In this document: piece by piece, positions 1-59,453 of the stretch
Numbering within the stretch: the stretch's first letter is position 1
How the letters are laid out: the number at the start of each line of letters is the position of its first letter
Origin: Anaerolineales bacterium
GTDB taxonomy: Bacteria; Chloroflexota; Anaerolineae; Anaerolineales; Villigracilaceae
DNA: 59,453 nt
NCBI GenBank assembly: GCA_016789365.1
Contig: JAEURH010000005.1
Location: forward strand, 1 to 59,453
Direction of reading: 5' to 3'
Program-made: the position numbers and the translations under genes
Notes under the pieces: generated by a model
What the model saw: the letters and a program-made list of their open reading frames with translations, nothing else
What the model was told of the DNA's origin: nothing
Databases searched by the model: none

Positions 1-1
1 G

Positions 2-202
2 AAAGAAGAAAGAAGAAAGATTGCGAAAGTGCAAGAATTAGAAAATCAAATTGCTGAGTTAGAATCTACTTTGGCAAATTTAGGTTTTCAATTGGAAAGC
101 CCCATGCTCAAGCCTGATGATGTAGTGAAAATCAGCAAGGAATATGAGCGCGTACAAAAAGAGATGGATGTCAAGTTGGCTGAATGGGAAGAAATGCAAT
201 AA
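2..202 (+). CDS. ABC-F ATPase, C-terminal fragment (partial)
   Basis: Only the 3' end of this gene lies in the window, an open frame entering from the left edge and ending at TAA 200-202. The 66-residue tail is a charged helical hairpin: ERRKIAKVQELENQIAELE, a short linker containing SPMLKPDD, then a second helix EYERVQKEMDVKLAEWEEM. This helix-linker-helix tail is characteristic of ABC-F translation factors (EttA/Uup-like), where it follows the second ATPase domain. No catalytic motif is visible here, so the call rests on the tail alone. Confidence 0.6.
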   Translation, partial: KEERRKIAKVQELENQIAELESTLANLGFQLESPMLKPDDVVKISKEYERVQKEMDVKLAEWEEMQ

Positions 203-237
203 TTGCTCTCATCGGGGCTTAGCCCCAATGAGAGCAA
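203..237. repeat. REP-like palindrome, left flank of RAYT gene
   Basis: A 35-bp near-perfect palindrome with arms TTGCTCTCAT and ATGAGAGCAA around the core GGGGCTTAGCCCC. The same core, inside different outer arms, occurs on the other side of the transposase gene. It could also act as the terminator hairpin of the ABC-F gene that ends one base upstream. Confidence 0.8.
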
Positions 238-249
238 GCAAAAGAATAT

Positions 250-801
250 ATGCCTGTTAAGCCAAATTTCAACCCTAATTATTTATATTTTGTTACAACA
301 ACTGTTGAACAGCATATTCATATTTTCAAAGACGAATCAATTATTCGCATTATTCTAGATAGTTTACATTTTCTTCAAACCAATAGGCAAATGGAATTAT
401 TTTGTTTTGTAATTATGCCGAATCATATCCATATAATTAGTAGATTTAGTGAGAAATATACACCTTCTGATGCAATGAGAGATTTCAAAAGGCATACTGC
501 AAGACAAATCATTAGCCAATTCAAGGCAAAAGGACAAAAAGCTAAACTGGAAATGCTACACGGTTTGAATCAACATACAGATCAAGAGTATAAAGTTTGG
601 GAAGATGGATTTGATGCGAGAGATATTTTCTCACAGGATTTTCTTCAACAGAAAATGGAGTATATTCATTACAACCCATGTCGTCCGAAATGGAAATTGG
701 CAAATACTCCCGAAGAATATCCTTGGTCAAGTGCAAGATTTTATTATTTAGATGAGCCTTGTATTATTCCTGTAGATGATGTGAGAAATTTATTTATATA
801 A
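250..801 (+). CDS. REP-associated tyrosine transposase (RAYT, Y1/HUH type)
   Basis: A 183-residue protein of the Y1 transposase (TnpA_REP) family. The HUH metal-binding motif is seen in MPNHIHII near residue 56, and the catalytic tyrosine region in EYIHYNPCRP near residue 137, followed by the usual EYPWSSARFY block. RAYTs are single-copy domesticated relatives of IS200/IS605 transposases that recognise REP palindromes. Here the gene sits exactly between two 35-bp palindromes sharing the core GGGGCTWAGCCCC. There is no obvious Shine-Dalgarno before the ATG. The frame is intact and both motifs are present, so it may be active. Confidence 0.9.
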   Translation: MPVKPNFNPNYLYFVTTTVEQHIHIFKDESIIRIILDSLHFLQTNRQMELFCFVIMPNHIHIISRFSEKYTPSDAMRDFKRHTARQIISQFKAKGQKAKLEMLHGLNQHTDQEYKVWEDGFDARDIFSQDFLQQKMEYIHYNPCRPKWKLANTPEEYPWSSARFYYLDEPCIIPVDDVRNLFI

Positions 802-802
802 T

Positions 803-837
803 TTGCTATGCTTGGGGCTAAGCCCCAAGCATAGCAA
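803..837. repeat. REP-like palindrome, right flank of RAYT gene
   Basis: A 35-bp perfect palindrome apart from its central base, with arms TTGCTATGCTTGGGGCT and AGCCCCAAGCATAGCAA. It begins two bases after the transposase stop codon. It shares the GGGGCTWAGCCCC core and the outermost TTGCT/AGCAA with the left element. Confidence 0.85.
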
Positions 838-854
838 AAGCATGAGGAAAATTT

Positions 855-1742
855 ATGAACAAACGCGTCAAATTTGATTTTGAAATTGACTTCACAAATG
901 GTGGCGGGATTCAGGGTCAAGATTTCCGCTTGGATATTGATGGTGATGATATTTCCGATAAAGAACTAGCAGACTACATCGTTAAAGACATGCAATTGTT
1001 AATGGTCGGAAATGTTCGTATTCTCAATAAAGAAATCATCATTGAAAAACATAAGCGTCAACCCATTAATGCAGAAATAGATTCATCTTATATTGATCTG
1101 AGTCATGTGATTTACGATGGCTTGATTACATATAAAGGTTTACCTGCTCCAATCATTTGTGATTATCTCAGCCGAGAAGATTCTCGCAGTCGCTATGCCG
1201 AAGGTACAGAGTTTCAAATTGGCAAAATTGAAATGGTCACGAATACAGGCACATATATTGATTGTCCATTTCATAGATATGAAGACGGCAAAGATTTATC
1301 CGAAGTGGATTTGGAAAGTTTTGTAGATATTGAAGGCATTGTCATCCGCGCAAATTATAAAAATGGCTTAGCCATCACTGCCGAAGCTTTCAAAAACAAA
1401 GAACTTCGCAATCGTGCAGTTTTAGTCCACACCGGTTGGGATGAACATTGGGCGACAGATAAATACTTTGAAAATCATCCATACTTATCAGAAGATGCGG
1501 CAATCTATTTGCGTGATTGTGGTGTCAAGTTAGTTGGAATCGATTCGCACAATATTGATTTCACAGGCGCTGGAACAAGACCCGTTCATTCAACATTATT
1601 AAAAGCGAATATTTTAATTGCTGAACATTTATGTAATTTAAAAAATGTCCTAGACGAAGGTTTTACTTTCACTGCTGTTCCGCCGAAGTTCAAAGGGGCA
1701 GGCACATTTCCAGTACGAGCGTTTGCGAAGTTGATATCATAA
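855..1742 (+). CDS. Cyclase / kynurenine-formamidase-like family protein
   Basis: A 295-residue member of the cyclase (PF04199, KynB-like) family of metal-dependent hydrolases. The family core starts near residue 78 (SYIDLSHVIYDGLITYKG) and includes VLVHTGWDEHW, LVGIDSHNID and a C-terminal PPKFKGAGTFPVRA. In KynB the zinc site is HxxxHxD within GTHxDAPxH; here the same place reads NTGTYIDCPFH (about residues 130-140), so two ligand histidines are replaced by Asn and Tyr while Asp and the later His stay. About 75 extra N-terminal residues form a small separate domain. A GAGG box precedes the ATG. The substrate cannot be told from the sequence. Confidence 0.75.
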   Translation: MNKRVKFDFEIDFTNGGGIQGQDFRLDIDGDDISDKELADYIVKDMQLLMVGNVRILNKEIIIEKHKRQPINAEIDSSYIDLSHVIYDGLITYKGLPAPIICDYLSREDSRSRYAEGTEFQIGKIEMVTNTGTYIDCPFHRYEDGKDLSEVDLESFVDIEGIVIRANYKNGLAITAEAFKNKELRNRAVLVHTGWDEHWATDKYFENHPYLSEDAAIYLRDCGVKLVGIDSHNIDFTGAGTRPVHSTLLKANILIAEHLCNLKNVLDEGFTFTAVPPKFKGAGTFPVRAFAKLIS

Positions 1743-1782
1743 TTTTTATGATATTGTTTTATGATATTGTTTTATGATTGTA
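1743..1782. repeat. Short tandem repeat (three 13-14 bp units)
   Basis: Three consecutive copies of TTTTATGATATTG, the last diverged to TTTTATGATTGTA, lie between the cyclase stop codon and the Shine-Dalgarno of the next gene. Confidence 0.7.
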
Positions 1783-1806
1783 TAAGTTAACAAAGGAGAC
1801 AATCCC

Positions 1807-2301
1807 ATGCCTCAAATTCATTTCAACGGAAAGACATACAACAGCCTTGAAGAAATGCCCCTCGAAATGCGCCAAGCCTATCAGCAAATTGCGGATATGA
1901 TGATAGATAAAAATGGCAATGGCATTCCTGATTTTTTAGAAGGCGATATTGTAAAAAATATTTCTAACATTTACACCACTGCTAGCACAATTAATTTCAA
2001 CGGCAATACTTACGATAATTTCAATCAACTGCCAACCGATGTGCAAGCAAAGGTTTCAACAGCGTTCAATCAAATGGCGGGCATGGGCATTGTCCCGCAA
2101 GAAACGGCTGAGGAACACAATCGCAGGCATCACATCCATAACGAAGCGTATCTTCAATCCAAACCATTCGTCTCGCGCGAGTACAATCCAGTTATCCAAG
2201 AAGATAAAGGTCCAAGCATTGCCACATGGTTTTTTATTGCAATTGGTTTAGTAGTTGGATGTATTGCATTAGGTGTGACTATATTTTTATTCATGCAATA
2301 G
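1807..2301 (+). CDS. Hypothetical tail-anchored protein with duplicated N-terminal motif
   Basis: 164 residues, family not recognised. Two copies of a motif of about 30 residues are visible: IHFNGKTYNSLEEMP (residues 4-18) and INFNGNTYDNFNQLP (near residue 62), each followed by an amphipathic helix. Between them lies DKNGNGIPD, resembling a calcium-binding EF-hand/thrombospondin-type loop. The C-terminus is one hydrophobic helix (WFFIAIGLVVGCIALGVTIF), so most of the protein probably faces the cytoplasm. A strong AAGGAG precedes the start. The stop codon abuts the ATG of the phosphodiesterase gene, so the two are co-transcribed. Confidence 0.7.
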   Translation: MPQIHFNGKTYNSLEEMPLEMRQAYQQIADMMIDKNGNGIPDFLEGDIVKNISNIYTTASTINFNGNTYDNFNQLPTDVQAKVSTAFNQMAGMGIVPQETAEEHNRRHHIHNEAYLQSKPFVSREYNPVIQEDKGPSIATWFFIAIGLVVGCIALGVTIFLFMQ

Positions 2302-3288
2302 ATGAAAAAAATTTTACCGCTTCTTTTTTTATTTCTATTTGCGTGCCAATCTACAAATATTATCTTAATCCCAACGCCCGCTTTTATACCGACATCCACA
2401 CTTACACAAACGCCATCCCCTCAACCGACTTTTACATCTATAGCATCCCCTTTGGGGACACCAACGCCGCTTGCTCGCCGCGTGTTGATTCTTTCTATTG
2501 ATGGTTTACGCCCCGATGCTATTTCACTTGCGCCCATGCCAACTTTGATGAAGTTAATGGAATCATCGGCTTATTCATTAAATGCAAAAACGATTCGACT
2601 CAGCGCCACATTACCTGCTCATGCTTCTATGTTAACTGGAATGTGTTTAGATAAACATGGTGTAAATTGGAATGATTATCTTCCCGAAAATGGTTTCGCG
2701 CTCGGCACAGATATATTTGACCTTGCTCATGCGGCAGGGATGCAAACCGCGATGTTTGTCGGTAAAGAAAAACTTCGCCAAATCACGGAACCTGCTAGCA
2801 CTGATGTTTATCAATTTATCAATGACCGTGATTTAATTGTGACAGAAAATTTATTAAATAATTTCCCCGCTGATTTTCGTTTGTTATTTATTCATTTCGC
2901 CACAACTGATGATATGGGGCATGTGTATGGATGGTTATCAAGCGAGCAATTAAGTGTCATCTTCCGTGCTGACCAAGCCATTGAAAAGATTCTTGCCGAA
3001 TTAGATTCAAGAGGTATCAGAGACGAAACGCTTATCATCATTACTGCTGACCATGGCGGGTTAGGTAACTCGCATACCTCTGGCTATCCAGAAGATATGA
3101 CCATTCCATGGATTGCTTCTGGTGCAGGCATTCAGCCGAAACAATTAATGTCTAAAATTAATACAGTAGATACCGCCGCCACTGCCGCCTATGCTTTGGG
3201 ATTAAAAATTCCAAGTGAATGGGATGGAGTCCCAGTCTATGAAGCGTTTGGGTTGCCAATCCAACAAGAATCAAAAGCGTGTGAATAG
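2302..3288 (+). CDS. Alkaline-phosphatase-superfamily phosphodiesterase, lipoprotein
   Basis: 328 residues. The N-terminus is a lipoprotein signal (LPLLFLFLFACQS, lipobox Cys about residue 15), followed by a Thr/Pro-rich linker to about residue 57. The rest is the type I phosphodiesterase/nucleotide pyrophosphatase fold: metal-binding VLILSIDGLRPD, nucleophile-loop Thr in TLPAHASMLTG, HFATTDDMGHVYG and the late metal site ITADHGGLG. It should hydrolyse a phosphodiester or phosphate ester outside the cell; the substrate is not evident. It starts on the base after the preceding stop codon and is translationally coupled to that membrane protein. Confidence 0.85.
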   Translation: MKKILPLLFLFLFACQSTNIILIPTPAFIPTSTLTQTPSPQPTFTSIASPLGTPTPLARRVLILSIDGLRPDAISLAPMPTLMKLMESSAYSLNAKTIRLSATLPAHASMLTGMCLDKHGVNWNDYLPENGFALGTDIFDLAHAAGMQTAMFVGKEKLRQITEPASTDVYQFINDRDLIVTENLLNNFPADFRLLFIHFATTDDMGHVYGWLSSEQLSVIFRADQAIEKILAELDSRGIRDETLIIITADHGGLGNSHTSGYPEDMTIPWIASGAGIQPKQLMSKINTVDTAATAAYALGLKIPSEWDGVPVYEAFGLPIQQESKACE

Positions 3289-3323
3289 CAATCTCTTTTG
3301 CACGCCAACAAATCGAGCAAAAA

Positions 3324-4097
3324 TTACTTCCCCTTCCAATCTGCTTTTCTTTTTTCAACAAATGCTTTCATGCCTTCTTTTTGGTCTTCCGTTGCAAACA
3401 GCGGATAAAAATTTCGCTTCTCCACTTTCAAGCCTTCGGTTAATGTAGTTTCAAACGCGGCATTGACTGCATCTTTTGCCATGCGGACTGCGATTGGAGC
3501 ACGCGATGCAATTTCTTCTGCAAATGCAATCGCGGAATCTAGATAACCTTCCACAGGCACAACGCGATTGGCTAAACCAAATTGCAATGCTTCACTTGCA
3601 GAAAGTGTGCGATTGTTAATCACCATTTCCATGGTCAAATATTTTCCGAGTACGCGAGCGAGTCTTTGTGTGCCACCAGCACCGGGGATAACTCCAATCG
3701 TAATTTCAGGCTGACCAAATTTTGCAGATTCACTAGCAATAATCATGTCACAAGATATTGCAAATTCACATCCGCCACCTAACGCATAACCAGAGACTGC
3801 CGCAATAACAGGTTTTTTGATATTGCGAATCCTATCCCAAATTTCAACATGTCCGCTTGTGAACATCTCAACATAAGATTGGTCAGCCATTTCTTTAATG
3901 TCTGCTCCAGCGGCGAAGGCTTTTTCATTGCCTGTGACCACAATAGCACCAACTGATTCATTTTTATCAAATGCTTCCAAAGCATCAAATACTTCTGTGA
4001 GCATTGCTAAGTTAAAGGCATTCATGGCTTGCGGACGATTCAATTGAATCAAGCCAACTTTCCCGCGTGTTTCGGTTAGGATGTTTGTGTAGGTCAT
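3324..4097 (-). CDS. Enoyl-CoA hydratase/isomerase (crotonase family)
   Basis: A full-length 257-residue crotonase. The oxyanion-hole regions AFAAGADIKEM (about residue 62) and SGYALGGGCEFA (about 105) are present. Both catalytic glutamates expected of hydratases are seen, in GGCEFA and in GQPEITIGVIPGAGG. The protein should hydrate short-chain enoyl-CoA such as crotonyl-CoA in beta-oxidation or butyrate-type metabolism. An AGGAGA box lies about 8 nt before the ATG. The gene stands alone between divergent and convergent neighbours. Its exact chain-length role cannot be told. Confidence 0.9.
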   Translation of the reverse strand: MTYTNILTETRGKVGLIQLNRPQAMNAFNLAMLTEVFDALEAFDKNESVGAIVVTGNEKAFAAGADIKEMADQSYVEMFTSGHVEIWDRIRNIKKPVIAAVSGYALGGGCEFAISCDMIIASESAKFGQPEITIGVIPGAGGTQRLARVLGKYLTMEMVINNRTLSASEALQFGLANRVVPVEGYLDSAIAFAEEIASRAPIAVRMAKDAVNAAFETTLTEGLKVEKRNFYPLFATEDQKEGMKAFVEKRKADWKGK

Positions 4098-4117
4098 ATC
4101 TATTCTCCTGTGTAAGA

Positions 4118-4128
4118 GTGCGTCGCAC
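4118..4128. repeat. Family E palindromic repeat, short copy
   Basis: The palindrome GTGCGTCGCAC followed by CCTGTTATT. It is a shortened relative of the three elements of about 53 bp at 5426, 48371 and 51208. It lies just upstream of the -10 box of the next gene. Confidence 0.6.
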
Positions 4129-4151
4129 CCTGTTATTGCTTACAAAGACAT

Positions 4152-4157
4152 TATAAT
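4152..4157 (+). promoter_or_regulatory. -10 box of a predicted leaderless promoter
   Basis: A perfect TATAAT ends 9 nt before the ATG at 4167 and there is no Shine-Dalgarno. Transcription would begin within a few bases of the start codon. No clear -35 is seen. Confidence 0.5.
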
Positions 4158-4166
4158 TTACTCACT

Positions 4167-4910
4167 ATGATTTTCCCCGAATGGACAAACTCCAATATTA
4201 TTTTTTATAGCATTCTCGTAATTGGTGCAATCGTCACAGCGCCTGCCATTTATTATGGCAATGGATTATTGAAATATAGCAAATTCCGCACTGATAGTGG
4301 AATCCCTACACGCTTGGGGATGTTCATTTTATATTTCTCACCCATCGTGGCTTTGTATTTTTCAGCAAGAGATTATTTAGAAAATGCGAGTTTAATTCAA
4401 TGGATTGTCATCGCATCGATTGGATTACATTTTACGAAACGCGTTTTGGAATCATTATTTCTGCACAAGTATTCAGGTCCAACTGGATTAAGCACCACGA
4501 TTTCAATTGCTTTCTTTTATTCTTTCGCTTCATTTTTTATTGGATATTTAAATCGTAACCCTCTACATTCAATTGATGTCTTATTCATGCTTGGATTTGT
4601 TTTCTACATTGTAGGCAATATCGGAAATTTTGTTCACCACAAAATTCTAGCAGATTTGAGAAAAGATTCACTTGCGTATGTCATTCCCAAAGGTGGATTA
4701 TTCAAATACGTGGTTTGCCCGCATTATTTATTTGAAGTTTTCACGTGGCTTGGAATCTTTTTATTTTCTCGTCATTTGGGTGCTTTGCTTGTTTTAGGAA
4801 TGATTATTGCGTATTTATGTGCCAGAAGTTTGGTGACATTGAAATGGTATCGTGAAAAATTCGCAGATTTTCCGAAACAGGTCAGGGCGATGATTCCGTT
4901 TGTTTTTTAG
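4167..4910 (+). CDS. Steroid 5-alpha-reductase-like membrane protein (DUF1295/SRD5A family)
   Basis: A 247-residue polytopic membrane protein with about six hydrophobic segments. The C-terminal third carries the family signature: YVIPKGGLFKYVVCPHYLFE, then FEVFTWLGIFLFSRHLGAL and a terminal ARSLVTLKWYREKFADFP. This pattern (PxGGLFxxVxxPHYLxE and WYxxKFxDFPKxR) is that of eukaryotic SRD5A and trans-2-enoyl-CoA reductases, which use NADPH to reduce a conjugated C=C bond. The bacterial substrate could be a steroid, polyprenoid or enoyl lipid. The ATG follows a TATAAT by 9 nt without a Shine-Dalgarno. Confidence 0.75.
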   Translation: MIFPEWTNSNIIFYSILVIGAIVTAPAIYYGNGLLKYSKFRTDSGIPTRLGMFILYFSPIVALYFSARDYLENASLIQWIVIASIGLHFTKRVLESLFLHKYSGPTGLSTTISIAFFYSFASFFIGYLNRNPLHSIDVLFMLGFVFYIVGNIGNFVHHKILADLRKDSLAYVIPKGGLFKYVVCPHYLFEVFTWLGIFLFSRHLGALLVLGMIIAYLCARSLVTLKWYREKFADFPKQVRAMIPFVF

Positions 4911-5038
4911 AATCAAGTTGAAGTCAAGCAAGAAGCGATGTCCTGAGTTCATCGAAGGGCGGTTCTTTATCAAATAAAAAAACATGATACACTTTAATCG
5001 TCGTTCGGGCTGGAGCGTCACAACAAAATGGAGAAGAG

Positions 5039-5350
5039 ATGGAAACTAGGTTATATGTAGGCAACCTACCGTACGCCGCGACAGAAGAGCAAATTAAGGA
5101 GCACTTTAGTCAGGCTGGAAACGTCAAATCTGTTGCATTGATTACAGACCGTGCAACGGGACGCGCAAAAGGATTTGGTTTCGTTGAAATGGAAACATCC
5201 GATGAAGCGCAAAAAGCCATCAGCATGTTGCATGGTAAAGATTTTATGGGGCGGGCTATTACTGTCAATGTTGCCAAACCCCGCGAAGAACGCCCAAAAC
5301 GAAATTTCGGAAATCGAAATCGTAACGGCGATAGACGTAACGATAACTAA
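5039..5350 (+). CDS. RRM-domain RNA-binding protein
   Basis: 103 residues with one RNA recognition motif. RNP2 is LYVGNLPY (residues 4-11) and RNP1 is KGFGFVEM (about 44-51), both with their aromatic RNA-contacting residues. The tail is Arg/Asn/Gly-rich (KRNFGNRNRNGDRRND), as in cyanobacterial Rbp and other bacterial RRM proteins linked to cold adaptation. A GGAGAAGAG box precedes the ATG, and a terminator follows, so it is monocistronic. Confidence 0.93.
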   Translation: METRLYVGNLPYAATEEQIKEHFSQAGNVKSVALITDRATGRAKGFGFVEMETSDEAQKAISMLHGKDFMGRAITVNVAKPREERPKRNFGNRNRNGDRRNDN

Positions 5351-5385
5351 AAAAAAATTCCAGCCCTGAACTTGTAAAGAAAAAG

Positions 5386-5418
5386 ACAGCCTCGTTTACG
5401 GGGCTGTTATTATTTAAT
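5386..5418 (+). terminator. Rho-independent terminator after RRM gene
   Basis: Hairpin with arms ACAGCC and GGCTGT around TCGTTTACGG, followed by the T-rich tract TTATTATTT. Confidence 0.75.
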
Positions 5419-5425
5419 GATGAGG

Positions 5426-5478
5426 GTGCGTCGCGCTAAATAAATGCAAATGTATCTTCATCACCAAGCGCGACGCAC
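5426..5478. repeat. Family E palindromic repeat (53 bp)
   Basis: Terminal inverted arms GTGCGTCGCGCT and AGCGCGACGCAC around a variable centre. The element is followed by TCCGGTATACTG, which carries a -10-like box for the next gene. Confidence 0.75.
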
Positions 5479-5503
5479 TCCGGTATACTGTTATGATTGT
5501 TAC

Positions 5504-6088
5504 ATGAAAAAAATAATTTTATTGGGTCCCATTTTATTTGCAAGCGTGCTAACGATTCTCACAATCGTTGAATATGATTTTTTACTTTCATTAGGCTGGC
5601 ATCCAATCAACGACCCAACTTTTGATTGGCCCAGTGGCTTAGCACTTGGAAGATTCGGCTGGATAATCACCGCGACATTTATCATCAGCGGATTAATTAT
5701 GACTCTCCTTGCTTATCGCCTCTTTCTTGACTTGAAGCCTGCTTTCGCATCTCGACTTGGTGCTACCCTTTTAGCATGTGCTGGCATTGCGCTTGCGATG
5801 TTAGCCTTCACCACAGACCCCACCATTCGAGAAACTCCATCCACTTGGCATGGACGTTTACATGATTTATCTTTTGTTTTGCTTGGTTTAACATTATTCC
5901 CCGCTATGATTATCTTAGGTTTTGCATTTCGCATTGATGACAAATGGAAAAGTTTATCTCTTTATACTTGGTTAACTTTATGTTTAGCCGCTCCAGCCTT
6001 TGCACTTAAAGGCGCGGCGTTTTATGTTTTTCTATTGGCAATTTTGGTTTGGAATGAAATGGTGGCACTTAGGTTGAATCAAATATAA
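5504..6088 (+). CDS. DUF998-like integral membrane protein
   Basis: 194 residues with six hydrophobic segments. The start is taken at MKKIILLGPI because the upstream in-frame codons fall inside the palindromic repeat. A helix beginning STWHGRLHDLSFVLLG matches the conserved central His/His segment of DUF998 membrane proteins. Function unknown. The ATG is preceded at 6 nt by TATGAT (5492-5497) and at 14 nt by TATACT, with no Shine-Dalgarno, so the mRNA may be leaderless or nearly so. Confidence 0.65.
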   Translation: MKKIILLGPILFASVLTILTIVEYDFLLSLGWHPINDPTFDWPSGLALGRFGWIITATFIISGLIMTLLAYRLFLDLKPAFASRLGATLLACAGIALAMLAFTTDPTIRETPSTWHGRLHDLSFVLLGLTLFPAMIILGFAFRIDDKWKSLSLYTWLTLCLAAPAFALKGAAFYVFLLAILVWNEMVALRLNQI

Positions 6089-6113
6089 TCTGAAATAATT
6101 CTTGGAGATTGCT

Positions 6114-6683
6114 ATGAACGAAAACACCAAAAGAACAATCATTACCATTGGGATAATTCTTGTATTGTGTTGTTTTGTGACTCTCATGGCAGGGTTTGTA
6201 ATTTGGGGATTAAGTAAAGAAGTGGATAAAAGAATTAATATTGAGCCTTCAGAAGTATCACAAGTACGAGAAAATATTGCCACCTTTGATTTGCCACCAG
6301 AGTATGAGTTAGCGGCGGGCATGTCTATCCTTTTTTATGATATGGTCTCCATTGTCCCTGAAAAGAATGGCTATTTACCGAGCATTATGCTCGTGCAATA
6401 TAGCGGGGTGACAATTGGTGATAATAAAAAAATGGAAGAAGAATTAAGAAATGCCGCACAACAGCAAGGTGGTCAGCCTGGAGTCAATTTGCCAATCGTT
6501 GGTTCATTTGAAACCACTATCAAAGGTGAAGTAACAACCATCACCGTTAGTGAAGATGCGAAAATGCGTCAGTGGACGGCTGTGTTTCAAGGCAATCTCA
6601 GACCAACACTCTTTATGGCACAAGGTCACATCTCAGGTTGGGATGAGCAATTGCTGATGGATTTTCTCGCGTCTATTCGTTAG
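6114..6683 (+). CDS. Hypothetical single-pass membrane protein
   Basis: 189 residues. One N-terminal transmembrane helix (about residues 8-32, IITIGIILVLCCFVTLMAGF) is followed by an extracytoplasmic domain of about 155 residues with no motif I recognise. The domain begins with FDLPPEYEL and contains VSEDAKMRQWTAVFQGN. The ATG follows GGAG by 6 nt, which decides the start. The gene is 25 bp after the DUF998-like gene and may be co-transcribed with it. Confidence 0.7.
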   Translation: MNENTKRTIITIGIILVLCCFVTLMAGFVIWGLSKEVDKRINIEPSEVSQVRENIATFDLPPEYELAAGMSILFYDMVSIVPEKNGYLPSIMLVQYSGVTIGDNKKMEEELRNAAQQQGGQPGVNLPIVGSFETTIKGEVTTITVSEDAKMRQWTAVFQGNLRPTLFMAQGHISGWDEQLLMDFLASIR

Positions 6684-6705
6684 AACTTATATCAAAAACT
6701 TTTTC

Positions 6706-6801
6706 GTCATTGCGAGGAAGGCTTTAGCCTGACGAAGCAATCTCAGATCTAATTGTAAGAGTACATTATGTTGGGGATTGCTTCGCTCCGCTCGCAATGA
6801 C
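6706..6801. repeat. Family A dispersed inverted repeat
   Basis: Outer arms GTCATTGCGAG and CTCGCAATGAC, with inner boxes GAAGCAATC and GATTGCTTCG. Related copies are at 16481, 20724 and (half element) 38704. Confidence 0.8.
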
Positions 6802-6845
6802 GGATAGTGTATTTTTGAGTACCTTGCGGTAATTCATAAAGATAT

Positions 6846-6887
6846 AAAACATCAGGCAAAAATTGCCTGATGTTTTGTATTAATTTT
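6846..6887. terminator. Bidirectional rho-independent terminator
   Basis: Perfect stem CATCAGGCAA/TTGCCTGATG with an AAA loop, flanked by A-rich sequence on the left and TTTTGTATTAATTTT on the right. Confidence 0.75.
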
Positions 6888-6900
6888 GCTTCTTTTTGAT

Positions 6901-6974
6901 TTTGAACAAGGCGGGTAAAATTATATATAATTTCTGACCTCACCCCTGCCCTCTCCTGTAGGAGAGGGGGGAAG
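6901..6974 (+). promoter_or_regulatory. Cupin promoter with repeat-derived 5' hairpin over the SD
   Basis: A -35 TTGAAC (6901-6906) and a -10 TATAAT (6925-6930) are 18 bp apart and predict a start near 6937. The transcript would open directly with CCTCACCCCTG and a hairpin CCCTCTCC-TGTA-GGAGAGGG that contains the only GGAG/GGGGG ribosome binding sequence before the ATG at 6984. This hairpin belongs to a GC-rich palindrome family also seen inside the CDS at 13663. Confidence 0.5.
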
Positions 6975-6983
6975 GCAATAATC

Positions 6984-7310
6984 ATGCAAGCCTACGAACT
7001 CGCTCACCTCATTTCACAAAGAGAATCAAGCAATCAAGCCTATCTTGAATTTCTCAAAGTCCCAGACCTCAGCATGGGGCTTTATGTTCTCCCTGCTAAC
7101 GGAGTTGACTTTCAAAGTCCGCACACGGAAGATGAAGTGTATTATGTAGTCAGTGGGAAAGGGAAAATCAAAGTTGCGGATGAAGACCGTGATGTGAAAG
7201 CAGGGTCAATTGTGTATGTGGGAAAAAACATAGAACATTGCTTTCATTCTATTGAAAAAGAAATAACAATTTTAGTTTTCTTTGCACCAGCGGAATATTC
7301 TAATAAGTAA
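6984..7310 (+). CDS. Cupin-domain protein
   Basis: 108 residues forming one conserved beta-barrel cupin. Motif 1 is seen in SPHTEDEVYYVVSGKG (about residues 44-59), with a metal-ligand type His and Glu, and motif 2 in GSIVYVGKNIEHCFH (about 74-88). Small cupins of this type bind a metal and act as isomerases, dioxygenases or ligand sensors; nothing here separates these. Translation would depend on a GGAG held in a 5' hairpin, so expression may be structure-controlled. Confidence 0.8.
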   Translation: MQAYELAHLISQRESSNQAYLEFLKVPDLSMGLYVLPANGVDFQSPHTEDEVYYVVSGKGKIKVADEDRDVKAGSIVYVGKNIEHCFHSIEKEITILVFFAPAEYSNK

Positions 7311-7330
7311 TTTTCACGAGGAGATAAGTT

Positions 7331-8281
7331 ATGAAAAAGTTAATCACATTTTTACTTTTTATTATTCTTTTATCTTCTTGTTCGCCACAAATTTCATCTG
7401 AAATTGAAGATATACCAACACTAATAGCAAGCACATCAACTCCAACAGCCACACTAACTCCACGACCAACTCTAACCCCAACAGCGACTTTAATTCCATG
7501 CCCCTCTCAACCTGTAATTTTTGGAGAAGTAACTGTTGTATTTCATGAACCAATGCAGGATGGCGATTGTGAAGATATTATTAAATACAGCAAATTAGCA
7601 GAAGAACAATTCAGAATTATAGGATATCCAACAGGCAAAGTACAAGTGAATGTATTTGCTACGCCAGAAGCTGTTACAGAGTTTGCATATGATTGGGCAA
7701 AACAAGCTGGCTGTAATCCTGATTCTAAAGAAATTATTTTTCAACTTTGGACAGAAAGAGGATTTCAAGCTCAAGGTACTAGAGGGGCAGTCTTTCTTTT
7801 GACTAATCTTCTAAATAATGAATGGCGAAAAGTAAGGCCCGTTGATAGAGCCGCTGCTATTACTCACGAAATTACTCAGGCAGTTGAAATCAATATTTTA
7901 GGTAGTTGCCAAAAACGATGGCAAATCCCCGACTGGTATGGGCATGGTGTTGCAGAATATTTTGCTGATAACTTTATACAAGAATGGGGGTTTCCAAAAT
8001 CTTTTGAAGATACATCTGGTTGCAAAGATAAACTCGCTAATTTAAGAGCAGGCGAAAATTGCATTTATGTACAATCTCAACTAGTCTTTGACCTCCTTGC
8101 TCAAAAATACGAAGGTAATTATAAAAAAGCTTTAGATGTTCTCACAGAAATGACAAAAGGCAAAAGTTTTAATACTGCTTTTTATGATGTCTACAAAATA
8201 AGTGTATCTGCTTTCTCAGATGAATTTGATGCTTACCGTCTTAACGGGTATAAATTAATTGAAGTGACTCCAACACCATAG
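7331..8281 (+). CDS. Lipoprotein with degenerate gluzincin-like peptidase domain
   Basis: 316 residues. Lipoprotein signal ends LLSSCSP (Cys about residue 17), followed by a Thr/Pro linker (STPTATLTPRPTLTPTAT). The C-terminal domain has the layout of membrane-anchored gluzincins: ITHEITQAVE near residue 180, then WYGHGVAEYF about 30 residues on. In active enzymes the first motif is HExxH; here the second His is Gln, so zinc binding is doubtful and a pseudo-enzyme is likely. GAGGAG lies before the ATG. The next gene starts 12 bp downstream. Confidence 0.65.
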   Translation: MKKLITFLLFIILLSSCSPQISSEIEDIPTLIASTSTPTATLTPRPTLTPTATLIPCPSQPVIFGEVTVVFHEPMQDGDCEDIIKYSKLAEEQFRIIGYPTGKVQVNVFATPEAVTEFAYDWAKQAGCNPDSKEIIFQLWTERGFQAQGTRGAVFLLTNLLNNEWRKVRPVDRAAAITHEITQAVEINILGSCQKRWQIPDWYGHGVAEYFADNFIQEWGFPKSFEDTSGCKDKLANLRAGENCIYVQSQLVFDLLAQKYEGNYKKALDVLTEMTKGKSFNTAFYDVYKISVSAFSDEFDAYRLNGYKLIEVTPTP

Positions 8282-8293
8282 TTAAGGAATTTT

Positions 8294-9490
8294 ATGTTCA
8301 ATCTCAAAACCACACCATTCCATGAAAGAACATCCGCGTTATGCCAACCACAAAATTGGCGCAAGTGGGCGGGATATTTTGTCGTCGGCTCGTATGAGCA
8401 TGTGCTTGACCGCGAATATTGGGCAATCCGCAATGCTGCAGCGTTGATTGATGTCTCGCCATTGATTAAATACATTATCAAAGGCAAAGATGCGGCGAAT
8501 TTATTACATCGCGTCACCACCAGAGACATTCACAAAATGAAAGTGGGACAAGTCGCTTATACAGGTTGGTGTGACGAAGAAGGCAAGATGATTGACGATG
8601 GAACTGTTTCTCGATTAGATGAAACCACATTTCGTTTAACTGCCGCAGAACCAAACTTACGTTGGTTATCCATGAATGCGGTTGGCATGGAAGTGGAAAT
8701 CACTGAAGTCACTGATGAAGTTGCGGCACTTAGTTTTCAAGGTCCGAATACAAGAAAAGTTTTGAATAAAGTGACTGAAAGTCCAGTAGATGAACTGAAA
8801 TATTTCCGTTTGATGAAAAATAAAATTAAGGGAATCGAAGTCACAATTTCAAGAACTGGTTATACAGGTGACCTCGGTTATGAAATTTGGATGGATAACA
8901 AAGATGCGTTAAAGATTTGGGATACATTGATGGAAGCAGGCGCGGACTATGGCATTACACCTGTTGGCATTCTCGCCATGGACATGGCACGTGTGGAAGC
9001 AGGTTTGTTCATGCTCGATGTAGATTACACATCCGCAACTCATGCTTGGATTGAGCCACAAAAATCATCTCCATTTGAATTAGGTCTTGATTGGACAGTT
9101 GCCCTTGATAAACAAGGTTATTTTGTTGGAAGACGTGCTTTAGAAAAAGAAAAGCGCGAAGGTTCTGTATGGAAAATGGTCGGCTTGGAAGTAGATTGGG
9201 TGGGCATGGAAAAACTATTTAAGCAAGTTGGCTTGCCACCACAAATTCCAGGCATGGCTGTTCGTGGAAGTTTGCCGATTCTTTCTGGCAACGTACAAGT
9301 TGGGTATGCCTCTACTTCAACATGGTCGCCTCTATTGAAAAAATATATTGCATTGGCACATTTGCAGAAGCCATATTTTGAAGTGGGTACAGATGTAAGA
9401 ATGGAAATCACAGTCGAACATCATCGTCAACATGCACCTGCGAAGGTGGTCAAGTTGCCGTTTTATGAACCTGAGTGGAAGAAAAAGTAA
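8294..9490 (+). CDS. GcvT-family aminomethyltransferase (folate-dependent)
   Basis: 398 residues covering the full GcvT fold: N-terminal folate-binding core with DVSPLIKYIIKGKDA, the Asp-containing GKMIDDGTVSRL that aligns with the catalytic Asp of T-protein, SFQGPNTRKVL, and SRTGYTGDLGYEIW, then a C-terminal barrel. The N-terminus is unusual (TTPFHERTSAL, WAGYFVVGSYEH) and resembles stand-alone T-like or demethylase paralogues rather than the T-protein of a full glycine cleavage cluster. No gcvH or gcvP is nearby. A methyl-group-transfer role on folate is likely; the donor is unknown. Confidence 0.8.
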   Translation: MFNLKTTPFHERTSALCQPQNWRKWAGYFVVGSYEHVLDREYWAIRNAAALIDVSPLIKYIIKGKDAANLLHRVTTRDIHKMKVGQVAYTGWCDEEGKMIDDGTVSRLDETTFRLTAAEPNLRWLSMNAVGMEVEITEVTDEVAALSFQGPNTRKVLNKVTESPVDELKYFRLMKNKIKGIEVTISRTGYTGDLGYEIWMDNKDALKIWDTLMEAGADYGITPVGILAMDMARVEAGLFMLDVDYTSATHAWIEPQKSSPFELGLDWTVALDKQGYFVGRRALEKEKREGSVWKMVGLEVDWVGMEKLFKQVGLPPQIPGMAVRGSLPILSGNVQVGYASTSTWSPLLKKYIALAHLQKPYFEVGTDVRMEITVEHHRQHAPAKVVKLPFYEPEWKKK

Positions 9491-9502
9491 GAGAGCAGAG
9501 AA

Positions 9503-10123
9503 ATGCTAACAATTACTTTTGCAGGTGATGAATCAGGTGATGTCAGTTTTAATTTTAGTAAAGGTGCATCTCGTTATTTTGTAATGGCTGTGATTGCTAC
9601 AAATCAACCAGAGAATCTTCGCCAATCTTTATCAGATGTAAGAAAAGAGTTTGGTTTATCAGTTTCTTATGAATTTCGTTTTAATGACATCGCATCTGCG
9701 GCCCTACGTCAAAGAATTTTTCAAGTTCTACAAAATTCTGATTTTGAAGCATGGGCATTGGTTGTAGATAAAACAACTTTATCTATGCCGTTCAGTGTAA
9801 TGCGTCGGCTTGATTTTTATTTATTTTGTATTACTGAATTGCTTCAAACGATTCCATCTGAAAAACGAGAAAAGGCTACTTTAATATTAGATGAATTTGG
9901 CGGTGAACCTGATTTGCCTTTGGAATTTCGACGTTATATGAAAAGACGAAATATTCCTCGCCATTTTAGCCGTGTGCTGACAAAACGCTCCAAAAGTGAA
10001 CCTCTGATTCAAGTAGCAGATTTGGTTGCTGGGGCTGTCTTTCGACGAGATGCTCAACATGACTCAGATGCCTTTGATATGATTGAAAAGAAATTTATTA
10101 ATATCCTAGAGTATCACCCTTAA
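9503..10123 (+). CDS. DUF3800 domain protein
   Basis: 206 residues. The N-terminal FAGDESGDVSF, the central ATLILDEFGG and the C-terminal PLIQVADLVAGAVFRRD match the conserved acidic blocks of DUF3800, a family with an RNase H-like fold often found in mobile or defence contexts. The acidic residues suggest a metal-dependent nuclease, but no activity is established. It follows the GcvT-like gene by 12 bp and ends just before a structured RNA/terminator region. Confidence 0.8.
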   Translation: MLTITFAGDESGDVSFNFSKGASRYFVMAVIATNQPENLRQSLSDVRKEFGLSVSYEFRFNDIASAALRQRIFQVLQNSDFEAWALVVDKTTLSMPFSVMRRLDFYLFCITELLQTIPSEKREKATLILDEFGGEPDLPLEFRRYMKRRNIPRHFSRVLTKRSKSEPLIQVADLVAGAVFRRDAQHDSDAFDMIEKKFINILEYHP

Positions 10124-10129
10124 AAGCAA

Positions 10130-10226
10130 CCCACCCCACTAGCCTTGTCGTCATCACTTCCAGACGGGGCGGGGCTGCCAATAAAGGCAACCTTTCATGG
10201 GGTGGGAGAAGCCTTTCGGCTTTTAT
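10130..10226 (+). ncRNA. Candidate structured RNA ending in a terminator
   Basis: A closing 9-bp perfect helix (CCCACCCCA 10130-10138 with TGGGGTGGG 10198-10206) encloses at least two inner hairpins: CGTC/GACG around ATCACTTCCA, and TGCC-AATAAA-GGCA. It is followed at once by a terminator AAGCC-TTTC-GGCTTTT. It matches no riboswitch or SRP RNA consensus I know. It may be the 3' structure of the DUF3800 mRNA or an independent small RNA. Confidence 0.4.
10209..10226 (+). terminator. Rho-independent terminator
   Basis: Hairpin AAGCC-TTTC-GGCTT followed by TTTA, at the end of the structured region after the DUF3800 gene. Confidence 0.55.
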
Positions 10227-10296
10227 ACTCTCATTATACTAATTTTTTGTTTTACATTCAAGACAATCTTTTTTAGAAAATTATAAGGAATCATTT

Positions 10297-11895
10297 ATGA
10301 CATCTAATCAATATGACGCAATTATTATCGGGGGCGGACATAACGGCTTAGTCGCCGCGGCATATTTAGCAAGAGCAGGCAAGAAAGTTGTCGTGCTCGA
10401 ACGCAGACACATTGTCGGCGGGGCGGCGGTGACAGAAGAAATTTTCCCTGGGTTTAAGTTCACGGAGTTTTCGTATGTAGTGAGTTTGTTGCGCCCAGAG
10501 ATTATCCGTGATTTGGAATTGCCCAAGCATGGATTAAAGATTCTGCCATTGCCAAGTACGTTTACGCCAATGGAAAACGGAGATTATCTCGCCGCGTGGG
10601 ATGATCACGATTTGACTCGTCGTGAGTTGTATCGTCATTCACCCAAAGATGCAGAAGCGTATGATGAATATGCTCGAGTCATGGCACGTGCCGCAAAGGC
10701 GATTAAACCGATTATCAATTTGATTCCACCAGACCCATCATCATTAAGTATCCGCGATATGCTTGGTTTATTAAAAGTTGGTCAATTTGCGACAAGCCTT
10801 TCTGAAAAAGAACTTTATACAATTGCCAAACTTGCCACGCAATCATCTGCAGATTTATTGGAAGAATGGTTTGAGACCGATGCACTCAAAGGCACGAAAG
10901 CTGCCAGTGGAATTATCGGTACGTTTTTAGGTCCACGTTCACCTGGCACGGCGTATGTATTGCTTCATCATTACATGGGCGAAATTGACGGCGCGTTTCG
11001 CGCGTGGGGTTTTGCTAAAAATGGTTCTGGCGGAGTCAGCGGCTCCATTCTTAACGCGGCGCAAGCGCTTGGGGTTGAGATAAGAGTCAATTGTTCAGTG
11101 AATCAGGTCAAGGTCAAGAATGGAAGCGCAGTGGGCGTCATCCTGGAAAATGGCGATGAGATTCAATCCAAAGTCGTCATGTCTGCCGCTGATCCAAAAA
11201 GAACATTCCTGCAATTCGTGGAGCAAAAATATTTGCCTGATGATTTTGTCACATCGATTCAAAACTTCCGCACACGCGGCTCGTCGGGCAAAGTGAATAT
11301 CGCATTGAGTGAATTGCCAAACTTTACGGCGTTGCCGTTTGAAGGTAAAGGTCATGATTCGGTTTTGCATCGCGGCGCGGTTTCGATCAGCCCAAGCATT
11401 GATTATATTGAACGCGCGTATGACGATGCGAAGTATGGGCAAATTTCGAAACGTCCGTATCTCGATATGATTTTCCCTTCGATAATTGACCCCGATATGG
11501 CACCGCCTGGGCAACATGTGCTTTCGTGTTTTGTGCAATATGCGCCGTATGATATTGAAGGCGGTTGGGACGATGCGAAACGCGATCAACTTGGTGAAGC
11601 CGTGATTTCAACCATCGAGCAATATGCACCGAACATTCGCAAATGTATTGTGGGCATGCAAGTGATTTCGCCAAAGGATATCGAACGCATCGCGGGCATC
11701 ACGGGCGGAAATATTTTTCACGGCGAATTGCTGTTGCATCAAATCTTTTTCCTACGCCCCACACCACAATGGGCAGATTTCCGCACACCACTCAAAGGAT
11801 ATTATTTCGGCGCAGCAGGCGCGCATCCAGGTGGCGGCGTGATGGGCGCGGCTGGGATGTTGGCGGCGAAGGAGATTCTTAAGGATGGAGTTTAA
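10297..11895 (+). CDS. Phytoene-dehydrogenase-like FAD oxidoreductase (PYROXD2/CrtI family), paralogue 1
   Basis: 532 residues. The N-terminus holds the FAD dinucleotide-binding motif IIIGGGHNGLVAAAYLARAG and the following VVLERRHIVGGAAVTEE; the C-terminus ends with the second FAD block YYFGAAGAHPGGGVMGAAG. This is the layout of CrtI-like carotenoid desaturases and of PYROXD2. The closest type by motif (GGGHNGL, SSADPKRTF-like core) is PYROXD2. Substrate not evident, and no other carotenoid gene is nearby. AAGG precedes the ATG. A second copy lies 1.1 kb downstream at 12993, pointing to an old duplication. Confidence 0.85.
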   Translation: MTSNQYDAIIIGGGHNGLVAAAYLARAGKKVVVLERRHIVGGAAVTEEIFPGFKFTEFSYVVSLLRPEIIRDLELPKHGLKILPLPSTFTPMENGDYLAAWDDHDLTRRELYRHSPKDAEAYDEYARVMARAAKAIKPIINLIPPDPSSLSIRDMLGLLKVGQFATSLSEKELYTIAKLATQSSADLLEEWFETDALKGTKAASGIIGTFLGPRSPGTAYVLLHHYMGEIDGAFRAWGFAKNGSGGVSGSILNAAQALGVEIRVNCSVNQVKVKNGSAVGVILENGDEIQSKVVMSAADPKRTFLQFVEQKYLPDDFVTSIQNFRTRGSSGKVNIALSELPNFTALPFEGKGHDSVLHRGAVSISPSIDYIERAYDDAKYGQISKRPYLDMIFPSIIDPDMAPPGQHVLSCFVQYAPYDIEGGWDDAKRDQLGEAVISTIEQYAPNIRKCIVGMQVISPKDIERIAGITGGNIFHGELLLHQIFFLRPTPQWADFRTPLKGYYFGAAGAHPGGGVMGAAGMLAAKEILKDGV

Positions 11896-11924
11896 GAGGA
11901 CGATAGACCGTAGACGATTGACGG

Positions 11925-11969
11925 TGGTCGAGTAGCCGCATTCTTGTTCTTTGCGGCGTATCGAGACCA
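11925..11969. repeat. Family B dispersed inverted repeat
   Basis: Arms TGGTCGAGTAG and CGTATCGAGACCA around CCGCATTCTTGTTCTTTGCG. Further copies are at 20742, 38722, 43688 and 43761. The preceding GACCGTAGACGATTGACGGT resembles another repeat at 20397. Confidence 0.75.
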
Positions 11970-12077
11970 AAACCCGCTTCGCTCTTAAGGGATAGTTGAT
12001 TCTGTTTCAATAAACTTTTATTTCATCTCAAACATTTGCATTAAACTTCTTAATACCTTATTAATTAACGAGGCAAC

Positions 12078-12950
12078 ATGAAAATCGGTCACAAAATATT
12101 GATCTGGCTTGTAGGTGTGTTTCTATCATGCTGTTTCACAATGAGTTTATATGGGCGTGGAGCAGGCGTAACAGCAATTCCACATGCAAATGTTCAACTA
12201 TTAACTACAACAAATAGAAAAACCACTGACCAAATAGTAAAACAAGTGGAATCTTTAATTTTATCCCTTGGTTATGTCAAACAGCCAAACGATGGACATG
12301 TTGAATGGACATACAAGAAGGATGACTTTACCGTTTCATACAATCAAGAAGATGATGAAGAATATAGAAAGATGGCTGTTTGGGTACACTTTTATCAATG
12401 GAACAACATTTACTTCGATGAAAGCGGGCTTGCTGAATATCAATCATTCATAAATGCACTACAGTCAACAGGTCTTGAACTCACGTGGACAAATGATCCA
12501 AATCATCCTGGTAGAAAGATTCTTACACCAGAAATGTTCAATGCACAACATGCTCCCAACCCAACTCTCAATCGTGTTGAATCAGCGATGTTTGGATTGG
12601 CATTACTTTTGTTATATGGAGTTTTAATTTTATTGCCAGCGTTTTGGATTGAGATGATGGTTATTAATCGTCTATCCCTATCAATCGCAATAAAAAGGAT
12701 TCTTTTTGTTATTCTTAATACATTATTCTTAGCGCCTTCTCCTGTGCCATTACCATTACTTGGTCCATTACCTTTAGTTCCTGCAGCATTAATGATCCCA
12801 TTTGTTCTTGCTTCCCCTGAATTTCTAAAACTAATCGGATTTTCCATCATAGGCATGGGAATTGTTTCATTTTTTGTCTCTTTACTCATTAAGAACTCGC
12901 CTTCAATAGATATACAAAACTCATCAAGTGTAAATACTTATTCAGAATAG
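12078..12950 (+). CDS. Hypothetical membrane protein
   Basis: 290 residues, not recognised. The N-terminal hydrophobic segment (about residues 8-24) is followed by an extracytoplasmic domain of about 150 residues rich in aromatic and acidic residues (GHVEWTYKKDDFTVSYN). Four hydrophobic helices make up the C-terminal third, starting near residue 175 (AMFGLALLLLYGVLILLPAF) with a Pro-rich one (APSPVPLPLLGPLPLVPAAL). GAGG precedes the ATG. It is inserted between two paralogous oxidoreductase genes with no visible functional link. Confidence 0.65.
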   Translation: MKIGHKILIWLVGVFLSCCFTMSLYGRGAGVTAIPHANVQLLTTTNRKTTDQIVKQVESLILSLGYVKQPNDGHVEWTYKKDDFTVSYNQEDDEEYRKMAVWVHFYQWNNIYFDESGLAEYQSFINALQSTGLELTWTNDPNHPGRKILTPEMFNAQHAPNPTLNRVESAMFGLALLLLYGVLILLPAFWIEMMVINRLSLSIAIKRILFVILNTLFLAPSPVPLPLLGPLPLVPAALMIPFVLASPEFLKLIGFSIIGMGIVSFFVSLLIKNSPSIDIQNSSSVNTYSE

Positions 12951-12992
12951 TTTTCTATATAAATCAATTGTGAAAAGGTAAGAGAAATTATT

Positions 12993-14495
12993 ATGACAAA
13001 TCATTACAACACTATCATCATTGGCACGGGACATAACGGTTTAGTCGCCGCCGCATATCTTGCCAAGCAAGGCAAAAAAGTTTTAGTCCTTGAACGTCGT
13101 TCTATTATTGGCGGTTCTGTGGTGACTGAATCCTTCGGCGAAAATTTCACTGTCGATTCTGTTCAAACAGGTGGAACGTTAAGACCTGACATTATCAAAG
13201 ATTTAAAATTATCACTTCCGACTGTCACACAAAAACCTGATTTTATTTCTCTACAACCAGACGGAAATCATTTAATTCTCAATGAAGAATCGATAAAACG
13301 ATTCTCTGAAAAAGATGCAAGTCGCTGGGGCGAATTTGTCCGCTTTATGGATAAAGCCGCGAGCATTTTAGATGCAGCATACGCAACTATCATGCCGCGT
13401 TTGCCAAAGAATATGAGTCTGCGAGATGGATATGGATTATTGGAATTAGGTCTCGAACTTCGGCTGGCTGGCAGAAAAGACATGCTTAACTTCATCCGTG
13501 CCCTGCCGATGTCTGCTCAAGAGTTGGTGGAAGAATATTTTGAGTCAGAAGTTGTGAGAGCCGCGATTGCCTCGGTCGCAATTCATAATTCCACACTTGG
13601 ACCAATGTCCGCTGGGACGGGATATACGTTAATCCATAATTGGTTGAATCGTGGTGGTCTTGCCCTCACCCCAACCCCTCTCCCTGAGGGAGAGGGACAA
13701 AGGGTGAAGGGAATCGGTGAAATTACAAACGCTTTGGCAAATGCTGTCAAATCATTTGGCGGCGAAATTAGAACTGAAGCTGAAGTAAAAAACATAAAAA
13801 TCGAAAATCAAATCGCCAAAGGTGTTGTTTTAGCAAACGGTGAAGAAATTTCTGCAGATGTTATTCTTTCTTCTGCTGACCCGAAACATACTTTGTTAAA
13901 ACTCGTCGGTGCACAAGATTTGCCACCTGAATTCGTCTGGCATACACAATCTATCAAAATGCGCGGAGCAGTTGCAAAAATTCATTTACAAACAAATGGA
14001 AATCATGGAATTCCTGAAGGCACATGCGTTGTTGCACCGTCTGTCAAATATTTGGAAAAGGCGTATGACTCAGCAAAGTATGGTGAGATTTCCGAAAAGC
14101 TATATCTCGAAGTAACGACATCCGAAAATACTGTTTCGATTCATTTTCAATTTGCACCTTATGAATTAAAGAATTCAAGTTGGCAGGTTGAAGGTTCGAA
14201 AGTTGAAAAGCTGGCAATCGATACTTTGGCTGTATATTTTCCAAATCTAAAATCTTCAATCGTAAATCGTAAATTGATAACGCCTAAAGATTTAGAAGAA
14301 ACCTATGGACTCACCGAAGGCGGTATTAATCACGGACAATTGATGCTTGACCAGTTTTTATTCATGCGTCCGATTCCAGGCTGGTCCAATCACAAAACGC
14401 CGATTGATAATCTATATCTATGCGGAAGTGGCGTCCATGGCGGAGGTGGAGTCAGCGGGGTGAGCGGAAGAAATGTAGTGAAGGTTTTAAAGTAA
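12993..14495 (+). CDS. Phytoene-dehydrogenase-like FAD oxidoreductase, paralogue 2, with repeat-encoded insert
   Basis: 500 residues, same family as the gene at 10297: FAD motif IIIGTGHNGLVAAAYLAKQG, LERRSIIGGSVVTES, and a C-terminal NLYLCGSGVHGGGGVSG. Near residue 225 it contains LTPTPLPEGEGQRVKG, which is the translation of a GC-rich palindromic intergenic repeat (13663-13711). Paralogue 1 lacks this segment, so the repeat was inserted in frame into a surface loop. The rest of the fold is intact and the enzyme may still work. A terminator follows directly. Confidence 0.85.
   Translation: MTNHYNTIIIGTGHNGLVAAAYLAKQGKKVLVLERRSIIGGSVVTESFGENFTVDSVQTGGTLRPDIIKDLKLSLPTVTQKPDFISLQPDGNHLILNEESIKRFSEKDASRWGEFVRFMDKAASILDAAYATIMPRLPKNMSLRDGYGLLELGLELRLAGRKDMLNFIRALPMSAQELVEEYFESEVVRAAIASVAIHNSTLGPMSAGTGYTLIHNWLNRGGLALTPTPLPEGEGQRVKGIGEITNALANAVKSFGGEIRTEAEVKNIKIENQIAKGVVLANGEEISADVILSSADPKHTLLKLVGAQDLPPEFVWHTQSIKMRGAVAKIHLQTNGNHGIPEGTCVVAPSVKYLEKAYDSAKYGEISEKLYLEVTTSENTVSIHFQFAPYELKNSSWQVEGSKVEKLAIDTLAVYFPNLKSSIVNRKLITPKDLEETYGLTEGGINHGQLMLDQFLFMRPIPGWSNHKTPIDNLYLCGSGVHGGGGVSGVSGRNVVKVLK
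13663..13711. repeat. GC-rich palindromic repeat inside a coding sequence
   Basis: Starts CCCTCACCCCAACCCCTC and ends AGGGACAAAGGGTGAAGGG, with the inner palindrome CCCCTCTCCCTGAGGGAGAG. It is related to the hairpin at 6937-6974 upstream of the cupin gene. Read in the gene's frame it gives the peptide LTPTPLPEGEG. Confidence 0.8.
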
Positions 14496-14499
14496 ACGC

Positions 14500-14529
14500 A
14501 AAGGTCACGCTTAAAGCGTGACCTTTTTT
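14500..14529. terminator. Bidirectional terminator between convergent genes
   Basis: Stem AAAGGTCACGCTT/AAGCGTGACCTTT, followed on the plus strand by TTTTTTG. It serves the oxidoreductase (plus) and the MerR regulator (minus), whose stop codon is adjacent. Confidence 0.85.
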
Positions 14530-14530
14530 G

Positions 14531-15352
14531 TTACTTGAACATCCAAACGATTTCCATTTTGGGATTATCGCCCGGTCCGCTATGCCAAACTTCGCGCGGT
14601 GGCTCTGCAATAGCGTACCCATTCTTTTGAATCCAATCTGCAGCGGCATCATAGGCACCGAGAATAGTTGGAAAGTCTGTTTCAACGCCAACTGTCATTA
14701 CACAAGCGGCATTGCCTCCCTGTAATTGCTTGGTTTGTATGTTGCCTTTCGTTTTAACTTGCCCATTGATAGGCATACAGATTTCAAGTGGTCCATCTTC
14801 TTGTTCGTTGATGGTTCCATGGAGGATACCAAAAGGTGCACTTGCCGCTTCAAGGTTTTGTTCTTTGAGCAAGGCGTACATGGTTTCGACTGTTTTGCTG
14901 ATAGTTTCATCTAGTTTGTCAACTTTGATGTAATGTGTACTGCTCAGCACCTGTTGTAAAGGAATTTGTTTTACAGTAACTTCAAATGTCATAAGGGTTT
15001 GCTCCTGTTGTACTCGATGAATAAATTGTTTAACTTGTTCACGAATCAGCTTCGCTTCTTGCTCACGCATTTCTGCATATTCCGTTGCCAGTGCTTCGGC
15101 TTGCTCTGGTGAGGAAATCAATGCCACAAGCACCTGCCGAATGGTAGCAAGTGGCATGTCCATCTCGCGCATGTTCCGGATCATGCGGGCGCTTGAAAGT
15201 TGGTCAATGCTATAGTAACGGTACCCAGATTGCGGGTCTACATGACGCGGCTGTAATAAACCCAATTGGTCATATAGCCGCAGGGCTTTAATTGAAAGCC
15301 GAGTCATGTTGGCGAAAGCGCCAATGGAAAGCATGTTCTTTAGCTGATTCAT
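14531..15352 (-). CDS. MerR-family regulator with GyrI-like effector domain
   Basis: 273 residues. The N-terminal winged helix LSIGAFANMTRLSIKALRLY and wing SGYRYYSIDQ are typical of MerR. A long dimerisation helix follows (about residues 75-118), then a GyrI-like/AraC effector-binding domain (about 125-273) ending PKMEIVWMF, as in BmrR, which senses hydrophobic cationic drugs. Its own promoter has the 19-bp spacer that marks MerR-regulated genes, so autoregulation is likely. The ATG at 15352 is chosen over an upstream in-frame TTG because the -10 box is 6 nt before it. Confidence 0.88.
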   Translation of the reverse strand: MNQLKNMLSIGAFANMTRLSIKALRLYDQLGLLQPRHVDPQSGYRYYSIDQLSSARMIRNMREMDMPLATIRQVLVALISSPEQAEALATEYAEMREQEAKLIREQVKQFIHRVQQEQTLMTFEVTVKQIPLQQVLSSTHYIKVDKLDETISKTVETMYALLKEQNLEAASAPFGILHGTINEQEDGPLEICMPINGQVKTKGNIQTKQLQGGNAACVMTVGVETDFPTILGAYDAAADWIQKNGYAIAEPPREVWHSGPGDNPKMEIVWMFK

Positions 15353-15358
15353 ATTAGT

Positions 15359-15389
15359 AGTATACAGTCTCCACAAAGGGTAGAGTCAA
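15359..15389 (-). promoter_or_regulatory. MerR-type promoter with 19-bp spacer
   Basis: On the minus strand: -35 TTGACT (15389-15384), 19-bp spacer, -10 TATACT (15364-15359). The spacer carries an imperfect dyad (GACTCTAC...GTGGAGAC), close to known BmrR/MtaN-type operators. The -10 ends 6 nt before the ATG, so the transcript should be leaderless. The -35 overlaps the last codons of the methyltransferase gene. Confidence 0.75.
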
Positions 15390-15988
15390 GGGTTAAAACA
15401 ACCACTTAATGAAATTGCTCTTGGGTCTCTGCCCACTGCAATCCGTTTTGACCATGTGCTAGGAAATTTCTTCAATGCTTGAATATTTATCTGCTTTGGG
15501 TTTTCTATTTGCCAACCAAACCGCCTCAAATTGACTTCAACTTGGTCAACTCCATGTAGCAGACTCCAACCTTGTTCATTCAATGCGCCAGCATTAAGAT
15601 TCAAATTTATCAAGGCTTGAGGTGACGAAATTTTTTCAAGCCCACAAAATAAATTTGTATCTCCATTTAACAAACTTCCCAACAAACTTCCCCACGGAAA
15701 GTTGATGTGGATGTATGAAATCAATCCATTCAATTCGCGAGGCAGAGATTGTGCATTGGCAATTATGTATATTAAATTCGGTAAGTTTGCACGCGAGTAT
15801 TGATGTAAATTCTCGCGGCATGAATCTAAGCCGATAACAAAGTGATTTGGAAAGTTATCAGCCAAGTGAAAAGCGAATTTGCCGTCACCAGTTCCAAGGT
15901 CAAGGATGAGGCGGTTGTAGTTTTTATGTCGAAGTGTGAACTCGTTTATATCTATATCAAAGGATTTTTTTCCTTGTAGTGTTTCCAT
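15386..15988 (-). CDS. 16S rRNA (adenine-1408-N1)-methyltransferase homologue (KamB/NpmA family)
   Basis: 200 residues of the small class I SAM methyltransferases that methylate N1 of A1408 in 16S rRNA and block aminoglycosides. Diagnostic pieces: SAM motif ILDLGTGDGKFAFHLA (residues 28-43), ANAQSLPREL (78-87), INFPWGSLL (95-103) and TWSKRIAVGRDPRA (178-191). The two tryptophans that clamp the flipped A1408 in NpmA (W107 and W197) correspond to W99 in FPWG and W179 in TWSKR; both are kept. GGAG lies 7 nt before the ATG but inside a 9-bp stem. Activity and resistance are inferred. Confidence 0.75.
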   Translation of the reverse strand: METLQGKKSFDIDINEFTLRHKNYNRLILDLGTGDGKFAFHLADNFPNHFVIGLDSCRENLHQYSRANLPNLIYIIANAQSLPRELNGLISYIHINFPWGSLLGSLLNGDTNLFCGLEKISSPQALINLNLNAGALNEQGWSLLHGVDQVEVNLRRFGWQIENPKQINIQALKKFPSTWSKRIAVGRDPRAISLSGCFNP

Positions 15989-16173
15989 TTGTTTTCTCCA
16001 ATCTGTTTTTGAGTTGAGTCAAATCAAATTGGAGAAGGCGGCGCACGAGCACGCTTAAATGAAAATAGACGGATGCGTCAGGCACCGTCGAGGTCATCGG
16101 GCGTTGGATTTTTAGGAGTTAGGGGAAGTAAGACTTAGCAGGGCGGGCGCGGGGTGTTCATGCAAAAATTGTA
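15989..16173 (-). promoter_or_regulatory. Structured leader of the rRNA methyltransferase gene
   Basis: Minus strand. An extended -10 TGCTACAAT (box at 16173-16168) predicts a leader of about 170 nt. It contains a strong hairpin GACGGTGC-CTGAC-GCA(T)CCGTC (16089-16068). Next to the gene is a perfect 9-bp stem, TTCTCCAAT (16036-16028) with ATTGGAGAA (16002-15994), in which the second arm holds the only Shine-Dalgarno (GGAG). This is the arrangement expected for translational attenuation. Confidence 0.55.
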
Positions 16174-16211
16174 GCATGAGAAAATTTTTTTGTATTAAAA
16201 TTTTCTTTGAG

Positions 16212-16217
16212 TTATAA
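16212..16217 (+). promoter_or_regulatory. -10 box of the tRNA-Arg promoter
   Basis: TATAAT 9 nt before the tRNA, with TTGTAT 17 bp upstream as a plausible -35. Confidence 0.55.
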
Positions 16218-16226
16218 TTTTGTTAC

Positions 16227-16298
16227 GCCCTGATAGTTCAATGGATAGAACAAGGCACTCCTAAGGCTTAAATGTAGGTTCGATTCCTACTCAGGGCA
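16227..16298 (+). tRNA. tRNA-Arg (anticodon CCT)
   Basis: Acceptor arms GCCCTGA/TCAGGGC with discriminator A, D arm TAGTTCAATGGATAGAAC, anticodon loop CTCCTAA (anticodon CCT at 16260-16262) and T arm GTAGG-TTCGATT-CCTAC. CCA is not encoded (TAT follows). The anticodon stem is weak: A-T, G-T, G-C, C-G, then an A-G mismatch next to the loop. Confidence 0.9.
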
Positions 16299-16353
16299 TA
16301 TATATGTGCATAGTTGTATAGGTGTTTTAAGAAAACTCTTAAATTAAAAACCC

Positions 16354-16382
16354 TTGACTATTTTTTACAATATTAGTATTAT
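16354..16382 (+). promoter_or_regulatory. Sigma-70-type promoter of the small RNA
   Basis: -35 TTGACT (16354-16359), exactly 17 bp, -10 TATTAT (16377-16382). Predicted start at about 16389-16390, the first base of the long hairpin. Confidence 0.75.
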
Positions 16383-16389
16383 TGCAAGC

Positions 16390-16478
16390 GTTGACTGCTA
16401 GGGTGCCCCCCTCACCCTAGCAGTCAACATTTAACGGAGAAATGAAACCGCCACACAAAATTTGTGTGGCGTTTTTTT
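16390..16478 (+). ncRNA. Candidate small RNA with 16-bp stem and C-rich loop
   Basis: The predicted transcript starts with a perfect 16-bp stem (16390-16405 with 16413-16428, arm GTTGACTGCTAGGGTG) closing the loop CCCCCCT. A single-stranded linker ATTTAACGGAGAAATGAAA follows, then a terminator hairpin (CGCCACACAAA/TTTGTGTGGCG) with seven T. A strong promoter lies in front and no gene follows on this strand. C-rich loops are a hallmark of Gram-positive sRNAs that pair with G-rich ribosome binding sites. The linker carries GGAG and an ATG, but the frame runs through the terminator and is not considered a gene. Confidence 0.65.
16449..16478 (+). terminator. Terminator of the small RNA
   Basis: Arms CGCCACACAAA and TTTGTGTGGCG followed by TTTTTTT. 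Confidence 0.8.
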
Positions 16479-16480
16479 AT

Positions 16481-16575
16481 GTCATTGCGAGGGCGATGCT
16501 CTTCGCCCGAAGCAATCTTATGATTAATTGGGGGATTGCTTCGCCACTAAGAACAAAAGTGTGGCTCGCAACGAC
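16481..16575. repeat. Family A dispersed inverted repeat
   Basis: GTCATTGCGAG...CGAAGCAATC...GATTGCTTCG...GGCTCGCAACGAC, beginning directly after the small-RNA terminator. It fills the gap to the 3' end of recN. Confidence 0.75.
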
Positions 16576-16581
16576 ATCATT

Positions 16582-18315
16582 TTATTTTTTATTTGACTTT
16601 ATCATCTGCCTTGCAGTTTGTAATAACTCGTGAGCAGAACGCAATGTACCTTCACCCACTTCACCAAGCATTTGAGAAAGTTCAAGCAAACGGGCTTCGC
16701 CTTCTAATGTTTCAACGCGAGTGAGTGTTCTTCCTTTATCAACCAATTTTTGCACTTGATAATGTTGGTCGCCAAACACTGCCAGTTGTGGAAGATGTGT
16801 GACGCAAAAAACTTGATGTGTGCGTGAGAGATTCCAAAGTTTTTGACCCACCACCATGCCCACACGTCCGCCAATACCCTGGTCAATTTCATCAAAAATT
16901 AAAGCAGGAACTTCGTCTGCACGAGCCATTACATTTTTTAATCCCAACATCAAACGAGATGTTTCACCACCCGATGCAATTTTTGCAAGTGGTTTGAGTC
17001 CTTCACCGGGGTTTGGGGCAACGAGAAATTCGACGCGGTCGAATCCGTTATGGTCAAATGCGAGGCGGGTTTCTCCAAGTGGTAAACCGTTGGGGTCAGG
17101 TTTGGTTTGGAAGTCCACGCCAAATTGAGCAGAAGCCATCTTCAAATCATCGAGTTCAATTTCAATGCCTTTGCTCATTTCAGTGGCGGCTTTTTTACGT
17201 TTATCAGAAAGCGTGCTGGCTTGTTTACAAAGTTTTTCTAAAAGTTTTGCTTCGCTCATTTCCAATTCAGTGATTCTATCTGCCGCGCCTGTGATAGTTT
17301 CAAGTTGTTTGCGAGCATCTTCACCATAAGCAATGACGTTCGGAATACTGCCACCATATTTGCGCGTGAGTGAGTGAATCAAATCCAAGCGTTCTTCTAC
17401 TTGGTCTAAGCGTTTTGGATTAAATTCAATTTCATCGAGATAATTTCTTAAGTTGTGAATGATGTCTGAAATCGCATCTAACGCGCCTTCGGCTTGGTTC
17501 GCCAATTCAGTTTGAGATTCATCTACTTTTGCGAGTGCGGCTAAGGCTTGCGCCGCCTGACCCAACAAATCTGTTGCGGCGGGAGTTTCAGGTGAGCCTT
17601 CTTCTAAAATCGCAATCGCTTCTTGTGCATTTTGCGCCAGCGATTCGGCATTTGCAAGTCGGTCACGTTCTTTTTTTAATTCATCTTCTTCGCCTGCTTT
17701 TAATTTTGCGGCTTCAATTTCTTCGGCTTGATACGTCAGCATTTCAATGCGACGGTCTGCATCGGCTTGCGCTTTTTTCAAATCCGATAATTCTCGGCGT
17801 AAATCTAATAACTTATGATAACTCTCGCGATATTCAGTCAATGGTTTTGAAACTTCGGCATAACGGTCTAATAAGCCTAAATGAGCGCGCGGGTCAAGCA
17901 ATGACAAATGTTCTGCTTGACCATGAATATCTATCAGCAAAGCCCCAATTTCCTTAAGCAGACCCACGTTCACGGTCCGCCCATTGATGCGGGCTACACT
18001 TCGTCCCTCTTTACGGACTTCACGCATCAGCACAACATAATCGGGATTATCCATCAAATCTTCACGTTTAAGGACTTCAAGCACCGCCTCTTTTTCTGCG
18101 CCTTTGAGTTGGAACACACCCTCAACAAATGCCGCATCTGAATCTGACCTGACAAAGGTTACATCTGCCTTGCCGCCGATTAACATCACGACAGCATCGA
18201 GGATGATTGATTTACCCGCGCCTGTTTCACCTGTCAGGATGATTAATCCATTCCCGAAACGTAAATCTAATTTGTCTATGATTGCAAAATTTTGGATGTG
18301 AAGTTCGGTAAGCAT
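16582..18315 (-). CDS. recN: DNA repair ATPase RecN
   Basis: 577 residues from the ATG at 18315 (MLTELHIQNFAIIDKLDLRF), the normal RecN start. An SMC-like ATPase: Walker A GETGAGKSIILDAV (about residues 29-42), two central coiled-coil arms, the ABC signature region ASGGETSRLML and Walker B LIFDEIDQGIGGRVG, then VFCVTHLPQLA. RecN is cohesin-like and acts early in double-strand break repair. It follows the zinc-finger membrane protein gene by 2 bp, so the two form an operon. Confidence 0.95.
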   Translation of the reverse strand: MLTELHIQNFAIIDKLDLRFGNGLIILTGETGAGKSIILDAVVMLIGGKADVTFVRSDSDAAFVEGVFQLKGAEKEAVLEVLKREDLMDNPDYVVLMREVRKEGRSVARINGRTVNVGLLKEIGALLIDIHGQAEHLSLLDPRAHLGLLDRYAEVSKPLTEYRESYHKLLDLRRELSDLKKAQADADRRIEMLTYQAEEIEAAKLKAGEEDELKKERDRLANAESLAQNAQEAIAILEEGSPETPAATDLLGQAAQALAALAKVDESQTELANQAEGALDAISDIIHNLRNYLDEIEFNPKRLDQVEERLDLIHSLTRKYGGSIPNVIAYGEDARKQLETITGAADRITELEMSEAKLLEKLCKQASTLSDKRKKAATEMSKGIEIELDDLKMASAQFGVDFQTKPDPNGLPLGETRLAFDHNGFDRVEFLVAPNPGEGLKPLAKIASGGETSRLMLGLKNVMARADEVPALIFDEIDQGIGGRVGMVVGQKLWNLSRTHQVFCVTHLPQLAVFGDQHYQVQKLVDKGRTLTRVETLEGEARLLELSQMLGEVGEGTLRSAHELLQTARQMIKSNKK

Positions 18316-18317
18316 AG

Positions 18318-18830
18318 TTAAAGTTGAATCCCTGAAATGCGAGTGTAAACGGTTGGCGTAACAATAACTGCATAAATAATGATTGCAATAGCGACAAACC
18401 AATTACCAAAGAAAAACATAACAATCGCTATCGGAATTGCACCTAGCACAACGCCTGTGGCACAAGCATAGAATAATGCTTTAGAACGGCGTTTGTTTAA
18501 CGCCCGCAAAGTAATATTTGAAATGAACACGCCTGCGCCTCTGCCAATAATTGCCGCGAGGAAAAATATAAAAAAGCCAATAAAACTTGCCACAATGCCA
18601 ACGAGAATGCTGGCAATTAATGACAAGATGAAAGTAATCCCAAACCCAATTAAGTAGTCGTACCAAAGGGCGGTATCAAATTTCTTTTTGCGTTGATTAA
18701 CACAATCTTTGCACATGTAGCCAGTTGGCGTGCCAACGGCACAAGATGTGCAAATATAACGGTCACAGTTTTTGCAACGCAAACTTGTTTCACGGGTTGG
18801 ATGAGCGTAACAGTAAGTTGTTTCTGTCAT
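18318..18830 (-). CDS. B-box-type zinc-finger membrane protein
   Basis: 170 residues from MTETTYCYAHPTRET. The N-terminal 45 residues form a B-box-like double zinc site: CYAHPTRETSLRC, then CDRYICTSCAV and GYMCKDCVNQRKKK. At least three transmembrane segments follow (about 55-85, 95-120 and 130-160). Proteins with a B-box finger fused to a membrane domain are common in Chloroflexota and Actinobacteria; function unknown. It sits immediately upstream of recN in the same operon. Confidence 0.7.
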   Translation of the reverse strand: MTETTYCYAHPTRETSLRCKNCDRYICTSCAVGTPTGYMCKDCVNQRKKKFDTALWYDYLIGFGITFILSLIASILVGIVASFIGFFIFFLAAIIGRGAGVFISNITLRALNKRRSKALFYACATGVVLGAIPIAIVMFFFGNWFVAIAIIIYAVIVTPTVYTRISGIQL

Positions 18831-18850
18831 CTTAAAATTCCTAAAAACAT

Positions 18851-18949
18851 TAAACACGAAGGACACAAAGTACACAAAGGAAAATCTTGGAAAGATTTTT
18901 TATTGTGAGCCTCTTCCAACTTAGTGACCTTCGTGTCCTTTGTGTTTAA
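18851..18949. repeat. Family C dispersed inverted repeat
   Basis: Arms TAAACACGAAGGACACAAAG and the inverse ACCTTCGTGTCCTTTGTGTT. A related copy lies at 58557-58641. It occupies the gap between nadK and the zinc-finger gene. Confidence 0.7.
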
Positions 18950-18955
18950 ACATCT

Positions 18956-19813
18956 CTACCTCGGCAATCCTAAAGAATTTTCTTTCATGTGTAATGTGAT
19001 GTTACGATAAAAATAACCTGCATCTCCAAAACGGACGAATTGCGCGGTCACATCAGCGGCGGTGATTAATACATGGTCATCTTCCATTAAATTAATCGGT
19101 GACTGACCATCCACACTCAAAACTGTATTTTCACTTTGCACTTCTATATTCACAGACGAACCTTCCGAAAGCACAACGGCTCTATCTACCGAAAGATGCG
19201 CCGCAAGTGGCACGAGCAAAATATTTCGCAACTCCGGCGGAAGGATAGGTCCACCTGCCGCAAGCGCATAAGCAGTTGACCCCGTAGCAGTCGAGGCGAT
19301 TAATCCATCAGCCATATAACTCGTCAGGCGATGATTATCTACCGTAGCAGTTAATCGCACTGGGCGTAAATTTTGTCCACGACCCACAACCACTTCATTT
19401 AATGCAATCCAATTGCCAAGCGATTCGCCCGCACGAAGATGTTCCGCTTTCAACAACATACGGTTTTCAATCCATGCTTCGCCGTTTAATAATTTATCAA
19501 AGTGCATTCGCCAATCGTTGCGGTCAATTTGAATCAGAAAACCAATTCTCCCCAAGTTGACTCCTAAAATCGGCACATTGCTCGGCGCACACAAATGGCA
19601 CGCCCGCAAAACACTGCCATCGCCACCAGCAATGATTAACATATCAAAATCACCACGCCGCACCCGCTTACGCAACTCTTCATCATAAATTGAACCCCAC
19701 GGCGCTTCGATACCTTTTTCTTGCAAATAAGCAGACATCACTTCGGCTTCAGACATGGCTTCTGCCATTTTCGGATAAGCCGTGACAACCGGGCGTTGCG
19801 GGATGAAGGACAT
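18956..19813 (-). CDS. nadK: NAD kinase
   Basis: 285 residues. The signature GGDGSVLRA is near residue 61, followed by VNLGRIGFL and the NAD-binding ADGLIASTATGSTAYALAAG. This makes NADP from NAD and ATP or polyphosphate. The ATG at 19813 is preceded at 8 nt by TATAAT (19827-19822 on the minus strand) with no Shine-Dalgarno, so a leaderless mRNA is expected. It is the only NAD kinase in the window. Confidence 0.93.
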   Translation of the reverse strand: MSFIPQRPVVTAYPKMAEAMSEAEVMSAYLQEKGIEAPWGSIYDEELRKRVRRGDFDMLIIAGGDGSVLRACHLCAPSNVPILGVNLGRIGFLIQIDRNDWRMHFDKLLNGEAWIENRMLLKAEHLRAGESLGNWIALNEVVVGRGQNLRPVRLTATVDNHRLTSYMADGLIASTATGSTAYALAAGGPILPPELRNILLVPLAAHLSVDRAVVLSEGSSVNIEVQSENTVLSVDGQSPINLMEDDHVLITAADVTAQFVRFGDAGYFYRNITLHMKENSLGLPR

Positions 19814-19821
19814 AGTCAGCA

Positions 19822-19827
19822 ATTATA
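19822..19827 (-). promoter_or_regulatory. -10 box of a predicted leaderless nadK promoter
   Basis: TATAAT on the minus strand, 8 nt before the nadK ATG. It lies at the edge of a repeat (GTACACGAGTACACAGGTAAAC). Confidence 0.45.
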
Positions 19828-19867
19828 AAGTACACGAGTACACAGGTAAACAAGTATTAAGATTTGT

Positions 19868-20380
19868 TTACACGAGGCTTTCTTCACACAGATTTTGATA
19901 ACCGCATCTTTTACATCGGGACGGCTGTTGATGTGACCTTGCGACCTCTTTCTTAAAGTCATCCTCGCGCATGTCGGCAATCAACTCGATTAATGCAGTT
20001 TCTAATTCTTTGGTATAACGAATCGAAAAATCTTTATTTTCGTAATGGATGATTCCATACGGCGGGCGTTTGCCATAATTTTTTTCGACTAATAAACAAT
20101 ATGAAGCCAATTGAAAAATATGCGAGTCATATGGTGCTTCAGGTGCATTACCCGATTTGACTTCAACAGGAATAATTTGGTTATCTTTTTGAATTAAATA
20201 ATCTGGTTTGCCTGTTAATCCGAGCGCGGCATAAAACAAAGGTTTCTCCACTTTGCCCCAAGCGCGTGTGTCGGTGTAAATGACTTGTCCGCCGGGCAAG
20301 CCTGTCGCCCTTTGCTGGCGATTCGATTGCCAGAAAAAGAATAAAGCCAGTAAAAAAAGGAAAAGAATCAGATAGGACAT
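19868..20380 (-). CDS. Cas4-like nuclease, C-terminal half with N-terminal membrane anchor
   Basis: 170 residues. Residues 2-17 are a transmembrane helix (YLILFLFLLALFFFW). The rest is the C-terminal part of a Cas4/RecB-type PD-(D/E)xK nuclease: catalytic Asp in GKPDYLI (about residue 57), IPVEVKSG (ExK), QLASYCLLVE (QxxxY motif) and the Cys cluster CKRCGYQNLC, which in Cas4 gives three of four ligands for an iron-sulfur cluster. The first Cys and the motif-I His are absent here but present in the neighbouring gene at 20446. No CRISPR array or other cas gene is visible. Confidence 0.75.
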   Translation of the reverse strand: MSYLILFLFLLALFFFWQSNRQQRATGLPGGQVIYTDTRAWGKVEKPLFYAALGLTGKPDYLIQKDNQIIPVEVKSGNAPEAPYDSHIFQLASYCLLVEKNYGKRPPYGIIHYENKDFSIRYTKELETALIELIADMREDDFKKEVARSHQQPSRCKRCGYQNLCEESLV

Positions 20381-20392
20381 AAATTATATATT

Positions 20393-20445
20393 TTGACCAC
20401 TGACGGCTGACCGCCGTCTATGGTCTGCGGTCAGCGGTCTGTAAT
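20393..20445. repeat. Inverted repeat between the two Cas4-like halves
   Basis: GACGGCTGACCGCCGTC followed by GGTCTGCGGTCAGCGGTCTG. Self-complementary and repeat-like, it fills the gap of 65 bp between the two half-genes. Related wording occurs at 11907 (GACCGTAGACGATTGACGGT). Confidence 0.55.
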
Positions 20446-20682
20446 TCATAACCATTGATAAGCCAAATAAGCCACAAGCAAAATAGTCGCTATCAGAAGC
20501 AGAATCAAGCCGAAAGTCCGCGTAAGAGAGGCGGCTAGCACTTTACGTCCGTGCTTGTGATGCAAATCCGTTCCAGCCGCAAGTTCAGTTTGATTCTCAG
20601 AAGGTATTCCTGTCTTTCGATACCACCACGCGCGACGGCAGTACAGGTAATTTCCGATTTCTGAGGAGCGGATGGGTCGCAT
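20446..20682 (-). CDS. Cas4-like nuclease, N-terminal half with C-terminal membrane anchor
   Basis: 78 residues from MRPIRSSEIG. It matches the N-terminus of Cas4-type nucleases: IRSSEIGNYLYCRRAWWY supplies the isolated first cluster Cys, and AAGTDLHHKHG the motif-I His. The chain ends in a transmembrane helix (FGLILLLIATILLVAYLAY). The C-terminal half is the next gene on the same strand. Together they contain every Cas4 motif once, with a two-helix membrane hairpin at the split. The ATG is preceded at 6 nt by TATACT and lacks a Shine-Dalgarno. Confidence 0.7.
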   Translation of the reverse strand: MRPIRSSEIGNYLYCRRAWWYRKTGIPSENQTELAAGTDLHHKHGRKVLAASLTRTFGLILLLIATILLVAYLAYQWL

Positions 20683-20688
20683 AAACCG

Positions 20689-20694
20689 AGTATA
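20689..20694 (-). promoter_or_regulatory. -10 box of a predicted leaderless promoter
   Basis: TATACT on the minus strand, 6 nt before the ATG of the Cas4-like N-terminal half. Confidence 0.45.
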
Positions 20695-20723
20695 GCACAA
20701 ATTTTCTAATTCTTTGTTGCCGT

Positions 20724-20844
20724 GTCATTGCGAGTAGGGCGCTGGTCGAGTAGGCGGTGTTCGTCCGCCGTACCAAGACCAGCCCGACGAAGCAATCCCT
20801 GACTCTATTGAAGATTGCTTTGCCAAAAAACGGCTCGCAATGAC
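20724..20844. repeat. Family A repeat with nested family B repeat
   Basis: Outer arms GTCATTGCGAG and CTCGCAATGAC with GAAGCAATC and GATTGCTT inside. A family B element (TGGTCGAGTAG...GTACCAAGACCA, about 20742-20782) sits within the left half, so one mobile palindrome has landed in another. Confidence 0.75.
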
Positions 20845-20891
20845 ATAACATTATGATAAACTTTCGCTGATATTTTTTTCGGAGGCAGAGA

Positions 20892-21443
20892 ATGAGCAAG
20901 CGTGAAAACTATGCGATTGAAATTGCAGGCGTAAAAAGAGAACTTCCCCTTTTTGAAATTAAACCTGGGTTGCGAATCGCCATCTTAAATATTTTAGGTG
21001 ATACCGAACTGGTGCAAGCCAGCGCGAAAGAATTAGCAAAAAAGATAAAAGATGTTGCTTTTGATGTCATTGTCACTGCTGAAGCAAAATCTATCCCGTT
21101 GGCACACGCGCTTTCTGTTGAAACAAAAAAACCTTACATCATTTTTCGCAAAACGTATAAACCTTATATGGGCGATGCCATCAAAGCCGAAACGCTTTCG
21201 ATTACAACGGGTCAGCCACAAGTTTTGATTTTGGATGAAAAAGATAAAGATTTAATTCAAGGTAAAAAAGTTTTGGTCGTGGACGATGTCATCAGCACTG
21301 GTTCTACGCTTCAAGGCATGCGAATGATTTTGGATAAAGCCAACGCCACAGTCGCCGCCGAAGCCGCAATTCTCACCGAAGGTGATAGAGCGCAATGGGA
21401 AAATATTTATTCGCTGGGGCATCTGCCTTTGTTTACTGATTAA
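20892..21443 (+). CDS. Purine-type phosphoribosyltransferase (Apt-like)
   Basis: 183 residues with the PRPP-binding signature VLVVDDVISTGSTLQG near residue 124 and an upstream VTAEAKSIPLAHALS hood/PPi loop like that of adenine and xanthine phosphoribosyltransferases. The N-terminus LPLFEIKPGLRIAILN follows the AptR/xanthine PRTase pattern. It should salvage a purine base with PRPP; the base is not certain. GGAGG lies 8 nt before the ATG. Confidence 0.8.
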   Translation: MSKRENYAIEIAGVKRELPLFEIKPGLRIAILNILGDTELVQASAKELAKKIKDVAFDVIVTAEAKSIPLAHALSVETKKPYIIFRKTYKPYMGDAIKAETLSITTGQPQVLILDEKDKDLIQGKKVLVVDDVISTGSTLQGMRMILDKANATVAAEAAILTEGDRAQWENIYSLGHLPLFTD

Positions 21444-21470
21444 AAAAGTAAGAGCAAGATAACCTCGCCC

Positions 21471-21710
21471 TTACATAAACAATTCCATTTTCTTTTTTCG
21501 AGAAAGAGCCTTAATGGCTCTTTCTCTTTTCATAGCAGTTTTTTTATCAGGTTGTTCTTCAACATAAACTAATTTCACGGGTAATCTCATCCGTGTATAT
21601 CTTGCCCCCAAGCCTTTGTTATGTTGAATTAATCGCTTTTCAATGTTAACTGTCCAGCCAGTGTATAAAGTACCGTCTGCACATTCGAGGATGTAGCAAA
21701 AACAAGCCAT
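21471..21710 (-). CDS. GIY-YIG domain protein (UPF0213/YhbQ-like)
   Basis: 79 residues, the size of stand-alone UPF0213 proteins. It has CYILECADGTLYTGWT (the GIY-YIG strands), the Arg in NIEKRLIQHN and the Glu region KRERAIKALSRKKK. SLX1/UvrC-type nuclease fold; the in vivo role of this subfamily is poorly known. Only 5 bp separate its ORF from the stop codon of the upstream TyrA-like gene, so they are co-transcribed. Confidence 0.88.
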   Translation of the reverse strand: MACFCYILECADGTLYTGWTVNIEKRLIQHNKGLGARYTRMRLPVKLVYVEEQPDKKTAMKRERAIKALSRKKKMELFM

Positions 21711-21715
21711 CGGTT

Positions 21716-22711
21716 TTATTTTTCATCTTTATTTGGTTTGAAGCGTTTGCTTAACGCCGAGCCGAGTAAGGTTTCAGTCAGTGAGACTCGCCCAACTTTT
21801 TCTTCTTTGATGGCTCCCCACTCGCCTTTGATTCTTTCGTTCATCCAGTCGCTTCGACCTTGTTGTACTGTTTTTAGCAATGCTTTGAAAGATTCTTCAT
21901 CTTTATTTTCTAGTTCATCGCGTAGATTAACCAACGAGCGAATCATTTGCTCCAAAGCGCGGATTAAGTTTTCACGATTCTGGAAAGATAATGAAGTTAA
22001 CGTCTCGGCATCGTCTGTTTCAGAAAATGCAGAAGAGGCGGCAAAGTAGGCACGTCCCGCCACTTTTTGTGCTTCTTGCCAACCTGGCTGGTTAATGGTG
22101 GAATCTAGTAAAGAAGCCGACACCAATTGTGGCAATAAATAGGCAGAAGAAATTAAACCATCCGATTCGACGAAATCGGTTAGTAAAGTATTTGCGCCTA
22201 ATAACTTAACAAAATCGCTGGCGAGCTTGATGGCTTCGCCAGGCGTGCCAGCAGGGGCTGAAAGTAAGAAAACGCTTCGGGTAAACAAATCAGCCTGAGG
22301 CGCGTCTTGAGGCGTTTCTATCTTATCTAAGTAGCCAGGTCCAATAGCGGGGACGAGTCCTACATAATGGCAGTGGGCTGGCAAAATTTCCTTTGCCCAT
22401 TTTGCTACTTCGGCTTTGACAGGCGATAACTCAATTAGCACCGCATCATTTTTGATATCTTGAGCAATATATTTCAATGTATCGTAGATTTGGTGAACGG
22501 GAATAGCAAGGATTATGAGGTCGGCATTTTCTACCGAACTAGGCAGATTGTGATTAGTGGCATCTATCGCGCCGATTTTTTTAGCGCGTCCTTCTACGCC
22601 ATAATCTTTGTCGTGACCTGTAACGAAGACCTTGTCTTTATGAGCGGCAAGTGCCAGCCCAATAGATGCCCCCGTTTGCCCCAGCCCAATGATAGTAATT
22701 TGAACAGCCAT
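21716..22711 (-). CDS. TyrA-like NAD-dependent dehydrogenase
   Basis: 331 residues. The N-terminal Rossmann domain (ITIIGLGQTGASIGLALAAH, then GHDKD and LIILAIPVHQIYDTL) and helical C-terminal domain follow prephenate/arogenate dehydrogenases. The catalytic HPM(A/T)G block after the Rossmann fold is not kept: the place reads HYVGLVPAIGPGYLD, with Val-Pro instead of His-Pro. Either the substrate differs or activity is lost. An AGAGG box precedes the ATG. No other aromatic amino-acid gene is adjacent. Confidence 0.7.
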   Translation of the reverse strand: MAVQITIIGLGQTGASIGLALAAHKDKVFVTGHDKDYGVEGRAKKIGAIDATNHNLPSSVENADLIILAIPVHQIYDTLKYIAQDIKNDAVLIELSPVKAEVAKWAKEILPAHCHYVGLVPAIGPGYLDKIETPQDAPQADLFTRSVFLLSAPAGTPGEAIKLASDFVKLLGANTLLTDFVESDGLISSAYLLPQLVSASLLDSTINQPGWQEAQKVAGRAYFAASSAFSETDDAETLTSLSFQNRENLIRALEQMIRSLVNLRDELENKDEESFKALLKTVQQGRSDWMNERIKGEWGAIKEEKVGRVSLTETLLGSALSKRFKPNKDEK

Positions 22712-22756
22712 AGCACCTCTTTTTCTTGAATTATACGCTATGCCGTTAAATTACAA

Positions 22757-22781
22757 GAACCGCGGACGCCGACCGCGGTTC
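22757..22781. repeat. Perfect hairpin upstream of the TyrA-like gene
   Basis: GAACCGCGG/CCGCGGTTC around ACGCCGA, in the 318-bp gap 22712-23029. It lacks a T tract and so is probably a repeat. The rest of the gap holds another repeat (22925-23001) and no credible gene. Confidence 0.5.
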
Positions 22782-22924
22782 TCTTGAAAGGAGGAGAAGA
22801 GAAATCACCTTACATCGCCTAATTTATCATGGTTATCCGAAATATACTTGACGCATAACCTACGATTACCCTACGATTGTTAGACAATTAACGGTTTTGT
22901 AATGAACTTCACGCCAAATCCTTT

Positions 22925-23001
22925 TAGTACACGGAAGAACACGGAGGCACACAGATTTTTTAAGGATTTCTTCCGTGTCGTCCGCGAAATCCGTGTACTA
23001 A
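22925..23001. repeat. Dispersed inverted repeat (ACACGG type)
   Basis: Arms TTAGTACACGGAAGAACACGG and its inverse ending CGTGTACTAA around GATTTTTTAAGGATTTC. Same style as the elements at 44778, 47476 and 56913. Confidence 0.65.
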
Positions 23002-23029
23002 GATTGTTATTTTCAATCACTTTCTTAGG

Positions 23030-26000
23030 CTATTGAATCGTAAAGGTGCGAATGGCAGACCAGTCGCTCCAGTTACCAAGTGCGTCTTTAGCCCGCACGC
23101 GCCATGAGAAAGAGCCTTTGGGTAAAGCCGCTAGTCTTTGCCCAGCACTGCGAACTGTATGTTGACGATAGATAGTGGTGAAGTTATCTGTTGAAAATTG
23201 CACTTCATATAACACTGCGCCTGTTGAGGGTGTCCAGCGGAAGGTGGGTGTGGAGGTTAAGGTAGCGCCGTCCATCGGCGAGGTGAGGGTGGGGATAGCA
23301 GGCGGCGTGGTATCAATCACCAATTTTCGGCTAGGAGAGAAGCGTCCGTTGAATCCGCGTACTTTCCAGTAGTAAGTTCCATCAGGTAAATTTGTAGTAG
23401 GCGTAAACGATGTGGTATTGAGATATTGATATAAAACAATGTTGTTAAAAGAGTTATCAGTGGCGATGTAAATTTCGTACCCAATGGCATTGCTTATTTG
23501 CCCCCATGAAAAAGTTGGCAAAGCATGATTGGTTTGGAAGTTGGCTCTAGGCAAAGTAAGATTCGGCGCACTGCTCGGGGTGGTTTTGATGATGTTGTAA
23601 ATTTCGCTGGTGAAATTTCCGTTGCTGTTGCCAGCCCCACCTAGCAGATTATTTTGTGAATCTTTGATACTGTCATTGTCTATGAGATTTAATTCTAACG
23701 TGTCATTTCCGCTTCCTGTCGCGACCGAAACTTGGTATATGCTCCCCGAACCACTGACTTGGCTGATAGTGGCTCCGCTTAAGTTGGTGGTGAGCGAAAA
23801 ATCGCTAGCGTTTACACCCGTTACAGATTCAGAAAAAGTGACCGTGAAGTTAACCGTTTGTGCGCCATTTGGGTTTGGGTCGGTGCGGTTGATAGAAAGA
23901 ACCACAGGGCAAGAACTGACATAGGTAGCAGTAAGCGTTTGGTTTTGATTAACAAGCAGTTGATGGCTAGCAGGTTGCCCATGCGACCATGAGACAAAGT
24001 CCCAACATTCGCCTTGTGTAAGTGGGGCAGAAACATCACGTACAGAATTGGTAACCGTATAAATTGTGTGTGGAGCAATATGCTCTTCGCCGTTGTACCA
24101 GATGGATAGATTAGTTGGTGAGGTGTTAAAGGTAATTTCGGTAATGTTTGGTATTAAAGAAATACATTCTTGGTCACTTAAATTTCCGCTATCGGTTACG
24201 GTAAGGCATAGTTCCATCCAAGTATTATCGCCATGGTCTGGAGTTTCAAATGAGCCATTATTGCCAGTGAGGTTTGGCGCAAAATCAAAATGAATGTGGT
24301 CATTGTGGTGCAGTAAAACGCTCCACTTCAAGCTACTACCGCTTAAGTTTCCATCTTCATTATCTACGCCTGTCCCACTAAATGAAATTACATCATCAAC
24401 ACTGTAGGTTGTGCCATTGGCTGGAGATGAAATAGACGCAACGGGTTCTAAATTGCCAATTGTAATGGTGACAGTATCTGTGCTGGTGGCGTTAGAAGAG
24501 TCAGTGACAGTAAGGGTAGCAATATAAGTATCATTAGTTGTATAAGTGTGCAATACATTTTCACCTGAGGCAGTATTACCATCACCAAAATCCCATTCAT
24601 AGGTGAGAGGGTCTGCGTCAGGGTCATAGGTGCCAGTGCTTGAGAAGTTTACGGTTAATGGAATATAACCCGATGTGACATCTGCATTGGCGTTTGCAGT
24701 GGGCGGTGTGTTGCCTCCTGCAACATAGCGAATACGACGCACTTCACTGGTGTTTAATGTTGGACCATAATAGGTAACATAGTATAAATTTGTATCTGGA
24801 CCAGCGATGAGTTGGACAATCCCACCAGAAGGACCTGATTGTGCGTTGGGTGTGACATCAATGCCAAAATCAAATTTTATTGCAGTGCTATTTACATTTG
24901 TTAGGTATCGAATCCAATCTCCATTGTAATCTGCAAAAAATAAGGCGCTATGATATTCCGAAGGGTAAGCGTCGCCTAAGTAAAAAGAGCCTGCTTGCAC
25001 TGAGCTTGAATCACTGGAATGGTCATACGCATAAAGCGGGGCTTGGACAGCCGATACACCTTGAGCGTAAAGTGCGGCGCAAGTGGCGGAGGTTTGCGCG
25101 TTATTTTTATAACTACCGCTTTGCCTGCTAACGCCGCCATCTCTGCCTTCATAACAGGGCCAGCCGAAGTTTTTTCCTAACCCTGTGTTAATTTCTTCCC
25201 AAGTTCCCCAGCCTACATCTCCAATGTAGATTTCTCCGGTACTTGGATGCACGGTTGTACGAAAAGGGTTTCTTAACCCATAACTATACACTTTCGATTG
25301 ATTACTATTCGGGTCGCCGTTATAAAACGGGTTATTGGGATACCCTTCTCCTGTAATAGGATTAATCCGTAGAATTTTTCCGTTTAAACTGGTTAAGTCT
25401 AATGAACGTAAAGCGCGGACATCTACAGTATTAAAATGAGCGCCATCACCACTGCTGACGAGTAATGAACCATCTATACCAAATGTAACCGTGCCAATAG
25501 TATGTGATGGGCTATCGGCGGCGATACAATCTTGTATATGTTGATTATTTTGATAGCAAGAAGGCGGGTTGGGGTTGCCACTGCTGTTGGGGGTACCAAT
25601 GTTTTGGTAAGTACTGTTTGTTCCTAATAAAATAACTTCACTGCCTGGCAAATACACGTTTGTATTGCTTGGGTTGGCACTGACTCTCATTAATCTAGCA
25701 ACACGCGCACCTGTTCCATCATCCACTGCTTCGGGCGGGTCGTAGGTATAAAGCAAATAGACATAAGGCGTGGATGGGAAATCAGGATGGAGAGCAATGC
25801 CAAGTAAGCCTCTATCCCAATAGTTATTGACTTCATTTGTCAAATCAATAAACGGCGTGGGGAGCAAAACGCCATTTTGAAACACTCTTACCTTGCCGTC
25901 TTTTTGCCCAATAAAAATACGACCATCGTTGGCAAAGGCAATCGTGGTAGGACCCGCTAGGTTTGCCACAACTGTTTCGCTTATAAAGCCTGTAGGAAAA

Positions 26001-26077
26001 GTAGTTTGCGCGCTGGCAGAGATTATTGTGCTGAAAAGAAAAAATACCAAAAAATAAACAATAAATTTTCGCGCCAT
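23030..26077 (-). CDS. Secreted PQQ-type sugar dehydrogenase with PKD, Ig-like and C-terminal FnIII-like modules
   Basis: 1015 residues. A signal peptide (to about residue 24) is followed by a GSDH/sorbosone-dehydrogenase beta-propeller (about 30-430: GRIFIGQKDGKVRVFQNG, LLGIALHPDF, SYGLRNPF). Then come a PKD domain (about 455-545, YEWDFGDGNTASGE), an Ig-like domain (about 545-640), a repeat with SWSHGQPAS (about 645-720) and one VTFSESVTGV Ig-like repeat (about 720-830). The last 190 residues or so are two FnIII-like modules also found in the next two genes. It likely oxidises sugars or aldehydes outside the cell; cofactor inferred. Confidence 0.85.
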   Translation of the reverse strand: MARKFIVYFLVFFLFSTIISASAQTTFPTGFISETVVANLAGPTTIAFANDGRIFIGQKDGKVRVFQNGVLLPTPFIDLTNEVNNYWDRGLLGIALHPDFPSTPYVYLLYTYDPPEAVDDGTGARVARLMRVSANPSNTNVYLPGSEVILLGTNSTYQNIGTPNSSGNPNPPSCYQNNQHIQDCIAADSPSHTIGTVTFGIDGSLLVSSGDGAHFNTVDVRALRSLDLTSLNGKILRINPITGEGYPNNPFYNGDPNSNQSKVYSYGLRNPFRTTVHPSTGEIYIGDVGWGTWEEINTGLGKNFGWPCYEGRDGGVSRQSGSYKNNAQTSATCAALYAQGVSAVQAPLYAYDHSSDSSSVQAGSFYLGDAYPSEYHSALFFADYNGDWIRYLTNVNSTAIKFDFGIDVTPNAQSGPSGGIVQLIAGPDTNLYYVTYYGPTLNTSEVRRIRYVAGGNTPPTANANADVTSGYIPLTVNFSSTGTYDPDADPLTYEWDFGDGNTASGENVLHTYTTNDTYIATLTVTDSSNATSTDTVTITIGNLEPVASISSPANGTTYSVDDVISFSGTGVDNEDGNLSGSSLKWSVLLHHNDHIHFDFAPNLTGNNGSFETPDHGDNTWMELCLTVTDSGNLSDQECISLIPNITEITFNTSPTNLSIWYNGEEHIAPHTIYTVTNSVRDVSAPLTQGECWDFVSWSHGQPASHQLLVNQNQTLTATYVSSCPVVLSINRTDPNPNGAQTVNFTVTFSESVTGVNASDFSLTTNLSGATISQVSGSGSIYQVSVATGSGNDTLELNLIDNDSIKDSQNNLLGGAGNSNGNFTSEIYNIIKTTPSSAPNLTLPRANFQTNHALPTFSWGQISNAIGYEIYIATDNSFNNIVLYQYLNTTSFTPTTNLPDGTYYWKVRGFNGRFSPSRKLVIDTTPPAIPTLTSPMDGATLTSTPTFRWTPSTGAVLYEVQFSTDNFTTIYRQHTVRSAGQRLAALPKGSFSWRVRAKDALGNWSDWSAIRTFTIQ

Positions 26078-26118
26078 GAAAAAGCCTTTTTATGATATTA
26101 CAATTAATGATGAAAATA

Positions 26119-29100
26119 TTATCTCACATAAAAATAAAACACTTTTGACCATTCGCTCCAATTGCCTGCTTTATCTTTCACGCGCACGCGCCAGTAATAA
26201 GTAATGTTCTTGGATAATGTAGATGTGCGAATCGATTTATTTTTTGTATTGGCATTAAACTCCGGGCTAGAAAAATCTGCATTGTTATCTACTTGAATTT
26301 GGTATTCAATGCCACCAATTTCAGCAGTCCATTGCAATGTAGGGCGTTGGGGCGAGGCAGATGCTTGGGCTGGGCTCACAAGTATAGGCGCGGATGGAGG
26401 CGTTGTGTCAATAGTAAAAGAGTAAGGTTTGCTGAATTTGCCCGGATATAAATCTTTATTGTAAGCGCGGACTTTGACATAATACATTCCATCACTTAAT
26501 GGATTAGGAATTGTGAAATCTGTTTTGGCAACAGTTTGTATTAAAACAATTTGTGAGAAATTTGCATCACGCGCGATGAAAATTTCGTAGGCTTGCGCGT
26601 TTTTTACATTTGACCATGAAATGTTCGGTCGTGGATTATTACTGAGTGATGGAATCCGATTCGTAAAAAGATTCGGCGCATCAAAATTGACCGACGGCTT
26701 GGCTACTGTAAACGATTCTCCATTTGTAAAATGGCTGGTGAGCAAATTGCCCGCAAGGTCGGTGATGGAATTGTTGTTTAATAAATCCAAACGCACATTG
26801 CCAGAACCAGCACCCGTGCTGACATTAATGATATAAAATGGGTTTTGATTTTGCACATTAATTGCAAAAGAATTTAAGTTTGATGTTGTAACAAAAAAAT
26901 CAGCAGTATCCACATTCATCACAGGTTCTGAAAATGTGACGATGTAATTGACAAATGAATCAATGGTTGGGTTATTGCTAGCACGAATAATAGAAGTGAC
27001 TTGTGGCGGCGTTCTATCAATTGTAAAACTTTCGCCGTTTGTAAAATTGGCATTGCCGATGCCTTCGCCGCCAAGTGGAATATTTTGTGAATTGATAATG
27101 CTATCGTTGTCAATTAAATCAAGTTTTAATAAGCCTTCACTTGCACTAGTATTTACAGTGACAACATAAAATGGATTAGCGTTATTTATATTTGTAACAA
27201 ATCCATTATTGCTTACAAAAAAATCGTTTATATCCACGCCGTTGACGAGTTCGGTAAATGTAACAATAAAATCAATAGTGGAAGCATTGGTTGGGTTATT
27301 ACTAGCACGCACAATTGAAGCAACCACAGGCACGCCAAAACTTGTTGAATATACTTCACCATTTGTAAAGTTTGTGTTGAGTAAATTGCCATATACATCA
27401 AGGATGCTATTGTTGTTGATTAAATCCAAGCGAATGACATCTGTGCCTGGGTTTAGCAAAACAGAAACTGTGTATAAATCATTTGCTCCTATTACATTTG
27501 TAATGACTGCATTATTGATAGTGGATAAGAAAAAATCGCTTCCATCTACACCTGTCACTGCTTCTGAAAAGCGGACGGTGAAATCCACACCCAAGCCATT
27601 GACATTCGCCCGCGTAATGGATGTGACATAAGGTGCGGTTCTATCAATGCTATATGTTTCACCATTTGTGAAGTTTTCATTTGTTGGGTTATTTGCTAAA
27701 TCAAGCACACTGCCGTTATTTATAAAATCCAAGCGAATTTCGTCATTGCCAATGTTTGTATTGACATTAACCGTGTAAAGATTACCTGAGCCTGTGACGT
27801 TAATTAATTGTGCATTGTTGTTTGTTGTCAAAACAAAATCTGAAATATCAACACCTGTAACAGATTCTGAAAATGTGACGAGAAAATCTATGCTTGCTAA
27901 ACTTGTCGGGCTTGGATTGACTCGTGTAATTGAAATTGTTTTAGGTGGGGTTCTATCAATTGTATAAACTTCACCATTTGAAAAATTGCCATTGCCCAAG
28001 CCAACTCCGCCGAGGGGTTGTAAACTGCCGCTAGTAACAGAGTCATCATCCACAAGGTCGAGGCGAAGCGTTCCATCACTATTTATAGATGAAACTGAAA
28101 CAGTATAAATATTTCCAGAGCCAGAGACATTATCTATGACTGCATTAGGAATATTGGTAGAAAGCATAAAATCTGAAACATCTACCCCTGTAACGGATTC
28201 AGAAAATGTCACTTGAAAATTTACATGACTAGAATTTGTAGGCGATGAATTTAATCTTGTAATAGAAGTGACGTTGGCATAACTTTGCCCAATGATGTAT
28301 TCATCAATCAAAACGCCTGTGCGCGTGATGAATTGAAATTTCATATAAGTGCTTGTGGCTTCCACACGCATTGCGCCAAAATCCAAATTGTAGCGAGATT
28401 GGCTTTCAGGAAGTTTGGTTTCAAATTTATATAATTCTGCGCCGCCAACCCCATTTACAAAATATGGAATGCCTTCAACAAGTAAGCGTTCATAAACATG
28501 GTCATGCCCACTCAAAATTACATCTGCACCCCATTGTTTGAATTGCCAGCGCATATAAAGGTTAGAGCCATGTCTCCCTGAAGAATAAGGCGCATGATGC
28601 ATCACCACTACTTGAAATGCAGAAGTAGATGCGGTTAAACTTTTTCTCAGCCACTTGGCTTGGTCAGATGATGCAGTGTATCCATCGGGTTCATTTCGGT
28701 CACTATCTAAAATAAAAAAATGTACCGAACCCCAAACAAAATCATAATATCTTTTTTCTCGATGAAACCCAAAGTAATCTGTAAAAGGTTTTGTGCCAGC
28801 ACTGCCCCAATCATGGTTACCCAACGCAGGAAAAAACCTCGGCGTTGTTGCGCCACTTCCATATTTGCCTTTATATGGATGAATAAAATCTGAATAATAT
28901 TGTCCAATGTTATTGTCTATCGTTTCGGCTGTGCCATTTGGATAGTTGTTGTCACCCACTGTGACGATGAAATCAGGATTCCAACTTTTAACAAGATTCG
29001 CCACATCCGCTGTTGACTGACTTGCAAGTCCATAATCACCAATCACAGCGAAAGTGATTTTGTCACTTTGGGCATGGGCATAGGGATAAGGATTGGAAAA

Positions 29101-29142
29101 AAGAAATGCTAAAACGAGAATTAAGGGAATTATTTTTTTCAT
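26119..29142 (-). CDS. Secreted metallophosphoesterase with five Ig-like repeats and C-terminal FnIII-like modules
   Basis: 1007 residues from MKKIIPLILVL (signal peptide to about 25). The calcineurin-like phosphoesterase domain (about 30-290) shows all metal motifs: FAVIGDYG, VTVGDNNYP, ALGNHDWG, VVMHHAPY and LSGHDHVYER. Five repeats of about 100 residues follow, each with the core VTFSESVTGVDxSDF and ending FTNGExYTIDRTPP. The chain ends with the same pair of FnIII-like modules as its neighbours. This resembles secreted acid phosphatases. An in-frame ATG at 29157 is an alternative start. Confidence 0.88.
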   Translation of the reverse strand: MKKIIPLILVLAFLFSNPYPYAHAQSDKITFAVIGDYGLASQSTADVANLVKSWNPDFIVTVGDNNYPNGTAETIDNNIGQYYSDFIHPYKGKYGSGATTPRFFPALGNHDWGSAGTKPFTDYFGFHREKRYYDFVWGSVHFFILDSDRNEPDGYTASSDQAKWLRKSLTASTSAFQVVVMHHAPYSSGRHGSNLYMRWQFKQWGADVILSGHDHVYERLLVEGIPYFVNGVGGAELYKFETKLPESQSRYNLDFGAMRVEATSTYMKFQFITRTGVLIDEYIIGQSYANVTSITRLNSSPTNSSHVNFQVTFSESVTGVDVSDFMLSTNIPNAVIDNVSGSGNIYTVSVSSINSDGTLRLDLVDDDSVTSGSLQPLGGVGLGNGNFSNGEVYTIDRTPPKTISITRVNPSPTSLASIDFLVTFSESVTGVDISDFVLTTNNNAQLINVTGSGNLYTVNVNTNIGNDEIRLDFINNGSVLDLANNPTNENFTNGETYSIDRTAPYVTSITRANVNGLGVDFTVRFSEAVTGVDGSDFFLSTINNAVITNVIGANDLYTVSVLLNPGTDVIRLDLINNNSILDVYGNLLNTNFTNGEVYSTSFGVPVVASIVRASNNPTNASTIDFIVTFTELVNGVDINDFFVSNNGFVTNINNANPFYVVTVNTSASEGLLKLDLIDNDSIINSQNIPLGGEGIGNANFTNGESFTIDRTPPQVTSIIRASNNPTIDSFVNYIVTFSEPVMNVDTADFFVTTSNLNSFAINVQNQNPFYIINVSTGAGSGNVRLDLLNNNSITDLAGNLLTSHFTNGESFTVAKPSVNFDAPNLFTNRIPSLSNNPRPNISWSNVKNAQAYEIFIARDANFSQIVLIQTVAKTDFTIPNPLSDGMYYVKVRAYNKDLYPGKFSKPYSFTIDTTPPSAPILVSPAQASASPQRPTLQWTAEIGGIEYQIQVDNNADFSSPEFNANTKNKSIRTSTLSKNITYYWRVRVKDKAGNWSEWSKVFYFYVR

Positions 29143-29210
29143 GCTCAATGAAAGCATTATAGATTTTTCTTTTATGCAAGAAGGCGGATAACATGAATTT
29201 GATATGTTAA

Positions 29211-29251
29211 ACAAAAACCCGCCTCACACTACGGGGCGGGTTAATTTTGTT
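29211..29251. terminator. Bidirectional terminator between secreted-protein genes
   Basis: Arms AACCCGCC (29216-29223) and GGCGGGTT (29235-29242), with A-rich and T-rich flanks. A near-identical hairpin stands at 31424. Confidence 0.8.
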
Positions 29252-29266
29252 TCATGTGGCTTTTAT

Positions 29267-31345
29267 CTATCTATCAATTTCAAATTCTCGATGCACCGAC
29301 CAATCGCTCCAATTCCCAGCGGTATCTTTGGCAAGTACTCGCCAGTAATAAACATCATCTGGTAAAGCAGGCAAATTACGGCTATTGGTACGGAGTGTAT
29401 ATGTAGTTGGGTTAGAAAAATCACTGCTTGTAGATACTTGTAATTCATATATAACGCCGCCAGAAACTCTAGTCCAGCGCAAAATTGGTGAGCGTTTTAA
29501 TTCTGCTCCATCCATCGGTGAGGTTAATGTTGGGATGGCGGGAGGGGTGGTGTCTATGGTTAAGGTTTGTATTGCACTTGCTTTTCCAAGTTGAGAATTT
29601 CCATTCAAAGCATAAACTCGCCAGTAGTAAATTCCATCCGCTAGTGGAGTAGATGGTGTAAATGATTCTGTTGACACTGTTTCATTCAAAACAATATTTG
29701 TAAATGCCTTATCCGAAGCAATTGTAATCTTATACCCAAATGCTCCATTCACTTGTAGCCATGAAAGGGAAGGTGTTGAGTCATTGGTCAATAACCTGAA
29801 CATTGTACGAGGTATTTGAGGTGCAGGTAGCAAGGGTAAGTTAGGTGTTTGAGTTGCTGTTGGGGTTGGAGTAAAAGTTGGAGTCAAAGTTGGCGTAATT
29901 GTAGGCGTAGGAGTAGAAAACTCTACTTCATAAGCGCCCATATCACAATTTACATCTTGCGGGCGTGATATGCCACGTTGGTCGGTGGATTCGCAAGTTG
30001 TATTATTGCCTGCATTAATTGCAGGAGAATCTACTGACAACGCCATTGTTTGGGTTAAGCCACCGTTATCCGCAAGCGGACCAAGTAAAGGGTCAGATGT
30101 TGAAGCGGATGTTCCACATCCAGAATTTGTTTCAATTAAATTATTTTGATTTGTGTTTACAGTCGCACCCCACTGAATAGCACAGTCAAAGTTACCATTA
30201 TTGGCAAGAATTGAATTTGTGATACTTAATGAATAAGTATACACTTCTAAACCATATCCTGAATTGCCTGCGATGGTAGTGTTTGAGATGATGGCATGTC
30301 CTTGAATACCAACCGATGTGTGATTATTGCCAGTGAACGTGCTATTTTTTATTGTGACGGGTGAATGCAAGCTTAATACCCCACCTGGTTGAGGTGATTG
30401 GGTTGAAGTATTGTTCGCAACCGTACTGTTTGTGATGGTCAAAAGGTTACCAGAGACGTTTACAATTCCACCACCCGCTGGGGCAGTGTTTCCTGAAATT
30501 GTTGTTTTATCAATAGTCATACTTGTTCCAGAGTCAAATTCAATACCACCGCCATAATTGGCTGAATTATTTGAAATTACAGATTCTGAAATTGTGGTCG
30601 TGGTATTTGGTCCATTGGGGAAACTACCAGCAATGATTGCACCACCATAATTGGCTGAGTTGCTTGTAAATGTACTTTGAGTGATATGTACTGTGCCTTC
30701 TGAATTATAAATTGCGCCGCCATTGCCAGTTGTTGAATTACTTGTAAACGTGCTATTTGAAATAGTTGTTGTGCCATTTATTGCATTGGCAATTGCTCCA
30801 CCTTCTTGCGCAGTGTTATTTGTAAAAACGCTATCTTCAACATATAAATTACCAGAATTTCGAATTGCGCCGCCTTGCTTTCCAGAGTTGAAATGAAATT
30901 CGCTATCATACACACTCAAATTACCAAGATTTTCAATAGCGCCGGCGCTTAAATTAGAAGAAGAATATCCTTTGGTAAATTTTATGTTTTTTATCGTTAC
31001 AACTGTATTGACTGTAATGCTGATTAACTTTACATCACCATTCCCATTGTTATCTGAATCGCCGCTAATAGTTATTTTTTCTGACAGGGCAGACCCATCA
31101 ATCGTTATATTTTTATCAATAATCAATATTGATTGAAGGCGAATGGTTTGACCTGAAAGTGATGAGTCAAAAGTAATTGTATCTTCACCATTCGCGTCAG
31201 CAATTGCCTGCCTCAAAGAGCCTGTTCCACTATCATCTGTATTCGTCACCACCAACGTAGCCGCCCGAACAGATTGGGTTGGGATACTGCCTAGAACTGA
31301 AATCAAATAAATTGCAATAATAAAAAAAATGCTTTGCTTTCTCAT
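29267..31345 (-). CDS. Secreted beta-helix protein (choice-of-anchor Q type) with FnIII-like tail
   Basis: 692 residues from MRKQSIFFIIAIY, decided by GGAGG 5 nt before that ATG. Signal peptide, then the CSLREA-like start TNTDDSGTGSLRQAIADAN and a right-handed parallel beta-helix (about 35-440) of Asn/Ser/Thr-rich turns (SNSTFTSNSTTGNGGAIYN). It closes with DQRGISRPQDVNCDMGAYE, the choice-of-anchor Q signature. A Thr/Pro linker (about 475-500) leads to two FnIII-like modules shared with the two preceding genes. Probably a surface polysaccharide-binding or adhesin-like protein; no lyase residues were identified. Confidence 0.85.
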   Translation of the reverse strand: MRKQSIFFIIAIYLISVLGSIPTQSVRAATLVVTNTDDSGTGSLRQAIADANGEDTITFDSSLSGQTIRLQSILIIDKNITIDGSALSEKITISGDSDNNGNGDVKLISITVNTVVTIKNIKFTKGYSSSNLSAGAIENLGNLSVYDSEFHFNSGKQGGAIRNSGNLYVEDSVFTNNTAQEGGAIANAINGTTTISNSTFTSNSTTGNGGAIYNSEGTVHITQSTFTSNSANYGGAIIAGSFPNGPNTTTTISESVISNNSANYGGGIEFDSGTSMTIDKTTISGNTAPAGGGIVNVSGNLLTITNSTVANNTSTQSPQPGGVLSLHSPVTIKNSTFTGNNHTSVGIQGHAIISNTTIAGNSGYGLEVYTYSLSITNSILANNGNFDCAIQWGATVNTNQNNLIETNSGCGTSASTSDPLLGPLADNGGLTQTMALSVDSPAINAGNNTTCESTDQRGISRPQDVNCDMGAYEVEFSTPTPTITPTLTPTFTPTPTATQTPNLPLLPAPQIPRTMFRLLTNDSTPSLSWLQVNGAFGYKITIASDKAFTNIVLNETVSTESFTPSTPLADGIYYWRVYALNGNSQLGKASAIQTLTIDTTPPAIPTLTSPMDGAELKRSPILRWTRVSGGVIYELQVSTSSDFSNPTTYTLRTNSRNLPALPDDVYYWRVLAKDTAGNWSDWSVHREFEIDR

Positions 31346-31423
31346 CTTTCCTCCATGCACAATAAAACATCTACGACAAATTGATTCTCTACTATGAATT
31401 AGATTATGTCAAGGCAGTAATAA

Positions 31424-31470
31424 CAAAACCCGCCTCAAACTTCGGGGCGGGTTGATTTTGTTTCTTTTTT
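31424..31470. terminator. Terminator at the left border of the toxin array
   Basis: Arms AACCCGCC (31427-31434) and GGCGGGTT (31446-31453), followed by TTTTGTTTCTTTTTTT. Homology shared by the two orphan toxin cassettes begins about 5 bp after this T tract. Confidence 0.75.
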
Positions 31471-31491
31471 TCCATCCTTGACCTCGCTTTC

Positions 31492-32070
31492 ATGGCAAAT
31501 GACTTACGCAATGGCGACTACGCCTCTTTCTACCTCAATGCCGTTGGCTTGATGATTCCAGGCGTGACGGGGCTGGGGATGTTGTCTAAGGCGGATGAGG
31601 CGTATGATACTTTGCGGTTTGTAAATAAAAATAGAACAGACTTGCTTCTAGGGTATCAAGATCACCTAATAAAGTATAGGGGTAAAATACCAGGCTATGA
31701 TATATTCGATGTTGATAAATGGAAAACTAGTAAATTAGTTAGTAAAAAAACTTTAGATAATCCATCATGGCGAGCCCAAATTCTTGAAGCAATTCCAAAC
31801 GCAAGAAATATTAACTTAATTGTTGATGATGGATATATGACTAATCTGATTTTCTCGCCATACTTAACAGATAAGGAAATTATAGAAACGATTTACTTTA
31901 AAGACGCTAGGACTCATTGGGAATTAGATAGAATTATTCAAATGGGATATGAGGATAAACTTACTCTTTGGGATATATCTAGATCTAACCCCAGTCCATT
32001 TAATGAGATATATCAATCTAAGTGGCTAGATAGATGGAAAGAACTTAGAGATAATTGGATAACCAATTAA
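31492..32070 (+). CDS. Displaced Rhs toxin tip 1 (orphan polymorphic toxin)
   Basis: 192 residues. The first 40 or so are an Rhs pre-toxin segment, DLRNGDYASFYLNAVGL then IPGVTGLGMLSKADEAYDTL, nearly identical to the start of the orphan at 33385. Frame homology extends upstream (LDLAF) before the ATG, so this is a detached tip rather than a gene with its own natural start. The remaining 150 residues are AT-rich and of an unrecognised toxin type (NINLIVDDGYMTNLIF, then WLDRWKELRDNW). It is followed at 15 bp by a candidate immunity gene. Confidence 0.7.
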   Translation: MANDLRNGDYASFYLNAVGLMIPGVTGLGMLSKADEAYDTLRFVNKNRTDLLLGYQDHLIKYRGKIPGYDIFDVDKWKTSKLVSKKTLDNPSWRAQILEAIPNARNINLIVDDGYMTNLIFSPYLTDKEIIETIYFKDARTHWELDRIIQMGYEDKLTLWDISRSNPSPFNEIYQSKWLDRWKELRDNWITN

Positions 32071-32085
32071 TAAGGAATGTTTGCG

Positions 32086-32598
32086 ATGAACACTTTTATA
32101 GACTGGGATGCTCACAATAACAGGCGTGCAACTTTGTTAGATGAACTTGTTCAATCTAAGATTGATAATAATAGGGATCGACAACGTGAAATCGAGTCGG
32201 AGATTGAGGCGTTAGATGATATTGCATGGCAATCTAAGACGTCTGTTTTTTCAGAATTAAAAAATTTCACAAGTTTATTTGATGCTTTATCTCAAACAGC
32301 AAAAAAACATAATGTTGATTTTCCAAACATTCTAAACCCTAAGAAATATCGCTTTATTATATCTTTATCAAATGACTCTCGTAGTATATTAGTTTCTCCT
32401 AACTACGAAAGAGGTATTTACATAGTTGATCTAGGACTAAAAAAAGATGGTCAAGTCCAAAATTATGGTGGTCGTACTAAATCTATCGAAGATGTTGTTA
32501 GTGTATTAAGTCGTTGGTATGTAAAAGGAGAATCTATTAATTTAATTCATAAAGACTTTCCATGGATTTCAAGAGAAGCAATTGTTAGAGATTTGTGA
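32086..32598 (+). CDS. Candidate immunity protein 1a
   Basis: 170 residues from MNTFIDWDAHN; AAGGA at 9 nt favours this ATG over one 9 bp upstream. An N-terminal coiled coil (about 10-50, LLDELVQSKIDNNRDRQRE) is followed by a small beta-rich domain ending RWYVKGESINLIHKDFPWIS. It is a clear paralogue of the gene at 32710 and lies directly behind toxin tip 1, the position of an immunity gene. Family not recognised. Confidence 0.65.
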   Translation: MNTFIDWDAHNNRRATLLDELVQSKIDNNRDRQREIESEIEALDDIAWQSKTSVFSELKNFTSLFDALSQTAKKHNVDFPNILNPKKYRFIISLSNDSRSILVSPNYERGIYIVDLGLKKDGQVQNYGGRTKSIEDVVSVLSRWYVKGESINLIHKDFPWISREAIVRDL

Positions 32599-32695
32599 GT
32601 ATGATACTGTAAAAGGAGAAGCACTTGAACAAGGCGTACAAAAACATTGGCTGAATAAATGGAAAGAAATTCGCCAAGATTGGATATACCCTTAA
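32597..32695 (+). pseudogene. Remnant of a toxin tip C-terminus
   Basis: An open stretch without a start codon, ending at TAA 32693-32695. It reads EYDTVKGEALEQGVQKHWLN and then KWKEIRQDWIYP. The last 20 residues or so align with the end of toxin 1 (SKWLDRWKELRDNWITN). It overlaps the stop codon of immunity gene 1a and runs up to the Shine-Dalgarno of immunity gene 1b. This is what recombination leaves when a second toxin copy is deleted. Confidence 0.65.
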
Positions 32696-32709
32696 ACAAG
32701 GAATTTCTT

Positions 32710-33225
32710 ATGGATAATAGTGAATCTAATTTAGAGCTTTTTGAAAATGAACGTTTATCACTCTTAGAACAGTTGCTTCAATTTCGGATAGACAAAGATA
32801 CAAGCCAAGTTAAAGAAATTGAAGAGCGCTTAGTCGAGCTAGAAAATATTATATGGAAAGCAAAAACTAAGTCATTTACTGAGTTATCAGAATTTTCAAG
32901 TTTATATGAAGCCTTAAAAACATCTGCCGAGAAAATAAATATCTCTTTTCCTCATATAACTAATTCTAGAGAACACCGATTCATGTTTTCAGTAGGGAAT
33001 AATGAGCGTGGCGTTCTTGTTATACTGCGTGAAAAGAACGGATATTATAGAGTATCTTTGCTCAAAGATACTAACAACGAATCACTAAGTTATGTGGGCG
33101 ATACATTTTCTCTTAGGCAAGTAGTTATGGTTGTAAATAGATGGTACATAAAAGGCGAATCAATTGATTTGATTCAAAAGGATTTTCCATGGATTTCAAA
33201 AGAAGCAATAACTAGAATGTCTTAA
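32710..33225 (+). CDS. Candidate immunity protein 1b (paralogue of 1a)
   Basis: 171 residues from MDNSESNLELFE, chosen because AAGGAA stands 6 nt before it and an earlier in-frame ATG is inside the toxin remnant. Same build as 1a: coiled coil (LLEQLLQFRIDKDTSQVKEI), then a beta domain, ending RWYIKGESIDLIQKDFPWIS against RWYVKGESINLIHKDFPWIS in 1a. Divergence elsewhere suggests it protects against a variant of toxin 1 whose gene is now reduced to the tail upstream. Confidence 0.65.
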   Translation: MDNSESNLELFENERLSLLEQLLQFRIDKDTSQVKEIEERLVELENIIWKAKTKSFTELSEFSSLYEALKTSAEKINISFPHITNSREHRFMFSVGNNERGVLVILREKNGYYRVSLLKDTNNESLSYVGDTFSLRQVVMVVNRWYIKGESIDLIQKDFPWISKEAITRMS

Positions 33226-33297
33226 TAAATAAAACCTTACAATTTACATTTATATTGCACTGACTGGACTTTAACATATAACTATATTGTGCAATAG

Positions 33298-34047
33298 GCG
33301 GCACCTGCCCTCGCCCCGCTGATTATCGTCGCCGCGATTCCCATTATTTTAGTCTCACCAGATGCAGTACTTGACCTCGCCTTTATGGCAAATGACTTGC
33401 GCAATGGTGACTACGCCTCTTTCTACCTCAATGCTGTTGGCTTGATGATTCCAGGCGTGACGGGGCTGGGGATGTTGTCTCATGCGGATGAGGCGTATGA
33501 TGCCTTGAGATTATCTGATGATATATTTACGCCATCAATGGGGCATAGCGATTATTATGCAGATGCAATCAATATAAAAATTCCAGGCTTGCCCGATGGA
33601 AATTGGACATTCGTAGGGTATCATGGCACTACATCTATACATATTGATAGTATTTTGGCAGGTATTAATCCCCCGAAACCAGGTATGAACTTCGGTGGAT
33701 CTCAATTAGGCGATGGATTCTATGCTACAAAAACATTTAATACTTCTAGGATATTTGCAAATGAAGCAATTAAGGTTGAGCTTGAAAAACTTATTAAGAA
33801 ATATGGTGTAACAGAAGCAATGAACATGGCACCTTCACCTATTATTTTTGAAATATATGCAAAAGATTTTAATAAAATGTCTGGAAGCACTGTATTTGAA
33901 GAATTCGGTTGGTGGGAAGATTTTCAGCCTGAGTTGTGGAAAGAATATGATTATTTACAAGCACCTATAACTGGATATCCATCAAGAACGCAAATAAAAT
34001 TTAATTCATCTGCTTATAATAATTTAATAGCAATTCTTAATAGGTGA
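33298..34047 (+). CDS. Displaced Rhs toxin tip 2, PARP-like ADP-ribosyltransferase domain
   Basis: The ATG is at 33385 (220 residues), but the frame is homologous to Rhs from 33298, just after an in-frame TAG: PALAPLIIVAAIPIILVSPD, then LDLAFMANDLRNGDY and IPGVTGLGML. The C-terminal domain starts near residue 70 of the ATG form and has FVGYHGTTSIHIDSILAGI and QLGDGFYATKTFNTSRIFA, the His-Gly-Thr and Gly-x-x-Tyr signatures of PARP/diphtheria-type ADP-ribosyltransferases. The third (Glu) position is not assigned. The candidate immunity gene starts 3 bp after its stop codon. Confidence 0.65.
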   Translation, partial: AAPALAPLIIVAAIPIILVSPDAVLDLAFMANDLRNGDYASFYLNAVGLMIPGVTGLGMLSHADEAYDALRLSDDIFTPSMGHSDYYADAINIKIPGLPDGNWTFVGYHGTTSIHIDSILAGINPPKPGMNFGGSQLGDGFYATKTFNTSRIFANEAIKVELEKLIKKYGVTEAMNMAPSPIIFEIYAKDFNKMSGSTVFEEFGWWEDFQPELWKEYDYLQAPITGYPSRTQIKFNSSAYNNLIAILNR

Positions 34048-34050
34048 ATC

Positions 34051-34392
34051 ATGAAACAAACAAAAGAATTACTCTCCTTATTAGAAGATAACATTAAAAC
34101 ACTTTATACATCACACGAAATGAGTGAAATATTAATAAGTTTATATGGGTCTGTGCGTATAGCAATCAAGATGAATGCAGATATTTTTGTTGTTACGCCT
34201 TACCAAGTTTTTTATTTAGATAAAGAAGGTAAAATAATTTATAAATTTCCTGAAGAAGTATATGACACATTGCGAATAAGCAATATCGAAGTTTTCGATT
34301 TGATCCTTTCCCGTGATAAGATAGTGGCAGATTTATTTGAAGTAGTAGAAAAGGACGAGAAAGAAGTTAAATTGAAAATAAAAAGTCAATAA
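34051..34392 (+). CDS. Candidate immunity protein 2
   Basis: 113 residues, directly behind the ADP-ribosyltransferase toxin (3 bp gap). Helical N-terminus (TKELLSLLEDNIKTLYTSHE), a central beta stretch (ADIFVVTPYQVFYLDKEGKI) and a charged C-terminus (VVEKDEKEVKLKIKSQ). No family recognised; the role is inferred from position. No signal or membrane segment, so it would act in the cytoplasm. Confidence 0.55.
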   Translation: MKQTKELLSLLEDNIKTLYTSHEMSEILISLYGSVRIAIKMNADIFVVTPYQVFYLDKEGKIIYKFPEEVYDTLRISNIEVFDLILSRDKIVADLFEVVEKDEKEVKLKIKSQ

Positions 34393-34413
34393 TAGTAAAA
34401 ACTATAAGAGTTT

Positions 34414-34489
34414 AAACTCGGCGCAGACATCTCACCTCTCGCCGAGTTTTTCTTTTAACCTGCAACTTCTAATGCTCCAATTTTCAAAT
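34414..34489. repeat. Cassette-boundary repeat, copy 1 (terminator plus conserved tail)
   Basis: Hairpin arms AAACTCGGCG and CGCCGAGTTT followed by TTCTTTTAACCTGCAACTTC and a CCAATTTT-type end. Further copies at 36151, 36921 and (degraded) 37669. Confidence 0.75.
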
Positions 34490-34491
34490 GA

Positions 34492-34497
34492 TAAAAT
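34492..34497 (+). promoter_or_regulatory. -10-like box before truncated Rhs gene
   Basis: TAAAAT 7 nt upstream of the ATG at 34505, directly after the boundary repeat. Confidence 0.35.
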
Positions 34498-34504
34498 TTA
34501 GAAA

Positions 34505-35458
34505 ATGACTACTGACATCACCCTCGTCAATACTTACGAGCCGTATGGAACAACCCTCTCCAGTGCAGGTGACTCTGCAACGCCGTATGGCTTCACGGGT
34601 GAATACACAGACTCAACGGGGGATATTTATCTCCGCGCCAGATATTACAATCCCAATGATGGGAGGTTCTTGTCAAAGGATACATATGAAGGTGATTCAC
34701 AAAATCCAATTACATTTAATAAATGGCAATATACATATTCCAACCCGATAAATTTAACTGACCCATCAGGAAAAGACCCTTGGTGGTGTGAAAACCAAAA
34801 TAATCCTGACCTTTGCTACGCAAACTGGGATCCTTATGATGGTAGTAATATTACATCTAGTGTTCTTAAAGCTTATTATGACCGTTCACCTAATGAAGCT
34901 TTATTATTACTTCAAAATCACTTCAATATTTTATTGCCACCTGGAATAGTTTTTCGATTTGCTCGTTATGGAGTAGGTGTGATGCAGATAGACAACACCA
35001 TTGTCGAAGGATTTACACCTTTTCTCTGGGCTGAAAGAAATATTAACAGAACACTGAGTGGTTATATTGAAGAAGGCGATGCTTGTCAAATTATTAGCAC
35101 TACTATTCCAGAGACGTTAGTTCGGTTCGATAATTCGGTATATATTTTCGATACAGCTTTCACAAATTATAATTTTAACCCTGATGATGTGGCAAGTATT
35201 ATGATTCATGAAGGTGTACACGCGTGGCAGGAAGAAATAGCTATAAATCAACAACTAGTAAATAATAATTTTAATGGTGAAGATTTTCTTAGAAAATATC
35301 AAAACGGGTTAGAAAGACAAGCATATAAAGTAGAACTCTCTCTTAATGGTTCAAGGTTAAGATTATCTTCACAGCGGGTTAATACAGTAAATTCACGTCT
35401 AAGAAACTATAATACAGGCGCAGATTCACCTATAACATTATCAGCAGGAATGCCATGA
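34505..35458 (+). CDS. Truncated Rhs core with zincin-like toxin tip
   Basis: 317 residues. Residues 1-90 are the end of an Rhs core: TYEPYGTTLSSAGDSATPYG, FTGEYTDSTGDIYLRARYYN, DGRFLSKDTYEGD and NPINLTDPSGKD. The normal large N-terminal Rhs barrel is missing. The tip (about 95-317) holds a zinc-protease motif IMIHEGVHAWQEE near residue 240, with a later Glu in LERQAYKVE that could be the third ligand. TAAAAT lies 7 nt before the ATG, so even this fragment could be expressed as a leaderless mRNA. The stop overlaps the next gene by 4 nt. Confidence 0.75.
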   Translation: MTTDITLVNTYEPYGTTLSSAGDSATPYGFTGEYTDSTGDIYLRARYYNPNDGRFLSKDTYEGDSQNPITFNKWQYTYSNPINLTDPSGKDPWWCENQNNPDLCYANWDPYDGSNITSSVLKAYYDRSPNEALLLLQNHFNILLPPGIVFRFARYGVGVMQIDNTIVEGFTPFLWAERNINRTLSGYIEEGDACQIISTTIPETLVRFDNSVYIFDTAFTNYNFNPDDVASIMIHEGVHAWQEEIAINQQLVNNNFNGEDFLRKYQNGLERQAYKVELSLNGSRLRLSSQRVNTVNSRLRNYNTGADSPITLSAGMP

Positions 35459-36093
35459 AAGCAACTAAATACATACTAATAAGCATAATCATTATTTTGT
35501 CATTCTTGTATATTAAAACTCAGCAATATTCTCCAAATGGAGATATTATTCCTTGGGAAGATTTAGAAGCAATAACTTTAAAATCTGAATTAAAGGCTGA
35601 ATCTCGTAAAAATGAAATAACAGTGAGTATTAATTTAAATAAAGAAGAATTTTCAGTTGGCGAAAAAATAAATTTAATAGTTTCTTTGAAGAATCATTCT
35701 GATGGAGATATAGTAATTCGTAGATTAGATAAAATGCCTATAATGGGAAATGAAACAACAAATATTTTAGGGTTAAAATTTATTATTAAATCAAACAGTA
35801 CAGGAGAAATCTTAGAAGGTAATGATTTTTTTACACAAGGATTTATACAAGAAAGTTTCCCAACACCTGATTCTTTTATTGCTTTACCTCGTTTTGGAAA
35901 ACAGATTTCTCATTTTGAACTCTTAAGTATTTTTCCGTCTATCACTGTCGGAGATTATTCAATACAACTTATTTATAGTAGCAGTTACTTTGGGGCCGTA
36001 AAAAATGATGGAATTAATTCTGAATTTATTAACTATGATGCGTGGATAGGAACAAAATCTTCAAACACCTTAACTTTTAGGGTAATTCCCTAA
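35455..36093 (+). CDS. Membrane-anchored candidate immunity protein 3
   Basis: 212 residues overlapping the zincin toxin gene by ATGA, so translation is coupled. An N-terminal signal-anchor (YILISIIIILSFLYIK) is followed by an extracytoplasmic beta-sandwich-like domain (LNKEEFSVGEKINLIVSLKN, DYSIQLIYSSSYFG), resembling bacterial Ig-like/BsuPI inhibitor folds. An outward-facing immunity protein fits a toxin that acts at the envelope. The BsuPI-like resemblance is by eye only. Confidence 0.6.
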   Translation: MKATKYILISIIIILSFLYIKTQQYSPNGDIIPWEDLEAITLKSELKAESRKNEITVSINLNKEEFSVGEKINLIVSLKNHSDGDIVIRRLDKMPIMGNETTNILGLKFIIKSNSTGEILEGNDFFTQGFIQESFPTPDSFIALPRFGKQISHFELLSIFPSITVGDYSIQLIYSSSYFGAVKNDGINSEFINYDAWIGTKSSNTLTFRVIP

Positions 36094-36150
36094 TACTTAA
36101 TAACAGTCTGTGCAACAGACTTGACAATAGATACACCCAAACCATAAATA

Positions 36151-36223
36151 AAACTCGGCGCAGGCACCTTACGTCTCGCCGAGTGTTTCTTTTAACCTGC
36201 AACTTCCAATCCCTAATTTTCCA
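36151..36223. repeat. Cassette-boundary repeat, copy 2
   Basis: AAACTCGGCG...TCTCGCCGAGT, then TTTCTTTTAACCTGCAACTT and CCAATCCCTAATTTT. It lies between immunity gene 3 and the VapBC-like pair. Confidence 0.75.
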
Positions 36224-36263
36224 TGCCAAGCAGAATATGCTAAAATTTGAACTGGAGGTCGCC

Positions 36264-36509
36264 ATGTTATCTTCACAAGAGACAAAAGAATATATTTTTC
36301 GTCAATTGGATTTGCTTAACAAAGACTCCTTAGTAGAAGTCATGCAATTCATCGAATATCTCCAATTTCGCAACCAGCCCATTTTGAGTCCTTCCACTCA
36401 GGGTGCGCATGTTGCCTTTGGCATTTGGTCAGATTACCCCGAAGCCAATGACCCTGCCTCCTTTGCCCAAGCCCTGCGTCAAAATATAGAAAAGAGGCGC
36501 AGTGGCTGA
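36264..36509 (+). CDS. Antitoxin of a VapBC-like pair
   Basis: 81 residues from MLSSQETKEYIFRQLDLL, with a clear GGAGG 7 nt before the ATG. A helical N-terminus (DSLVEVMQFIEYLQFRN) is like DUF2281/VapB-type antitoxins, followed by a Pro/Ser-rich tail that would wrap around the toxin. It overlaps the PIN gene by 8 nt, the normal order for vapBC. Confidence 0.75.
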   Translation: MLSSQETKEYIFRQLDLLNKDSLVEVMQFIEYLQFRNQPILSPSTQGAHVAFGIWSDYPEANDPASFAQALRQNIEKRRSG

Positions 36510-36894
36510 ACATCCCACGCGCCTTTTAGATACATCCATCTTCGTAGATTATTTACGCGGCAATGACATCTGTAAAGCGTGGCTAACCCAAATTGCCACT
36601 AATGAACTGGCTTATTCGATTGTCACTGCGGCTGAATTATTGGCGGGCTGTCGCAACCGCCGCGAACAAGACATGGTCGAAAAAGAATTAGCCAACTATC
36701 CTATGATTCAAATTTCTGGCGCAATTTCGTTTACGGCATGGGAATGGTATCGTGAATATCATTTGAGTCACGGTGTTGGATTTTTGGATTGTTTGATTGG
36801 GGCAAGCGCGCATCACTATGGACTTGTTATTTGTACGCTGAACGACAAGCATTTTCGCCCTCTGCCAAATTTACAAGTAGAGCGTCCTTATTAA
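36502..36894 (+). CDS. PIN-domain toxin (VapC-like)
   Basis: 130 residues, starting at GTG 36502 inside the antitoxin gene. The PIN acidic residues are all in place: LLDTSIFVDYLRG (Asp about 10), TAAELLAGC (Glu), VGFLDCLIGASA (Asp) and ICTLNDKHF (Asp). VapC toxins are RNases that cut specific tRNA or rRNA. Full length and apparently intact. Confidence 0.9.
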   Translation: MAEHPTRLLDTSIFVDYLRGNDICKAWLTQIATNELAYSIVTAAELLAGCRNRREQDMVEKELANYPMIQISGAISFTAWEWYREYHLSHGVGFLDCLIGASAHHYGLVICTLNDKHFRPLPNLQVERPY

Positions 36895-36920
36895 TTTGTA
36901 GAACCATCTCCCCAAAAACA

Positions 36921-36991
36921 AAACTCAGCGCAGACATTTCACGCCTCGCCGAGTTTTTCTTTTAACCTGCAACTTCCAATCTCCAATTTTT
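36921..36991. repeat. Cassette-boundary repeat, copy 3
   Basis: AAACTCAGCG...CGCCTCGCCGAGT, then TTTCTTTTAACCTGCAACTT and CCAATCTCCAATTTTTT. It separates the two convergent toxin-antitoxin pairs. Confidence 0.75.
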
Positions 36992-37027
36992 TTTATCAAT
37001 TACATAAATACGCCGAGCAAAGCCATA

Positions 37028-37417
37028 TTAAGTTTTGTGTAAGGCAAGTCCTTCAATAAAATGAAAATCTTTTACATTCAGCGTGTACAAACTAAAATTA
37101 TGTCGCAGTGCGGTTGCGGCAATCATCGCATCTGGCAAACTTAAGCGATGACTCAACGCATAGGTTTCAAGCAGATATAAAGTGGTTTCAGAAGTTTCAA
37201 CGTCTATTGGAATTTGATTTAATGCTGAAAGATGCTTCTTGATTTTTAGCAGTTCGCGCCTATCTCTTGCACCGAAATATAACTCGCCGATGGAAATAGC
37301 GCTTACCGATAGGCTTGCTACCCCAATATTTTGTAATTCATTAATAACATCTTCATTGTTTCGATAAAATTCAATGAAGATGTTTGTATCGCACAATATC
37401 ATACGCGTGGGGGCCAT
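37028..37417 (-). CDS. PIN-domain toxin, second pair
   Basis: 129 residues. PIN residues: ILCDTNIFIEFYR (Asp), AISIGELYFGA (Glu), LSLPDAMIAATALRH (Asp) and LYTLNVKDF (Asp). The ATG at 37417 overlaps the antitoxin gene by 19 nt; an internal ATG (MILCDTN) is the alternative. Only distantly similar to the PIN toxin at 36502. Confidence 0.9.
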   Translation of the reverse strand: MAPTRMILCDTNIFIEFYRNNEDVINELQNIGVASLSVSAISIGELYFGARDRRELLKIKKHLSALNQIPIDVETSETTLYLLETYALSHRLSLPDAMIAATALRHNFSLYTLNVKDFHFIEGLALHKT

Positions 37418-37623
37418 GCTTTAAGGCGTATGGTCTCTAAAGTAATATCCCGCCCTGCCCAAATCCCCGCCAAAGCAAAAAAGTCAGCATCATTCACTTT
37501 TACTTCTGACTGAAAAGGTGAGTCTTGTGTGGTTAATTCATCAATAAAATCTAGGCTTTTCAGAAAGTTAATTAATGCTTGCGCTTTTTGTTTATTCTTG
37601 ATTTGGATGGTAATTTGTTCCAT
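37399..37623 (-). CDS. Antitoxin of the second PIN pair
   Basis: 74 residues beginning EQITIQIKNKQKAQALINFL. Short beta strand, helix, then an acidic middle (DELTTQDSPFQSEVKVND) and a basic C-terminus (RLKAWPPRV). Identified by position and overlap with the PIN gene. It is a type not clearly assignable to VapB, Phd or RelB. Confidence 0.7.
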   Translation of the reverse strand: MEQITIQIKNKQKAQALINFLKSLDFIDELTTQDSPFQSEVKVNDADFFALAGIWAGRDITLETIRLKAWPPRV

Positions 37624-37668
37624 TTCATCCTCAATTCTGTTTCTTTAAAAATTATAACATGCTAGAAT

Positions 37669-37725
37669 CGCCTCGCGGAGCTTTTCTTTTAACTTGCAAC
37701 TTCCTAATCTCCAATTCTCAAATTC
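37669..37725. repeat. Cassette-boundary repeat, copy 4 (left arm lost)
   Basis: CGCCTCGCGGAGC, then TTTTCTTTTAACTTGCAACTT and CCTAATCTCCAATTCTCAAAT. The left hairpin arm is missing. This is the last copy before the suf operon. Confidence 0.65.
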
Positions 37726-37769
37726 TCTACCCTCCCCCCACGAATTTACTAGAAAAATATCATAAAAAT

Positions 37770-37798
37770 TTGACAATTTCGCCTCACCCTGCTATACT
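37770..37798 (+). promoter_or_regulatory. suf operon promoter
   Basis: -35 TTGACA (37770-37775), exactly 17 bp, -10 TATACT (37793-37798). The best sigma-70-type promoter in the window; start near 37805. Confidence 0.85.
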
Positions 37799-37848
37799 AC
37801 GCGCCGATTAACGATTATAAACGCCAGTATTGGGCTTATTTTACATAC

Positions 37849-37902
37849 CGTCCCGCAGGTTTTTTGCTAAAAACTTGATGAAAAACCCAAACCTGCGGGA
37901 CG
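37849..37902 (+). promoter_or_regulatory. Leader hairpin of the suf operon
   Basis: A 14-bp perfect stem CGTCCCGCAGGTTT/AAACCTGCGGGACG closing a 26-nt A-rich loop, in the 5' leader of about 127 nt. It ends 29 nt before the sufC ATG (GAGGAG at 37915-37921). No T tract follows, so it is not a simple terminator. It may be a repeat or a regulatory stem. Confidence 0.5.
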
Positions 37903-37931
37903 TTTCACACTTTTAGAGGAGTTTTACCAGA

Positions 37932-38702
37932 ATGTCGCAATTAGAGATAAAAAATCTCCATGTCAGTATTGAAGATAAAGAAATTTTGAAGGGACTGTCG
38001 CTCACAATCAAACAGGGTGAAATTCATGCAATTATGGGACCAAACGGCACGGGCAAGTCCACATTAGCATACACTTTGATGGGTCACCCGAACTATACCG
38101 TCACTGAAGGTGAAATCCTGTTCAAAGGTGAAAATGTTTTAGAACTTGAACCCGATGAGCGTTCTCGCGCTGGAATCTTTTTAGCGTTTCAATATCCAGT
38201 GGCTATTCCCGGTGTAACGGTTGCAAACTTTTTACGTTCCGCCATCAATTCTCGCCGCCGTGCTGAAAACCCAGAAGACAAAGGCATGCCCATTCCAGAA
38301 TTCCGCAAGTTGTTAAAAGAAAAGATGGACATGCTCAAGATGGACCACAATTTTGCGGGTCGCTATCTTAACGACGGTTTTTCAGGTGGTGAAAAGAAAC
38401 GCGCTGAGATTTTGCAAATGGCAACCCTCAAGCCAGAAATCGCTATCTTAGATGAAACCGACTCGGGGCTAGATATTGATGCGCTTCGCGTCGTATCTGA
38501 TGGAGTCAACGCTCTTGCTGGACCTGAACTTGGTGTACTGGTCATTACACATTATCAACGCCTGTTGAATTACATCAAGCCACATTTCGTGCATGTCTTG
38601 TTAGATGGTCGCATCGTTGAATCAGGCGGACCCGAACTCGCGCTTCACCTTGAAGAACATGGCTACGAATGGGTGCGCGAAAAACACGAAGAAGTTGCAT
38701 AA
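37932..38702 (+). CDS. sufC: Fe-S cluster assembly ATPase SufC
   Basis: 256 residues. ABC ATPase with Walker [17 protein letters not shown] (about 36-51), Q-loop [13 protein letters not shown], the Suf-type signature [15 protein letters not shown] and Walker [13 protein letters not shown]. SufC drives the SufBCD scaffold. First gene of the operon, behind a strong promoter and a leader hairpin. Confidence 0.97.
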
Positions 38703-38703
38703 T

Positions 38704-38770
38704 GTCATTGCGAGCCATCGCTGGTCGAGTGCGCGAAGCGTGTACCGAGACCAAGATGGCGAAGCAATCT
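38704..38770. repeat. Half family A repeat with nested family B element inside the suf operon
   Basis: GTCATTGCGAG...GGCGAAGCAATC, with TGGTCGAGT...GTACCGAGACCA (38722-38753) inside. It fills the sufC-sufB gap and starts two bases after the sufC stop codon. Confidence 0.75.
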
Positions 38771-38791
38771 CATAGAAGATGAGGCAATACT

Positions 38792-40201
38792 ATGTCTGAA
38801 GATACAAAAATCCTCGAAGAAATTGGCGAATACAAATACGGTTTTCACGACCGTGATGATAACTACACCTTCAAATCTGAAAAAGGTTTGAGCCGTGAAG
38901 TGGTAGAAAATATCTCGCGTATGAAAGGCGAGCCACAATGGATGCTTGAGTTTCGACTTAAAGCATTGGAACATTTTCTATCTCGCCCCATGCCAAATTG
39001 GGGACCTGATTTAGGCACACTTGATTTAGATAATATTTATTACTACGTCAAGCCGACTGAAAAACAAGAAAAATCATGGGACGATGTTCCTGATGATATT
39101 AAACGCACGTTTGAAAAACTTGGTGTGCCAGAAGCCGAACAAAAATTTTTAGCAGGTTTAGGCGCACAATATGAATCGGAAATGGTGTATCACTCCATTC
39201 AAGAACATCTTGAAAAACAAGGCGTGATTTTCCTTTCAATTGAAGATGGTTTGAAGCAACATCCTGATTTGTTCCGCGAATATTTTGGAACAGTCATTCC
39301 AATTGAAGATAATAAATTCGCCGCATTAAATTCTGCCGTTTGGTCTGGTGGTTCATTTGTGTATGTGCCAAAAGGCGTCAAAGTTGATTTGCCTTTGCAA
39401 GCATACTTCCGTTTGAACACAGCCAATGTTGGTCAATTTGAAAGAACGCTCATCATTGTTGATGAAGGCGCATCTGTTCACTATGTGGAAGGTTGTACGG
39501 CTCCGCAATACACAACCGATTCATTCCACTCTGGTGTGATTGAAATCATCGTCAAAAAAGGTGCACGCTCTCGTTACTCAACGATTCAAAACTGGTCAAC
39601 CAATGTGTATAACTTAGTGACGCAACGTGCCAAAGTGTTTGAAAACGGGACGCACGAATGGGTTGATGCAAACATCGGCTCAAAAGTTACCATGAAATAT
39701 CCATCTTGCTATTTGATGGAACCAGGTGCACATGGTGAAATGCTTTCGATGGCATTCGCAGGCTCAGGTCAAATTCAAGATGCGGGTTCCAAGATGGTGC
39801 ATTTTGCTCCAAACACCACCAGCAAAATCACATCCAAATCTATTTCAAAATCTGGTGGACGTGCTTCGTATCGTGGCTTGCTCAAAGTTTACAAAGGCGC
39901 GAAAGGTGTTAAGTCCAATGTGGTTTGTGATGCATTGTTGCTTGACCCGAAATCTCGTTCCGATACATATCCATACATTGAAATTGATGAAGATGATGTC
40001 ACCATTGGTCACGAAGCATCGGTTTCAAAAGTTGGCGAAGAACAACTCTTTTACTTAATGTCGCGCGGTCTCAGTGAAGAAGAAGCCACCACCATGGTTG
40101 TTTCAGGTTTCATCGAACCACTCGTTAAAGAATTACCAATGGAATACGCAGTCGAAATGAATCGCTTGATTGCATTACAAATGGAAGGAAGTATTGGGTA
40201 A
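38792..40201 (+). CDS. sufB: Fe-S cluster assembly scaffold SufB
   Basis: 469 residues, standard length. Typical segments: [11 protein letters not shown] at the start, [30 protein letters not shown] (a Cys conserved in SufB), [14 protein letters not shown] and the C-terminal [19 protein letters not shown]. It forms SufBC2D and holds the nascent cluster. The stop overlaps the sufD start by one base. Confidence 0.97.
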
Positions 40202-41538
40202 TGCAAGAAAAACCAAAAGTTACTGTTTCAAGAACTAGACGAAGTGACTCAGCCGCGAAAGATTTTTCTTTCACCCAAGCAGATGTGCCTTCGTCAAACG
40301 GACTCGCTTCTTTCCGCGCCTCAGCCTGGGATTCGTTTAAGAAACTTTCTCTTCCCGTTACAACAGATGAGGCTTGGCGACGTACTGATTTAAGATTATT
40401 ACCCGCCTCGGATTTCAAACTTCCGCAAGATGGCGCGTATGAAGATTTACCCGTCGTGCCAGATGAATTGCTCAAACCATTAACTGGCGAAAAACACGGC
40501 GGACAAATCACATTATTGCCCGGTGGCTCAAAAGTTGAATTAAATGAAACGCTTGCGAAAAAAGGCGTCATCTTCACAGACTTCCGCACTGCTGAAAAGA
40601 ATCATTCCGATTTACTAAAAAAGTTAATCGGTCAAATCGTCAAAGCGGATGATGGCAAGTTTGCCGCGTTGACTTCTGCTTTGGCACAAAATGGCGTTTT
40701 GTTATATGTGCCAAAGAATGTTCAAGTAGAACAACCGCTTCATTCCGTCTTGTGGGGACCAGGTGCAAACCTTGCACACTTCTCACACTTGATTGTGTTT
40801 GTTGAAGCAGGTGCATCTGTTACGTATGTTCACGAAGCGGCATCACCAGAAGAATCCACACCAGCCATGCACACAGGCATTGTTGAAATTCATGTCGGTG
40901 AAAATGCCAATTTGAGATTTGTCGAATTGCAATCTTGGGGACGACACGTCTGGAATTTCTCTCACGAACGCGCTCGTGTAGAACGTGGCGGAAATTTGGA
41001 TTGGATTTTTGGTGCAGTTGGCTCACGCCTCACCAAAAACTTTTCGGATTTAGATTTAGCAGGTGAAGGTGCACAAGGTAGAATGTCTGGTTTTTATTTT
41101 ACAGATGGCACACAACACCTTGACCATGACACTCAACAAAATCATTTTGCTCCACACTGTACGAGTGATTTGTTATTCAAAGGTGCATTAAAAGGAAAGA
41201 GTCGCTCTGTGTGGCAAGGCATGATTTATGTCGCACCCGGTGCACAAAAAACAGATGGCTATCAAGCGAATCGTAATTTGGTTTTAGATGACCAAGCCCG
41301 CGCAGATTCAATCCCCGGTTTAGAAATCCTCGCAGATGATGTCCGCTGTACACATGGTGCCACAGTTGGTAAGTTGGAACAAGAACCACTCTTCTATTTG
41401 AAGTCTCGTGGTATTCCGCAACGAGAAGCAGAGCAATTGGTTGTTGAAGGTTTCTTTGACCCCATCATGCAACGCATTCCGTTTGAAGGTGTAAGAGAAA
41501 GATTTCAACAAGCAATACAAGATAAATTGTCGAAATAA
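40201..41538 (+). CDS. sufD: Fe-S cluster assembly protein SufD
   Basis: 445 residues, the SufB paralogue in the scaffold. FAALTSALAQNGVLLYVPKN, QLHLDHDTQQNHFAPHCTSD-like middle (LDHDTQQNHFAPHC), DDVRCTHGATVGKLE and FYLKSRGIPQREAEQLVVEG are SufD hallmarks. It begins on the last base of sufB (TAATG), so translation is coupled. Confidence 0.95.
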   Translation: MQEKPKVTVSRTRRSDSAAKDFSFTQADVPSSNGLASFRASAWDSFKKLSLPVTTDEAWRRTDLRLLPASDFKLPQDGAYEDLPVVPDELLKPLTGEKHGGQITLLPGGSKVELNETLAKKGVIFTDFRTAEKNHSDLLKKLIGQIVKADDGKFAALTSALAQNGVLLYVPKNVQVEQPLHSVLWGPGANLAHFSHLIVFVEAGASVTYVHEAASPEESTPAMHTGIVEIHVGENANLRFVELQSWGRHVWNFSHERARVERGGNLDWIFGAVGSRLTKNFSDLDLAGEGAQGRMSGFYFTDGTQHLDHDTQQNHFAPHCTSDLLFKGALKGKSRSVWQGMIYVAPGAQKTDGYQANRNLVLDDQARADSIPGLEILADDVRCTHGATVGKLEQEPLFYLKSRGIPQREAEQLVVEGFFDPIMQRIPFEGVRERFQQAIQDKLSK

Positions 41539-41552
41539 AGTTGTGCGCTCAC

Positions 41553-41610
41553 AGGCGGTCTGTGACCGCCGTATTTTGGAAAATACTCAGAGGGTTACAA
41601 ACCCTCTGAG
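41553..41610. repeat. Two hairpins after sufD
   Basis: GGCGGT-CTGTG-ACCGCC (about 41553-41570) and a 10-bp stem CTCAGAGGGT/ACCCTCTGAG with loop TACAA (41586-41610). Neither has a strong T tract. They probably are dispersed palindromes but could attenuate transcription into the downstream suf genes. Confidence 0.5.
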
Positions 41611-41740
41611 AGCAATACAAAAATATACGATAAGAAAAAATTATCAAGAAACAGAATCAAGTTTCCCGTAAGAATGAGGCGTGTTGAGCGTGTCGGAACG
41701 AGGCGGGTCAGAATCAAATTTGAAAGATAGGATGTAAAAA

Positions 41741-42415
41741 ATGGCAATCAAAAAATCAAAAGTTAAATCAAAGCCAACATTGAAGTCTAAAAAAGTTAAG
41801 GCGAAAGCCAAGCCTGTTGCAAAAAAGAAAGTATTGAAAGCAAAGCCGATTCGCAAGCCAGTGATGAAGGCGAAATCAAAAGTAAAAGCCGTTGCGAAAA
41901 AAATGAAGCCTGTTAAGAAAAATCGTGTTGCCAAAATGAACAAGACAATTGCAACAAAGCCAGTGATGAAGTCACTTGAAAAATTGCCCACACAAACAAT
42001 GGAAGAAGTGTCACGACAAATGATGGCTTCATCTTCTTCATCTGCTCCGTCAAAACGACCTGTCACTGCGGTGGTGCGCCGTGTGGTTCGCCCTGCTGAA
42101 CCTGTGATTCGTACAGCCACTCAATTCACATTTATGAAAGCCCCTGCAGTTGAACATGCGTTTGAAGTAGGTGATAATGTTGAAGTTTTTTGTGACCATG
42201 AAAAAAGCCGCGAAAGAATTCGTGGTTGGATTAAAGGTATTGTGGTGCAAGTGGATAATAAAATGGTTGCGGTGCAATTCCGTTCGAATGTTTTCTTAAC
42301 CGATGGCTGGATGGTGCCAGATAGAATTTTATGGTATCCATTAAATTCTGAACATATTCGCCCAGTGCCCGGTAAGAAAGCCGCTGTTAAAAAAGAATTG
42401 ATTCCAGATTATTAA
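41741..42415 (+). CDS. Histone-H1-like Lys-rich protein with SH3/Tudor-like C-terminal domain
   Basis: 224 residues. Residues 1-75 are almost only Lys, Ala, Pro and Val (KSKVKSKPTLKSKKVKAKAK...), like histone H1 tails and bacterial Hc1/AlgP proteins. A Ser-rich linker follows. The C-terminal 90 residues or so form a beta domain with EVGDNVEVFCDHEKSRERIR and GWIKGIVVQVDNKMVAVQF, resembling SH3-like/Tudor/CarD-type barrels. Likely a nucleoid-associated protein. Its place between sufD and sufS on the same strand is unexpected. Confidence 0.65.
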   Translation: MAIKKSKVKSKPTLKSKKVKAKAKPVAKKKVLKAKPIRKPVMKAKSKVKAVAKKMKPVKKNRVAKMNKTIATKPVMKSLEKLPTQTMEEVSRQMMASSSSSAPSKRPVTAVVRRVVRPAEPVIRTATQFTFMKAPAVEHAFEVGDNVEVFCDHEKSRERIRGWIKGIVVQVDNKMVAVQFRSNVFLTDGWMVPDRILWYPLNSEHIRPVPGKKAAVKKELIPDY

Positions 42416-42418
42416 CAT

Positions 42419-42445
42419 GTAGGGGCGAGGTAACCTCGCCCCTAC
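42419..42445 (+). repeat. Perfect hairpin between the histone-like gene and sufS
   Basis: GTAGGGGCGAGGT/ACCTCGCCCCTAC, one of the common GC-rich palindromes; a weaker relative is at 21450-21475. It lies 11 bp before the sufS start. Confidence 0.65.
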
Positions 42446-42455
42446 AAAATAAATT

Positions 42456-43682
42456 ATGTCACTTGATGTAAATAAAATTCGTAAAGATTTTCCAATTTTG
42501 CAACGCGAAACTCGAGATGGGGTTCGCGTTGTGTATTTGGATTCAACAGCCACATCGCAAAAACCAAGTCAAGTAATTAATGCGATGAATGATTATTATC
42601 AAAAATCAAATGCAAATATTCATCGTGGCGTGCATACATTGGCTGAAGAAGCAACATCTTTGTATGAAGGTGCGCGTGAAAAAATTGCTAAGTTTATCAA
42701 TGCGAATTCTTCGCGTGAAATCATTTACACACGCAATACAACAGAATCTATTAATTTGGTTGCGTATTCATGGGCGCGTGCAAATTTGAAGGCTGGCGAT
42801 TTAGTTGTATTAACTGAAATGGAACATCATTCCAATCTTGTTCCGTGGCACATGTTGCAAGCCGAAAAAAATATTGAATTAGATTTTATTCCTGTGACCG
42901 AAAACGGTTTACTGGATTTAGACTCTTACAAATCGCTTCTTGACCGTAACCCGAAGTTGGTCTCGTTTACTCACATGAGCAATGTCCTCGGCACGATTAA
43001 TCCTGTTCACGAAATGATTCAACTTGCACATGACGCTGGCGCAATTGTTTTAGTAGATGGTGCTCAATCTGTTCCACACCTAAGTGTAGATGTTCAAAAA
43101 CTCGATGCAGATTTTTATGCTTTCTCTGCTCATAAAATGTGCGGACCCACTGGCATTGGCATTTTGTATGGAAAATCTGCATTGCTTGAGTCTATGCCTC
43201 CATTTTTAGGTGGCGGTGACATGATTAAAGAAGTCAAACTTCGTTCATTCCGCGCGAATACATTGCCACACAAATTTGAAGCAGGCACACCTGCCATTGC
43301 CGAAGCGATTGGTTTAGGCGCGGCGGTGGATTATTTATCAAACATTGGAATGGAAAATATCGCCAAGCACGAACACGAAATCACAGAATATGCTTTAGAA
43401 AGATTAGAAGAAATTCAAGGTATAAAATTATTTGGTCCATCGGCAGATAAAAAAGGTGGAGTCGCCGCATTTACTTTAGATGGTATTCATCCGCATGATG
43501 TAGCGCAGATTTTAGATAAAGATGGCATTGCTGTAAGAGCGGGTCATCATTGTGCACAACCTTTGCATGAGAAGTTCGGAATCCCTGCAACCAGTCGCGC
43601 TTCGTTTTATTTATATTCTACAAAAGAAGAAGTGGATTTGTTGGTGAATGGGATTTATAAAGTGAAAGAATTATTCAAATAA
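42456..43682 (+). CDS. sufS: Cysteine desulfurase SufS
   Basis: 408 residues, group II (SufS/CsdA) desulfurase. The PLP lysine is K227 in SAHKMCGPTGIG, the catalytic Cys is C366 in RAGHHCAQPLH, with VLVDGAQSVPH and TRNTTESINLVAYSW also typical. It supplies sulfur to SufU, encoded next. Confidence 0.97.
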   Translation: MSLDVNKIRKDFPILQRETRDGVRVVYLDSTATSQKPSQVINAMNDYYQKSNANIHRGVHTLAEEATSLYEGAREKIAKFINANSSREIIYTRNTTESINLVAYSWARANLKAGDLVVLTEMEHHSNLVPWHMLQAEKNIELDFIPVTENGLLDLDSYKSLLDRNPKLVSFTHMSNVLGTINPVHEMIQLAHDAGAIVLVDGAQSVPHLSVDVQKLDADFYAFSAHKMCGPTGIGILYGKSALLESMPPFLGGGDMIKEVKLRSFRANTLPHKFEAGTPAIAEAIGLGAAVDYLSNIGMENIAKHEHEITEYALERLEEIQGIKLFGPSADKKGGVAAFTLDGIHPHDVAQILDKDGIAVRAGHHCAQPLHEKFGIPATSRASFYLYSTKEEVDLLVNGIYKVKELFK

Positions 43683-43687
43683 TCCGT

Positions 43688-43720
43688 TGGTCAAGTAGGA
43701 CGAAGTCCGTATCGAGACCA
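43688..43720. repeat. Family B repeat, copy 4
   Basis: TGGTCAAGTAGGACGAAGTC then CGTATCGAGACCA, 5 bp after the sufS stop codon. Confidence 0.7.
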
Positions 43721-43760
43721 ACTCGTAAGCAAAATAATTTTTGTTTTTTTTATTAACTTG

Positions 43761-43801
43761 TGGTCTCGATACACCCTCATTTCGTTCGGGCTACTCGACC
43801 A
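43761..43801. repeat. Family B repeat, copy 5 (inverted)
   Basis: TGGTCTCGATACACCCTC...GGGCTACTCGACCA, opposite in orientation to the copy at 43688. The pair could form one long stem in the sufS-sufU gap. Confidence 0.7.
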
Positions 43802-43818
43802 CCGAGCAGGAAAAAATC

Positions 43819-44214
43819 ATGGACGATTTATATCGCGAAGTTATCATCGAACATTATAAAAATCCATCCTATCGTGGGAAGTTAGACCCGCACGATATTT
43901 CTTTTGCAGATAACAACCCACTATGCGGCGACCATATCGAAATCACGTTGCGACTCGATGAAAAAGGAAACGTCAAAGAAGCATTGTTTGATGGTCATGG
44001 ATGTGCAATCTCACAAGCCTCTGCTGATTTGTTAATGGAATCCATTATTGGCAAACCTTTGGATGAAGTCAAGCAACTCAAAAAAGATGACATCCTTGAA
44101 ATGTTAGGTATTGATTTAGGTCCAGTGCGTTTGAAATGTGCTTTGCTTTCTTTGAAGGTGTTGAAAGCAGGCGTATATGGTTTAGGGGAAGCAAGTGATG
44201 AGTTGGTGGAATGA
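43819..44214 (+). CDS. sufU: Fe-S assembly sulfurtransferase SufU
   Basis: 131 residues from MDDLYREVIIEHY, with AGGA 8 nt before. The three Cys and one Asp of SufU are seen in NPLCGDHIE, GHGCAISQAS and RLKCALLSL, and the insert typical of SufU versus IscU is present (KPLDEVKQLKKDDILEMLG). It takes sulfur from SufS. The upstream in-frame codons lie in a family B repeat and are not used. Confidence 0.93.
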   Translation: MDDLYREVIIEHYKNPSYRGKLDPHDISFADNNPLCGDHIEITLRLDEKGNVKEALFDGHGCAISQASADLLMESIIGKPLDEVKQLKKDDILEMLGIDLGPVRLKCALLSLKVLKAGVYGLGEASDELVE

Positions 44215-44228
44215 GGAGAAAAGTAAAC

Positions 44229-44304
44229 AAGTAGACAGGTAAACAGGTGAGTTAATCCAACTTGTTTACCTGTTTCGATGTGTACCTGTCTACTTGTATA
44301 CCTG
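44229..44304. repeat. Inverted repeat of GTAAACAAGT type
   Basis: GTAAACAAGTAGACAGGTAAAC and inverse words CTTGTTTACCTGTTTC, CCTGTCTACTTG. Same style as 19828-19876. It fills the sufU-Rieske gap up to the -10 box. Confidence 0.6.
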
Positions 44305-44310
44305 TATACT
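44305..44310 (+). promoter_or_regulatory. -10 box of a predicted leaderless promoter
   Basis: TATACT 6 nt before the ATG at 44317 of the Rieske gene, with no Shine-Dalgarno. Confidence 0.45.
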
Positions 44311-44316
44311 TACACA

Positions 44317-44664
44317 ATGTTCAACTACACAACCTTAGATGAATCCAAAGCAGAATTTATAGAAATCGCTCCCGCTTCTGAACTCCCCAACGGTGAGCGT
44401 TTGTTTGTTGATTTAGGTGATAAGCCTATCGTCATTCTTAATATTGCAGATAAATTATTTGCAATTGGCGATATTTGCACACATGACGACGGTCCGCTAG
44501 GTGACGGTATGATTGAAGGAAATAATATTGTCTGTCCGCGCCATGGTGGCGAGTTTGATGTACGAACTGGTCAAGCCGTGCAAATGCCCGCAGTCGTAGA
44601 TATTCCTGCGTACCCTGTCCGCGTGGTGGATGGGATGATTCAAGTCGGCGTGCCGAAAGAATAA
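44317..44664 (+). CDS. Rieske-type ferredoxin (suf-linked)
   Basis: 115 residues from MFNYTTLDESKAEF. Rieske 2Fe-2S ligands are CTHDDGPLG (C-x-H, about residues 57-59) and CPRHGGEFD (C-x2-H, about 74-77). Such ferredoxins serve as electron carriers for oxygenases and often end suf operons in Gram-positive-like lineages and Chloroflexota. The upstream in-frame codons are repeat sequence. Confidence 0.88.
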   Translation: MFNYTTLDESKAEFIEIAPASELPNGERLFVDLGDKPIVILNIADKLFAIGDICTHDDGPLGDGMIEGNNIVCPRHGGEFDVRTGQAVQMPAVVDIPAYPVRVVDGMIQVGVPKE

Positions 44665-44677
44665 TATTACTTATTGC

Positions 44678-44703
44678 GCATTCTCAAATTAGAATGCTTT
44701 TTT
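44678..44703 (+). terminator. Terminator of the suf locus
   Basis: GCATTCT-CAAATT-AGAATGC followed by TTTTTTC. Confidence 0.8.
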
Positions 44704-44777
44704 CTATGAATATTGAATATTGGGGGAATAGGAAATGTCTAAAATCAAAATGAGAGAAAAAGAACCAATTATTTTTT

Positions 44778-44842
44778 GCCGCGAATTTCACGGATTTACG
44801 CGGATTTTTTAACGAATTCGTGAAATTCGCGTAATTCGCGGC
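44778..44842. repeat. Inverted repeat of CGCGAATTTCACGG type
   Basis: GCCGCGAATTTCACGGATTT and the inverse GAAATTCGCGTAATTCGCGGC. It sits in the 303-bp gap 44665-44967, which otherwise holds only the suf terminator and the weak promoter of the next gene (TAATAT near 44925-44935). Confidence 0.65.
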
Positions 44843-44967
44843 TAAGATTTCCTTCTCAGCATTTCGGATTTAGACACTCTCGGGGAATAAATTAGCCCAA
44901 CTTGCCACCGTCTGTGGTATAAACTTAATATTGTCATAGCGCATAGCCGTAGATTGAGAGGAATCCC

Positions 44968-46782
44968 ATGAAACCGAAAGCTTACGCGCCAATTTTGTTA
45001 ATATTAATTGGCTTACTCATCGTATCTTGCACGCTGGGGGGAAATTCTTCACAAAGCAACGCCGCCTTCCAAGAAGCCGTGCCTATCTTAGAACTCGCCA
45101 TTCAGCCAGACCAAAGTTCATTTAATACAGTTGGGCAAGTTATCAATTTTCAATATACAGTTAGAAACATTGGGCTAGCAGGTGTAGCGGGTAATGTCTT
45201 AGCCATCGGCATGACCGTCAATTGCCCAGCCATGAACGCCGTCGGCAACTTCAACGATTCGCTTGACCCCGATGAAATCATCACCTGCACCTCATCACAT
45301 ACCATTACACAAACCGATATTGACCTTGCCTCAATTACCTTTGTTGCCACCGCAAACATCAACGGCATTAATTCAAATCAAGTGATGGTCACTGTACCGC
45401 TTGCAAGACCACAAGCATTATCGCTATCCACCACTGCAAACCCAACAACATACAATCAAGCGGGCAATCAGATTACATTTACTTATGTAATTACAAACAT
45501 CAGCAGTGCAGATGTAGGACCTGCTCAATTTACAATCAGTGATAATTTGATTAGCACCGCACCATTCAACTGCGGGAATATTGATACGCTTCTTCCTCCA
45601 AGTGGAACTGTTAGCTGTACCTCAACCTATACCGTCACTGACGAAGATGTGAGCAGAGACTCGATTGCTAGCCTTGCCACCGCTTCTGGCGGAGGGTCAG
45701 CCCCTTCACAGCAAACAACTGTCGACGTGGAAAGAGGCGTAGTGACTCAATCTAGCCCAGCCAATTTGACATCAGGCAATACAATCTCGTATGTTGTAGA
45801 TAGTGGCGATTGGATTTGGCAAATCGCGCGTTGCCATGGCGCCGACCCAATACAAGTTGTCAATGCTAATCCGCAAATTCCAGACCCTGCTCAAATTTTT
45901 GCTGGTATGACAATTACTGTACCGAACATTGGCAGTAAAGGTACGATTTATGGAAAGCCTTGTGTGGTGAAGCATACTGTCAAGTCTGGAGAGACGTGGG
46001 AGTCGATTGCGCAACTTTACAATGCTGACCCCAATATTTTGAAAATTGCAAACAAAAATATTTTGAATGTTGGCAGTGAAATTAGCATTCCGCGCAATTC
46101 AGCAGGTACGCTTGGCACTACAACGAAAGCATTGTCATTGACCATTACTGCGAATCATACATCTTATGAACAAGTTGGTCAGCAAATTGTTTATACCTAT
46201 GTGATTAAGAATAGCGGAAACACAACGCTTGGTCCCGCACAATTTACGATTAGTGATAATCTTGTAAGTGGCACGCCTTTCAATTGTGGAGATTCAAATA
46301 CTACGTTGATAGCAAACGCAACTGTCACTTGTACTGCTACCTATACCATTACTCAGGATAACTTAAATACAGTTTCAATTGTCAATAACGCCACTGCTTC
46401 TGGTAACGGTGTAACTTCACCGCCTGCAAGTTTCACGTTAAATAAAGGTGTAAATAGTCTTACATTGGTTGTTTCGGCAAGCCCCACTACTTATAGCCAA
46501 GAGGGTCAACAAATTGTTTTCACTTATGTTATTAAAAATAACGGAACAAGCACGCTCGGACCTGCTCAATTTACGATAAGCGATAACATCATCAGTTTTG
46601 AGCCGTTCAATTGTGGAGATGCCAACATAACCCTTGCGCCAGATGCGATGGTCACTTGCACGGCAACTTATACTGTCAATCAAGAAGATATGGGGTTGGT
46701 TTCCATCACAAATAATGCAACGGCTTCAGGTGGCGGAGTAGGTCCATCACAACCTGCCAGTACAACTGTTACCAAGCAATAG
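44968..46782 (+). CDS. Lipoprotein with four DUF11-like repeats and two central LysM domains
   Basis: 604 residues. Lipobox LLIVSCTLGG (Cys about 21). Two DUF11/CARDB-type beta repeats (about 45-140 and 148-255; TVGQVINFQYTVRNIG, QAGNQITFTYVITNI) are followed by two LysM domains (about 270-317, YVVDSGDWIWQIARCHGADP; about 335-378, HTVKSGETWESIAQLYNADP) and two more DUF11-like repeats that are about 70% alike. LysM binds peptidoglycan-like glycans; with the lipid anchor it would tie membrane to wall. The repeats share PAQFTISDNLIS-type cores. Confidence 0.85.
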   Translation: MKPKAYAPILLILIGLLIVSCTLGGNSSQSNAAFQEAVPILELAIQPDQSSFNTVGQVINFQYTVRNIGLAGVAGNVLAIGMTVNCPAMNAVGNFNDSLDPDEIITCTSSHTITQTDIDLASITFVATANINGINSNQVMVTVPLARPQALSLSTTANPTTYNQAGNQITFTYVITNISSADVGPAQFTISDNLISTAPFNCGNIDTLLPPSGTVSCTSTYTVTDEDVSRDSIASLATASGGGSAPSQQTTVDVERGVVTQSSPANLTSGNTISYVVDSGDWIWQIARCHGADPIQVVNANPQIPDPAQIFAGMTITVPNIGSKGTIYGKPCVVKHTVKSGETWESIAQLYNADPNILKIANKNILNVGSEISIPRNSAGTLGTTTKALSLTITANHTSYEQVGQQIVYTYVIKNSGNTTLGPAQFTISDNLVSGTPFNCGDSNTTLIANATVTCTATYTITQDNLNTVSIVNNATASGNGVTSPPASFTLNKGVNSLTLVVSASPTTYSQEGQQIVFTYVIKNNGTSTLGPAQFTISDNIISFEPFNCGDANITLAPDAMVTCTATYTVNQEDMGLVSITNNATASGGGVGPSQPASTTVTKQ

Positions 46783-46792
46783 ATGTTTTAAT

Positions 46793-46830
46793 GAAAAAGA
46801 GGAAAAGCAAAGGCTTTTCCTCTTTTTATT
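46793..46830. terminator. Bidirectional terminator between convergent genes
   Basis: AAAGAGGAAAAGC-AAAG-GCTTTTCCTCTTT with A- and T-rich flanks. Confidence 0.85.
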
Positions 46831-46835
46831 AGTCT

Positions 46836-47468
46836 CTACTCTCCAAACTTTCCAACGATTCTTAAAATATCAAACCCTTCTGCAAACTTTACTTCTGCCA
46901 ACGCGCCATGACGAACCATAATGGAACGTGTTAACTCACTATTGAAATAATATCTATCTTTATATGTTTCATATTTAGATAATGCTTCAATTTTTTTATT
47001 AACATCTTCTTCAGAGACTTCAACGAGAAAATGCGGAAAAAATCCATACGAAGAGCGGACAACGTCAAAGCCTAAGACAGTAATTCCACGAAATGCGCGT
47101 AAGGCTTCATCGGTCATTGTATTATGGTCTTGATGCACATCTTGCTTGGAATGCGTGAAAATTAAATCAGGCTTGAAGTCTTTGCGGAGTTTGAGGAAAT
47201 ATTCGAGAATTTCTTGCCTAGCGTTTGGAAAAGTTCTCGTGGAAAAAGGTCCAAACAATATTTTCTCTTCTGGCACACCCAACACGTTCATTGATTGTAA
47301 ATGCTCGCCTTTTACTTTTTGCAAGTCAGGATTTTTTTGATTATCTGAAAGTGTCACACATAAAATTTCAGTCTTTTGTGCAATATGATGAATCAAAGCA
47401 CCACATCCGATTTCAATATCGTCAGGATGTGCGCCGAGGAAGAGAACTTTTTTGCCTGAGAAGTTCAT
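46836..47468 (-). CDS. PIG-L family deacetylase (LmbE-like)
   Basis: 210 residues. The zinc motif FLGAHPDDIEIGCG (AHPDDxE, about residues 11-24) and the later HSKQDVHQDHNT (HxxH-type) define the family of N-acetylglucosaminyl deacetylases, as in MshB/BshB and LmbE. The acceptor may be a sugar conjugate or thiol precursor. Monocistronic, flanked by repeats. Confidence 0.9.
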   Translation of the reverse strand: MNFSGKKVLFLGAHPDDIEIGCGALIHHIAQKTEILCVTLSDNQKNPDLQKVKGEHLQSMNVLGVPEEKILFGPFSTRTFPNARQEILEYFLKLRKDFKPDLIFTHSKQDVHQDHNTMTDEALRAFRGITVLGFDVVRSSYGFFPHFLVEVSEEDVNKKIEALSKYETYKDRYYFNSELTRSIMVRHGALAEVKFAEGFDILRIVGKFGE

Positions 47469-47475
47469 AAAAGAT

Positions 47476-47543
47476 AATCCGCAGATTTAGCAGATTACGC
47501 AGAAAAAAATTAAAATCTGTTCAATCTGCGTAATCTGCGGATG
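47476..47543. repeat. Inverted repeat of CCGCAGATTT type
   Basis: GATAATCCGCAGATTTAGCAG and the inverse ending ATCTGCGTAATCTGCGGAT, filling the gap between the methyltransferase and deacetylase genes. Confidence 0.65.
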
Positions 47544-47547
47544 AAAG

Positions 47548-48351
47548 TTACTTTGTTGCTAAAATTCCGCCGATGACTTTGGTCATCACCAACTTGCCAT
47601 CACGTTCAAGCCATTTTTTTGCAACTGCTTCAATTTTTCCAACCAATGCTTCGTATTCATCTTTGCCATTGAACATAGAAGTCCACAATCTGCGGTCTTC
47701 ACCCAATGAAGCGCGGACGTAATCAATGAACGGGGCAACAGATGGAAAGGTGAGGTGATTTTCAAATTTGTGTAACTCTGTTTTTGCAAACAAACTATCA
47801 ATTGTGTTGAAGATGTCACCTTTGAAGCGAGAAGAACCAGGCATGGGTGGGATGGGCGCATTGTTCGTGGCTTCTTTGATAATTTCATAGAACATTTGCT
47901 TATTCTCAGGTAATGGACCTGAAACGAAAAGCCGTCCGCCAGGTTTAAGGACGCGGTGTGCTTCACCAAATGTAAATTTCAAGTCTGAGGCGTAATAAAT
48001 CGCAAATGCAGAAGTGCATAAATCAAACGTGTTATCTTCAAATTTAAATTTTTCATTGAAATCCAAAAATTGAAAATCAATTTTCGCGCCGAGTTCTTTA
48101 TTTTTCGCACGGGCTTTATCCAATAACTCTTCTGAAAAATCGCCGCCGATAATTTCGGCTTGACCTTTTGTATATTCATTAAATAAGAAAGATAATTTTC
48201 CTGCACCACAGCCCACATCCAAAATTTTCATACCCGCTTGTGGTTTGAGTAAATCATTTGTCCATACGTCAATATTGGCAGAGCCATATTTTTCGTGAAT
48301 GTCAATGCGCATCAGTAAATCTTTGCTGGGTTCTTGATAATCAATTTTCAT
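47548..48351 (-). CDS. Class I SAM-dependent methyltransferase
   Basis: 267 residues. SAM motif I MKILDVGCGAGKLSFLF (about 41-57), motif II EIIGGDFSEELLDKA, post-motif FDLCTSAFAIYY and the methyltransferase-11/25 segment AHRVLKPGGRLFVSG. These are small-molecule or quinone-type methyltransferases; no substrate clue is visible. It is preceded by a short SD-like AAGGAG box. Confidence 0.85.
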   Translation of the reverse strand: MKIDYQEPSKDLLMRIDIHEKYGSANIDVWTNDLLKPQAGMKILDVGCGAGKLSFLFNEYTKGQAEIIGGDFSEELLDKARAKNKELGAKIDFQFLDFNEKFKFEDNTFDLCTSAFAIYYASDLKFTFGEAHRVLKPGGRLFVSGPLPENKQMFYEIIKEATNNAPIPPMPGSSRFKGDIFNTIDSLFAKTELHKFENHLTFPSVAPFIDYVRASLGEDRRLWTSMFNGKDEYEALVGKIEAVAKKWLERDGKLVMTKVIGGILATK

Positions 48352-48370
48352 TTGTGTCTCCTTAAGTTGG

Positions 48371-48424
48371 GTGCGTCGCGCCTTTACATTTTAGCTTTCA
48401 CCGAATTTGTTTAGCGCGACGCAC
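48371..48424. repeat. Family E palindromic repeat
   Basis: GTGCGTCGCGCC...TTAGCGCGACGCAC followed by TCCGGATATAG, in the divergent gap between the methyltransferase and hisS. Confidence 0.75.
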
Positions 48425-48490
48425 TCCGGATATAGAAAATTATACCAAAATAAAATCAAAATTCAACGCCTGAATTTTGAGCCGACATGA

Positions 48491-48496
48491 TAAAAT
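48491..48496 (+). promoter_or_regulatory. -10 box of a predicted leaderless hisS promoter
   Basis: TAAAAT 9 nt before the hisS ATG; no Shine-Dalgarno. Confidence 0.4.
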
Positions 48497-48505
48497 TCGC
48501 GCACT

Positions 48506-49783
48506 ATGGCGAACAAAATTCAACCCGTTAAAGGCACCCGCGAATTTTATCCTGAACAAATGGCGTTGCGAAATTTCATTTATGAAAAAGTTCGCGTCGC
48601 CTCGCAAGCATTTGGCTATCAGGAATGGGATGCGCCTTTCATTGAACCGATTGATTTATATGCCGCCAAATCTGGTGAAGAGCTTGTCAAAAAACAATCA
48701 TTCACATTTGAAGATAGAGGCGGAGATTTCGTCACGCTTCGACCTGAACTCACACCATCACTCGCGCGCATGATTGCCGCCAAACAAAACGAATTGACAT
48801 ACCCCGTGCGTTGGTGGTCATTTGGTCCGTTTTGGAGATATGAACAACCACAAAAAGGACGCTCGCGTGAATTCTTTCAATGGAATATTGACATGCTAGG
48901 AGTCAATTCGCCTCAAGCGGATGCCGAGTTGGTTGCTGTTGCCGCAACATTTCTCTCCTCTGTTGGTTTGACTCCCGACCAAGCGACTATTTATGTCAAC
49001 AATCGCCGCTTAATGGATTCAGAATTTGATAAATTACAAATTCCGAATGAAAAACGCTTAGATGTTTCCAATTTAGTTGACCGTCGTTCCAAAATGGAAT
49101 CAGCCAAATGGGATGCGTATGCACTTGAACTTGGTTTGAATCAAACTCAATTAGATGGCTTGAAAAATATTTTGTCCAATTTTGAGTTATGGAAAGAAAG
49201 TGATGAGTTAGTAAAATTTTTCTCTGCACTAGATGCGTTGGGTGTGAGCGAATATGTCAAATATGACCCCAACATCATGCGCGGACTTTTGTATTACACA
49301 GGCACGGTCTTTGAAGCGTTCGAGACAAGTGGTTCTGTCAAGCGTGCTATCTTAGGTGGTGGACGTTATGATAATTTGTTAGCAGATGTTGGTGGACAAC
49401 CATTGTCAGGTGTTGGCTTTGCAATGGGCGATGTGGTGATGGGAATTGTTCTGCAAGAAAAAGGATTATTACCTGAATTTAATCCCACCCCAGCGGATGT
49501 GTTGGTTACTTTGTTTGATGAATCCTTTTTGAGCAAATCCTTTGCATTATCTGCTCAACTGCGAAATGCTGGAATTAATACACTTGTATTTCCAGAACCT
49601 GCCAAATTACAAAAACAATTCAAGTTTGCAGACAAAATGAAAGTGAAACTTGCTTTGGTACTTGGTCCCGATGAAGAAGCGCAAGGCGTGGTCGTAGTCA
49701 AAAACTTGGGGAACGGCGAACAGGTTCAGGTCAAAAAAGAGGCGTTGGTTGAATCTGTAAAAGGAATCTTATCGAATGCCTGA
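48506..49783 (+). CDS. hisS: Histidyl-tRNA synthetase
   Basis: 425 residues. Starts IQPVKGTREFYPEQM. Class II motif 2 FGPFWRYEQPQKGRSREFFQ (about 111-130), the HisA signature GLLYYTGTVFEAF and motif 3 RAILGGGRYDNLLADVG. A C-terminal anticodon-binding domain (ADVLVTLFDE onward). It charges the tRNA-His encoded 0.5 kb downstream. Predicted leaderless; the last 8 nt overlap the acetyltransferase start. Confidence 0.95.
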   Translation: MANKIQPVKGTREFYPEQMALRNFIYEKVRVASQAFGYQEWDAPFIEPIDLYAAKSGEELVKKQSFTFEDRGGDFVTLRPELTPSLARMIAAKQNELTYPVRWWSFGPFWRYEQPQKGRSREFFQWNIDMLGVNSPQADAELVAVAATFLSSVGLTPDQATIYVNNRRLMDSEFDKLQIPNEKRLDVSNLVDRRSKMESAKWDAYALELGLNQTQLDGLKNILSNFELWKESDELVKFFSALDALGVSEYVKYDPNIMRGLLYYTGTVFEAFETSGSVKRAILGGGRYDNLLADVGGQPLSGVGFAMGDVVMGIVLQEKGLLPEFNPTPADVLVTLFDESFLSKSFALSAQLRNAGINTLVFPEPAKLQKQFKFADKMKVKLALVLGPDEEAQGVVVVKNLGNGEQVQVKKEALVESVKGILSNA

Positions 49784-50237
49784 AATTCGTAATATCACAA
49801 TCAAAAACTGGCAAGATATTATTGATTTGAAGGTGCGCGAAGACCAAAAAACTTTTGTGGCTTCCAATTTGTATTCAATTGCTCAATCTAAATTTGGTGA
49901 TGAATATGAAGGGCATTGGGATTTGTATCCGTTTGCGATTTACGATGATGACAAACCCGTTGGCTTTTTGATGTATGCATTAAATTTTGAGCATCCGACA
50001 CATCAGGCGTTTATTCAGCGTTTGATGGTGGATGAAAATTTTCAAGGCAAAGGCTATGGCAAATTTGGTATGAATTGGATGTTGGATTTGTTTCGCGCCG
50101 ACGAACGCATAAAAATGGTGGGCATTAGTTACGAGCCACATAATGAAGTCGCCCGAAAGTTGTATGCAGGTTTAGGCTTTGTGGAAACAGGTAGGATTGT
50201 AGACGAAGAAACAGAGGCGATGCTGAAGCTCCACTGA
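49776..50237 (+). CDS. GNAT acetyltransferase (SpeG/BltD-like)
   Basis: 153 residues overlapping hisS by 8 nt. GNAT motif A is RLMVDENFQGKGYGKFGMNW (about 89-108), with NEVARKLYAGLGFVETG as motif B. The N-terminus WQDIIDLKVREDQKTFVASN resembles polyamine acetyltransferases such as BltD and PaiA. Likely N-acetylates a polyamine or similar amine. Confidence 0.85.
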   Translation: MPEIRNITIKNWQDIIDLKVREDQKTFVASNLYSIAQSKFGDEYEGHWDLYPFAIYDDDKPVGFLMYALNFEHPTHQAFIQRLMVDENFQGKGYGKFGMNWMLDLFRADERIKMVGISYEPHNEVARKLYAGLGFVETGRIVDEETEAMLKLH

Positions 50238-50263
50238 TTCGTGGTAAAATATTGCCCGCTTAT

Positions 50264-50339
50264 GGAGCCTGTAGCTCAACGGCAGAGCGCCACACTGTGG
50301 ATGTGGATGTTGTGGGTTCGAAACCCATCAGGCTCCCCA
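50264..50339 (+). tRNA. tRNA-His (anticodon GTG)
   Basis: G-1 and acceptor GAGCCTG pair with CAGGCTC plus C73, the histidine identity pair. Anticodon stem CCACA/TGTGG with loop CTGTGGA. T arm GTGGG-TTCGAAA-CCCAT. The 3' CCA is encoded (50337-50339). Confidence 0.93.
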
Positions 50340-50344
50340 ACCCA

Positions 50345-50378
50345 AACCTCCGAGTTCTTGAAGAACTCGGAGGTTTTT
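50345..50378 (+). terminator. Terminator after tRNA-His
   Basis: AACCTCCGAGTTCTT/AAGAACTCGGAGGTT, a near-perfect long stem followed by TTT. Confidence 0.8.
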
Positions 50379-50392
50379 AGCAGAGAGGTTCT

Positions 50393-51196
50393 ATGAAACA
50401 ATATAAAGTTGAACCAAATAAGAAAATTTCATTAGCAAAACTAGACCCAAATGAAACGGGTGATTTTGACGGCGGGAAAGAAAAAGGGTTGAAAGCCATT
50501 GAAAAATTAAATGCTGAATTGCAAGAATTACAAGAATTGTTATATGCTGAAGGTAAACATAAAGTATTGGTTGTTTTGCAGGCTATGGATACAGGTGGCA
50601 AAGACGGTACGATTCGACGTGTGTTTGAAGGTGTGAATCCGCAGGGGGTGAAGGTGGCGAGTTTCAAAGTGCCGACATCGGAAGAACTTGCGCGTGATTT
50701 TTTATGGCGTGTTCATAAAGTTGTGCCGGGCAATGGTGAAATGGTAATTTTTAATCGCAGTCATTATGAAGATGTTTTAGTGGTGCGGGTGCATAACATC
50801 GTTCCCAAAGATGTTTGGTCAAAACGCTATGACCAAATTAATGAGTTTGAAAAACATTTAGCAGAAAATGGCACCTTGATTTTGAAATTTTTCCTGCACA
50901 TTAGCAAAGATGAACAAAAAGAAAGATTACAAGCCCGCCTCGATGACCCAAGCAAGCATTGGAAGTTCAGCCTCGGCGACTTAAACGAACGCAAACTTTG
51001 GGATGATTATCAACAAGCCTATGAAGATGCGATTAATAAGACCAGCACAAAATATGCACCATGGTATGTTGTGCCTGCCAATCGCAAATGGTATCGTGAC
51101 TTGGTCATATCTACTGTTTTGGTGGATGCGCTGAAAGATTTGAAGATGAAATATCCCAAACCGAAAGATAATTTAGATGGGATTGTGATTGAGTAA
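50393..51196 (+). CDS. ppk2: Polyphosphate kinase 2 family protein
   Basis: 267 residues. PPK2 features: Walker A-like VVLQAMDTGGKDGTIRRVF (about 62-80), then FKVPTSEELARDFLWRVHK, the lid VIFNRSHYEDVLVVRVHN and YAPWYVVPANRKWYRDLVIS. The PPK2 class with GGKDG and this lid usually phosphorylates AMP or nucleoside diphosphates with polyphosphate. GAGG precedes the ATG. Confidence 0.93.
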   Translation: MKQYKVEPNKKISLAKLDPNETGDFDGGKEKGLKAIEKLNAELQELQELLYAEGKHKVLVVLQAMDTGGKDGTIRRVFEGVNPQGVKVASFKVPTSEELARDFLWRVHKVVPGNGEMVIFNRSHYEDVLVVRVHNIVPKDVWSKRYDQINEFEKHLAENGTLILKFFLHISKDEQKERLQARLDDPSKHWKFSLGDLNERKLWDDYQQAYEDAINKTSTKYAPWYVVPANRKWYRDLVISTVLVDALKDLKMKYPKPKDNLDGIVIE

Positions 51197-51207
51197 GTGA
51201 TGAGAGA

Positions 51208-51260
51208 GTGCGTCGCGCTAAAAAATTTTGATGATTTCAGGATTTAGAAGCGCGACGCAC
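51208..51260. repeat. Family E palindromic repeat
   Basis: GTGCGTCGCGCTAAAA...GAAGCGCGACGCAC followed by CCTGTTACT, the same right end as the copy at 4118. It lies 15 bp before the glgA -10 box. Confidence 0.75.
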
Positions 51261-51275
51261 CCTGTTACTCTAAGA

Positions 51276-51281
51276 TAAAAT
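51276..51281 (+). promoter_or_regulatory. -10 box of a predicted leaderless glgA promoter
   Basis: TAAAAT 6 nt before the ATG; no Shine-Dalgarno. Confidence 0.4.
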
Positions 51282-51287
51282 AGACTT

Positions 51288-52709
51288 ATGCCCAAAACCA
51301 TTAATGTACTCTTCCTTGCCGCCGAGGCTGACCCGTTTGTAAAAGTGGGTGGCTTGGGTGATGTAGCAGGGTCATTGCCAAAAGCGTTGCGCGAACTTTC
51401 TAATGATGAAATCAAATTAGATGTGCGGCTGGTATTGCCGTATCATCCTGTCATTAAAGCGGAAAATGTTAACCCGCTAGGAATCTTTTCACTTCCAAGA
51501 AACAGTTCGGAGGTCGAAGTTGAAGCGTTTGAAACATCGGTTGATGATTTGCCCGTTTACTTAATCAACGGCGAGCCGATTCGCGCGAATGGGTCTGTCT
51601 ATTCAGCAGATGCAAAATTGGATGCCGAAAAATATGTTTTCTTTTCACTCGCGGCTTTGAAACTTGCGAATCATATCAATTGGACTCCTGATGTCATTCA
51701 CGCCAACGATTGGCATACAGCCATTAGTTTATATGGAAATTTGACCAAGCGTTGGGAAGAAGGCGCGAAACATATTGCCAATGTAATGACGTTGCATAAC
51801 TTGCCGTTTATGGGACCCGATGTTCGAGATATTATGGAAAGTTATGGCGTGAAACTCGCGCAAACTGATTTGCCCGATTGGGCGCGTGTGATGCCATTGC
51901 CTTTGGGGCTTTGGGCTTCAGATGCAATTGTGCCAGTTTCGCCAACTTATGCAAACGAAATATTGACCGAAGAATTTGGCGCAGGCTTGTTTGATTTTTT
52001 ACAAATCCGCCGCGAAACAATAAGTGGGATTTTGAACGGCATTGACACAACTTCATTTGACCCATCAACAGATAATGCCATCGGTGCAAATTATGATGTC
52101 AATACTTTAGAAAAACGCTGGACAAATAAAAAATTATTACAAGAACGACTGGGCTTTCCACACGACCAAAACATTCCTTTCTTTGGAATCGTCTCGCGCA
52201 TGGATATTCAAAAAGGCATAGATATTGCTTTCAATGCTTTGAAAACAATGAAGAAAATAGATTTTCAAGCAATTATCTTAGGCACAGGCGACCCAAAACT
52301 TGAAGAAGCCGCGCAAGATTTACAAACCTTATTTCCCGACAAAATAAAAGTTCAAGCACGTTTTGATGCAGGCTTAGCCCGTCAAATTTATGCAGGCACT
52401 GATATGTTGCTCATGCCATCACGCTATGAACCATGTGGTCTCGCACAAATGATTGCCATGCGTTATGGTTGCGTGCCGATTGTTCGTAAAGTGGGCGGAT
52501 TAAATGACACAGTCAAACAAAATGAAACAGGTTTTGTTTTTGAAAAACCTTTGCACATGTCATTAGTGGGTGCAATTAAAAAAGCACTTAAAGTTTTTGC
52601 GGATAAAGAAGCATGGAAACAAATTCAACTTAACGGCATGGCACAAGATTTTTCTTGGCACGCTTCCGCAAAAGAATATCTTAAACTTTATCTTTCATTG
52701 GTGAAATAA
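51288..52709 (+). CDS. glgA: Glycogen/starch synthase (GT5)
   Basis: 473 residues. ADP-glucose binding FVKVGGLGDVAGSLPKALRE (about 18-37), VIHANDWHTAIS, FFGIVSRMDIQKGID and the C-terminal SRYEPCGLAQMIAMRYG with VRKVGGLNDTV (the E-x7-E retaining GT motif). Makes glycogen from ADP-glucose. One base separates it from malQ. Confidence 0.95.
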   Translation: MPKTINVLFLAAEADPFVKVGGLGDVAGSLPKALRELSNDEIKLDVRLVLPYHPVIKAENVNPLGIFSLPRNSSEVEVEAFETSVDDLPVYLINGEPIRANGSVYSADAKLDAEKYVFFSLAALKLANHINWTPDVIHANDWHTAISLYGNLTKRWEEGAKHIANVMTLHNLPFMGPDVRDIMESYGVKLAQTDLPDWARVMPLPLGLWASDAIVPVSPTYANEILTEEFGAGLFDFLQIRRETISGILNGIDTTSFDPSTDNAIGANYDVNTLEKRWTNKKLLQERLGFPHDQNIPFFGIVSRMDIQKGIDIAFNALKTMKKIDFQAIILGTGDPKLEEAAQDLQTLFPDKIKVQARFDAGLARQIYAGTDMLLMPSRYEPCGLAQMIAMRYGCVPIVRKVGGLNDTVKQNETGFVFEKPLHMSLVGAIKKALKVFADKEAWKQIQLNGMAQDFSWHASAKEYLKLYLSLVK

Positions 52710-52710
52710 T

Positions 52711-54204
52711 ATGACATTCAAACGTTCTTCCGGCATTTTGCTTCATCCCACATCATTACCAAGCCCTTATGGAATTGGTGATTTAGGTCCGCAAGCATTT
52801 CGCTTTATAGATTGGCTCGCATCCACTGGTTGCAAACTTTGGCAAATCCTTCCACTCGGTCCCACAGGCTACGGCGATTCACCTTATCAATGTTTTTCGG
52901 CATTTGCGGGCAATCCATATTTAATCAGCCCTGATGATTTATTCGAAAATGGATTATTGACTCAAGCCGATTTAGATGTGATGAAAGAAAATGCCAACGC
53001 TTCAAAAGTGGATTTCGGTTTGGTCATTCCTAAAAAACTTAATCTTTTGCTGACGGCTTTTACTAACTTCGCATCTAACCCTGAGCCTTTGCAAAAAGAA
53101 TTTAAGAAATTCTGCAAACAAAATGCGGATTGGCTTGATGACTTCGCCTTGTTCATGGCATTAAAAGAATCAAATGGAGGAGGCGCATGGAATGGGTGGA
53201 GCGACAAGTTGAAGCGTAGAGATGAAGCGGAATTGAAAAAAGCAAAAAAAGAATTAAGTCAAAATATTCAACGATATGCTTTTTATCAATTTTTATTTTT
53301 CCGTCAGTGGAATAAACTCCGTGCCTATGCCAATTCAAAAGGCATTCAAATCATTGGTGATGTGCCAATTTTCGTGGCGTATGATTCTGCTGATGTGTGG
53401 TCACATCCCGAATTATTTTTCTTAGATAAGCACGGCAACCCAACCGTTGTAGCAGGCGTTCCACCAGATGGCTTTTCAGCCACAGGTCAATTGTGGGGCA
53501 ATCCATTATATGATTGGAAGGCGCACAAAAAAGAAAATTACGCGTGGTGGCTTTCACGTTTACAAGCCACATTAAACTTGGTTGATATTTTACGCTTCGA
53601 CCATTTTCGTGGATTTGCAGGTTATTATGAAATTCCCGCGAGCCACACAACTGCTGAACATGGTAAATGGAAAAAAGGACCCAGCCATGATTTTTTCAAA
53701 GCAGTTGATAAATTTTTGAACAAAGGCAAAGGCTTACCAATCATTGCCGAAGATTTAGGATTAATCACACCCGATGTGGTTGAATTATTACAGGCTTTCA
53801 AATTGCCACGCATGAAAATTTTACAATTTGCTTTTTCAGGTCCAGAGAATCCATTTTTGCCACATCATTATGAATCAAATAGTGTGGCGTACACTGGCAC
53901 ACATGATAATGACACTGCTTTCGGTTGGTTTGCAACAGCGGATGAAAAAGAAAAAGATTTTGCTCGACGATACTTACAAATAAGCGGAAATGATTTTGCA
54001 TGGGACTTAATTCGCACCGTGTGGAAATCGGTTGCCATGTTTGCCATTGCCCCCATGCAAGATGTGCTAGGTCTAGGTGGCGAAGCACGCATGAACTTCC
54101 CCAGCAAACTTGGCGGCAATTGGGAATGGCGCATGACTGAACATGATTTTCGAGAAGATTTAGCCGCAGGGTTAAGAGATTTGAATTGGATGAGTTTGAG
54201 ATAA
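52711..54204 (+). CDS. malQ: 4-alpha-glucanotransferase (amylomaltase, GH77)
   Basis: 497 residues, the normal short form. GILLHPTSLPSPYGIGDLG start, QILPLGPTGYGDSPYQ, GDVPIFVAYDSADVWSHPEL, the nucleophile Asp in LRFDHFRGFAGYYEIP, acid/base Glu in PIIAEDLGLITPDV and third Asp in YTGTHDNDTAFGWF. With glgA it forms a glycogen synthesis and remodelling pair. Confidence 0.96.
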   Translation: MTFKRSSGILLHPTSLPSPYGIGDLGPQAFRFIDWLASTGCKLWQILPLGPTGYGDSPYQCFSAFAGNPYLISPDDLFENGLLTQADLDVMKENANASKVDFGLVIPKKLNLLLTAFTNFASNPEPLQKEFKKFCKQNADWLDDFALFMALKESNGGGAWNGWSDKLKRRDEAELKKAKKELSQNIQRYAFYQFLFFRQWNKLRAYANSKGIQIIGDVPIFVAYDSADVWSHPELFFLDKHGNPTVVAGVPPDGFSATGQLWGNPLYDWKAHKKENYAWWLSRLQATLNLVDILRFDHFRGFAGYYEIPASHTTAEHGKWKKGPSHDFFKAVDKFLNKGKGLPIIAEDLGLITPDVVELLQAFKLPRMKILQFAFSGPENPFLPHHYESNSVAYTGTHDNDTAFGWFATADEKEKDFARRYLQISGNDFAWDLIRTVWKSVAMFAIAPMQDVLGLGGEARMNFPSKLGGNWEWRMTEHDFREDLAAGLRDLNWMSLR

Positions 54205-54240
54205 AAAAAAATGCCGAGAGTTCTCGGCATTTTTTGTTTT
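54203..54240. terminator. Bidirectional terminator between malQ and the coiled-coil gene
   Basis: ATGCCGAGA-GT-TCTCGGCAT flanked by AAAAAAAA and TTTTTTG. Confidence 0.85.
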
Positions 54241-55010
54241 CACATTCCCGGAATATATTTCGATTCCCATTCCGCAATCGCGGCACGGATGATGGTTCTT
54301 ATTTTTTCATCCGTCACATCATCAACACTATCATATTTTTGTAAGCCCACATATACTTCCACCGAGCCATGCGGAGATTCTTGCAATCGAATCCCTGCAT
54401 CTTCTAGCGACGTGCCCGCTAATTTTTTTTGTAACACAGTATCAATTTGTTGCACAATACTTAATAACTTAAATTCTTGTTCGGGGTCAAGCTTTTTAGG
54501 TTGCCCCGGCGCAATGATAGAAATAGGTTTTACTTCATTTGATTTAGAAGTAGGAGGTGTAAACGAAGCAGGAGGCGGTTGCGTGGCAACAGGTTTTACA
54601 GCAGGTTGTTGAATCTGCCCGCCTTCAATAAATGGGCGTAAATATGAAATCAATTCAATTAAACGTTTTTTTTCATTTGGCGATAACGCCCCACTTAATG
54701 TTTTTCCTTCCATTTCAGCCACAACTTTATTATCTTCCCTTTTCAAGCGCAACAAACTTTCAACATCTACCCCACCAGGTGTATTGGCTCGCAACAAATG
54801 TGCCTCTTCCAATTTTTTTTCAGCATCAGCAAGTTTTCTTTCGGCTTCAGTGCGCATAATTTCGGCTTTGGTTTCCATCGCATCAATTTTTTTGCGTGCA
54901 TCAATATTCATGTTCACATAACCCAGCAATGCCCCAATGATAAAAACAACCAAGCCAAGTACCCATAACAAAATGGTAGGAATAGTCGTCATTGCAAAAT
55001 TAAGTTCCAT
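54240..55010 (-). CDS. Hypothetical membrane protein with coiled coil
   Basis: 256 residues from MELNFAMTTIPTILLW, with AAGGAA before it. One transmembrane helix (about 7-30), a coiled coil (about 33-75, KKIDAMETKAEIMRTEAER), a conserved middle (KTLSGALSPNEKKRLIELIS), a Pro/Gln-rich linker (about 135-165) and a C-terminal helical domain (DDVTDEKIRTIIRAAIAEWE). Family not recognised. Its ATG is one base from the mutM stop codon, so the two are co-translated. Confidence 0.7.
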   Translation of the reverse strand: MELNFAMTTIPTILLWVLGLVVFIIGALLGYVNMNIDARKKIDAMETKAEIMRTEAERKLADAEKKLEEAHLLRANTPGGVDVESLLRLKREDNKVVAEMEGKTLSGALSPNEKKRLIELISYLRPFIEGGQIQQPAVKPVATQPPPASFTPPTSKSNEVKPISIIAPGQPKKLDPEQEFKLLSIVQQIDTVLQKKLAGTSLEDAGIRLQESPHGSVEVYVGLQKYDSVDDVTDEKIRTIIRAAIAEWESKYIPGM

Positions 55011-55011
55011 A

Positions 55012-55833
55012 TTATTTCCTTTCAACCTTTTGGCACTTCGGGCAAACATGCGTGCCACGTTGGGCAACAACTATTTTTTGAATCTTTGTGCCGCACACCA
55101 TGCAAGGTTCATCTTCACGGTCGTACACGCGAAAATAATTTTGATAGTCACCACCGCGATACACCCAATCAATAGATGCGCCATTGCGGCGGATACCTTC
55201 TTTTAGAGTTGACACAATCGCTTCATGCAACGCCTCAGCCTGTTTCTGTGAAACGGAATTGGTCAATGCTTGCGGGTGGATTTTTGCCTTATGCAAAGAC
55301 TCATCCGCATAAATATTGCCAACGCCTGCCAAAAAAGTTTGGTCTAACAACAATGGTTTAATTTGGCGTTTTCGCTTTTGTAAATTTTCATACAACCATT
55401 GTGGCGTAAAATTTTTTTCTAAAGGTTCGGGACCAAGTTTGCCTAAAATCTTTTCGGGTTGGTCGGTGAGCCACACTTTGCCAAATTTGCGGGTGTCGTT
55501 GAAAGCAAGTTGGCTTCTCGCGCCGCTGGCAGATTTCAGGTCAAGAATGAGGCGGTCGTGTTTTTCAGGCTTAATTCTACCTTTTCGGGTGGTTAAATCG
55601 CCACTCATTTTCAAATGTATCAGGAGATTGTAATTTTCGAGGGTGAGAATCAGGTATTTTGCCCGCCTTGAAACGCCTTTTATCTTCTGATTTTTGATTT
55701 GCTCTTTGAATTTTTTTGGGGAGGGAGTAGCAACCGTTCGCGCCCAACGCACATCAGCAAAGACGATGGTTTTGCCAAGGATATCCTTTTCTATTCTTCG
55801 TGCAACGGTTTCAACTTCGGGGAGTTCAGGCAT
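55012..55833 (-). CDS. mutM: Formamidopyrimidine-DNA glycosylase
   Basis: 273 residues. The catalytic N-terminus PELPEVETVARR (Pro2, Glu3), the beta-elimination Lys in LLIHLKMSGDL, H2TH segment LLLDQTFLAGVGNIYADESL and the zinc finger CMVCGTKI...HVCPKCQK. It removes 8-oxoguanine and FapyG from DNA. Intact. Confidence 0.97.
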   Translation of the reverse strand: MPELPEVETVARRIEKDILGKTIVFADVRWARTVATPSPKKFKEQIKNQKIKGVSRRAKYLILTLENYNLLIHLKMSGDLTTRKGRIKPEKHDRLILDLKSASGARSQLAFNDTRKFGKVWLTDQPEKILGKLGPEPLEKNFTPQWLYENLQKRKRQIKPLLLDQTFLAGVGNIYADESLHKAKIHPQALTNSVSQKQAEALHEAIVSTLKEGIRRNGASIDWVYRGGDYQNYFRVYDREDEPCMVCGTKIQKIVVAQRGTHVCPKCQKVERK

Positions 55834-55835
55834 AG

Positions 55836-55905
55836 TTAGCGGTTAGCGATTTGCTATTAGCCATTAGCGATTTGCTAAACGCTAACAGCCAATTGCTAAA
55901 TGCTA
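55836..55905. repeat. Intergenic repeat of TAGCGATTTGCT type
   Basis: TTAGCGATTTGCTATTAGCC, then ATTAGCGATTTGCTAAACGC and inverse TTGCTAAATGCTATT. Tandem and inverted words between prs and mutM. Confidence 0.6.
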
Positions 55906-56892
55906 TTCATTAAACATCTCACCCACCGAACGCCCTTCATGTGCGCGTTTGATGACTTCACCCAATAATGATGCTACTGAAAGTATCGTAATTTTGCCTT
56001 CTAAATATTTTTGTTTTTCTTCTGAAAGCGGGGCTGAATCTGTGGTGATGATTTGCTTGATAGGCAAAGAAGCGAGTCGTTCTGCACCATTGGCTGAGAG
56101 AATGGTATGCACAAACACAAGATACACATCGCGTGCACCTTTGCTTTTTACTAAATTCACTGCTTGTGCAATGGAGCCGCCTGTATCCACTTCATCATCT
56201 ACAATGATGACATCACGATTTTCCACTTCACCAATTAAAGTTAATGCTTCTGCTTTGGCATCATTGCCTTGTCTGCGTTTTTCGATGAAAGCAATCGGCA
56301 TGTTCATATCGGCGGCGTAGTTGCGACCCTTTTTTGCAAAGCCTAAATCTACTGAAACAACAACAGGGTCTTGCATACTTTCTCGCAGGTTATGATTTAC
56401 ATATTCAATCAGTAAATGCGAGGCAGTTAATACATCACCAGGAATAGAAAAGAATCCTTGAATTTGCCCAGCGTGTGGGTCGAGAGTCATGTATCTATCA
56501 GCCCCAGCCACTTCAATCATATCAGCCACTAAACGTGATGTAATCGGCACACGCGGCTGGTCTTTTTTATCGGAACGTCCATAACATAAATAAGGAACAA
56601 CTGCCGTAATACGCGCGGCAGAATCTAAACGCAAGGTTTGAAGCGTAATTAATAATTCCATCAAGTTGCGATGTACGGGTGATGATGTGGTTTGAATCAA
56701 ATACACATCTTGTCCGCGCACACTGCCTTTGAGTTTGACAAATAAATTTTCATTCGGAAATTCAATCACTTCATGCCCACTAACAGGCAAGCCGAGATAA
56801 TCCGCAATTTTTTGCGTGAGTTCTTTTGTGCCGGTGCCGCCGAATAATTTAATTCCGCCGTACACTTTCAAATCGTGATGAACATGGTGCAT
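55903..56892 (-). CDS. prs: Ribose-phosphate pyrophosphokinase
   Basis: 329 residues. Flexible-loop start KLFGGTGTKELTQKIADYLG, PNENLFVKLKGSVRG, VVPYLCYGRSDKKD (ATP loop), LDPHAGQIQGFF and the PRPP-binding VIIVDDEVDTGGSIAQAV. Makes PRPP from ribose-5-phosphate. AGGAG is 10 nt before the ATG. It has SGHEVIEFPNEN where many Prs have GEI..FPDGE, a moderate divergence. Confidence 0.93.
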   Translation of the reverse strand: MHHVHHDLKVYGGIKLFGGTGTKELTQKIADYLGLPVSGHEVIEFPNENLFVKLKGSVRGQDVYLIQTTSSPVHRNLMELLITLQTLRLDSAARITAVVPYLCYGRSDKKDQPRVPITSRLVADMIEVAGADRYMTLDPHAGQIQGFFSIPGDVLTASHLLIEYVNHNLRESMQDPVVVSVDLGFAKKGRNYAADMNMPIAFIEKRRQGNDAKAEALTLIGEVENRDVIIVDDEVDTGGSIAQAVNLVKSKGARDVYLVFVHTILSANGAERLASLPIKQIITTDSAPLSEEKQKYLEGKITILSVASLLGEVIKRAHEGRSVGEMFNE

Positions 56893-56912
56893 TAAAATTT
56901 ACTCCTTCATTT

Positions 56913-56989
56913 TTCACCACAGAGTTCACAGAGAACACAGAGAAAATCCTTTTAAGAATCTCCGTGACCTCAGTGGTCTCTGTGGTGAA
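56913..56989. repeat. Inverted repeat of TTCACCACAGAG type
   Basis: TTCACCACAGAGTTCACAGAG and the inverse ending GTCTCTGTGGTGAA, between the acetyltransferase and prs. Confidence 0.7.
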
Positions 56990-56993
56990 TTCT

Positions 56994-57545
56994 TTATTTC
57001 TTTTTTTTCTTAAACCATTCCGAACGCAAAATACCCATTAATAAAACATCTTCATACTTTCCATGTTTATAATTTGCTTCTCTTAATCGTCCTTCTAATA
57101 CAAAGCCTGCATGTTCATACGAACGGACTGCTCTAACATTATCGGCATACACGCGCAAATATACACGATTCAAATTCAAAGTTTCAAAACCATGTCGTTG
57201 CAATAATGTCATGGCTTCTGCGCCATAACCTTTGTTCCATTCGGTTTTATCACCAATCACAATGCCAACCTCGCCACAACGATTTGTGTCTTCAATATTA
57301 TGAAAACCGCAATTGCCAATTAATTTCCAATTCTTTCCTTTTTTAATTTCAATGGCTAAAGGTTTTTCGTTTGGGTTTCTTTGTGATAAAGAATTAAACC
57401 AACTTTCTTCATCATTCATAGAAAGCGGAAGATACAAAGCCAATCCACGAGTGACTTCTGGGTCGTTGAGCCATTCGTGATATTTTTTCAAATCATCACG
57501 CTCCACAGCACGCAAACGAATTCGCTCACCATAAATGATACTCAT
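56994..57545 (-). CDS. GNAT acetyltransferase (RimJ/RimL-like)
   Basis: 183 residues. Starts GERIRLRAVERDDLKKYHEW; motif A GEVGIVIGDKTEWNKGYGAE (about 88-107) and VYADNVRAVRSYEHAGFVLE as motif B. The subfamily acetylates N-termini or small amines. The start overlaps meaB by 4 nt, so it is translated from the same mRNA. Confidence 0.88.
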   Translation of the reverse strand: MSIIYGERIRLRAVERDDLKKYHEWLNDPEVTRGLALYLPLSMNDEESWFNSLSQRNPNEKPLAIEIKKGKNWKLIGNCGFHNIEDTNRCGEVGIVIGDKTEWNKGYGAEAMTLLQRHGFETLNLNRVYLRVYADNVRAVRSYEHAGFVLEGRLREANYKHGKYEDVLLMGILRSEWFKKKKK

Positions 57546-58549
57546 TTCAACCTTCCATTCATTAACATCTTGACGGCTTCATACGGCGAAACATTTCTTT
57601 GGAAAACTTTTTCTAGCACTTCATTAAATTTTTTTTCGGATACTTCTTCTCGAAAACGATTCATCAATGAACTTTGAATTAACGCTTCTAACTCGACTTG
57701 CAATCTGGTTCTGTCTCGAACAGCCCAATCTCCGCTGATTCTTAAATGCTCGGCATGTTTTGTGATTGATTCAACAAGCTCTGCAATGCCAACGCCTTCG
57801 GTAGAGATTGTTCTTTTAATAGGAGGAATCCACGTCAGCGAGGAAGAGGCTTTTTGTGCTTGACCAGTTACCCGCATGTTTGAACCGTGATGTCTAAAAA
57901 TTCGTTCAGTTGGGTGTGCCAAATCCAACATAGACTTTAACGCTTTTTCTGTATTTTCAACGCCGGGTCTATCGCCTTTGTTGACGACAAGAATATCTGC
58001 AATTTCCAAAATGCCGGCTTTGATGGCTTGAATATCATCGCCAAGACCAGGCGCTTCAACAACTAACGTTGTGTGTGCAAGTTTTGCAATATCCACTTCA
58101 CTTTGACCCGCACCAACGGTTTCAATAATAACGATATCAAAACCTGCCGCATCAAAGGCTTGCGTCATATTGGCAGTGGATTGCGCCAAGCCACCCAACG
58201 AACCGCGCGTTGCCATCGAACGAATAAAAACTTTTTCATCGCCAGATAAATCGCGCATTCGCACACGGTCACCAAGCACTGCGCCGCCGGTAAACGGACT
58301 CGATGGGTCAACTGCGAGAATGGCAATTTTTTTATTTTCTGTTTTGCGATAATGCAATGCAAGTTGATTCACCAACGATGATTTTCCAGTACCCGGCGCG
58401 CCGGTAACTCCGATAAGATGTGCTTTGCCGGTGTGTGGAAACAACTCAATCAACGCATCCCGACCTTCGGGTGCATTATTTTCTATTTTTGTGAGCAGAC
58501 GTGCCAATGCGAGTCTGTCACCGTTGAGAATTTTTTGTGAGGCTGTCAT
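57542..58549 (-). CDS. meaB: Methylmalonyl-CoA mutase-associated GTPase MeaB
   Basis: 335 residues, the MeaB/ArgK G3E GTPase. Walker A GVTGAPGTGKSSLVNQL (about 48-64), VDPSSPFTGGAVLGDRVRM, IIETVGAGQSEVDIA and the NKxD base-recognition motif VVNKGD. It protects and reloads adenosylcobalamin in methylmalonyl-CoA mutase. A B12-binding mutase subunit lies just upstream on the same strand. Confidence 0.95.
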   Translation of the reverse strand: MTASQKILNGDRLALARLLTKIENNAPEGRDALIELFPHTGKAHLIGVTGAPGTGKSSLVNQLALHYRKTENKKIAILAVDPSSPFTGGAVLGDRVRMRDLSGDEKVFIRSMATRGSLGGLAQSTANMTQAFDAAGFDIVIIETVGAGQSEVDIAKLAHTTLVVEAPGLGDDIQAIKAGILEIADILVVNKGDRPGVENTEKALKSMLDLAHPTERIFRHHGSNMRVTGQAQKASSSLTWIPPIKRTISTEGVGIAELVESITKHAEHLRISGDWAVRDRTRLQVELEALIQSSLMNRFREEVSEKKFNEVLEKVFQRNVSPYEAVKMLMNGRLK

Positions 58550-58556
58550 TGTTTTC

Positions 58557-58641
58557 TTAACACTAAGGACACGAAGTGCACAAAGGGTTTTAATTAAGAA
58601 TTATGGTTTTCCTTCGTGACCTTTGAGTCCTTTGTGTTTAA
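58557..58641. repeat. Family C dispersed inverted repeat
   Basis: AACACTAAGGACACGAAGTG and the inverse ending GAGTCCTTTGTGTTTAA. Matches the copy at 18851. Confidence 0.7.
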
Positions 58642-58649
58642 TTCTTTTA

Positions 58650-58678
58650 TACAACAAAAAACAGAGCCATTGCTCTGT
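58650..58678 (-). terminator. Terminator after the B12-binding subunit gene
   Basis: Minus strand: ACAGAGC-AATG-GCTCTGT followed by TTTTTTGTT. Confidence 0.75.
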
Positions 58679-58686
58679 ATGAAAAA

Positions 58687-59085
58687 TTAACCTGCTACGG
58701 TTTCTTTAATATCTCGAATAATATCGTCAGTTGATGCGCCGGGACCGTACACACCGGTCACACCCATTTCTTTTAATCGAACCAAATCTTCATCGGGGAT
58801 GATTCCACCGATAAACACTTTTACATGCGTCTGCCCATTGGCGCGGAGCAATTCCATAATGCGCGGAGTGAGTGCCATGTGTGCACCAGATAAAACAGAA
58901 AGCCCAACCACGTCTACATCTTCTTGCAATGCGGCTTCGGCAATCATTTCTGGCGTTTGTCTTAAACCGGTATAAATCACTTCCATGCCAGCATCACGCA
59001 AAGCACGCGCTACCACTTTTGCGCCACGGTCATGCCCATCTAAGCCGGGCTTGGCAACAAGGACTCTGATTTTTTTATCTGTCAT
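58687..59085 (-). CDS. Methylmalonyl-CoA mutase small (B12-binding) subunit
   Basis: 132 residues from [17 protein letters not shown], with GGAGG 4 nt before. Cobalamin-binding fold with the lower-ligand motif DGHDRGAKV (DxHxxG), then [17 protein letters not shown] (SxL) and [12 protein letters not shown] (GG). As a separate polypeptide it belongs to the two-subunit mutases (McmA2 type). The catalytic large subunit is not in the window. meaB follows on the same strand. Confidence 0.93.
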
Positions 59086-59157
59086 CGTTCCTCCGATAAT
59101 CAATCGTTAATGTCATTATACTCGCGTTTATACTAAAAATCACAATCGGGGGATTTA

Positions 59158-59190
59158 GAAAAATGAAAGGATTGCTTAAGCAATCCTTTC
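59158..59190 (-). terminator. Terminator of the edge gene
   Basis: Minus strand: GAAAGGATTGCTT/AAGCAATCCTTTC followed by ATTTTTC. The right arm overlaps the stop codon of the gene at 59190. Confidence 0.7.
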
Positions 59191-59450
59191 TACTCTTTCC
59201 AATACTGTTTGTACCATTTTTCAAACTCAGCAAAGTTTGCAAGCCCTTGCTGTTCTAACCACTTTACTCCACTATATATGTTATTGTTTGGGTTATCGGT
59301 AAAAGTAAGATACCCTAATCTATTTGCAACCCAATCTAACCATTCAATAGGAATTGGTGAAAACTTCTTAAAGTATTCTAAAAGGTTATTCTTGCTTATT
59401 GCATCTGCCCAGTTATCCCACTCTATCATATAACTTTCACCATATCCCAT
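59190..59450 (-). CDS. Hypothetical small protein at the window edge (possibly partial)
   Basis: 86 residues if the ATG at 59450 is the start; only three bases remain to its right, so a longer N-terminus cannot be excluded. Trp/Tyr-rich and acidic (EWDNWADAISKNNLLEYF, EKWYKQYWKE). No family recognised. It has its own terminator. Confidence 0.5.
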   Translation of the reverse strand: MGYGESYMIEWDNWADAISKNNLLEYFKKFSPIPIEWLDWVANRLGYLTFTDNPNNNIYSGVKWLEQQGLANFAEFEKWYKQYWKE

Positions 59451-59453
59451 TCT

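Follow-up and report, generated by a model that had tools for sequence, protein, structure and literature searches.

Which of the known Cas4-type enzymes does the gene pair described here resemble? CRISPR-associated Cas4 (TIGR00372 / PF01930) has the cluster cysteines, the histidine, the PD-ExK core and the QxxxY motif in the same order as the pair; unlike it, the pair comprises two chains with two membrane helices, and neither a Cas1 in its assembly nor an array in the window was found. Moreover, Cas4 is a single polypeptide, whereas here there are two genes, unlinked in some genomes, and a single ORF is found in 3 of 47 genomes of one class, that of genome G326. AddB/RecB-type and UvrD-fused Cas4-like nucleases are PD-ExK enzymes as well, some of them with an iron-sulfur cluster. 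They are part of helicases or fused to them (PMC5704561), while neither half of our pair carries a helicase domain (Pfam, NCBIfam). Solo-Cas4 lies outside CRISPR loci, is chromosomal and is largely vertical in its inheritance (Hudaiberdiev et al., 2017; PMC5704561), in which it is like the pair; the study further reports that many Chloroflexi have a solo-Cas4 that is monophyletic, a group to which the C-half described here may belong, and states that all solo-Cas4 members have four conserved cysteines and are probably active nucleases. The main text of that study, however, does not use the words 'split' and 'transmembrane', and among the literature matches listed, no title or abstract opening describes a split or membrane-anchored Cas4. 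Our pair sits outside CRISPR and mobile contexts, as solo-Cas4 does, but as two chains.

The window, that is, the whole stretch of 59,453 nucleotides analysed here, comes from an Anaerolineales bacterium. From sequence comparison, we consider it likely that two of its genes together encode one membrane-anchored Cas4-type nuclease, a two-chain, inner-membrane variant of solo-Cas4 whose cluster and active site would form only in the complex. In agreement with the sequence-only reading, an ORF with the first cysteine, the histidine and a terminal helix is followed by one with the remaining motifs. The features of the locus are as follows.

20446-20682, minus strand: N-half gene, 78 aa, with YLYCRRAWWY holding the first cluster cysteine (C15), the motif-I G-x3-H (H41) and a C-terminal transmembrane helix
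20461-20517, minus strand: predicted transmembrane helix of the N-half, residues 56-74 (hydropathy)
20383-20445: dispersed palindromic repeat of about 50 bp in the intergenic gap (inverted repeat I11)
19868-20380, minus strand: C-half gene, 170 aa, with an N-terminal transmembrane helix, GKPDYLI, VEVKSG, QxxxY and CxxC-x5-C
20324-20380, minus strand: predicted transmembrane helix of the C-half, residues 1-19 (hydropathy)
18956-19822, minus strand: nadK (NAD kinase; Pfam), the next gene downstream and a conserved neighbour in the window's order
18318-18875, minus strand: gene for a small, membrane-like protein whose B-box-like zinc finger is weak (below the Pfam cut-off), conserved in the gene string
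16582-18402, minus strand: recN-type SMC-like ATPase (Pfam SMC_N, neighbour counts), the end of the conserved gene string; its true start is probably downstream of the listed TTG

Each Cas4 motif had been proposed to occur once across the two genes, and the family models bear this out. Against NCBIfam TIGR00372, the C-half scores 74.9 bits (cut-off 65) over model positions 57-179 of 180, and the N-half 26 bits (E 6.7e-6), below this cut-off, over positions 2-46; because the two stretches cover the model without overlap, the halves together amount to one Cas4 with nothing doubled. Likewise, the C-half passes the cut-off of Pfam Cas_Cas4 (PF01930; 1.6e-11), while the N-half remains below it (E 0.008). 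Among solved structures, a profile of the pair finds only the Cas4 chains 8d3l and 4r5q up to E = 1, matching first the N-part and then the C-part in the right order and skipping the membrane part; the E values of 7e-4 and 6e-3 make these weak matches, and the N-part by itself does not reach significance. All 39 N-halves compared, which come from several classes, have C15, W19, G37 and H41, and all 28 C-halves of the window's order have D60, E73, K75, Q90, Y94, C156, C159 and C165. The four cysteines of an iron-sulfur module are therefore present across two chains, one on the N-half (39/39) and three on the C-half (28/28), and so are the motif-I histidine, the PD-ExK residues and QxxxY, which are altered in part of one other class. 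Read by eye, C-halves of other classes mostly have D, E and K intact, with a change of D to E in G155. C-halves of the f32 family (L221, L246, L247) have the three cysteines, with most of the PD-ExK residues gone.

A mean hydropathy of at least 1.6 over 19 residues marks nearly all N-halves (52 of 53) and all C-halves (54 of 54); in the ten genomes for which positions were recorded, the peak falls on the C-terminal end in the N-half and on residues 1-19 in the C-half. Within 15 residues of the helix, lysines and arginines number 163 on the soluble side versus 7 on the tail side in N-halves (those of 100 aa or more being left out), and 159 versus 0 in C-halves. By the positive-inside rule, the positively charged flank of a membrane helix lies on the cytosolic side; since the charges are on the soluble side of both helices, the soluble parts of both halves are predicted to face the cytosol.

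How widespread is the split? Counting the window's genome and 60 relatives, 54 of 61 carry the C-half and 53 the N-half; the sole mismatch is G008, where the C-half lies about 70 bp from a contig end. As 7 of the 61 have neither half, the pair is dispensable. Profiles of the two halves were each run on 301 Chloroflexota genomes, and a natural fused protein served as the query in one class. Both halves occur in 88 genomes, the C-half only in 3, the N-half only in 1 and neither in 209. In these counts, C-positive genomes (91) are those with at least 76 bits, plus two f32 members with lower scores (G134, G284) whose match starts close to the membrane helix; the raw count of 119 of 301 for the C-half profile includes ordinary Cas4. 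N-half matches of about 22-37 bits in families f40, f32 and f56 were retained because they lie directly before a C-half, whereas eight genomes were excluded whose sole match is below 25 bits in other, mostly long ORFs (G145, G185, G209, G271, G282, G313, G336, G350). Five genomes were added from the fused-protein search, two with a fused form and three with a divergent N-half. Relatives with one half only, which according to the sequence-only reading would have spoken against it, are thus rare: the C-half lies at a contig end in G284 and G320 and in G288 looks broken, without CxxC-x5-C, while the N-only genome, G120, is 82% complete. In a scan of public genome contigs, the best 80 of 385 confirmed stretches all carry Chloroflexota titles. 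Taken from these comparisons, the split arrangement is old, phylum-wide and nearly always paired.

Pairing is maintained over very different spacings. In 51 of the 54 genomes with a C-half, a single retrieved locus holds both halves; the two genes share 4 bp in 10 of these 51, lie at least 400 bp apart in 17 and are intermediate in the remainder. Nine of the 17 long gaps were inspected: a HEAT-like gene of some 210 aa occupies eight, and the ninth, in G004, has another ORF; the HEAT-like gene is tandem in G009, and only a shorter ORF is present in G003. It lies between the halves in part of the genus, for example in L083 (3559-4876) and L089 (3358-4033), and L135 holds what appears to be its decayed remnant. 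Among the 80 named loci from public contigs, 77 have a same-strand N-half upstream, at gaps of -4 to 1334 bp; of the three exceptions, L138 and L160 end soon upstream, and L164 has no N-half within 5 kb. In L098 (G017; a genome of 2 contigs, 78% completeness), the N-half has a frame shift inside the membrane helix, perhaps a sequencing error. In 16 genomes searched with the N-half profile, the N-half is present in all 16, in nine of them away from the C-half (G154, G051, G337, G317, G208, G095, G342, G264, G330). G264 is a single contig of 3.3 Mb with the halves 2.8 Mb apart (C1:3051906 versus 244712), and in G342 they are 0.89 Mb apart on one contig (C1:1076029 versus 188710); the other seven have them on different draft contigs, and the sequence retrieved upstream of their C-half holds no N-half. 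No common context of the unlinked halves was seen in the translations read, single cases standing beside rarA-, sbcD/sbcC- and dnaX-like genes. The retention of both genes after their parting is, at the level of sequence, the best evidence of a shared function.

Natural fusions point in the same direction. The sequence-only reading had suggested looking for a fused version in which two helices are inserted between motif I and the PD-ExK core, and three exist, in G326, G080 and G356 (330, 353 and 379 aa), each with the N-part, two hydrophobic helices and the C-part in this order, though all three have lost the motif-I histidine and the aspartate. Four further genomes of the class have the two halves in one frame, interrupted by one or two stops. 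The fused forms sit among the split ones in a tree of 65 rows, so that fusion looks derived, having arisen once or twice. The same tree separates 15 ordinary solo-Cas4 rows from the split family by one branch with a support of 98/97 (bootstrap not fully settled). These rows stem from 18 loci of the phylum, of which 3 were dropped from the tree because frame or match was unclear. Ordinary solo-Cas4 has a hydropathy of at most 1.05 ahead of the core in the 17 loci measured, and carries the first cysteine and G-x3-H on one chain in 14 of 18, the pattern not being found in the other four.

Could the two ORFs instead be the debris of a normal Cas4, broken by a recent frameshift or repeat insertion? 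The dispersed repeat in this genome's gap, which the sequence-only reading had suspected as the cause of the split, invites the idea; it has 26 matches in its own genome, including itself, with one copy within the window. However, overlapping or abutting genes in relatives leave no space for a repeat, so it cannot be what caused the split, and the split itself is conserved across the phylum, which is not what a fresh frameshift pseudogene would look like. Both halves are furthermore under purifying selection, with within-genus median dN/dS values well below 1 (N-half, 0.185 over 325 pairs; C-half, 0.091 over 115 pairs), and the 4-bp overlaps in 10 of 51 linked pairs also speak against decay. 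Given this conservation and selection, we regard the remnant explanation as refuted and its probability as negligible. A production of one fused polypeptide by programmed frameshifting or stop read-through would suit the many pairs that share 4 bp or continue in frame past a single stop, but gaps reach from -4 to more than 1300 bp, some with whole genes in between, and the nine genomes with unlinked halves imply that fusion is not a requirement; we hold it to be very improbable. By sequence, the case for two chains working as one enzyme draws on the split motifs, the membrane-like helices with their charge pattern, the near-obligate pairing, the natural fusions and the purifying selection.

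Rivals concerning function carry somewhat more weight. In 30 genomes of G326's class (33 have a match; G196, G284 and G320 were left out), the N-half cysteine and the three C-half cysteines are kept in all 30, whereas 13 lack the histidine and 13 have an altered D, E or K; 12 genomes show both, the exceptions being G361 and G142, and the three fused forms are in the affected group. It hints that the iron-sulfur part can persist where the nuclease is lost, and speaks for a reading in which the pair descends from Cas4 but serves as a sensor or scaffold with an iron-sulfur cluster at the membrane, rather than as a nuclease. Such a role is nonetheless unlikely for the pair as a whole, as the active site is invariant in the window's order (28/28 C-halves), H41 is kept in 39 of 39 N-halves, and the C-halves of other classes mostly retain D, E and K. 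The joint decay of the active site, striking in a naive table (Fisher p 1.9e-6), was set aside, as only 2 tree-independent pairs fall on supported branches, too few for a test. A rival on role alone is defence, with a tethered nuclease attacking phage or transforming DNA as it comes in at the inner membrane, instead of repairing the cell's own. The membrane anchor and the soluble parts predicted inside would fit, as would the matches of the C-half to PADLOC models, best to Cas4 (1.8e-21) and more weakly to DruK and the candidate PDC-S01. Against it stand one HEAT-like and one translin-like neighbour with no PADLOC match, and viral contigs, where 95 pattern stretches yielded no confirmed relative, so that viral carriage was rejected. 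Nor is there a Cas1 in the pair's own assembly (86% complete). A defence role is thus possible, if doubtful. Together with the lack of an array-like repeat in the window (crude 20-mer scan), the absence of Cas1 also led us to reject a CRISPR link, in line with the sequence-only reading, which had noted no array or cas gene nearby; across relatives, Cas1 was not found in 33 of 54 genomes with a C-half (lists compared by hand).

How, then, might the two-chain nuclease work? One Cas4-type enzyme would be made in two parts, N-terminal and C-terminal, from the two genes. Each part would have an inner-membrane helix at its broken end, and packing of these helices into a hairpin would join the cytosolic parts. 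One cysteine from the N-half and three from the C-half would make up the iron-sulfur site, and the N-half histidine with the C-half aspartate, glutamate, lysine and QxxxY the active site, both formed only in the two-chain complex. The enzyme would be chromosomal and independent of CRISPR, and most likely act on DNA ends where the membrane faces the cytosol, trimming or cutting them in the service of repair or DNA surveillance. Physical assembly, iron-sulfur binding, nuclease activity and the role of the pair are what we infer from the comparisons above. On the scale of the phylum, we think it reasonably probable that this is an obligate heterodimeric Cas4, with cluster and active site divided between two membrane proteins, which in some lineages has become a nuclease-dead iron-sulfur membrane protein. 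As the C-half alone passes the NCBI cut-off, it is likely to be annotated as 'Cas4', with the partner carrying the first cysteine and the histidine being missed, and biochemistry on such a solo-Cas4 C-half alone could fail or mislead. With the pair at hand, the function of solo-Cas4 becomes testable, its membrane location being a strong clue, and the pair marks a natural split point in the Cas4 fold.

A role in repair is a lead rather than a result, the processing of DNA ends being inferred from the nadK-recN neighbours in the order. Of the named loci with room downstream, 75 of 78 have nadK there, 73 of 75 the gene for the zinc-finger-like protein and 71 of 73 recN; on the upstream side of the C-half, 33 of 74 have a HEAT-like gene. 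In 20 loci from other families of the window's order, nadK is present in 17 of 20, recN in 14 of 19 and an upstream translin-like gene in 15 of 19. Since the nadK context is gone in other classes (1/15 and 0/21 loci, with flanks too short for recN), repair can only be a lead; nadK is also found beside recN in bacteria without Cas4. A replacement of AddAB by the pair was considered and rejected: AddB_N is matched in 26 of 301 genomes (20 over the cut-off), and its distribution shows no opposite pattern (14 of 88 pair-bearing genomes versus 12 of 213 others). The translin-like gene precedes the N-half in several other families (L061, L064, L077, L082, L237); of three such proteins compared with Pfam, one is above the cut-off and two are below. 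In L061, a DUF3467 protein (Pfam) stands before the translin-like gene, and related genes are found in 8 loci of one cluster. Upstream of the locus, at 21471-21710 of the window, lies a small GIY-YIG protein that recurs nearby in the genus.
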